DNA from: Dehalococcoidia bacterium
GTDB taxonomy: Bacteria > Chloroflexota > Dehalococcoidia > Bin125
Reading direction: 5' to 3'
Length of the DNA: 34,313 nt
NCBI GenBank assembly: GCA_022826965.1
Contig: JAJDTU010000006.1
Coordinates: 1-34,313, forward strand
Program-made: the position numbers and the translations under genes
In this document: in pieces, positions 1 to 34,313 of the stretch
How positions within the stretch are numbered: the first letter of the stretch is position 1
Layout: every line of letters begins with the position of its first letter
The notes under the pieces: model-generated
Told to the model about the DNA's origin: nothing
The model's database searches: none
What the model saw: the letters and a program-made list of their open reading frames with translations, nothing else

Positions 1-525
1 GACTCCGCTGCCCAGGTTGTAGTCGGCGCCGTCGGTGATGGTCAGAATGATGGTCTCGCCGTTGTCCGAGACCGTGTCCTCCAGGGCCGTGATTGGTATT
101 ACCACGCCTGTGAACCGCGGTGTCCCCGCCGGAATGGTGAACGTCCCGGTGCGGGCCGCGTAGTCCGGGCTGCCGGCATCGATGGTGTAGTCCACCCCGG
201 GCGTCGCCGTACCGCCAATCGTGTAGCTGAAGGTCAGGGCGTTTGTCAGCGGCTGGCTGGTTTGGATTTCGAGATTTGATGAGGTTGAGGGTTCCGATAC
301 ACCAAAAGCCGTACTGCTCCAGAACAGGTTCGGGACACTCTGCGCCTCGGCCCGCTCGGTGGGCGTCACGGCCATGAGCGCCATGCCCACAATCACCGCG
401 AGCAGCGCCGCGACGGCCGTCAGGCGTCGCCAGGGCGCAGCGGTTTTGCGCTTCGGCCGCTCAGTCGAGGGAAATGGGGTGGGGGGGGGGCTCATCAGCC
501 TGGTGCAAACTTTGCGAATGTCCAT
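1..525 (-). CDS. Secreted Calx-beta domain protein, N-terminal part (runs off left edge)
   Basis: The minus strand is open from ATG at 525 to the window edge, giving 175 codons. An AAGGA Shine-Dalgarno at 534-538 lies 8 nt before the ATG and decides the start. Residues 1-33 are basic and proline-rich. Residues 34-54 form a hydrophobic signal core, followed by an AEAQ-S type cleavage site near residue 62. From about residue 75 the sequence reads as a Calx-beta domain, with the typical GTATPGVDY strand, a GTFTIPAG strand and an ETIILTITDGADY ending. Such domains bind Ca2+ and build extracellular adhesins (family knowledge). The protein is probably exported and surface-associated. Codons 12-15 hold a C10 tract, so expression may switch by slippage. 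The C-terminus, and any anchor, lie outside the window. Confidence 0.85.
   Translation of the reverse strand, partial: MDIRKVCTRLMSPPPTPFPSTERPKRKTAAPWRRLTAVAALLAVIVGMALMAVTPTERAEAQSVPNLFWSSTAFGVSEPSTSSNLEIQTSQPLTNALTFSYTIGGTATPGVDYTIDAGSPDYAARTGTFTIPAGTPRFTGVVIPITALEDTVSDNGETIILTITDGADYNLGSGV
481..490. repeat. Homopolymer tract, ten C on the coding strand
   Basis: Ten consecutive G on the plus strand (C on the coding strand) fall in codons 12-15 of the Calx-beta gene, just before the signal-peptide core. With eleven C the frame reaches TGA ten codons past the tract start. With nine C it reaches TGA about 24 codons on. Only a tract of 10 (or 10 plus or minus 3) gives the long protein. Confidence 0.9.
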
Positions 526-607
526 CTCGGGTTTCCTTCGCCAGCGCCGACATACGGTAACGGGTACTAGGGTAGCCGCTCCCCGCCGAGCGCACCATCG
601 GTACACG

Positions 608-635
608 GGTCTATCCCCGCGTGTGCGGGGGAACC
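608..635 (-). CRISPR. Solitary type I-E CRISPR repeat
   Basis: A 28-nt unit contains the hairpin core CCCCGC-ACAC-GCGGGG and ends in GATAGACC on the minus strand. This closely resembles type I-E repeats such as the E. coli and Streptococcus thermophilus CRISPR4 units. It lies 58 nt downstream of the cas2 stop, in the same orientation as the cas genes, where the first repeat of an I-E array is expected. I find no second copy at spacer distance (about 61 nt) on either side, so this is one orphan repeat, not an array. A simple hairpin terminator is an alternative, but the flanking cas remnants make the CRISPR reading much more likely. Confidence 0.8.
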
Positions 636-693
636 CCTTAAGTGTTTCGCGATCCACACTGACGTGCCACAGGCCTCAAGCCAATTGGGTCGG

Positions 694-1007
694 CTAGCTC
701 TCCTGGTCAGATGCGACGGCCGCGTTGTATCCGACCAGGTGCAGGCCGTCGGCCTCGACAATCTCCTTCGGCGGCTCGCCGAGCAATCGGAGTTGCTGTC
801 CGCCGGGGCGGCGGGATCCCGCCATGTCATCACGATGGAACCGTTGCCTAACGTGGCATGCCATCGCATGAGAACACTCCAGATACGCTCGCGAATGCCG
901 GTTGTCAGCCTTGGGGAGGTGTAGACCCCTGGAGCGATCTCAAGCATCACGGAGGGGAGAAATCCCCGATAGCGTGCTTCGACGTTGGCAGTGACGACGA
1001 GGGTCAC
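694..1007 (-). pseudogene. cas2: Type I-E Cas2 endonuclease, frameshifted
   Basis: The start is GTG at 1007, which overlaps the cas1 TGA as GTGA, the usual translational coupling. The first 68 codons show the Cas2e hallmarks: MTLVVTANVEARYRG, LEIAPGVYT, RERIW and GNGSIVMTWRDP. The frame is then lost near 801-808. The missing C-terminus (GQQLRLLGEPPKEIVEADG, then LHLVGY) continues in the -1 frame to TAG at 694. The span is 314 nt, one short of a 104-residue gene, so a single base deletion or a sequencing error explains it. Cas2 normally forms the central dimer of the Cas1-Cas2 integrase that inserts spacers into the array. As read, the product would have a scrambled tail running past the repeat. 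Given the cas1 stub next door, loss of function is the simpler reading. Confidence 0.85.
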
Positions 1008-1231
1008 GGCATCACATCCTTGCCGCCTCCTCGCGCGGCCTCAATTCCGCCTATCGAGTGGTCGCCTTCCTGCAACAAGCCTTTGAAGCGCTTGATCATG
1101 TTGGGGATCACGCGTTCGTCGCGCAGCATCCGGCCGGTCGTCCGGCGGGTGACTCGTTCAACGTTCAAGGCGGGACTGTGCAGCACCGAGCGAACGGACT
1201 CGAATGCCGCCGGCAAGAGCACGGAGCGGTA
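1004..1231 (-). pseudogene. cas1: Cas1 (type I-E) C-terminal stub
   Basis: About 75 codons end at TGA 1004-1006. The stub contains LLPAAFESVR, matching the IPAAFE segment of the Cas1e C-terminal helical domain, followed by a basic helix (ERVTRRTTGRMLRDERVIPN) and KRFKGLLQEG. Cas1e is normally about 300 residues. The catalytic domain with its metal-binding Glu/His/Asp residues is absent. Coding similarity stops near 1231, shortly before an IS1182-type transposase gene on the other strand (1296), so insertion or deletion driven by that element probably removed the rest. Direct coupling to cas2 supports the identification. The recognition is from motifs, without an alignment. Confidence 0.7.
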
Positions 1232-1295
1232 CCCGGCGCTCCGGGTTCGGTCTGACCGCAGTCGCCGGTCGTGGTGGGGAAGGGGCCACGCGGCT

Positions 1296-1919
1296 GTGCC
1301 CTGGCGAGAACTGCAGCGCGAGCAAGGCTGGCTGATGCCGCCCACGCTGGAAGAACTGCTAGCCGAGGATCATCCGGCACGTGTCGTGGCGGCGTTCGTT
1401 GACTCCCTGACGGCGACGGAGTGGTCGGAGATCGGCATTGACCTGCGCGACAGGCGGATGCGCGCCCGTGCCTACCATCCGCGGGCGCTGCTCGGGGTCT
1501 GGCTCTACGGGTTCATGAACGGGGTCCACTCGACCCGCAAGCTGGAAGCGGCCTGCCGCGAACAGTTGCCCTATCTCTGGCTGGCCGGTGGACAGCGGCC
1601 GGACCATAACACGCTCTGGCGCTTCTGGTAGCAGCACCGGCTCGACCTCAGGTGTCTATTGGCCAAGAGCGTCCGGGCGATCGCCCGGCTCGACCTGATC
1701 GACCGCTCGGTGCAGGCGGTCGACGGAACCAAGATCGCCGTTCCCGCCTCGAGTCGCTGGACGCTGAACCGGGAGCAAGTCGGTCGCTGGGACGACCGCA
1801 CGGTCCGCCTGATCGATGAACTGGCGCCCATCTACGCCCAGGGCAACGCCGAACGTCCGCAGATCGGCGTCCGACTGCGTGAGGCGCAGGAGATGCTGAC
1901 CAAGCTGCGGGAGGTCTAG
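1296..1919 (+). pseudogene. IS1182-type transposase, truncated, with in-frame amber
   Basis: GTG at 1296 follows a purine-rich GGGGAAGGGG. The product begins with the DUF772/InsH-type N-terminal domain: LMPPTLEELLAEDHPARVV, RAYHPRALLGVWLYGFMNG, then STRKLEAACREQLPYLWLAGG. A TAG interrupts the frame at 1629-1631 (LWRFW-stop-QHRLDL). The same frame then continues with QAVDGTKIAVPASS, the first part of the DDE catalytic region, and a coiled segment, before ending at 1917-1919. Family members are about 450-500 residues; only about 207 codons remain and the rest of the DDE domain is missing. I could not identify terminal inverted repeats. The element is dead and abuts the cas1 stub, making it the likely agent of the cas1 truncation. 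Confidence 0.75.
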
Positions 1920-2100
1920 GGCCGGCTTGGACGTCTCGACCAAGCGCCTGGCGATCCGCTCCTGTCCCTGGCCAAGGCGTCAGCAGTTCCAAATGATTCG
2001 CATTACGCACCTACTCCACATATTCCGTAGCTAGAACCGCCGATAGAGGCTGAGGCCGGTACAGTCTCGATCACTCCGCAGTAGCGAGGAGAACGCAAAC

Positions 2101-2418
2101 GTGACTAGCCAAGACCGTGATGCAGAGATCGGCGGACTTGTCCGCAGAAGAAGCGAGTTGAGGAGCGAGCGAGGCGACATCTACGGGTATCTGACGCGGG
2201 CAAGCGAACCACTGCAGAGCCTTAGCGTGATTTTGAGGGAATCAGAGGAGATTGGAGTCTACGAGAACGTGATTGCGATCAATCAAGGGGAATCGAATCG
2301 AATTGAGGATGTAATCTTCGAGGAGCTCAGCTTGCGCGAACGAATCCTGCGCCTGCGGGTAATCGAAGATGAACTCGCTGAGCTGGGCAATCGGCTGGGG
2401 CTCATGGGAGTCGACTAG
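2101..2418 (+). CDS. Small charged coiled-coil hypothetical protein
   Basis: GTG at 2101 is preceded by a strong GAGGAGA at 2086-2092 (8-nt spacing), which fixes the start. The 105-residue product is rich in Glu, Arg and Leu, with heptad-like stretches (RRRSELRSERG; FEELSLRERILRLRVIEDELAELGNRLG), so two helices or a coiled-coil hairpin are likely. There is no signal peptide or membrane segment. Base composition is visibly less GC-rich than the neighbours. It sits alone between two transposase relics, with no operon partner. I do not recognise a family; a regulatory or antitoxin-like role is possible but unsupported. Confidence 0.6.
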   Translation: MTSQDRDAEIGGLVRRRSELRSERGDIYGYLTRASEPLQSLSVILRESEEIGVYENVIAINQGESNRIEDVIFEELSLRERILRLRVIEDELAELGNRLGLMGVD

Positions 2419-2516
2419 GGCCCTGATGCCAAGGGGGTGGTCGTTCAACGACGTCAGGGTCGCCCGGGTGCCGAAGGTAGCCCGACCGTCGGAGCACCGA
2501 GCAGGTCAACTGCAAA

Positions 2517-2590
2517 TCGCCAAGAGCTATTGACCACTTCGCCAAGGTCTTGACCAGATCGCCAGGATGGGGACCAGGTCAGCTGCCGGC
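2517..2590 (+). repeat. Left 74-bp inverted end with three tandem units
   Basis: Three head-to-tail units of 22, 20 and 20 bp begin TCGCCAAG, TCGCCAAG and TCGCCAGG. Each carries a GACCA motif near its end, followed by TCAGCTGCCGG. By hand alignment about 63 of 73 positions match the reverse complement of 3506-3579. Arrays of short repeats at both ends are typical transposase-binding sites of IS21-like elements (family knowledge). Assigning these ends to IS21 is inference. Confidence 0.75.
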
Positions 2591-2786
2591 CAGGGCATCG
2601 CCGCTCCTTGTAACTTCCGGTTGGTTTGAGAGCCGCTCTCACAAGCGACCGGGAGATGCGGCAGACCGGTCGCTCCCAGGGCATGAGGGCCGCCCTAGCA
2701 TGGGTCGCCGCACCTCCGCAGACAGGCAGAGCCCGAACATTTGCAAGGGTCGCATGAGCCCGCACCTGGCAAGGAAGGGACGACCC

Positions 2787-3464
2787 ATGTCGAGCGGTGC
2801 AGAGACCGAGGAGGCCGTGTTCGCCGGCATCGACGTATCGAAGGCCGTGGTCGATGTCGCCGTCCGTCCAGGAGACGAGCGCTGGCGACTCGGGCGCGAC
2901 GAGGACGTACTGCGTGAGCTGGCGTCCAGACTGTCGGCGATCGATCCCGTCCGGATCGTGCTGGAGGCGTCGGGCGGGTTGGAACTGCCGTTGGTCGCCG
3001 CGCTCGCGGCCACCTCGCTACCGGTCGTGGTCGTTAATCCACGCCAGGTCCGCGACTTCGCTCGGGCGACCGTGAAGGTGGCCAAGACGGACACTCTGGA
3101 CGCAGCGGTGCTGGCCTACTTCGCGGACGCCGTGCGGCCGGCCCTGCATCCCTTGCGGGACGCGGAGACCCAGACTTTGGCCGACCTGGTGGCGCGTCGC
3201 CATCAGCCGTTCACGATGCTGGTCGCCGAGAAGCATCGCCGCCGGGCGATCTAGGGCGGACGAGCACGGGTTCGCGCCATCCTCTACATGGGCGCGCTGG
3301 TCGCGGCGCGCTGCAATCCAGCGATCCGGGACTCCTATCAGCGGCTGCTCGCAGCCGGCAAGCCGAAGAAGCTGGCGCTCACCGCCTGCATGCGCAAGCT
3401 GGTTGTCATCCTCAATGCCATCGTCAAGAGCAACTCGCCGTGGCAAGCGGCTCGCGCGGCTTGA
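2787..3464 (+). pseudogene. IS110-family (DEDD) transposase relic
   Basis: ATG at 2787 starts a product with the RuvC-like DEDD N-terminal domain of IS110/IS492 transposases: FAGIDVSKAVVDVAV (first Asp), IVLEASGGLE (Glu), VVVNPRQVRDFA and KTDTLDAAVLA (later Asp residues). A TAG at 3252-3254 breaks the frame. The same frame then gives only the extreme C-terminus (ILYMGALVAARCNP, KPKKLALTACMRKLVVILNA, SPWQ) to TGA 3462-3464. The central transposase_20 domain with its catalytic Ser is missing, so an internal deletion occurred at about the amber. Intact members have 320-400 residues; here there are 225 codons. Residue 1 is 197 bp inside the left inverted end; in IS110 elements such an upstream non-coding segment encodes the bridge RNA, but I cannot confirm one here. 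The inverted ends at 2517 and 3506 are not typical of IS110. Confidence 0.8.
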
Positions 3465-3505
3465 CCATCAAGACAGTTTCTCTCGGATGCAGCGATCGTC
3501 CTCTG

Positions 3506-3579
3506 CCCGGCAGCTGACCTAGTCAAAACCTGGGCGATCTGGTCACGACCTTGGTGAAGTGGTCGATAGCTCTTGGCGA
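3506..3579 (-). repeat. Right 74-bp inverted end with three tandem units
   Basis: Read on the minus strand, this repeats the left end: units starting TCGCCAAG, TCACCAAG and TCGCCCAG, each with a GACCA or GACTA motif, then TCAGCTGCCGG. The outer edges of the pair are about 1063 bp apart and enclose the IS110 relic. I see no clear target-site duplication outside the pair. Confidence 0.75.
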
Positions 3580-3791
3580 TGTCGCCGAACAGTGGTCAAT
3601 GGTTCCGGCGGTTTACATGCGCTGCGCCGCCAGGGCGGTCACTGACCTCAGCGGGTTGACGCAGGCGATCGGCGGTTCCATCGGAGCTGCAAGACGACTT
3701 CAAGACCTACTCAGCGACCTATCGAGACATGGTTACGGCAGGTCAAGCAACGAACACCTGTGAGTGGGGCAGAACTACCTCAGAGCTGTAA

Positions 3792-3938
3792 GCGCCTAGC
3801 GGCTACAGCGGCATCTGCGCCAACTGCGACATCGATATCAACGGCCTCGCCGAGGCCGATGATCCGTGGATCCTCGGCGCCAACTCGCACTACCCGGTGC
3901 GTGATCGCGGGCCGCTCGCCCCAGCAGATCAGCGGTAG
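3792..3938 (+). other. Possible protein fragment with an EF-hand/dockerin-like loop
   Basis: A start-less open stretch of 48 codons ends at TAG 3936-3938. It reads as protein-like sequence: GYSGICANCDIDINGLAEADD, then WILGANSHYPVRDRG. DIDINGLAEADD fits the D-x-D-x-N-G calcium-binding loop seen in dockerin and EF-hand repeats, and CANC is a CxxC pair. It would be the C-terminal scrap of a lost secreted protein. The call rests on one motif. The flanks (3600-3791) hold nothing I recognise. Confidence 0.25.
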
Positions 3939-3947
3939 AGTGCCAGC

Positions 3948-4670
3948 ATGACTTGGTGCCCGGTCCTCCTTCACCTCTGGATCGTCTGCGTACTGCTCGC
4001 GGCCTTTGCGGCCGCGGGTTGCAGAGAAGATGAACAGCCGCGGCCCGCGCTAGAGCCGTCCGTGCCGCAAGCGCAGCCGCACGAACAACCGCAAGAGGAC
4101 CCGCCTGAGCGGGCTGCGGAAGCGCAGGCTGCAGCCGAACAGGCAACGATCGGATTCTGGCAGATTGAGCCGTCCTGGACCGGACGCGACTTCATCAGCC
4201 AACTGAGTTCGACTGAAGCCGACTGCCTGGAGCAACAACTTGGTGAGAACTCTCCGGCGCTGCTCGACTTGCCCTTGGCAGGCGACGCCGGCGATCTGCT
4301 CGACGTCGGAGAGGGCGGCCCGTCCTACATGGCCAAGTGCCTGACGACGGAGCATCTGGTCTCGGCGCGGCTTTCGATGCTGGCGGTCGAAGCCGGCGGT
4401 TTGAGCGATCTGACCCGTGCTTGCATCCTCGGCCTGCTCGACGAGGAGCCGCACGTTACACAAGCGTTGGGAGAGGCTGCGGGCCCCAACGAGTCAGCTA
4501 CGTGGCGAGTGCTCGCGTGCCTCAGCGAGGAGGAGGTAGTGGCGCTCGTCCCGTCCGGTGAGAGCACGGCTGACACAGAGGCACTCGCTTGCCTGATCGA
4601 TGAGCTTGGCGGCACAGTTGAAGGCCAACAGATCATCGCCGTGCTCACCGAGGACGACCCGTCGGGCTAG
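3948..4670 (+). CDS. Cysteine-repeat lipoprotein, probably cut short by an amber
   Basis: ATG at 3948 starts a 240-residue product. A hydrophobic segment and lipobox AAAGC (Cys 25) mark a lipoprotein signal, followed by a Pro/Gln/Glu-rich linker to about residue 65. The rest is built of helical units each carrying one Cys in a similar context (EADCLEQQL, YMAKCLTTEHL, TRACILGLLDE, VLACLSEEEV, ALACLIDELGG), probably a repeat fold on the outer face of the membrane. The frame closes with TAG at 4668-4670. In the same frame another 34 codons (STLGEAVDACGIETDLIFP among them) continue the Cys-unit pattern to TAG at 4773-4775. A nonsense mutation or a shortened allele is likely. The Shine-Dalgarno is weak. 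Function unknown. Confidence 0.7.
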   Translation: MTWCPVLLHLWIVCVLLAAFAAAGCREDEQPRPALEPSVPQAQPHEQPQEDPPERAAEAQAAAEQATIGFWQIEPSWTGRDFISQLSSTEADCLEQQLGENSPALLDLPLAGDAGDLLDVGEGGPSYMAKCLTTEHLVSARLSMLAVEAGGLSDLTRACILGLLDEEPHVTQALGEAAGPNESATWRVLACLSEEEVVALVPSGESTADTEALACLIDELGGTVEGQQIIAVLTEDDPSG

Positions 4671-4775
4671 GGTCTGACATTGTCAGCGAGCTCGACGCTG
4701 GGCGAGGCCGTCGACGCCTGCGGCATTGAGACCGACCTGATCTTCCCCGATTCAGCTGAAGGCGACGGGCAGTAG

Positions 4776-5286
4776 CGTCGTCACCTCGGTGGGATGCCCT
4801 CCAGACCTCGCTTGGTCAGTGATTGCTTGAACATTGCCGTCAGGATATCCGGATAGGCTGGCCTCTGGTCGGTCGTCAGCGAGCAGATGCAGTTGTGAGC
4901 GACACCGGCCGCCGCTGTGTTCGTGTCGAGCACGGAGGAGTCGACTGACCAAAGGCTGCCAACCGGCCCGCGCGCTCGACGCCCCCGAGACGATGCTCCT
5001 GCTGATAGATGAGAACGTTCCGGTGTTTTTCTTGGTACCACTACCTCTATGCCGTCATCTGCTTCGCAGGTCCCGTCACCCACGCCAAGAAGGAAGCTCC
5101 AAGGGAAGCCGCCAAATCCTTCTCCAAGAAGTCATCGTCATCGAAACCGCCCTACCGATCTCTGCCCGAAGCCCCGCCGCGGCACTTGAGACGAACCCGC
5201 TCACAACCGCCGGACCTCCAATCGCATCTCGGAGGTGCGCGGTTGAGTCAGTTGGTGTTCTTGCTGAGCAGACCTCCTCAAGCTCC
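4776..5286. other. Stretch without a supported gene
   Basis: Several short frames overlap here on both strands with no start signal or family resemblance. A minus-strand scrap near 4790-4900 (LTTDQRPAYPDILTAMF) faintly recalls the DDE region of IS1/IS6-like transposases. It is too short to call. Confidence 0.4.
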
Positions 5287-6275
5287 CTAGGAATCGACAG
5301 AATCTAACTCTGCGATGATCGCACGGAGGCGGGGATCCAGCACCCGCTGGAATGCTGAGAGCGTTACCAAACACCACTCAAGCGTCTCTTCAACCTGATC
5401 CGGGTCATCGATCGATGCTTGCCGGAACGCCATGACTGCGCCCTTGATCCGGCCGCGACGGCGACCTGGGTCGGGGTGGAAGAACTCCGGCTCGAAGCTC
5501 AACTCCCGTGCAATCGCGGTGCTACCGCTGGCGAGCTCAGCCACGATGGACTGGTTTCGCTCCATATCCCCCGTCCTGATTTCGAGTTGGACCGCAGCCA
5601 ATCCCGATGGGCGCAGGTCAACCCAGTACTTGACTCCTGGTTCGTCTACTCGACACGGAAACACTTTGGACTTGGTGACGGAGCCAAATCCGGTGGAGTC
5701 AGTGAGCTTTCGCTCCAGCGCCCGATTGGCTAGATCGTCAAAGAACTTGACCCGTCGGTTCCGTTCGTCGCTGCTCATTGAGCCTTCGAGCCCTCTTGAC
5801 TTTGCCTGCCGCGACCAATCGTTCGGAAAGGCAACGGGCCGGAACTCGGGCGCTGGCGCGGAGTCGCCGATACGCACCGCCCGCACCTCGACGCCGTAAG
5901 CCTTGATTTCGTCTGTCGTCCAACGATTTAACCAGTCCAACACGGCACGGTGCTCATCACGCAGTTCGGGAGTGATCCAGATCAGCGTCCGGGCGTCACG
6001 TCCCGCCGCGTACGTCAGCAACTGACCCAGGTGGCTGTGGTCAGTCCGCTCCAGTTGGTTCTCGATCACGACCACCGCGTCGTCCGCTTCGGCCAGAATG
6101 TCGACTCGAACGGACCGACACCTGCCTCCTGCTCGATGAACTCCAAGTCCAGACCCAGTGCCGCGCTCAGCTGATCCAGGTGTTCCGCCAACCACGGTGT
6201 GATGTCACGTGCTTCATCACTCCAGACTGACCGGAGGTCAACCTCTTCGAGCCGACCGAGTTCCTGATTCACCAT
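5287..6275 (-). pseudogene. DUF4268 PD-(D/E)XK-like nuclease, frameshifted
   Basis: The gene starts at ATG 6275 and ends at TAG 5287-5289. The N-terminal part (VDLRSVWSDEARDITPWLAEHL, then DQLSAALGLDLEFIEQEAGVGPF) is in one frame. Near 6107-6110 it passes to another frame with RVDILAEADDAVVVIENQLERT, DHSHLGQLLTYAAGRDA and LIWITPELRDEHRAVLDWLN. This is the DUF4268 layout, a restriction-endonuclease-like fold (D..ENQ core) followed by a C-terminal sensor-type domain. Restoring one base gives VGPF-RVDILAE and a 329-residue protein of normal length. Family members are often found among defence genes. The missing base may be a mutation or a sequencing error. An IS5-type element is inserted 57 bp upstream of the start, so the promoter may be displaced. 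Confidence 0.75.
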
Positions 6276-6331
6276 GTTCCAACCGCTCTGCTCGACCAGG
6301 CCTCACGACTGTCTGCAACGCTCTCGACCTA

Positions 6332-6347
6332 GGGCCTGTTCACAGTA
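6332..6347 (+). repeat. Left terminal inverted repeat of the IS5-type element
   Basis: GGGCCTGTTCACAGTA, directly after the TA of the target site. It is a perfect inverted match to 7156-7171. Confidence 0.9.
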
Positions 6348-6399
6348 GCGGCTTGTTCTGCCAGAGTGGTGTTGCGCGGCGGCGCGGCTTGGTGACCAG

Positions 6400-7163
6400 A
6401 TGCGACTGACCGATGCCCAGTACGAGCGTGTAGCTCCATTGCTGCCGCTGCCGCGTGGCAAGCTGACGGTGCCCCAGCGTCAGGTGCTGGACGCGCTGTT
6501 CTACATCGCCAAAGCAGGCTGCACCTGGCGGGCGCTGCCGACCGAGTTCGGCCCCTGGCACACGATCTACATGCGGCTCAATCGCTGGGCCAAAGCGGGC
6601 GTCTTGGCGCGCGTGGTGAGCGAGTTGCAGCGCGACCAGTTGGCCGCGCTGGAGCTGGACGCGCTCTGCCTGGACAGCACGATCATCAAGCTGCACGCGG
6701 ATGGCACCGGCGCCCTGCGAACAAGGGGCGCCAGGCGATCGGCCGTTCGCGGGGCGGGCTGAGCAGCAAGTTGCACGCGCTGGTCGCCGACGAGCGGACC
6801 GCGCTGATCATCGGGCTCACACCTGGTCAGAGCGGCGACGCGCTCGCTGGGCGCGACCTCCTGCGACGGCTCGGTCCGGTCTCAGGCGAGCCGGCCCTGG
6901 TCATGGACCGCGCCTATCACGGCGACCAGACCCGACAGCTGGCGCGCGAGCTGGGCTACCGCCCGGTGGTCCCGCCGCCCAGCTACCGCAATCCGTCCTG
7001 GTCCTACGACCGCGACCTCTACCGTCGCCGCAACGAGGTCGAGCGGTTCTTCTGCCGGCTCAAACGCTTTCGCCGGATCGCCACCCGCTACGACAAGCTC
7101 GACCTCGTCTTCCTCAGCTTCGTCCACCTCGCCATGATCTGGGACGCGCTCCAGTTACTGTGA
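6400..7163 (+). CDS. IS5-family (IS427-like) transposase, two frames
   Basis: The first frame from ATG 6400 gives the helix-turn-helix DUF4096-type domain: LTDAQYERVAPLLPLPRGK, FYIAKAGCTWRALPTEFGPW, then LCLDSTIIKLHADG with the first DDE Asp. Near 6711-6716 (GGCGCCC) the reading passes by -1 to NKGRQAIGRSRGGLSSKLHA, VMDRAYHGDQTR (second Asp) and NEVERFFCRLKRFRRIATRY (catalytic Glu region), ending at TGA 7161-7163. The total span is 764 nt, one short of a whole frame. IS427-group elements often use orfA-orfB programmed frameshifting, so this may be functional. But the neighbouring relative reads the same point in one frame, and no classic slippery heptamer is present, so a one-base deletion is equally possible. 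Confidence 0.8.
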
Positions 7164-7171
7164 ACAGGCCC
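7156..7171 (-). repeat. Right terminal inverted repeat of the IS5-type element
   Basis: TACTGTGAACAGGCCC, overlapping the transposase stop codon and followed by the duplicated TA at 7172-7173. Confidence 0.9.
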
Positions 7172-7173
7172 TA

Positions 7174-7700
7174 GGGCACGATCACCTTGGCTGCGATATG
7201 GGCCGTAGTAGCGGTAGGTTTGGCGGCCGGATCGAGGTGAGCCAAGAAGCTGACCGATGCGCAGTTCGAACGGATCGCGCCACACCTACCGCAGCCAAGC
7301 GGGCGCGCCAAGGTGGGCGAACGAAGGGTTGTGGGCGCACTGTTGTACGTGGCAAAGAAGCTTGCCGTTGGCGGGAGCTGTCCGACAGGTTCGGGAACTG
7401 GCACACGATCGACGTGCGGCGCAACCGCTGGGTGAGGTGCGGCGTGCTGGCGCGGGTGCTGGCCGAGTAGCGGCGCGAGCAGATAGGGGCGCTGGAGGGC
7501 CCGACCCTGTCTCTTGATCGTACGGTCATCGAGCTTCATCCCGACGCGACCGGCGTTCGGCGTCGGGGGCGCCAGTCGGTCGGTCGCTCGCCGAGCGGCT
7601 GGACGGCCAAACTGCACGCCCTCGTCGCTGGCGAGCGCGCCCCGCTGAGCCTTGCGCTTTCACCCGGACGGGATGGCGACGCGCCCAGGGGACGCGCACA
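7174..7700 (+). pseudogene. Second, decayed IS5-family transposase
   Basis: Pieces in several frames align with the adjacent transposase: LTDAQFERIAPHLPQPSGR, ALLYVAKK, then a shift to WRELSDRFGNWHTIDVRRNR and GVLARVLAE, an in-frame TAG at 7468-7470 where the relative has CAG, and LSLDRTVIELHPDATGV and WTAKLHALVAGER. Coding similarity ends near 7690 before the second DDE Asp, so the 3' third is gone. The left end probably starts GGGCACGATCACC at 7174, right at the TA duplicated by the complete element. That would mean the newer IS inserted at the old element's own target TA. The right end is not identifiable. Confidence 0.7.
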
Positions 7701-7791
7701 CCTGCTTCACAGTCCGTCGAGCAGGAGACCGAGCGGCTCTGCCAAGCGCGACGATTGCCAGCCTGATACGGTAGCCAACCGGAGGGAGCTG

Positions 7792-8499
7792 ATGGTCACC
7801 GCCAAGGAACTGCCGCAGGTCGTCAATGGCCGCACCCGTTTGCCCGACATTCCGGAACGGAACCCGGACGAAAAGATGACCGCATTCGACCACGTGCACC
7901 GTGCGGGCAACGCCTATCTCATAGCCCAGTATCTGCTCGACCAAGGCGCCGAGGCCGAACGGCTGCTGGTCACCGCCGACCACTGGATCGTGCAAGACGC
8001 CGAAGACTTCCAGCGTCGCAGGCGATACCCCGACCTGATGGTCGCCTTCGATGTCGACCTTGAAGCGCACAAGGCGAACAACGGGTACATCATCGCCGAG
8101 CAAGGCAAGTCGCCGGACTTCGTCCTGGAGGTGGCCTCGCAGAGCACCGGCCGCGTTGATCTCGGACCGAAGCGCGACGATTACGAAGCGTTCGGCATCC
8201 GCGAGTACTGGCGCTTCGATGAGACCGGCGCGTTTCACGGGGCCAGGCTGGCCGGCGACCGGCTGGCGGAAGGCGGATACGAGCCAATCGAGATCGTGGC
8301 ACATGACGACGGCAGCCTCCGCGGCTACAGCGCCGCACTTGATGTTGTACTGCAATGGCAGGAGGGCCGGCTCGGCTGGCTCGACCCAAGGACGAGTCGT
8401 CATATTCCCACCTTCCTCGACGAGCGCCTCCGCGCCGAGAATGCCGAGGCGAATCTCAGGCGACTTGAAGAGGAGTTGCGCGGCCTTCGCGAGGAATGA
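7792..8499 (+). CDS. Uma2 family (DUF820) restriction-endonuclease-fold protein
   Basis: ATG at 7792 has GGAGG at 7781-7785 (6-nt spacing). The 235-residue product shows the Uma2 PD-(D/E)XK core: YPDLMVAFD (Asp 81), DFVLEVASQST (Glu 113) and a following GPKRDDYEAFGIREYWRFD with the conserved Lys, Tyr and GxxEYW. The C-terminus is a charged helix (RLRAENAEANLRRLEEELRG) likely to form a coiled coil. Uma2 proteins are abundant in cyanobacteria and Chloroflexota. They are proposed nucleases or transposon-derived proteins without a settled function. The gene follows directly on the IS5 relics and is monocistronic. All key residues are present, so it appears intact. Confidence 0.85.
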   Translation: MVTAKELPQVVNGRTRLPDIPERNPDEKMTAFDHVHRAGNAYLIAQYLLDQGAEAERLLVTADHWIVQDAEDFQRRRRYPDLMVAFDVDLEAHKANNGYIIAEQGKSPDFVLEVASQSTGRVDLGPKRDDYEAFGIREYWRFDETGAFHGARLAGDRLAEGGYEPIEIVAHDDGSLRGYSAALDVVLQWQEGRLGWLDPRTSRHIPTFLDERLRAENAEANLRRLEEELRGLREE

Positions 8500-9002
8500 C
8501 CAACCGTGGCAGAGCAACGAAGCGTCGTCGCAACAGTTGAGAGAGAGGCGCTCCGACACACTCCACTTCCTCTTGTGACCAGCCAGGCGGAAGCTCGTAG
8601 CTCGGTGACGCCTCGTCGATCAACACTTCCTGAAATCACGAACCATCGCCGATCAGCCGCAGATGCAGCGCCGCCGTTGGTGTTCAATCCTGTACTGTTC
8701 CAGCACGTTCGCCCGCTACTTCTCGCTGGCTGGCGTCGCGCGCTGGCGGAGCGTAAGCGAGCGCATCGGAGGACGGTTCAGTCGCTAGTTTGATTCGCTG
8801 ATGGCCGTAGCCACGAGCCGCGGCGATACGGGCCGGTTGCGGCTGGGTAACGACGGCCGAGTCGCCGAGCCGGCAACAGATGTCAGTGCGATAGGCATGG
8901 CAGCCGACCTATACCCCAACAACGAGCAGCAGTGCAACGGGAGCACCTCGGCGACCCGCTGAACACGGACTGAGTCAGAGAGTAGCCTGCGTTCCTGACG
9001 GG
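8500..9002. other. About 500 bp without a supported gene
   Basis: Only overlapping chance frames are seen. The last part should hold the promoter of the ATPase gene at 9017. I see no convincing -35/-10 pair or operator. Confidence 0.4.
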
Positions 9003-9016
9003 AAGGAGGCAGCGCC

Positions 9017-10237
9017 GTGCCAATGAACGGTGAGGTGGCGCACTCGATCCGAGGGCTGTACAAGGTGTTCGCCGCCGACGACGGCGCGGGCCTGAACCTG
9101 GCCCTGGCGGGGAGAGCGAAGGACGAGATCCAGGAGGAGACCGGCGCGGTGGTCGGGCTGCGGGACATCAACATCGAGATCGCGCGCGGCGAGCTGTTCG
9201 TGGTGATGGGCCTGTCGGGCTGTGGCAAGTCGACGCTGGTGCGCTGCATCAACCGCTTGATCGAACCCTCGGCCGGACAGGTCTGGCTCAACGGGCGAGA
9301 GATCACGGCGATGAGTGAGAAGGAACTGCGGGAGGTTCGACGCGGCAACCTGGCGATGGTCTTCCAGCACTTCGGGTTGATGCCGCACCGCAACGTGCTG
9401 GACAATGTGGCGATGCCGCTGGAGGTGGCCGGGGTGGCCAGGGCGGAACGGCGCGAGCGGGCCGTGACGGCGCTTGAGCAGGTTGGGCTGGCCGACTGGA
9501 CCGGGTCGATGCCCAACCAGCTCTCGGGCGGGATGAAGCAGCGCGTCGGGCTCGCCCGCGGACTGGCGATGGACACGCCGGTGCTGTTGATGGACGAGCC
9601 GTTCTCCGCCCTCGACCCGGTGATCCGCCGCGACCTGCAGGACGAGCTATTGGCCCTGCAGGAGTCGGTGCAGAAGACGATCGTTTTCATCACTCACGAT
9701 CTGAACGAAGCCGTGCGGGTTGGCGACCGGATCGCGATTATGCGTGACGGCGAAGTGGTGCAGGTGGGCGCGCCCAACAACGTGGTGCTCAATCCGGCCG
9801 ACGACTTCGTGCGCGAGTTCACGCAGGACGTGCGCTTGCACGGAAGGGTCACGGCGGCGTCGATCATGGATACCGGATTCGCGGCCGCGTCGGGTTCGAC
9901 GTCCGTCTCGGAGTTGATCGATCGCATCGAGCGGGAGCGTCTGTCCGCCATCTGTTGCGTCGACGCGGAAGGGAGGTACCTGGGCACGGCTGATCCGGCC
10001 ATCGCGCTGCGGGCACGGCACAGCGGGGCCGAGCGGATTGTGGATGTCCCGCTCTACATCGGCGACGCGGTCTGGGAAGACACGGTCCTGGACGATCTGG
10101 TTCCGGTCGGGCTGCGCGCGCAGCACCCGTTGGCCGTGCTGGACAACGAGGGCGTGCTGGTCGGCGTGATTCCGCTGGAGCGGCTGGCCCGCGCGATGGT
10201 CTCGGACGAGGCAGCCGCGTCGCTCGCGGCGGAGTAA
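9017..10237 (+). CDS. proV: Glycine betaine/proline ABC transporter ATPase with CBS domains
   Basis: GTG at 9017 has AAGGAGG at 9003-9009 (7-nt spacing), preferred over ATG 9023. The 406 residues match ProV/OpuAA: an N-terminal lead-in before GLRDINIEIARGE, Walker A GLSGCGKST (about 65-73), Q-loop FQHFGLMPHRNVLDNVAMPL, signature LSGGMKQRVGLARGL, Walker B VLLMDEPFSALDP and the H-loop THDLNEA. A C-terminal region from about residue 275 has two CBS-like units, which sense ionic strength or adenine nucleotides in OpuA. The protein would energise osmoprotectant uptake at the cytoplasmic face. No permease (ProW) or binding protein (ProX) gene is next to it. Either the partners lie elsewhere or this is an orphan; 800 bp of degenerate sequence follows. 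Confidence 0.88.
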   Translation: MPMNGEVAHSIRGLYKVFAADDGAGLNLALAGRAKDEIQEETGAVVGLRDINIEIARGELFVVMGLSGCGKSTLVRCINRLIEPSAGQVWLNGREITAMSEKELREVRRGNLAMVFQHFGLMPHRNVLDNVAMPLEVAGVARAERRERAVTALEQVGLADWTGSMPNQLSGGMKQRVGLARGLAMDTPVLLMDEPFSALDPVIRRDLQDELLALQESVQKTIVFITHDLNEAVRVGDRIAIMRDGEVVQVGAPNNVVLNPADDFVREFTQDVRLHGRVTAASIMDTGFAAASGSTSVSELIDRIERERLSAICCVDAEGRYLGTADPAIALRARHSGAERIVDVPLYIGDAVWEDTVLDDLVPVGLRAQHPLAVLDNEGVLVGVIPLERLARAMVSDEAAASLAAE

Positions 10238-11040
10238 GGGCTGTTGCGATGCAAGGCCTGCGACCCCGTTCAGGTTTGGCCGTACGCGGCGCGGCGTCGT
10301 GCTGCTCCAGGTAGGCGAAGATCTCGGTCGCACGGTCCGGATCGTGTTGCTGGCCGATGTACTCGCGGATCTTGCCGCTGATCAGATCGCCCAGCCCGCC
10401 AGCGCCCGCACTGTGCCCACCGGGAAAGACATCGCGAGCACTCGAACCGGGCGTACCGGCCGTGCAGGTTGCGACGGAAGTCGAAGCTGCCTCACCCGGC
10501 GCCAAAGGCTGGTCGGCTCAGCCCACGCTGCACAGCCCTGGCGATGCCCACTTGCGGCAAGTGCGCCTCAGCTTTCCGGAGCTGCGCGCCAGCTCCAGGG
10601 GAACGCCCTCAATCGCTGTTCGATGCGCTGCTCCGCGGCTGCCTGTTGCTCCGGTGCAGCTTCGCGCAGAGCAGGTCGTCCTGTGGATGCCGCCGATTTC
10701 TATCGCTGACGCACCTCGAAGTCTTCCCTTCTGATTAGCTCTTCCTCCCAGCCGGGAACAAGGTATTCGGGTTCCGCAGGCTATCGCGGACAGGCGGCGC
10801 AGCGGCGTTCGACCCGTTCAAGCCTAATGATCATCACCGCTTCCCCGCGTCGACACCCGGGCGATCGGCTGGATGCGCCCAGCTGTACTTGGGCCGGCGG
10901 AGGTGAACGTTCTGTCGGCCAGAATCGATCGCCGTGAGCGGCCGAACGGCAAGGCAAGGGCTGTGCGCGATCGTTGCTCAACGTTAGCCCCTCGACGTTC
11001 AAGTCCGGGCAGGCCTCCGAGCGCCGACGCATGTCCATGT
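10238..11040. other. About 800 bp without a supported gene
   Basis: This is where a permease gene would be expected after proV, but none is readable. A minus-strand stretch around 10270-10420 has protein-like wording (GGLGDLISGKIREYIGQQHD). It lacks a sensible end, since its frame runs antisense deep into proV. It may be a gene scrap. No RNA gene or terminator recognised. Confidence 0.35.
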
Positions 11041-12273
11041 TCAGGCCGGGGTACGTTCGGAGCGCGCCTCATCGCGCAGCACGCGAACCTCGTGAGCGGC
11101 TTGCTCCACGCGCCGGAACACGGCGGCGAGCTCGCCCGATAGATCGAGCGCCACCACCTCAAGTCGCTTGTGCGCATGCATCACCCGATACGACACCGGC
11201 TCCGCGTTTCCCTGGGCGTAGACCAGGAGCCCGCCGGGGAGCTCGAGCGCCGTCGCGTAGGCCAGGAGTTGGTAGAGGTCGGAGCTGGGAACAGACGAGC
11301 CGGGCAGGCTCTTGTACTTGGCGTCGCCGACGAACGTGCAAATCGGACCGTCCCACCAGGACAGGTCGGGCCGGAGACGCAGCTTGCTGTCCTCGGCCAG
11401 CCAGATCTCTGGAATCTCCCGATCTGAACGCAACGTCCGCTCGGATGCCCCGAGCCTGTCGCGTAAGGCGGCGGTCAGAAACTCCTGGAACAGCTGGTTC
11501 ATGTCGATCAGGAATCCCGAGGCGCGGACGCCGCCGCGGCCCGACTCGAAGGCGCCATGGCGCAGCACCAGGCGGGCCAGCCCGACCACGCCGCGGTAGT
11601 GGTCATTGAGACGGTCAAAGCGCACGGGGGGCACCTGGTTCGGTCTGAACTCGACCGCCGTCACCTGCTCCAACATCGCTGCGATCCAGCTCAACTGTCG
11701 GCGCGCCTCGTCGGAGCGCAGACGCATCGATCCAAGCCGGGCGACCGCTGCCCGCACCAGTTGGTTTTCGATGATGTCGTCTGTGAACTCGTCGAATTGG
11801 ACTTCGACCGGCAGACCGGCGCCGAGCCGTCGGCGGAGTTGCTCGTCGAGCCGGATGCGACCGCGAATAGTCCGCAGCGCCTGTTCCTCCGTCCGGTAGC
11901 CGTGCATCAGCCCCTGGCCGAAGGCGCGCCGCGCCGCCGAGGCGAGCGCTAGCGCGAGCGCGTCCGGCAGCGATTGGCGCTCGGCGAAGTCGAAGGGTCG
12001 TTGTGCCTGGGGCCGGAACAAACCCATGACGTACGCGGCGAGTGAGAGCAACTGAGGCACGCCGATCTTCGGCTCGATCATGATCGAAAGGTCGCCGATC
12101 TCGACGGCGCCGACGGTCGAGCCAGCGGTGAGCCGAAACACGCGCCCTTCGCTCGCGACCGGCTCAATCGACAGCTCGAGCGCCGGCGCGTGTTCAAGCA
12201 GCAACTCAAGCTGGGTTGCCGAGAGCACCGACTCCGTCGACGCGTGCTCCTGCAAGTTGAGCTGGGTCGTCAT
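11041..12273 (-). CDS. mcrC: McrC-type nuclease subunit of a McrBC restriction system
   Basis: ATG at 12273 overlaps the mcrB stop as ATGA, so the two are translationally coupled. The 410-residue product has the McrC layout: an N-terminal beta-rich region (GAVEIGDLSIMIEPKIGVPQ), a helical middle (EEQALRTIRGRIRLDEQLRR; FTDDIIENQLVRAAV), and a C-terminal PD-(D/E)XK domain with LRPDLSW (Asp 303) and VGDAKYK (Asp 317, Lys 319). In McrBC, McrC binds the McrB hexamer, stimulates its GTPase and cleaves DNA between modified sites. All active-site residues are present. It should act only with the upstream mcrB product, against methylated or otherwise modified invading DNA. Confidence 0.9.
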   Translation of the reverse strand: MTTQLNLQEHASTESVLSATQLELLLEHAPALELSIEPVASEGRVFRLTAGSTVGAVEIGDLSIMIEPKIGVPQLLSLAAYVMGLFRPQAQRPFDFAERQSLPDALALALASAARRAFGQGLMHGYRTEEQALRTIRGRIRLDEQLRRRLGAGLPVEVQFDEFTDDIIENQLVRAAVARLGSMRLRSDEARRQLSWIAAMLEQVTAVEFRPNQVPPVRFDRLNDHYRGVVGLARLVLRHGAFESGRGGVRASGFLIDMNQLFQEFLTAALRDRLGASERTLRSDREIPEIWLAEDSKLRLRPDLSWWDGPICTFVGDAKYKSLPGSSVPSSDLYQLLAYATALELPGGLLVYAQGNAEPVSYRVMHAHKRLEVVALDLSGELAAVFRRVEQAAHEVRVLRDEARSERTPA

Positions 12274-14102
12274 TCCAGGTCGTCGGAGGCCGGACCCGTC
12301 GACTCGTCTGGCCGTGGATGGTCCGGTTCGGTCGCCGCGCGTTTCGCGGCCTCGCGCCGAAGCTGGTCGAGCTTGAACTCCGCTACCCGCTCGGGATCGC
12401 CGAAGAGCCGTTCCTCCAGGTACGGGACAACGCTGTATGTCCAGGTCCGCTCGACTGCTTGCTCGTCAAGGTTCGGCTTCATGAAGTGGCTGGGTCCGAT
12501 CGCCGCGTGGCGATCGTCGCTCAACCGCTCGTTGGCCAGGTCGACGATGTCTGCAACCCAGTGCATCTGCGTCGGGCCGGTCCGCTCCAGCCAGCGGCGC
12601 AGCAGGCCCTGAATCGGATACCGGTCCGGATGGAACTCCACGAAATGGAAGCGGCGGCGCAAGGCCAGATCGACCAGCGCAATCGAGCGGTCGGCGGTGT
12701 TCATCGTGCCGATGACGTAGAGGTTGTCAGGTAACGAGAAGCGCACGCCGGAATCGCCCGCGTACTGCAGCCGGATCTCATGCTCGCGGTACTCCAGCAG
12801 AAAGTAGAGCTCGCCCAGCACCTTGGCCAGGTTGCCGCGATTGAGTTCATCGATGACCAGGACATACTTGGCCTCGGGCTCGGCGCGCGCCGCTTCAGCG
12901 GCCAGCAGCAGCGGACCGTTCCGCAGTTCGAAGGCCGGCTGTCCCTGCACCAGCGCCGGACGGTAGCCCTGGACGAAGTCTTCGTAGGCGTACGACGGGT
13001 GGAACTGGACGGTGGTCACGCGGTGGTCAGCCGCGGCGAGGCACCGCGCCAGTTGCTGCGCGACGAAGGTCTTGCCGGTGCCGGGCGGCCCGTGCAGGAC
13101 GAGTTGGCGCTTGTCGTCGAGCAGCACCTCGAGTTCTTCCAGGAAGTCGACTGGCAAGTGCAGTCGTTCAGCCAATGCGTCGAGGCTGTCGCCGTCCTCA
13201 AGCTTGACGTCGGGCTCATCGTCGTCGGGGGCCTGATCACCAAGGTCAGACGGGGTGCTCGAAGCCGCTCGACGCTGGCGGCGGCCCCGGACGGCGGGAT
13301 CCCACCGCTTACGGAGTCCCCGGTCGTCGTAGAAGTTCAGCCACTCACCACTGCGCCCGTCCTCAAGCCCAGCGCGAATCACCGCCAGCGCCCGGTCGGG
13401 ATCCTCCTCCGCTCCGTTGAGCGACCCGGCGAAGGCGCAGACGATCATCTGCTTGTGCCGCAGACTGACGATCGACTCAAAGCTGTCCGGGTGCACCAGG
13501 TGCAGCAGGGCCTGCCGCTGCAACCCGCCGCGGTCGGGATACTCGGCGAGCAGCCGGCTGCTCGGTTGAACGGCCAGCAAGAACTGCCTGAACGCCCACG
13601 GATCGGAGAGCAGTCGCTCTTGCCGGGTGGACGTGAGTTGCTTCCACTGCTCGGCGAACTCGATGATCACCGCCAGTTGCCACGGGCGCTGCCGATGGAA
13701 CGCCGGACCCGGACCGGCTATGCCGGGGACGAGGCCATCGATCAACTCCACCGGGATCACCACCGAATCGGGCGACCAGCTGAGCACTTCCTCCACGCGC
13801 TGACGCTGGGTTGCACCGTTCTGCGTCGCGACGATCAAGAAGTGGACATAGAGCGTTTCGGCCATCAGTTGGACCAAGGGCGGAGGAGCGCCGCGGAGCT
13901 GCCGCTCCAGCTTCTCCAGATAGGACGGCCCGTGCCGCTCGTCCGGCTGATCCAGAAAGCGCGCCCGCAGCTCGCGCAGCCAGCGCTCGCTCCAGATCTC
14001 CCGGCCTGGCGTGAAGAGCGATTCGTCGCGTTGCAGGCACTGGCCGACCCACAGAGCAGCCGCTGCGTAGACTCGTTCCGCGTCTGGTTTTCGGGACCCC
14101 AT
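12270..14102 (-). CDS. mcrB: McrB-type AAA+ GTPase with an unrecognised N-terminal domain
   Basis: The 610-residue product starts at ATG 14102. The AAA+ module is clear: Walker A GPPGTGKT (338-345), Walker B VLVIDELNRGNLAKVLGE (Asp/Glu 418-419), the McrB-specific GTMNTADRSIALVDLALRRR (about 465-484, sensor and arginine finger) and FHFVEFHP. A helical linker (AERLHLPVDFLEELEVLLDD) precedes it. Residues 1-330, where McrB proteins carry the DNA-recognition module, do not resemble the E. coli methylcytosine-binding domain to me. They are helical with Trp-rich patches (WVGQCLQRDESLFTPG; WAFRQFLLAVQPSSRLL). Target specificity therefore cannot be guessed. The start is taken from the open frame; its Shine-Dalgarno is weak. 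It forms an operon with mcrC. Confidence 0.88.
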   Translation of the reverse strand: MGSRKPDAERVYAAAALWVGQCLQRDESLFTPGREIWSERWLRELRARFLDQPDERHGPSYLEKLERQLRGAPPPLVQLMAETLYVHFLIVATQNGATQRQRVEEVLSWSPDSVVIPVELIDGLVPGIAGPGPAFHRQRPWQLAVIIEFAEQWKQLTSTRQERLLSDPWAFRQFLLAVQPSSRLLAEYPDRGGLQRQALLHLVHPDSFESIVSLRHKQMIVCAFAGSLNGAEEDPDRALAVIRAGLEDGRSGEWLNFYDDRGLRKRWDPAVRGRRQRRAASSTPSDLGDQAPDDDEPDVKLEDGDSLDALAERLHLPVDFLEELEVLLDDKRQLVLHGPPGTGKTFVAQQLARCLAAADHRVTTVQFHPSYAYEDFVQGYRPALVQGQPAFELRNGPLLLAAEAARAEPEAKYVLVIDELNRGNLAKVLGELYFLLEYREHEIRLQYAGDSGVRFSLPDNLYVIGTMNTADRSIALVDLALRRRFHFVEFHPDRYPIQGLLRRWLERTGPTQMHWVADIVDLANERLSDDRHAAIGPSHFMKPNLDEQAVERTWTYSVVPYLEERLFGDPERVAEFKLDQLRREAAKRAATEPDHPRPDESTGPASDDLE

Positions 14103-14637
14103 GTGCGTTCCGTCGCTTCGGTGGGTTGCGTCGCTGTCGCGATGATATCGGCTATCGACGCGATCTAGCAGCGCGGGAGATCGGCTTCAGCAGCGGCACG
14201 GGGCTGGAGGGCTGAGCCGGGTCTGAGTCATTGGCGAGGCTGCAGCTCAAGGGATACTGATGGCGGTTCCACAGCCGGCCAGCGACGCTCTTCACCTGCG
14301 CCGGACCTCCAGGCTCACCTAGCCGGGCGCTCCTCCCCGCCTGTCCGCTCTCATGGCCGCCGCCTCGCCAAGGACCCGTATGCCATTGGCAAGCGAACCA
14401 TCTTGACTGCTTGCTCGGGACAACGGCGTTCTGCGTCCTCCTCGTCGTCATCGTCTCCCGCCGCTCCGACTCGCCACGCATTGAAGATCTATTTTGGCTA
14501 TCGATGTTGCACATCTCTCATGCTGCCAGCCCTTCCTGCTTGATCAACCCGCTTGAACCTGGCGCCTTGTGCAGCTTGTTGTCGTCGCACGCCATCGCAC
14601 ACCGTCCTCTAACCAGACCGACTTCTTCGACAGCCGG
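14103..14637. other. About 530 bp without a supported gene
   Basis: This lies upstream of mcrB and downstream of the small minus-strand gene. Only short chance frames are seen. It should contain the mcrBC promoter, but I cannot pick one. Confidence 0.4.
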
Positions 14638-15036
14638 TTACTCCAGACAGATGTAACGCGCACCGGCGCTCAGCATTCCCCAGCCGGGCGGGTCGCTATC
14701 GAGTAAGACGATTTCCGCCACGGCCGCAACGACCGAACGATCGTGGCCGTGTCGAGTCCGAGTGAACAGCACAATTCGCTTCTGCTCAAACCAGCGGTAC
14801 TCGTAATCCAACCAGCTGAATCCGTCGCCCTGGTCGAGGAACTCTACCAGCGCCTCCGGCCACTCGCTCTCCGCCGTGAGGCCATGCGCGATGATCGCGC
14901 CGTCTGCATGGGTCTCGGAGACTTCCTCGCCGCACAGGTTCCCGTATCTCAAGCTGTTCAGATGCGGAAAGTACAGCAGTCGAATGGCTAGCGTTCCATC
15001 CAACTCAGCAGGAGGCTCGTACTCTTGCTCCGACAA
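14638..15036 (-). CDS. Hypothetical 132-residue acidic protein
   Basis: The frame is open from TTG 15036 to 14638. The translation looks genuine: AIRLLYFPHLNSLRYGN, GAIIAHGLTAESEWPEALVE, FSWLDYEYRWFEQKRIVLFT, AVAEIVLLDSDPPGWG and a terminal ARYICLE. It is rich in aromatic and acidic residues, with no signal peptide and no membrane segment. There is no better ATG or GTG nearby and no good Shine-Dalgarno, so the true start is uncertain. The gene is on the mcrBC strand, 535 bp upstream of mcrB, too far for a tight operon. No family recognised. Confidence 0.5.
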   Translation of the reverse strand: MSEQEYEPPAELDGTLAIRLLYFPHLNSLRYGNLCGEEVSETHADGAIIAHGLTAESEWPEALVEFLDQGDGFSWLDYEYRWFEQKRIVLFTRTRHGHDRSVVAAVAEIVLLDSDPPGWGMLSAGARYICLE

Positions 15037-15493
15037 CCGCGTCCGCGGCTCGGCCTGATCATTGACCGATGCCTGCCCTTCCGTTGGGCCAGGCGCAACG
15101 CTCCCCCGTTTGTCGCAGTAGGTATCTCGTCACGGCAACCCACCCCGAGGGGCGATGCCGTAGCCAGCAGCGCGACCAACCCAGACAACCAGATTGACGA
15201 GGGAGCCCTCCATCCCACTTCGATGTCGCTTTCTTTCGGATAGCGGTTTGGTTGATTCGCATCCGTGTGGCACACCCACAGGAGTCCCGAGGGAACGATA
15301 CCCCGTACCGCTCGGCGGCGAGCTGAGAGCCGTGATTCCAGGTGCGATGAAGAGGTCGACTGGAACGGTTCGGGAAACGACCGGCTATCGCAGTTCACTC
15401 TCAGCTAACGCAAATGCTCAACCCGGCGGGCAAGCGCTTGCGTTCCGCGCACCGGAGCGACAGAGTCAACGCAGAGAGTGTTGGGAACGGTCG

Positions 15494-16171
15494 ATGTCGC
15501 CGGTCTGCGGACGGCCAACGCACGTAACAGCCCCCAACGGCATTTCGCGCCTAGCGGTTCTGTCGCTGTCTGTGTTGCTGTGCTGGGCCGGGCTCTGCGG
15601 CTTGCTCGCACCGAGCGGCCTGAGCGCCCAGGAGCCGGTGCGCGAGTATCATTTCGAGGGTCGGGCGGAGGTTGACGGCGCGCCCGCGCCGCAGGGCACG
15701 CTGGTTCAGATCCGAGTCGCTAACGCGGTGATTGCGAGCGGTCGGGTCAGCGATGAGCAGGGCGGCTGGTCGCTTCGTGTCAACGCCGCCTTGCTTAAGC
15801 AAGGCGTATGCGACGCGATCTTCTATGTCGGTGGCGAGCGCGCCCAGCGTCAATGGAACCGCTGCACGGTCAACATCGTCCTGGAAGTCGAACACCTGGA
15901 TCCGCCGGATGAACCGACCGGCGATCCGCCGACTGATCCGCCGGATGAACCGACTGGCGACCCGAAAACCGATCCGCCGCACGTACCGACCTACGATCCA
16001 CCCGACGAATCGACCAGCGACTCACCGATCCGTCCGGGCTCACCACCCAGAACGGGAACGGGAGGCCTGGGCTCGGAGCAAGGCAACGTAGTGCCTTGGT
16101 ACCTGGTCTTCGGCGCGTTCTTGGGAGTCTTGGCAGGTTCGACCGTGCTCGTCTTGCGACGCTGGAGGTGA
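15494..16171 (+). CDS. Surface protein with Pro/Asp repeat stalk and C-terminal membrane anchor
   Basis: I place the start at ATG 15494 because the next residues lead into a signal peptide (ISRLAVLSLSVLLCWAGLCG, cleavage near LSAQE). The frame is open upstream but that part looks non-coding. The mature 225-residue product has a beta-rich domain (EYHFEGRAEVDGAPAPQGT; SDEQGGWSLRVNAALLKQ) with two Cys that may pair. A stalk of DPPDEPTGDPPTDPPDEPTG-type repeats follows. A transmembrane helix (WYLVFGAFLGVLAGSTVLVL) then ends in RRWR as a stop-transfer. This layout presents the beta domain outside the cell on a rigid spacer. The ligand is unknown. It overlaps the next small gene by GTGA. Confidence 0.75.
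   Translation: MSPVCGRPTHVTAPNGISRLAVLSLSVLLCWAGLCGLLAPSGLSAQEPVREYHFEGRAEVDGAPAPQGTLVQIRVANAVIASGRVSDEQGGWSLRVNAALLKQGVCDAIFYVGGERAQRQWNRCTVNIVLEVEHLDPPDEPTGDPPTDPPDEPTGDPKTDPPHVPTYDPPDESTSDSPIRPGSPPRTGTGGLGSEQGNVVPWYLVFGAFLGVLAGSTVLVLRRWR
15787..15806. repeat. Perfect 20-bp palindrome inside the surface-protein gene
   Basis: CGCCTTGCTTAAGCAAGGCG is self-complementary over its full length. It lies in the codons for AALLKQGV, where no regulator site is expected. It could be an operator-like or recombination site, or chance. Confidence 0.85.
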
Positions 16172-16338
16172 GTTCATCGAGATGCGGAACGGCACTTGTG
16201 GCAGCACTCGTCTCTCTGGTGGGTGCGACGGCGACGTTGGTAGGTGCTAGGAATGCGGCTCGCGCTGCTGTCTCGCTTAACACCGCAGCGGTCGAGAAAT
16301 TCGTCGAGCACGGGATGGGACGCCCGTTCAGGTGTTGA
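16168..16338 (+). CDS. Possible 56-residue single-span membrane protein
   Basis: GTG at 16168 overlaps the TGA of the preceding surface-protein gene (GTGA), with GGAG just before it. The product has one hydrophobic helix (GTALVAALVSLVGATATLVG), then a helical cytoplasmic or extracellular tail (NAARAAVSLNTAAVEKFVEH) ending in FRC. Start overlap and hydrophobic pattern suggest translational coupling with the anchored surface protein, perhaps as a partner. No family recognised. A 3'-truncated remnant of a longer protein is also possible. Confidence 0.35.
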   Translation: MSSSRCGTALVAALVSLVGATATLVGARNAARAAVSLNTAAVEKFVEHGMGRPFRC

Positions 16339-18143
16339 CGCTCATTACCAGTCCGGCGCTTGCCCTTAGCTGCGATCGCGAACCGGCATCCTCCCAGACC
16401 AAGCAATCCGAGTGGCTTGCCTCGACGCTCGCGGCTCTCCGGCGCACTGGAGAGGGTGGGTGGTGCGGCGCCCACTCCGGCAATTGGCCTATTGCGACTC
16501 GCCGCTGAGCGCGCACTGGCGAGAACCACGCTCGCTTGCCGGTCCGAGGCTGGATTCCCTAACTGTGAGTCAGCCTCGTGAGTGACCGTCTCAACTGCCG
16601 GGATTCAGCGTTCCCGACCACGGGATCAACCGCCCAGTTGACGTCGGTCATCGCTTCGTCACTTCCGTGCGCCGGGCATGGCAACATTTGAGTACCGTGA
16701 CCCGCACATGCGGACCTCGTAGACATCCTCGCTTCCGTGCATTGTGGTGTAGCCGTTCGCCCCGCCGCATTGCGCCAAGGATAGAGGGATGTAGCGACAC
16801 GTAGTGGCCCGGCGCATCCTCAAGCTCGCCGCCCGCGCCGTCTGGTCCGCCCTCCGAATCCAGCGAGCCAAGGGCCGATCGCCTCGCCGATAGGGTCGGG
16901 TCGTCAACCCCAAAGCGAAGCCCCCGGTCTTTCTCGGGGAACTGCTAACCTTCACCGCATGGCTGATTGATACAGCCCGGCTCTGCCCCGGCGTCGGAGT
17001 CCCACGTCTGAGACCCGTCGGCCATCTCGCGTAGGCGCCAAGCTGGGTGTTCTCGCTGGCCAGGCTACCCCGCGGACAAGCCAACGTATCGAGCGCTGCG
17101 GCGCATCTACTACGACTATGCGAACGACACCGATCGCCGCGGCCTCGCAGCATCGTTGAGCGATACCGCGTCGGATCCAACACCGCCTAGATAGTTGGAA
17201 CAATGTCGTTTTCTACAGGGAACGCGCGACGGATGGTGCTGTTCGCGACCATCGCCTTCCGCGGCCTGGTCGTACGCCTAAGGCCTGTTGACATTCACGA
17301 GCAAGCGTGTGGGAACCACGCCCGCAAATCGCCCACGCAAGTCCATCGAGAGCGATAACCGATAGCAGTGAAAGACTGCGGGCGGGTTCCGTTTGGCAGC
17401 TTACCCGCGGATCCGTTCATGCCCCCGACTGCAAGTCGTGTCCACATGAGCGCAGACAGTTCGGCACAGGCGAAACAGAAGCGCCATACTGCCCCCCCAC
17501 ACACGTGACGGATGCGGCTGAAGATGCGTTGACGGAGAGGAAGTTGTCTGCCGAGTCCCCCTTCTCGGCCTATCAGGCGGGTCGGTCATGTGTGGCAACA
17601 GACCAAATCCGTGCCTGAAGAGGGCGACCATCAGCGACGCAGTATCTGTTGACGTGTTCGCAACGTTCCTCGGCGGAGAAGCAATCGCCCTTGTCATCTG
17701 CTTCGTGCTGGGGATTATCTGCTCCATACCGGCGTCTGTCAGACCTTGATGTCTTTAGCGCCACCAATCGCAAACAACGCATCAGGCGGCCTGGCTCGCC
17801 AATGAGTCGGCCGTTGACCGAGGTGATGCGCGGAGGCGGGAATTGAGAACGGTCGGCCAACAGCTTGATGAAGTGTCGCCGGGTGAGGCTGGGGTTCATC
17901 GATTTAGTGGAACTCAATGAGTCGTCACGACATCTGCTTGACTTCATTCAGAGAACAGCTTGCGAGTTCCACGACCGAAGAGAGACAACGATCGCCCGGA
18001 GCCAGCGCGAGATCCACTGCACTCGCCCAGGCGAGCGACGCCGAAGGGATTGCGCGGCTGAAACTCCGCCGCGCGTGGGGCCTGTCGGCATGTTGAGCCT
18101 TCGCGCTGTTGGCGTTTCTTGTACTCCCGCAGCCCGCTCCCGA
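16339..18143. other. 1.8-kb degenerate region
   Basis: No full gene is readable. Protein-like scraps occur: plus strand near 17061-17190 (GYPADKPTYRALRRIYYDYA and following) without a start, and minus strand near 16670-16800 (LAQCGGANGYTTMHGSEDVY). AGGCCTGTTGACA at 17281 after CTA resembles the terminus of the IS5-type element in this window (GGGCCTGTTCACA), so an orphan IS end is possible. One small membrane-protein frame (17588-17749) is listed separately. Confidence 0.4.
17588..17749 (+). CDS. Possible 53-residue membrane microprotein
   Basis: ATG 17588 to TGA 17747-17749. The N-terminal part is polar with two Cys (MCGNRPNPCLKRATISD). It is followed by a convincing hydrophobic helix (EAIALVICFVLGIICSIPAS) and a short basic end. 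A weak AGGCGGG lies upstream. It sits in an otherwise degenerate stretch. It could be a genuine small membrane protein or the remnant of a larger one. No family recognised. Confidence 0.28.
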   Translation: MCGNRPNPCLKRATISDAVSVDVFATFLGGEAIALVICFVLGIICSIPASVRP

Positions 18144-18881
18144 TTACTCGAACGTTGCCGCGTCCGCTCCGAGCCACTTGCGGATGAGCTGGTTCAGAGT
18201 TCCGTCGGCCTTCATCGAGTCGAGCGCGTCGTTGAAGGTGTCCAAGAGGTCACTGCCGGTGCGGATGCCGATTCCAAGGCCCTGGTCAAGCCGCAACGAC
18301 GGGCCGACGGCCTCGAGCTGCCCAGCATGCTCGGCAAGCTTCGCGACACCGTAGCCGTGGTCCACGAGCACGGCGTCCACGTCGCCGGCAAGGACGGCTG
18401 AGGCCGCGTCGACCGCTCCTTCTAGCCGTGTGAACGCGATGCCTTGCTCCGTCAGGTAGTCGGAGAAGATGGTGTTGGCCGTGGTGCCCAGCGTTCCTTC
18501 CAACGCCTCGTCACCAGCGCCCGTCCGTGCCAGATACATGGAAGGCCGCGGCGGATAGTAGGGGCCCGCGAAGTCAATCAACTCGTCGCGTTCGGCGGTG
18601 ATGCTCATGCCGGCAATGATGACATCGAACTGGTCTTCGATCAGCTGGGGAATGAGCGTTTCCCACTCGTGCAGGATCCACTCGCACTGCAGGCCAGCGC
18701 GCTGGCACAGTTCGTCGCCAATATCGCGTTCGAGTCCGTCAATCTCGCCGTCGTCGTTGATGAAGTCGAAGGGGTGATAGTCGCCCACGGTGGCGATGAC
18801 CACCGTGTCGGAGCCCTTGCACGACAGGAGCAGCGGCAGAAGTGCCACCGTGAAGAACAGGGCAACGAGTGGCCTCAGCAT
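18144..18881 (-). CDS. Amino-acid-type ABC transporter solute-binding lipoprotein (SBP_bac_3)
   Basis: The 245-residue product begins with a signal and lipobox LLLSC (Cys 21). It then follows the family 3 periplasmic-binding pattern: VVIATVGDYHPFDFINDDGE, GLERDIGDELCQRAGLQCEW, WETLIPQLIEDQFDVIIAGM, SITAERDELIDFAGPYY, a hinge region, then GDVDAVLVDHGYGVAKLAEH and NDALDSMKADGTLNQLIRKW. Such proteins capture polar amino acids or related small molecules outside the membrane and hand them to a permease. No permease or ATPase gene is adjacent, so its transporter is elsewhere or it works as a stand-alone sensor. It lies 107 bp downstream of the family 5 binding protein on the same strand and may be co-transcribed. 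Confidence 0.88.
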   Translation of the reverse strand: MLRPLVALFFTVALLPLLLSCKGSDTVVIATVGDYHPFDFINDDGEIDGLERDIGDELCQRAGLQCEWILHEWETLIPQLIEDQFDVIIAGMSITAERDELIDFAGPYYPPRPSMYLARTGAGDEALEGTLGTTANTIFSDYLTEQGIAFTRLEGAVDAASAVLAGDVDAVLVDHGYGVAKLAEHAGQLEAVGPSLRLDQGLGIGIRTGSDLLDTFNDALDSMKADGTLNQLIRKWLGADAATFE

Positions 18882-18988
18882 GTAGTCTCCGGCGAGCGAC
18901 AGAGGACCGCTTGACTGCTAATGATACGGCGCGACGGTTCAGGAGCTCTGCGGGACCGGGAAGCGCGAGTGCAGTCCGCCGCCTCAGA

Positions 18989-20713
18989 TCAGCGCCGCCA
19001 CTCGGCGATGTTCCAGAGCTCGCTGTCCCAGGCGTTGAACCGGACGCCCTTGAGCGAGTCGAGATGAGCGGAGACCGCGCCGCGGCTGACCAGTGGAATC
19101 TGCACGTAGCTGCGTACGAGCAGGTCATTGAGCTGCTTGACGAGCGCCTCGCGCTCGGCGCCGAGCGGCAGACCGGGCAGCTCGGCGAACGCGAGATCGT
19201 ACTCGGGGTTGCAGGCGCGGGCAACGTTGCCGCCCACCCATAGCGTCTCGCCCACAGCGATCTGGTTGCATCGCTGATCGGCGAGGTGGCGCTCTGGTTC
19301 AATTCCACCGCCTGTCGTGAACATCTGCACATCCGCGAAGAAGCGTCGGTAGGAGGCGTCGGCGTGCTCGATCGGATCGCCGCCGAAGTACACGCTGGCG
19401 TCAAAATCGAGCAGCTCCGTCGCGATTCCAAGCTCACGCCACCAGTCCCTGACCAGCGCCTGCGTCGCCTGACGAATCGCATTGGTCGAGGTGACGAAGC
19501 TGACCCGCAGGGACACGCCCTGATACTCCCGGATGCCGTCGCCGTCAGCGTCGACAATCCCATGCTCATCGAGTAGACGCTGGGCGCCGGCAACATCCTG
19601 CGCCAGGCACTCATTGTTCGCGCCTGACGTATAGTGCGGCGGTCCCGCAACCAGGTCGCACTCGGGCCGTCCGGCAAAGCCGTACAGCTCCGCGATCTGG
19701 CCGCGGTCGATCGCCATCGACATCGCCTGGCGCAGCGGCAGGAGGCTGAGGAATGGGTGAGGGTTCGTTCCGTCGAGGTATTCGGAGCGGTCCTCGCCCA
19801 GCGAAGGATCCGAGTTGGCTTGATTGAGCACGAGCCGCTCGACCAGGTCGGCGAAGGTGGACACCACACGGCCGCGCCCGTTCGCTTCCAGTTCAGCGAG
19901 CAGCAACGGCTCGATCTGCAAGTTCCAGGCGTAGTCCGCCTCGCCGCGACCGAGCACGGCGCGCGCGGCCGCTTCGGCGCTGCCGCCACCCCGCAGGATC
20001 ACCTGATCGAAGTAGGGCCGGTCGCCCCGATAGTGCGGATTGCGCTCGTAGATCGCCTCGCTGTCGGCGGCGAACGAGACGATTCGGTAGGGTCCGGTGC
20101 CGAGCGGCGACTGATTCTGATCGACACAGTCGACGGCGGCTGCGCCAACACAGTCCTCGAACTGTGAACGGCTGATGATTGGCTGGCTGCCGCCCACGAA
20201 GGCACGATAGGGGTACGGTGTGGGCGACTCAAAGTGGATGCGCACTGTGTGTTCGTCGAGCGCCTCCACGGAGCGGATGCCGGCGAAGGCCTCCGCAGCG
20301 GTGCAACCTGTCTCCGTATCACTGCAGTAACGCCAGGTGAAAACCACGTCGGCGGCGGTCAGATCGCTGCCGTCCGACCACTTCACGTCTTGTTGCAGAC
20401 TCCAAGTAATGGAGCGCAGGTCGGCGGCGACTCCACCGTTGTCGAGCGTCGGAATCGTCTCGGCCAGGGCGGGTACGAGCACACCGTCCGGGTCGTAGTG
20501 AGCGAGCGGCTCGAGAGTGATCGCGCCAGCGTCTCGATCTTTGGTCCCACCCGACAGATACGGTCCCGGCAGCGTGGGCGCTTGCCAGTAGAGGATGGTC
20601 AGCGTCCGCTCATCTCCGCCGCAGGAGAGCAGCAGCCAAACCGCGAACAGCGGCAAGACCACTATGAGCGCCAGTCGCCGCATCCGGCTGCTGCAGGATG
20701 GGTGATCGATCAT
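18989..20713 (-). CDS. Peptide/nickel-type ABC transporter solute-binding lipoprotein (SBP_bac_5)
   Basis: ATG 20713; a second ATG 30 bp downstream (MRRLALIV) is possible. The signal ends in lipobox LLLSC. The 574 residues follow the family 5 pattern: TLTILYWQAPTLPGPYLSGG, PLAHYDPDGVLVPALAETIP, ITWSLQQDVKWSDGSDLTAA and DVVFTWRYCSD near the N-terminus, SPLGTGPYRIVSFAADSEAI and YERNPHYRGDRPYFDQVILR in the middle, and PLRQAMSMAIDRGQIAELYG later. The family binds oligopeptides, glycosides, opines or metal chelates. Several Cys (in DTETGCTAAEAF, DCVGAAAVDCVD, RPECDL) may form disulfides outside the cell. No permease genes are adjacent. Position next to oxidative enzymes hints at a hydrophobic or peptide-like substrate, which is inference. 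Confidence 0.9.
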   Translation of the reverse strand: MIDHPSCSSRMRRLALIVVLPLFAVWLLLSCGGDERTLTILYWQAPTLPGPYLSGGTKDRDAGAITLEPLAHYDPDGVLVPALAETIPTLDNGGVAADLRSITWSLQQDVKWSDGSDLTAADVVFTWRYCSDTETGCTAAEAFAGIRSVEALDEHTVRIHFESPTPYPYRAFVGGSQPIISRSQFEDCVGAAAVDCVDQNQSPLGTGPYRIVSFAADSEAIYERNPHYRGDRPYFDQVILRGGGSAEAAARAVLGRGEADYAWNLQIEPLLLAELEANGRGRVVSTFADLVERLVLNQANSDPSLGEDRSEYLDGTNPHPFLSLLPLRQAMSMAIDRGQIAELYGFAGRPECDLVAGPPHYTSGANNECLAQDVAGAQRLLDEHGIVDADGDGIREYQGVSLRVSFVTSTNAIRQATQALVRDWWRELGIATELLDFDASVYFGGDPIEHADASYRRFFADVQMFTTGGGIEPERHLADQRCNQIAVGETLWVGGNVARACNPEYDLAFAELPGLPLGAEREALVKQLNDLLVRSYVQIPLVSRGAVSAHLDSLKGVRFNAWDSELWNIAEWRR

Positions 20714-20805
20714 CCTGTCCAGAATATCCGGCTCAGAGTCGATGGAGGCGAACGCACCTGCGGTCGCTCAGGCAGGCCGCGGACTGCGAGATGCGGGAGC
20801 CGCGC

Positions 20806-22029
20806 TTATGTACCTGCCGGACCAGCGAGCACAATCGGCTCTCCCAACGCGGCCAGTCCCATCGATTGCCGCAACTCGCCCGTCTTCCAGGCCATGACGT
20901 TGCCGCCGGTCAGGTCGCGGTAGAGCCGCTCGATCGGGGCGCCCTTGACGAACGCGTGGGCGCCGGTGATCGAGATGCCCAGTTTCGCGACCTCTTCCGC
21001 CATTCGGCGGAGGTGGTGCGTGACACGGACCTGCATGCGCAGGAACGCCTGGCGGTCGCTGTACGGCGTCTCCACCTGCTCAAGCGCGTGCGCCAACATC
21101 ACCTCGCCAGAGCCGATCCAGCCATCCATCTCGCCGAGCTCCATCTGCGCCCAGGCCTGTTTGTCGCGAGTCTCCGTCGATCCACCGAGTGGGGTGCCGG
21201 CGACCGCCAGGTAGCCCCGGCGCTTGCGCAGATAGGCGACGGTCTCGTCGAACATCGCCTTGGCGTTGCCGAGCCAGATGGCGAGAATGCCGAGCGCGGG
21301 ATAGGCGCGCCGCTGCCATTGCGCCATCGGCATCATCTGCTGTCCCACCTCGATCAACGACACCGGCATGACGAAGCAATCCGCTCGTGGAACACGCAGA
21401 TCTTCGATCACGATGTCGTTCGAGGCGGTCGAGCGCAGTCCCATCGCGTTCCAGTTGCCACGATTGGTGACCGCTGGGTCGCTCAGTTCAGGGAAGGCGA
21501 TCATGAGCTCATTCTCGGGCTCTTTCTCGATCAGGCCGCCGACAAAGGCGAAGCGGGCGTTGTCCGATCCCGATCCGAAGCCGCCACGGCCGGAGATGAT
21601 CAGATCGCTGCCGTCCTCGACCCCGCGGAAGCCGGTGGTGGCGTTGTCGAGCTCGCGCGAGGGCACGCTGCCGGGACCGCAGATCCAGTCTCCCGAGGCG
21701 CAGGCCCGCAGGACTTGATCGCGCCGGGGAAAGGCCGGCAGCGCGTTTGCGAATGCGGCGATCAGCAGGTGCATGTTGACCACGACCGCTGTCGAGGCAT
21801 CGCCATAGGCAATCTCCTCGATCACCTTCAGCAGCGTCGCCCCGCTCGCCTCGAGCCCACCGAATGCCTCTGGCAGCAGCAAGCCGGGAATGCCCAACTC
21901 GGAGAGCCCCACGTAGTTTTCGCGTGGCAGCATGCCGCTCGCATCCGCTTCTTCAGCGCGCTCGCGAAACGGCCCGCGAGCAAGTTCACGAACTTGCTCG
22001 ATCAACTGGTTCGACTGTTCTGGATTCAT
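20806..22029 (-). CDS. Acyl-CoA-dehydrogenase-fold flavoenzyme
   Basis: The 407-residue product from ATG 22029 has the ACAD layout: an N-terminal helical domain (LIEQVRELARGPFRERAEEA; LGIPGLLLPEAFGGLEASGA), a central beta domain (DLIISGRGGFGSGSDNARFA; NAMGLRSTASNDIVIEDLRV) and a C-terminal helical bundle (ERLYRDLTGGNVMAWKTGEL). The usual C-terminal YEG-type catalytic Glu segment of fatty-acyl-CoA dehydrogenases is absent. The ending RDLTGGNVMAWK recalls the family's monooxygenase branch (DszC-like), so substrate and reaction are uncertain: CoA-ester oxidation or flavin-dependent hydroxylation. It sits between the FAD monooxygenase and the binding proteins, all on one strand with gaps of about 92-95 bp. 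Confidence 0.85.
   Translation of the reverse strand: MNPEQSNQLIEQVRELARGPFRERAEEADASGMLPRENYVGLSELGIPGLLLPEAFGGLEASGATLLKVIEEIAYGDASTAVVVNMHLLIAAFANALPAFPRRDQVLRACASGDWICGPGSVPSRELDNATTGFRGVEDGSDLIISGRGGFGSGSDNARFAFVGGLIEKEPENELMIAFPELSDPAVTNRGNWNAMGLRSTASNDIVIEDLRVPRADCFVMPVSLIEVGQQMMPMAQWQRRAYPALGILAIWLGNAKAMFDETVAYLRKRRGYLAVAGTPLGGSTETRDKQAWAQMELGEMDGWIGSGEVMLAHALEQVETPYSDRQAFLRMQVRVTHHLRRMAEEVAKLGISITGAHAFVKGAPIERLYRDLTGGNVMAWKTGELRQSMGLAALGEPIVLAGPAGT
21977..22000. repeat. Near-perfect 24-bp palindrome in the 5' coding part of the flavoenzyme gene
   Basis: Two 11-bp arms (CGAGCAAGTTC and its complement) are separated by only two bases. The site begins 30 nt inside the ACAD-like gene. 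It could form an mRNA hairpin near the start or be a dimeric repressor site. The protein here is helical (QVRELARG), so codon choice alone does not force the symmetry. Confidence 0.8.
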
Positions 22030-22124
22030 GGCCCACCCTGATCATGGCGCACGACGCGATCTGCGTTGCCAGGATGAGCGTATCAAGGGGCAGACGAGAC
22101 GTTCGTTGCCGCGTCCAAGAACTG

Positions 22125-23714
22125 TCAGGAGAGCGGCAGAAATTGTGCCAACAGCTCCTCAGGCGCTCGCGAGTCGGACCTGGTCGTATGCGTTGCGATC
22201 ACACCGTCGGGACGGACCACGACGGCCTCAGACTCCGCATACGGAGTGTTCGCGGCGTGCCGCATCTGCTCGATGCGAATGGGGAAGCCGCGCTGACGGT
22301 AGCCGTTGACCGCTGACTGCCAGCCGTCGTGATCGCCGTGACAGAGCATGACCACATAGTCGGTGCCGAACCAGTCGAGTGTGGAGACCTTGCGGTGCGG
22401 ATCGAGCCAGGCGTGCGGCGCGCGGCGTCCGCCGCGCACGACCGGGATGAAGTCGCGGTGCTCGTTCTCAACGTAGGGCGGCGGGTCGTGGTCGACCTGG
22501 CAGAGGTCGGACTGGTACTCGTAGCCCATGATCATGCCCTCGTAGCTGCCGTACTGGTGGCAATTGATCTCGGCCTGGGCCATGTCGCCGCCGCTCCGGT
22601 ACGCCTGCCCGATCGCCCCGGCCAGGTTGGCGTTTTCGATGCTCAGCTGTACGCGACGCTCAGCGATCAGGCGGTGCTCCTGCTCGTAGGTGTCGAGCAG
22701 CGAGGTGGGCGAGTGTCCCAGTATGACGTAGGCGAGCTTCCAGCAGAGGTTGTGTGCGCCCGAGAATCCGGTGTTGCTGCCCATCCCGCCGGTGGGAATG
22801 AAGGCGTGGGCGGCGTCGCCCGCGAGAAAGACGCGGCCATTGGAGAAATGCTCGGACAGTCCGGCGATGAAGTTCCAGGGGCGGATGCTGACCACCTCGA
22901 GGTCGAGCTCCGATTCGTCCACGCCGACGGCCTCGACGATGTAGTCGTGCGCCTCTTGCATGGTCAGGTCGCCGCGATTGGGGTCCCAACCTGGGAGCTG
23001 GACGCGCCAGCGCGTGGCGCCGTCCATCGGCTGATAGACGCCCATGCCGTAAGAGGTGAAGATGAACATCAGGCCGCCCATGCGGTTGCCGACCCAGCGC
23101 GAGAGGTCGGCGTGGAAGAGGATGTCCTGGAGATAGAAGTTGAAGCTGTTTTCGTCCAGCGGGCAGCCGATCTGGTCTCGGGTGGCGCTGTGCACGCCGT
23201 CGGCGGCGATCACGTACTGGGCGCGGATCGGCTCGCCATCACCGGTCTCGCGATCGATCAGGGTGGCCGAGCAACCGTCAGCGTCCTGCGTGAGGTCTTC
23301 GGCGCTCGTGTAGAAGCGGACGTCGGCCGGCGCTTGCTCCCGCGCCGCCTGCCAGAGCGTTTCCTCGATCATGTCCTGCGCACCCATCACGGGGATGCTG
23401 GGGCTGTACTCGGCTGGCGCCATCTGGAACGACTCGGTCGGTACGGACGCGACATCCTTGCCGGCGAGGCTCTCGATCCAGCGATTTTGCCGGGTCCAGA
23501 GATCGCCGATGCCGGTCGCTTCGACATCGTGATGCACGCCGAAGCGCCGCAGCAGCTCCAGCGTTCGGCGGTCGTAGAGCCGGGCACGCGGATGGTCGCT
23601 CGTGTGCGGTCGCCGGTCAACGAGGATGTGCTCGACTCCGAGGCTGGACAGCAAGAGCGACGACGTCAACCCGATGAGACTACCGCCGATCACCAAGACC
23701 TGAGTCTCACGCAT
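22125..23714 (-). CDS. FAD-dependent aromatic-type monooxygenase (PheA/TfdB-like)
   Basis: I choose ATG 23714 (MRETQVLVIGGS), which puts the FAD Rossmann motif at the N-terminus. The frame opens 10 codons earlier at TTG 23744. Motifs: the dinucleotide-binding strand QVLVIGGSLIGLTSSLLLSS, HPRARLYDRRTLELLRRFGV, the DG motif YVIAADGVHSATRDQIG, and the GD motif GRVFLAGDAAHAFIPTGGMG followed by NTGFSGAHNLCWKLAYVI. A thioredoxin-like C-terminal region ends in LAQFLPLS. Enzymes of this fold hydroxylate phenols, polyketides or other aromatics using NAD(P)H and O2 in the cytoplasm. At 529 residues it has normal length. Its neighbours, an RND exporter, a second flavoenzyme and a divergent P450, suggest a degradation or tailoring pathway. 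Confidence 0.88.
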   Translation of the reverse strand: MRETQVLVIGGSLIGLTSSLLLSSLGVEHILVDRRPHTSDHPRARLYDRRTLELLRRFGVHHDVEATGIGDLWTRQNRWIESLAGKDVASVPTESFQMAPAEYSPSIPVMGAQDMIEETLWQAAREQAPADVRFYTSAEDLTQDADGCSATLIDRETGDGEPIRAQYVIAADGVHSATRDQIGCPLDENSFNFYLQDILFHADLSRWVGNRMGGLMFIFTSYGMGVYQPMDGATRWRVQLPGWDPNRGDLTMQEAHDYIVEAVGVDESELDLEVVSIRPWNFIAGLSEHFSNGRVFLAGDAAHAFIPTGGMGSNTGFSGAHNLCWKLAYVILGHSPTSLLDTYEQEHRLIAERRVQLSIENANLAGAIGQAYRSGGDMAQAEINCHQYGSYEGMIMGYEYQSDLCQVDHDPPPYVENEHRDFIPVVRGGRRAPHAWLDPHRKVSTLDWFGTDYVVMLCHGDHDGWQSAVNGYRQRGFPIRIEQMRHAANTPYAESEAVVVRPDGVIATHTTRSDSRAPEELLAQFLPLS

Positions 23715-23780
23715 CGCACGCCATCCAATCGCCTCGACCGTCAAGCCTACCCAATGTGAGGCGCGCTCGGGTTGGATCGC

Positions 23781-26222
23781 CTACTCACCGAGTACCTCGG
23801 CGGCGCGCCGTGCGGCGCTACGCAGGCGGTGATTCTGATATGCGCCCCAGAGAATCATCGCCGGCGGGACCACGACGATGGCGGCGATCAGCGCGTAGGC
23901 GATCGTGATCGCGGTGACCAGACCGAACTGCTGGAACGGCGTCAAGGTGGAGAAGACGAGCACGCCGAATCCGAGCGCCGTGGTCAGCGCCGAGCCGAGC
24001 AGCGCGGAACCAGTCGTGCCCAGCGTCGTCCGAGCGGCCTGCTCCGGATCCCCGGTATGCAGGAACTCCTCCTCGTAGCGATGAATGATGTGGATCGTGT
24101 AGTCGACGCCGATGCCGATCGAGAGCGCCGTGATCAGCGCCGTGATTACGTTGTACGGAATCCCGGCCAGCGACATCGTGCCGAGCACGCAGGCGAGCAC
24201 CAGCACGATCGGAAATACGGCGATGAAGCCGAGCTCGGGCCGTCCGTCGGCAATCCAGAAGAAGAGCGTGAGGATGACCAGCGCGGCGATCACCGTGGTC
24301 GCGATCGCGGCGGTCTGACTACCGGTCATCGCGGCCACGACTTCAAGGCCGATGATCTCGCCCGAGGTGGCTGTCAGTTCCGCGTCGTCGCCGTACCAGA
24401 GCGCATCGATGTCTTCCACCATCCGACCGGCGCGCTCCTGGTCGCGTGTCAGCGCGTCGAAGCGAATCAGCATCGTGTCGATTCCGTCAGGATCGTCGAC
24501 CAGGACCTGGCCGAAGGCGACGGGGTCGAGCTCCTTGACGCGGTCGATGATCGACTGCACGTCCTCGGGGTCGAGGCGGAACTGGTTGGCCGCAGCCGCC
24601 ATCTCGGCGAGCTCGGCGTCGTAGCGGTCCTCCGGCGTGCCGTCGTCCGTCACCCAGTCGCTGAAGAGGACTCCAAACGAGGATGAAATTCCGCCGACCA
24701 CGCCTTCGGGACGACGGAGATCATCGTCGAAGGCGCCGGTGAAATCGAAGATGTTGCGGAGCGTGCGGTCGTCGGTGAGCTCAGCCTCGATCACCACCTG
24801 CACGGCGTCGGTCGAGCCGCCGAAGGCGGCGTCGAGCGTCTCGACGTCGCGGACGCCATCGCTGCCGCGCGGCAGGAAGTCGCGCGAGTCAAACTCGGTG
24901 CTGATGTCGGTCGCGGCGACACCCAGGATCACCGTAATCACGGCGATCACGATGAGAAACGGAGCCGGGCGTCGGGCGAGCAGTCCGCCGAGCGCTTCAA
25001 CCGCCGGTCCGACGCCGGGGATCGCCCCCGAGACCGGCTTCGCTTCGCCGAGCCTGCCGCTGTCCTCGCGACGGCCGTCGATCAGCGCTCTCGCCGAAGA
25101 GAGCAGCGCCAACATCACGATCAAGCCGGCAGCGACTCCGACAGCCGCGACGATACCGAAGTCGCCATTGGCGGGAATCGGCGAGGAGACGTTGGTGAGG
25201 AAGGAGACAATCGTCGTCACAGCCGCGAGCGAGAGCGGTAAGAGCACGGAGCGCAGGCCGATTCTCGCCGCTGAGCGGGCCCTCGCGCCCTCGCTGCGCG
25301 ATTCGCGATAGAGGCCAATGGTCTGGATTGCGTAGTCGACGACGAGGCCGATCAGCATCACCGGGACCCTCGTCGTCATCGTATTGGGCGCGCCGATCAG
25401 GCCGAGTCCGTTGGGCCCCAGCCACCCTTACGCGCCGATCACCCAGACGATCGTGAGAATCAGGCCGATCACCGACAGGGCCAGGTCGAGCAGCGAGCGG
25501 GTGAAGGCCAGGATCAGCAGCCCGATCACCGCCAGCGCGATGATCATGATGATCGCCATCTGGGCGCCGGTGGCGCGTTCGGTCTCTTCTGCGGTGGTCG
25601 CCTCGGAGAGTCCGCTGCCCTCGAGCGGACCCGGCGTGTCGACCGCGATGGCGCGGATCAGCAGCTGGGCTTCCTCAAGCGTCTCTTCGTCGTCGACCTT
25701 GTCGCCGTCCCGATCGCCATCCTGGAAGAGGCGCACGTTGGCGATCGCGACGATCGTGCCGTCGACGTCGGCGCTGATCAGTCGATCCAGCGGCAACGCC
25801 GCCGCCGCGGCATCGATCTGCGGCTGCGAGAGCGAAGCGAAGTCGTTGGTCTCGAGCGCGATCCCGAGCGGGATGGTCGGTGAGACCACGCCGCCGGGCA
25901 CGAGGAACGGCGCCACCAGGGAGTCGGTCACGACCGAGTCAATGACCTGCTGAATCTGCGCCAGGCCGTCCGGCGTGAGCGCCTCGCCTCGAAACAGCAA
26001 CGTGACGGAGATCGTGTCCTGTGAGCTGCCGAAGAGGTTCTCGATCGTCTCGGTGGCGACGGTGACGTCGCTGTCTTCGGGCAGGAAGACGGAGTTGTCG
26101 GCCTGGTCGGCCATCTGCGTGATGCCCGCGCCCAGGAACACCGTGACCGCAAGCAAGGCAACGAGCGTGAGCACAGGTTTGACCGTGAACAACCAGCTGA
26201 GACCGTCCAGGACTCCCGACAT
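23781..26222 (-). pseudogene. RND/MMPL-type exporter interrupted by one nonsense codon
   Basis: The frame from ATG 26222 (TM1 VLTLVALLAVTVFLGAGI, a long external loop with LPEDSDVTVATETIENLFGS, then TM segments AIIMIIALAVIGLLILAF and LALSVIGLILTIVWVIGA) reaches TAA at 25428-25430. The same frame resumes directly (GWLGPNGLGLIGAP, VMLIGLVVDYAIQTIGLYRE) and continues through a second loop and MMPL helices (NVITALITALSIGIGVDYTI; HIIHRYEEEF) to 23781. Without the stop this is an 812-residue two-repeat RND permease of the MMPL group, which exports lipids or hydrophobic compounds. CAA to TAA would explain the stop. The cut lies between TM3 and TM4, not at a natural domain border, so two working halves are unlikely. 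Other possibilities are readthrough, or translation restart at ATG 25379. Confidence 0.85.
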
Positions 26223-26374
26223 GTCGGGCTCCCTTTGTCACAACTCCAAGAGCAGGAGGCTGCACTGTCGGCAGACTTGGCCGCTCAGCTTAATCCGTCT
26301 GTCTGCTTCGCGGCCACATCAGTTAGTACGCTGAGGAACAACCGGCAAGCGCTGCGGCCGCTCAGGAGATCAAG
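26223..26374. promoter_or_regulatory. Divergent intergenic control region, exporter/P450
   Basis: This 152-bp gap separates the exporter start (minus) from the P450 start (plus) and must hold both promoters. GGCCGCTCAG occurs twice (26279-26288 and 26356-26365), and GCAGAC (26271-26276) is mirrored by GTCTGC (26301-26306). A shared regulator site is plausible. I cannot assign -35/-10 boxes. AGGAG at 26364-26368 is the P450 ribosome binding site. Confidence 0.4.
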
Positions 26375-27658
26375 ATGGCAACTCCCTTCGACACCCCGCC
26401 ACAATCCCTGGACGAGGTCAACATCACCTCGCCCGACGGCTACGCCTTGAGCGGATACCCGCACTCGCACTGGGCGTACCTGCGTCAGCACGCGCCGGTG
26501 TTTCGCTACCAGGCGAGCGACGAGGAACTCGACCCGTTCTGGGCGATCACGAAGTGGGAGGATGTCCAGCGCATCTCCCGCGATCCGCAGACGTTCTCCA
26601 ACCAGACTGACATCATCCTGCGGCTCGACCAGCTCGCGGAGGGCGGCGCCGCGCCGCAAACGCACCATCTGCTGGACATGGATCCGCCCGAACACGCGCA
26701 GTACCGAGCGCTCGTCAACCGGCGCTTCACGACGCGCGGATTGCGCAATCTCGAGGACCGCATCGATGAGGTCGCCGCCGGCGTCGTCGATCAGGCTGCG
26801 CGCAAGATCGTCGACGAGGTCGCCCGGCGCGGTGAGTGCGAGGTCGTCGCGGAGATTTCGAACCTCTTGCCGCTGGTCACCATCTGCGAATTGCTCGGTG
26901 TGCCCCGCGAGCGGCAAGGGGACATGATCCAGTGGGTCAACGAGATGGTTGGCTCAGGCGATCCCGAATACCAGCGCGGCCGCACCCAGCAGGAGACGTT
27001 GGCCGCGGCGTCGCAGGCGTTGCTCGGCTTCTTCATGCAGCTGTCGCAGCAGAAGCGGAAGCAACCGACCGACGACCTGCTCACGACCCTGGTGCAGTCG
27101 GAGATCGATGGCGCACCGCTGAGCCCGCTCGATCTCCTCTCCTATTGCTACCTGTTGATCATCGCCGGTAACGAAACGACCCGAAACACGATCTCGGGCG
27201 GCCTCATGGCCCTGATCGAGCATCCGGAGCAGATGGCGTTGCTGCGCTCGGACCGATCACTCATGGATACCGCGGTAGAGGAGATCCTGCGCTGGGTCTC
27301 ACCGGTGATTCACTTTGCCCGGGTCGTGACCGAAGACGTCGAAGTCGGCGGCCAGCTGATTCCCGCGGGAGAGAAGGCGGTCATGTTCTACCCCTCGGCG
27401 AATCGGGATGAGGACATCTTCGACGATCCCTTCAGGTTCGACATCACCCGCACGCCGAACGAGCATCTCGCCTTTGGCGGGTTTGGCGAGCACTACTGCC
27501 TCGGCGCCAACCTGGCCCGCTTGCAGCTGCGGACCATGTTCGGGCACATCCTCGATCGATTGGATGAGATCGAGCTGAACGGCGACATCGAACGACTACG
27601 CTCCGGCTTCGTCGGTGGGGTCAAGCGTCTGCCGATTCGCTACCTCGCTGACGGCTAA
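26375..27658 (+). CDS. Cytochrome P450
   Basis: ATG 26375 with AGGAG 6 nt upstream. The 427-residue soluble bacterial P450 shows all core motifs: DMDPPEHAQYRALVNRRFT (helix C region), the I-helix LLIIAGNETTRN (264-269 AGNETT, oxygen activation), K-helix EEILR (Glu 303, Arg 306), the meander region and the heme loop FGGFGEHYCLG with thiolate Cys 375. It has no membrane anchor. It needs a ferredoxin and reductase, not encoded here. Bacterial members hydroxylate terpenes, steroids, fatty acids or xenobiotics. It is divergent from the exporter/monooxygenase block, with a shared 152-bp control region, so joint regulation is likely. It ends 66 bp from the convergent channel gene. Confidence 0.93.
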   Translation: MATPFDTPPQSLDEVNITSPDGYALSGYPHSHWAYLRQHAPVFRYQASDEELDPFWAITKWEDVQRISRDPQTFSNQTDIILRLDQLAEGGAAPQTHHLLDMDPPEHAQYRALVNRRFTTRGLRNLEDRIDEVAAGVVDQAARKIVDEVARRGECEVVAEISNLLPLVTICELLGVPRERQGDMIQWVNEMVGSGDPEYQRGRTQQETLAAASQALLGFFMQLSQQKRKQPTDDLLTTLVQSEIDGAPLSPLDLLSYCYLLIIAGNETTRNTISGGLMALIEHPEQMALLRSDRSLMDTAVEEILRWVSPVIHFARVVTEDVEVGGQLIPAGEKAVMFYPSANRDEDIFDDPFRFDITRTPNEHLAFGGFGEHYCLGANLARLQLRTMFGHILDRLDEIELNGDIERLRSGFVGGVKRLPIRYLADG

Positions 27659-27724
27659 CGGCGATTGCCGCACCGCTCTCCGCTCCAATCTGCTCGGGAA
27701 TCATCCGGACGTCTCAGCAACATC

Positions 27725-28477
27725 TCAGTTTGGCGGATCCCGTTCCTGCATGCGTTCCAGCGCTTCGCGTAGCTCACGAACTTCGTGCCTGAGCGCGACA
27801 GAGTCCCTGTGCTCGGGTTCGCCGTGTCTTGTGAGCATCGAAGCGAGATTGGCCGTGAGTGCGGCGAATAATCCGATGCCGCCCAGCATGAGCACGTAGG
27901 CCAGCGCGCGACCTGCTGGCGTGACCGGCACGACATCGCCGTAGCCCACCGTCGTCACGGTGGCAACCGACCACCACAAGGCGTCGCCAAACGAGTCAAT
28001 CTGGGAACCGTGCCCTTGCTCGAGCGTGGTCACGATCGTCGCCATCAGCAGGACGAGTCCAACCGCGTAGGCAGCCAGAAAGTCGACATGCGCGAAGCGG
28101 ACTCGACGACCGTAGGCGTGAGAACCGACCAGGAGGATGAGTGGGACCCTGAGCGGGCGGGCGACGGGCGCCAGCGCGGCCAGTAGATCGAACCAGTTGC
28201 GCCGCAGATATCGTGCTCGCTGCGGCGCGACCGCGATCCTGACGGCCAGCTCCACCACGAAGATCGCCCAAGACACGCCGTACAGCGCGATCGCGGTCGA
28301 ACGCGACACCGGACCAGAATCCCACACGAAGATCCCAGCGATCAGCGGAACCATCGCCGCCGAGAGGATCATCAGCGGCACTTCAGTCGCACGCTCGATC
28401 TTGCCAAGCAACAGGCAGCGGCGTTCGAGCGATGCGGAAGTGATTTCCTCGTGCTTCATTAAGCCCATAATGATCAT
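27725..28477 (-). CDS. Voltage-gated-type potassium channel subunit
   Basis: The 250-residue product has several membrane helices (VPLMILSAAMVPLIAGIFVW; ALYGVSWAIFVVELAVRIAV; FLAAYAVGLVLLMATIVTTL), the pore helix DALWWSVATVTT and the K+ selectivity filter TVGYGD (166-171). An inner helix (ALAYVLMLGGIGLFAALTAN) and a charged coiled tail (ALRHEVRELREALERMQERD) follow and probably tetramerise it. The fourth segment has few arginines (RPLRVPLILL; YGRRVRF), so voltage sensing may be weak. Starts at 28477 or at the ATG 18 bp later are both possible; no strong Shine-Dalgarno. It is transcribed in the same direction as the upstream hydrolase gene, 66 bp away. Confidence 0.88.
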   Translation of the reverse strand: MIIMGLMKHEEITSASLERRCLLLGKIERATEVPLMILSAAMVPLIAGIFVWDSGPVSRSTAIALYGVSWAIFVVELAVRIAVAPQRARYLRRNWFDLLAALAPVARPLRVPLILLVGSHAYGRRVRFAHVDFLAAYAVGLVLLMATIVTTLEQGHGSQIDSFGDALWWSVATVTTVGYGDVVPVTPAGRALAYVLMLGGIGLFAALTANLASMLTRHGEPEHRDSVALRHEVRELREALERMQERDPPN

Positions 28478-28543
28478 CAGCCCGCGGGGCGGCGCGCCAT
28501 TTGAGTCGCAGCCGCAGAGAACATCGCCTGGTGAGAACGATCG

Positions 28544-29590
28544 CTACTGTCTCGATGGCAGTGAGACCATCGTGCCATCGACGCCTAGCGTGATCTGTCC
28601 GCTGAAGGCGTCGCTGGTACCCCGAAGAAACTGCCGTTCGAGCGCGGGCAGCAACAGCAACGGGGCGATGTGGTAAAGCAGCAACTGTCCGACGCCCGCT
28701 TCCGCCGCCGTCTCGGCAGCTTCCTCCGGCGTGGTGTGGTAGGAGATGATGTCGCGGGCGCCTTGCGCCGCCCGATCGTTCCCGGCAGCCTCAGCTGCGT
28801 TGGCAATCCATTCGGTCAAGCGGAAGTCGAGCGCTTCATGCACGAGCAGGTCAACTCCGCGGGCGTAGCCAATCAGATTGGCGGACTTGGTCGTGTCACC
28901 GCTGATCACGATCGAGCGGTCGCGATAATCGATTCGATAGCCCACGGCCTCGGCAACGGGTTCGTGCGAGACCAAGAAGGCACGGACCCGGACGCCGTCG
29001 TCAGTCTCAATGATCGTCTGCGACTCGCCCTCCCGCGGGAGCGGAAACGGCACCGGGTCGAGACCGCCGCCGCTCGCCGGCGTGAAGTCAGGCCCGTGGT
29101 GCGCGACGCGGTAACCGATATCGGCCGCGTAGGCGCGATTGAATCCGTCGGTCACCTCGCTGACCACCGGCGGGCCGTGCACGGGCAACGGATGCTCAGC
29201 TCCGGAATTGACCCAACGCAGGATGCCGAGCTCACCGAGTCCGTCGATGTGGTCGGAGTGGACATGGGTGAGGAAGACGGCCTCGACGCGTCCGATGTTC
29301 ACGCCGAAGCGGGTGAGGTTTCGCGCCCCGTTGGTGCCGGCGTCGAACACGTACAGGTGGCGGCCCGCCTGAATCGCCACACAGGGACCGGAACGCCTGA
29401 TGTCGGCTAGCGGGCTGCCCGCGCCGCAGAGCAGCAGGTGGAGGCCATCTGGCAGATCGCCAAGGGCGTCGCGGGTCATCGCGGCCGCGACGGCTCGTTC
29501 GACCACCCGCTTGGTCATCCGCTCGGGCAACAGCGACGCGAGCCTGGACGCCAACAGCCGCGCAATCATGGCCGGGGCGATTCGCCTCAT
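28544..29590 (-). CDS. Metallo-beta-lactamase-fold hydrolase (RNase Z/arylsulfatase-like)
   Basis: I choose ATG 29590, which has AGGAG at 29597-29601 with 6-nt spacing. The open frame extends upstream but reads as non-coding. The 348-residue product has LLLCGAGSPLADIRRSGPCV, VFDAGTNGARNL, the metal motif FLTHVHSDHIDGLGELGI (His 109, His 111, Asp 113, His 114), SIVISGDTTKSANLIGYARG (metal-bridging Asp) and ISYHTTPEEAAETAAEAG with a late His. This is the tRNase Z/arylsulfatase arrangement. An N-terminal helical leader (MIARLLASRLASLLPERM) may associate with the membrane. The substrate is unknown. It is probably co-transcribed with the channel gene downstream. Confidence 0.88.
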   Translation of the reverse strand: MRRIAPAMIARLLASRLASLLPERMTKRVVERAVAAAMTRDALGDLPDGLHLLLCGAGSPLADIRRSGPCVAIQAGRHLYVFDAGTNGARNLTRFGVNIGRVEAVFLTHVHSDHIDGLGELGILRWVNSGAEHPLPVHGPPVVSEVTDGFNRAYAADIGYRVAHHGPDFTPASGGGLDPVPFPLPREGESQTIIETDDGVRVRAFLVSHEPVAEAVGYRIDYRDRSIVISGDTTKSANLIGYARGVDLLVHEALDFRLTEWIANAAEAAGNDRAAQGARDIISYHTTPEEAAETAAEAGVGQLLLYHIAPLLLLPALERQFLRGTSDAFSGQITLGVDGTMVSLPSRQ

Positions 29591-30713
29591 GCTGCTCTCC
29601 TGCGTGCGAACCAGGCCAACTCTCGTTTCGCCGGATACGCGCGCACTGCACCTCGTCCGATCGAGCTTCGGAGGTCCAGCCCGCCCTCGGCACGCCAAGG
29701 TTACCAGTAGGGACGGGCATCGGCGTACGGATGAGCAAGGATCCTCCAGGTCAGGACACGCCGATCTGTTGTAGCCAAGCACTGCGCTCCGATGAACATG
29801 GCCTCCTTGAGGGCCGCCATATCCGTCAGCACTGAGAGGCGACACGGGCCGTATGAGCCGATGAAGTCTGCCACTGTGTATCCGGGGACCCTCCAACTGA
29901 AGCGACAACCGGCCCGCGACCCGATCGGTCGACCTCCCGTCTCTTGGTCGGTCGAATCTGCCCCCGCTCGTTATCCTTGGGTTCGGTCTCATAGCACTGC
30001 CACCCTCTGCGCAACGCGAATCACACAATCGAGTTCGGCCGCGCGGTTGGTGGCCGGGAACGTGGCCGCTGACAACCGTACCGGCGCCCATGTCACGCCG
30101 CACCTCTAAGCCAGCGCTGAAGCGCCCGCCTGGCGAAGATCCCGGCCAATCGCCGATTCCGGCGGTAATCGAGCGGGGCGACGAACATCACTGCCGCGCC
30201 GAGAGGCGGCTACACGCTAAACGTCGTCGTGTAGCCGACCGCGCCGGCACCGCCCCGCCGCTGAGCACCTTTAATCCCAGCCCAAGCTGCATCGTTCTCA
30301 ATATCGAGGGGGAAGACCAACCGTCGCGCGGGCTGCACCAAGGACGCTCGTAGAGCGCTCACTCTCGGCACGTCCGGCTCGTCTGGTGGGCTAGACGACG
30401 GGACCCGTCGTGGACTCTGGACTGCACTCGACTCGAAATCGCGATTCTCAGCGACACGTTCAGGATGCTGTCTGGTTCCTCTCTCGTGGCCGACCCCGTG
30501 ATGGTCTTGCCACTGCGCATGCTGGTGTGTCTCGCCTTGCACAGCAGAACAGTCAGTCTCTGTCCCGTGAATGGGCGGCTCTGGCCATGACCCCTGGAGA
30601 GCTGCAGCTCAGTCGGCATGCTTGGTGCTGAGGGCGTACTCCCTGAGGCCCACGATGACAGAACGTCGGGCTGCGAATGGCCGCGTCCGATCCGAAGAAA
30701 TCGACGTTCGCAG
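29591..30713. other. 1.1 kb without a supported gene
   Basis: Chance frames cover this region on both strands. None has a good ribosome binding site or family motif. It holds the leader of the hydrolase gene at its left end and a hairpin at 30207-30237. Confidence 0.45.
30207..30237. terminator. 10-bp-stem hairpin, possible terminator
   Basis: CGGCTACACG and its exact complement CGTGTAGCCG flank an 11-nt loop. It lies about 480 bp downstream of the big Calx-beta gene on its strand. No U-tract follows on either strand, so it is not a classic intrinsic terminator. It could be a processing or stability hairpin. Confidence 0.4.
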
Positions 30714-33700
30714 CTACTCCCCCTCGATGCATTCGAGCGCCATCCTGGTGGGTAGCCAGCCGGCCCAGACCTCCTCCGACGCGCGCGCCTCGGCCGCCGT
30801 GTACGCTGTCAGATTCGGATCCTCGACATCGCCGAAGGCGATCAGAACCCTCTTCCAGTTCTCGCCGTAGTTGGGCGGGTTGCCCCGGTTCGCGTCGTAG
30901 TAGTAGCGGACGGTGCTGAGCAGGACATCCGAGACGCAGGCCGACACCTCCGATGGCGGGTCATTGTCCGCCACCGCGACCGTCGCCGCGCCCTGCGTCG
31001 CCGAGACGGTGTAGTCCGCGCTGGGGGACAACGCGACCGTGATGGAGCCGTCCGACTCGTCCACGGAGTCGTCAGTGGTAGTGACCGTAAACGTCGCCGT
31101 GCCGCTGGGGCCGAGCACGACGGTCCGCGGGCCGACGCTCACGCCGAAGTCGCCGCTCTGCGTCACCGCGACCACGACATCGGCGTTGGCCGACGGCGCC
31201 GGATTCGCGGTAATCGTGAAGCTGGCGATGCCGCCCTCGGTGATGTCGCCGCCGGCGACGATGCTGATCTCGCGGAAATCGACCTCCCCGTCCTGCGACT
31301 GGCCGAAGGAATCCAGCAGCGGCGCGCCAGGGACCGGATCGATGATCGTCACCGTGATCGTGTCGTTGCGTCCCGCGAAGGCCGCCACGGCGTTGTTCTG
31401 GCAGAGCTCGCCTGGACGCTCCTCGCAGGCAACGACATCGTACCGCCGCTCCCCGCTCCTGCTGCCCTGCTTCGCGCTCAGCGAGAAGGTCCCCGGGGTC
31501 TGCAGCGTCGGAGCGGTCACGATCCTAGGATGATCGTATTCGCTCGGAAGAGCCTGCGTGGCTGCTCCGTAGTGGTGCTGGAGGATGCCAAAGGCCAGCT
31601 CCCCGGCAATACCTGCGCGCAGGTACAGCGGCAGGATGAGGCGTTCGCCTTCCTGCTTCAGCACCCCGTCCAGGACGCTCACCGTGTGCGAGGCATCGCC
31701 GGTGAAGCTCACGTCTGATCGCTCGCGGATGTCATCGGGAGACCGGCTGTACGACGGGTCGTTTTCACCGCACACCTCGACCGTGAAATCGATCGTTCCG
31801 GGGGCCCAATGAGAGAAGCCCTGGTGCCCGGACTCGGACGTTCCGTGCACCTTGCCCGTGAACTCGACGACGACCCGCCTGGCGCCGACTTCGGTGAACC
31901 CGATGATCGGTCTCGAGGTGTTCGCACCGGACAGCGTCGCGCCCGCGGGATTCCCCGCCAGCGCCACCTCGTAGTGCGTGCCGGGCTGCGCGTCGCCGTC
32001 GAGACACAGCGGGATCACGCCCTCGCCCCTGGTGAAGAACCGTCCCAGCTCGATCGTCAACCGCGTCGCGCCGTTGTACTCGCTGATGCGCGTGTCGGCG
32101 TCACTCCCGGCCCCTGCGGGGATGCCGCTCACGGTGACGGCGCCCGTCGTGGCGTCGTCATCCTTCACGACGACGTCCACCTCGGACGTGACGCCGTCGA
32201 AGCCTCCGCCCCGGGCGGCAAGCCGGATCACGGTCTTGCGCTCGTTGTTCGAATCGTCGCGGCCATCATCGTCCACGGCGGTGACCGTGACCGTCTGGGG
32301 GTCCATCCAGGTGCTCGGGGTGAAGGTCAGCGTGGCCGGTTGCAGCGTGACCATTGGCTCCTGCCCGGCCGGAGCCTGCACGGTCATCGTGACCGTGACA
32401 GCGGACTCGGGCCGACTGGCCAGCCGCACCATGTACTCGGCCTTGTGGTCTTCCGTGCCAGCCGTCTCCGGGTCATCGGTCTCCCGGACCTCGACCGACT
32501 GCGTGTCCAGGACCAACAGGCCGTCGACCCTGTCGTCGTCGGTGACGGTGACCTCGGGGCCGGCGAGGGTGACCGCGGGCAGGCCGCCGCCGCTGATGCG
32601 GTGGCTGATCCGCGTGACGCGCTCGCCGCCGGCGTTGAGGAAGCGGTCGTCGACGCCCGTTACCGTGACGGTCTGCGGCGTCGCGTAGTTGGCGGGGGTG
32701 AAGACGAGCCGGGCCGGCGACACCGTCGCCACGCCCGAGTCTGCGCTGGAGATGTCGACCAGCACATCGCTCGCGGGCGCGGAGCTCAGCGCGATGGTGT
32801 ACGTATCCTGGCCGCGGTTCTCCGGCATCTCCAGCGCTGTCCTGCTGACGTCGAGCACCATGTCCCGCACGGTCACGGTGACCGACTCGGCCGTGACGTC
32901 GGCGTAGCCGCCGCCGCTCACGGTGTGCGTGATGGCGACGCTGCCGCTCGACGCCGAACCGCCGGCCCACGTCACGGTGACCGTCTGCGGGACGTTCCAG
33001 TTGGCCTCGGCGAAGACCAGCGTCGAGCGGTCCACGGTGGCCCTGCTCGCGTCGCCGCTGGACACGCCGATGCTGACCTTTCCCTCGGGCGGGCTGCCGA
33101 GCACGACGGTGTAGCCGGCGCCGGCCGCCTCGCCCGACCTGGCCACGGTGAGCTGCGTGGGCTTGACCGTGACAGACGGGTCGGCATCCGGCGCGCCGGT
33201 GCGCTCGGACCACAGGCTTCCGACGCCCCACTCGTTCAGCGCCCGCACCCGGTATTGCGGGTTCTCGCCGGGGCTGCGGTCGAGGAAGAGGGCGCCCTTG
33301 ATGTTGTCGCCGGCGGTCGTTGTCCCGTCGGTGTTGGTGCGCTCGACCTGGTAGCCCACGACGGGCCAGAGGTTGAGGTACTCGGCCTCGCTCCAGAGGA
33401 CGAGCGTGCCCGCCGACGTGCCAATCGTCTCGACCGACTGCGGCGTGCCCGGATCACCCTCACCCGTGCCTGGCAGCGCAACAATCTCGGCGGTGTTGTT
33501 CTCCTCGAGGTAATCGAAGTAGTTGGTGGATTGCCAGCTGTGCCCGGCGCCTTCGCAGGTGAACTGGTCGAACGGCGTCACCGCCACGTCATCGATGCCA
33601 TTGATGCAGACCGAGTAGTCGCCCACCTGGGAGATGGACGCGGTAATGGGTTCGGCCGCCGCGCCCGACGGTGCGATCAGTGTCAGCGTGGGAAATTCCG

Positions 33701-34313
33701 TCCGATATCCAAAGACGATGCCGTGATTGATCGGCATCTGTCCGAGCGTCCACGTAGCGTCACACAGCCCACTCGTACACACCCCAACCTGATACGTGCC
33801 GAAGTAGCCGTCCTCCTCCAAGATGTGGCGCGACCCTTCCGGGACGCCGGTCAGCTCGACCACGACCATCGGCGCATCGTCGGGACCGTTGTGCTTGGCG
33901 ACGATGGTATAGGCACTCTCATCCTCGCTCACCAGCGGACTCTGTCCGCCATCCCGCACCTCCAGCTCCGAGATCGGCCCGACGTGGAAGGTGTAGGTGG
34001 CGGTGTCCGTGGACAAGTCGCTCTCGCGCTCCGCGCTGATCGTCTTTCGAATTCGGTATGTCCCAAGGTTATCGAATTCAATCATCGCAGGCAACTCAGG
34101 CAATTTATCGTAAGGATCGGTAGAGAGGCGAGAGGCTCCATCCAGCCAGGCGAAACTCGCCTTGTTGTTTACATGGATCCGAAACATGCTAGACATGCCG
34201 TCTGCATCGGCCACCTCAAATTTGCGCTTCCTATCGTAACCAAGGTCTTCCGCGACCTTCCAGTTGTACGCTATCTTGACGCCATCAATGTTAGTAACTG
34301 AATCATCATGGCC
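30714..34313 (-). CDS. Giant secreted Calx-beta/fibronectin-type surface protein, C-terminal 1199 residues
   Basis: The minus frame is open to the right edge, so the apparent GTG start at 34214 is not the real one. In order from the edge: an Ig-like region, a Cys-containing beta region (VCTSGLCDATWTLGQMP), a fibronectin-III-like domain (YQVERTNTDGTTTAGDNIKG; QYRVRALNEWGVGSLW), and three tandem repeats marked by ANWNVPQTVTVTWAGG, ANYATPQTVTVTGVDD and STWMDPQTVTVTAVDDD. Two or more Calx-beta-like domains follow (GTHYEVALAG; GTATFTVTTTDDSVDES). A final 75-residue domain (STVRYYYDANRGNPPNYGEN; WKRVLIAFGDVED) ends at TAG 30714-30716. I recall this C-terminal domain from other large secreted proteins; its role is unknown. 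Alternating repeats suggest an extended, Ca2+-stabilised adhesin. No LPXTG motif or terminal membrane helix is seen. Confidence 0.85.
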   Translation of the reverse strand, partial: GHDDSVTNIDGVKIAYNWKVAEDLGYDRKRKFEVADADGMSSMFRIHVNNKASFAWLDGASRLSTDPYDKLPELPAMIEFDNLGTYRIRKTISAERESDLSTDTATYTFHVGPISELEVRDGGQSPLVSEDESAYTIVAKHNGPDDAPMVVVELTGVPEGSRHILEEDGYFGTYQVGVCTSGLCDATWTLGQMPINHGIVFGYRTEFPTLTLIAPSGAAAEPITASISQVGDYSVCINGIDDVAVTPFDQFTCEGAGHSWQSTNYFDYLEENNTAEIVALPGTGEGDPGTPQSVETIGTSAGTLVLWSEAEYLNLWPVVGYQVERTNTDGTTTAGDNIKGALFLDRSPGENPQYRVRALNEWGVGSLWSERTGAPDADPSVTVKPTQLTVARSGEAAGAGYTVVLGSPPEGKVSIGVSSGDASRATVDRSTLVFAEANWNVPQTVTVTWAGGSASSGSVAITHTVSGGGYADVTAESVTVTVRDMVLDVSRTALEMPENRGQDTYTIALSSAPASDVLVDISSADSGVATVSPARLVFTPANYATPQTVTVTGVDDRFLNAGGERVTRISHRISGGGLPAVTLAGPEVTVTDDDRVDGLLVLDTQSVEVRETDDPETAGTEDHKAEYMVRLASRPESAVTVTMTVQAPAGQEPMVTLQPATLTFTPSTWMDPQTVTVTAVDDDGRDDSNNERKTVIRLAARGGGFDGVTSEVDVVVKDDDATTGAVTVSGIPAGAGSDADTRISEYNGATRLTIELGRFFTRGEGVIPLCLDGDAQPGTHYEVALAGNPAGATLSGANTSRPIIGFTEVGARRVVVEFTGKVHGTSESGHQGFSHWAPGTIDFTVEVCGENDPSYSRSPDDIRERSDVSFTGDASHTVSVLDGVLKQEGERLILPLYLRAGIAGELAFGILQHHYGAATQALPSEYDHPRIVTAPTLQTPGTFSLSAKQGSRSGERRYDVVACEERPGELCQNNAVAAFAGRNDTITVTIIDPVPGAPLLDSFGQSQDGEVDFREISIVAGGDITEGGIASFTITANPAPSANADVVVAVTQSGDFGVSVGPRTVVLGPSGTATFTVTTTDDSVDESDGSITVALSPSADYTVSATQGAATVAVADNDPPSEVSACVSDVLLSTVRYYYDANRGNPPNYGENWKRVLIAFGDVEDPNLTAYTAAEARASEEVWAGWLPTRMALECIEGE

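Follow-up and report, generated by a model that had tools for sequence, protein, structure and literature searches.

At one end of a contig, a run of ten cytosines lies between the start codon and the export signal of a gene for a predicted secreted protein, and the question raised by this arrangement is whether the run acts as a switch for the protein. The window, meaning the whole stretch of DNA that was analysed, is the entire contig G000:C9 (34,313 bp). It belongs to a 3.0-Mb MAG (G000, the window's own genome) that is 97% complete, and the gene is interrupted by the contig end. The favoured answer, with a probability of about 0.8, is that the tract is a simple-sequence contingency locus, one of a genus-wide poly-C set controlling surface proteins and DNA-modification enzymes. 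The features on which the argument depends are the following:

1..525, minus strand: ORF for a secreted Calx-beta-like surface protein, N-terminal 175 aa, continuing past the contig end
481..490, minus strand: C10 tract, codons 12-15, the proposed slipped-strand translational switch
476..490, minus strand: interrupted tract C10-A-C4; 20 nt from the end of C4 to CGAAGC
450..455, minus strand: CGAAGC, 25 nt after C10 and 20 nt after C10AC4
534..538, minus strand: likely Shine-Dalgarno AAGGA, inferred from the sequence, 8 nt before ATG 525
367..423, minus strand: hydrophobic core of the signal peptide, residues ~35-53, LTAVAALLAVIVGMALMAV
340..345, minus strand: likely signal-peptidase site AEA/Q, residues 61/62
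172..333, minus strand: Calx-beta-like region, residues 65-118 (weak Pfam match)

The tract reads as G10 on the plus strand and as C10 on the coding minus strand, where it occupies nt 36-45 of the ORF ahead of the hydrophobic core, the position that a sequence-only reading had assigned to it. From ATG 525 to the contig end, the minus-strand frame reads MDIRKVCTRLMSPPPTPFPSTERPKRKTAAPWRRLTAVAALLAVIVGMALMAVTPTERAEAQSVPNLFWSS... and contains an N-terminal export signal with a basic stretch, a hydrophobic core, and the AEA/Q site, recognised by inspection rather than by a predictor. The earlier description of the product as a Calx-beta surface protein holds for the export signal, but not for the family name, as the Pfam Calx-beta match of the truncated 175 aa remains below the curated cut-off (E 0.011, 16.2 bits versus 27). 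"Calx-beta-like" is therefore the safer name.

Changes of tract length were followed in silico. With 11 C a stop is reached after 21 residues and with 9 C after 34, within one residue of the earlier hand-derived values of about 21 and about 35. A frame table for 6-15 C shows that 7, 10, and 13 C all stay open into the signal peptide, which corrects the earlier statement that only the observed length gives the secreted protein. No ATG, GTG, or TTG is found between the tract and codon 44, which already lies inside the hydrophobic core, so that a restart cannot rescue export. Taken alone, however, C10 is weak evidence and only mildly unusual, being present in 7 of 100 dinucleotide shuffles of the window; for this reason, the relatives of the gene were examined.

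Other elements were noticed in the same contig. Upstream of the Calx-beta-like gene there is a single CRISPR-type-I-E-like repeat, CCCCGCGTGTGCGGGGGAACC (611-637), and a search of the window for a second copy returned none. An IS110-like, transposase-like ORF with an internal stop was read by eye at 2787-3460, and McrBC-type restriction genes (AAA-family and McrC-like) are located at 11041-14102.

The nearest protein homologues are encoded in Gammaproteobacteria MAGs (L042, with 86% identity over residues 54-175, and L043, with 62%). At the DNA level, identity to L042 reaches 88% once the TERAEA codons begin, a boundary marked by the conserved stretch TERAEAQ, whereas the upstream part reaches 52% in a forced global alignment and is not meaningfully alignable. 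Judged from this contrast, the protein body looks recently transferred, with different start regions. A search of a plasmid collection for the homologue returned none, and five viral contigs matching the TERAEAQ pattern all proved unrelated. Four close Gammaproteobacterial homologues were examined, and each has a pentanucleotide array between its start and its signal-peptide core:

L042: (CCGAG)11.2
L043: (CCGAG)4.2
L249 (G119): (CCAAG)about 14
L250 (G123): (CCAAG)about 25

Within the genus of the window, a more distant Calx-beta gene (G011) carries C11 in codons 13-16, in frame, and reads MGDVRQQNPGESVPPPRQIRRSISGVGGGAVISRVARLLALAALALL...; an in-frame GTG follows this tract, and translation may restart there. 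Tract length is thus not fixed at ten C among relatives, the congener having C11 in the same position, and mixed proline codons in place of the tract were seen in none of the relatives examined. The Calx-beta gene of another congener (G006) has no tract, so not every member of the family is switchable.

Tracts of C10 or longer are present in all 15 genomes of the genus. Raw C10 counts per genome were rejected as evidence because many tracts, in G001, G003, G004, G008, and G011, abut an N gap or the end of a contig or fall within a GC-rich cluster; these were discarded, and only clean tracts (C10-C18) were counted. Many poly-C/G runs beside N10 gaps or contig ends were seen in G003, G004, G008, and G011 (L233, L317-L334). 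They are probably assembly or two-colour sequencing artefacts, which makes tract lengths in MAGs uncertain and calls for caution in surveys of this kind. Among the clean tracts, 15 of 60 stand directly ahead of a C-strand ORF whose first 45 residues include a hydrophobic segment (13 of 58 without the window and G011 tracts, both chosen beforehand), and the G strand gives 2 of 60. Random positions drawn from the same sequences precede such a signal-peptide ORF in 1.4% of cases (P 5e-15).

The products encoded behind the genus tracts include haem peroxidase, PKD/Ig-like, fibronectin III, and DUF5122 propeller proteins. Tracts also lie in or beside DNA-modification genes: an Eco57I methylase, N6_N4 methylases, an N6 methylase, a C5 methylase, and a BsaWI endonuclease. 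In G007, C16 divides the C5-methylase gene (L216) between two frames, which match successive stretches of the PF00145 profile (6-164 and 231-323). In the Eco57I methylase, three species share the codon position of the tract, with C17 in G005, C10 in G006, and a contig break in G000, where one contig ends at the codon before the tract and another ends beside C28. An N6_N4 methylase begins after C11, in a frame different from that of the upstream ORF. Tract length differs in six of seven ortholog/paralog pairs (C14/C9, C16/C17, C12/C16, C17/C10, C18/C16, and C12/C10), and all six differ modulo three. The seventh is equal; L279/L177, where the comparison picked up another tract of equal length (C16/C16), does not count among the length differences. 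The C10 of the window sits at the short end of the range found in the genus.

Two tracts have peculiarities of their own. Past the tract of the Eco57I methylase gene, all three frames read a similar motif (FTIFHMAGDAELF, GLFNMSSDAHLF, FLRMFDMAQDAGRFF), which is conserved in two species (L188:1147-1330 and L051:5589-5780); these are possibly alternative readings selected by tract length. In G000, a C12 (G12 on the coding strand) at L044:3135-3146 lies four bases upstream of the start codon (ATG) of a solute-binding lipoprotein with a Tat signal, where a spacing or ribosome-site switch is possible.

The tract of the window is followed by the hexamer CGAAGC, and so are other tracts of the genus. 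A search of the 15 genomes for C9 or more, then 15-28 nt, then CGAAGC gave 23 matches, and the reversed pattern gave 0. In a count over 100 distinct tracts, the hexamer clusters between +17 and +25, compared with a rate of 0.3% in the far bins; of the 24 motif-bearing tracts listed in this count, 16 have TA immediately before the C's. Genomes with motif-bearing tracts are G003, G006, G007, G010, G012, G013, and G000 (examples are L216:1480-1523, L203, L209, L213, and window 450-490), the window tract being the only match in G000. A C-tract with CGAAGC at the genus-typical distance appeared in 0 of 100 shuffles of the window. Across the class (393 genomes, C10 or more), the genus gives 20 matches versus 0 controls and the rest 11 versus 9, which is background only; the association is therefore restricted to the genus. 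The genes run either way relative to the motif (C strand in L216 and L244, G strand in L202 and L203), so CGAAGC is not a signal of the message.

Speculatively, this geometry recalls enzymes whose action falls ~20 bp away from an asymmetric recognition site, such as the type IIG enzymes, which cut 14-21 bp from theirs (PMC4889913). Tentatively, and with a rather low probability, the genus might have a DNA-level system dedicated to placing long C-tracts or keeping them mutable, with CGAAGC (GCTTCG on the opposite strand) as recognition site and its action ~20 bp away. If true, contingency loci could be set up in many unrelated genes, and phase variation would be motif-directed instead of passive slippage at random runs. 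The corresponding explanation of the window tract is that it is not chiefly a site of passive slippage: a DNA-acting enzyme, for instance one cutting ~20 bp off an asymmetric site, would have made or maintained it at a set distance from CGAAGC, and frame switching would follow from this. The spacing of the hexamer, its restriction to the genus, and an orientation fixed to the C strand and not to the gene agree with this account. It is nevertheless doubtful, as most genus tracts have no CGAAGC, the spacer separating tract and motif shows no sequence conservation and varies in length by several nt, and no candidate enzyme was identified.

A chance proline run is a less probable explanation again. 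Here, C10 would simply have arisen in a 65% GC genome, encoding Pro-Pro-Pro in a non-critical, long N-terminal extension, with no switching in practice. Such runs do appear in some shuffles of the window, and G000 has several C9-C12 runs, mostly intergenic. Composition, however, leaves unaccounted for the position-matched simple repeats in the homologues and the congener, the genus-wide placement of tracts before signal peptides, and the hexamer at a distance that none of the shuffles reproduced, and chance is accordingly held to be unlikely.

An incorrect tract length, caused by a homopolymer sequencing or assembly error or by a chimeric contig end, is very improbable. This account could draw on the many genus MAG tracts that touch N gaps or contig ends, on the location of the gene at a contig end, and on the abrupt beginning of identity to L042 at the end of the signal peptide. 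The window tract, by contrast, is internal and has clean flanks, and the ORF stays open with a complete signal peptide across the junction. Tetranucleotide composition places the contig with its genus (r 0.93-0.95, versus 0.54-0.75 for the Gammaproteobacteria carrying the closest homologues), and the first 5 kb alone agree (0.84-0.88 versus 0.43-0.68). Binning was judged by these tetranucleotide profiles because a comparison of the window's solute-binding protein with that of G012 gave no information on it.

The pentamer arrays form a repertoire in a few Gammaproteobacteria, being found in 6 of 147 genomes (G101 and five relatives), most of them with large numbers, and in none of the rest. Most arrays have 9-25 copies and precede the signal peptides of large secreted proteins. 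They are in frame with an upstream ATG in L120, L121, L153, L154, L156, and L158, but not in L117, L118, L119, L152, L155, and L043. L043 and L155 share a conserved peptide upstream of the array (MFN.FFAVIERF...SSIEEYNSRAEP), an argument for translation beginning ahead of it. Since an ATG or GTG immediately follows the array in several of these genes, an effect of leader length may also exist in these Gammaproteobacteria. The conserved TTGACA found upstream of the arrays was not taken as a sigma-70 element because of its spacing of about 25. In the MAGs G101, G119, G123, G175, and G178 (L117-L120, L149-L159, L249, L250), (AGCCG)n and (AAGCC)n arrays are numerous ahead of signal peptides of secreted proteins, and the start peptides or leader boxes on their upstream side are conserved. 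For the window, an action of the tract on mRNA structure or spacing near the start instead of on the frame is scarcely credible: some Gammaproteobacterial arrays do directly follow a -10-like box and precede a possible start codon, but the window tract lies 35 nt inside the ORF, where any change of length necessarily shifts the frame.

Under the contingency-locus reading, slippage during replication would add or remove C's. With 10 C (or 7 or 13), ATG 525 would be in frame with the signal peptide and the Calx-beta-like protein would be made and exported (ON), while at other lengths translation would end after about 20-36 residues (OFF). Slippage is the presumed mutational process, and switching would be reversible in populations, with the protein probably displayed at the surface. 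Several properties of known contingency loci are found here: C10 lies above the length (about 8) from which C/G repeats can slip, the number of repeats decides whether the full product is made, relatives carry tracts or arrays of other lengths (C11 in G011, the pairs of other genes, and the pentamers of the homologues), and the tract is part of a repertoire of surface or restriction-modification genes. The initial suggestion of a phase-variation candidate has thus been strengthened by the congener, the pentanucleotide arrays, the genus tracts before signal peptides and in DNA-modification genes, and the length differences between orthologs.

The closest parallels are found in pathogens. The opa genes of Neisseria carry CTCTT pentamers in the region coding for the leader peptide (PMC3960869). 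As in opa, a simple repeat lies here between the start codon and the signal-peptide core, its copy number sets the frame, and the Gammaproteobacterial homologues also use pentamers. Unlike opa, the protein is of an unrelated, Calx-beta-like type, the genus uses a C homopolymer, and switching is predicted from sequence. Campylobacter jejuni has 12-29 poly-G/C contingency loci per genome, including that of the type IIG enzyme Cj0031 (PMC4889913). It shares with the present genus C/G homopolymers inside the frames of surface and restriction-modification genes and the conservation of both enzyme halves around the tract; the genus differs in being a high-GC uncultured lineage, probably of the Dehalococcoidia (Chloroflexota), in its longer tracts (to C18), and in having CGAAGC at an almost constant distance, a feature that, provisionally, has no precedent in the open PMC literature searched. 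A survey of homopolymeric tracts at the 5' ends of genes in 99 genomes found poly-A/T, with poly-C/G generally underrepresented and Thermus thermophilus as the only genome of >50% GC with an excess of C/G tracts of 7-8 (PMC2831843). The tracts near gene 5' ends give frameshift OFF states there as here, but the genus carries poly-C. Among openly licensed PMC papers, such loci were not found for SAR202, Chloroflexota, or sponge symbionts, and this result is provisional. With the same reservation, the new elements are the lineage, a high-GC poly-C repertoire, one protein body with different repeat types across lineages, and the association with CGAAGC.

Simple-repeat phase variation has been documented mainly in host-adapted pathogens. 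The poly-C repertoire of this genus, together with the parallel pentamer repertoire of the unrelated Gammaproteobacteria, which apparently share the surface protein through recent transfer, would extend bet-hedging to environmental or symbiotic bacteria. For the genes concerned, it would also mean that calling them broken or frameshifted when they are found in MAGs is often wrong. Finally, because one surface-protein body is shared and each lineage has its own type of switch, convergent selection for switchability becomes testable.
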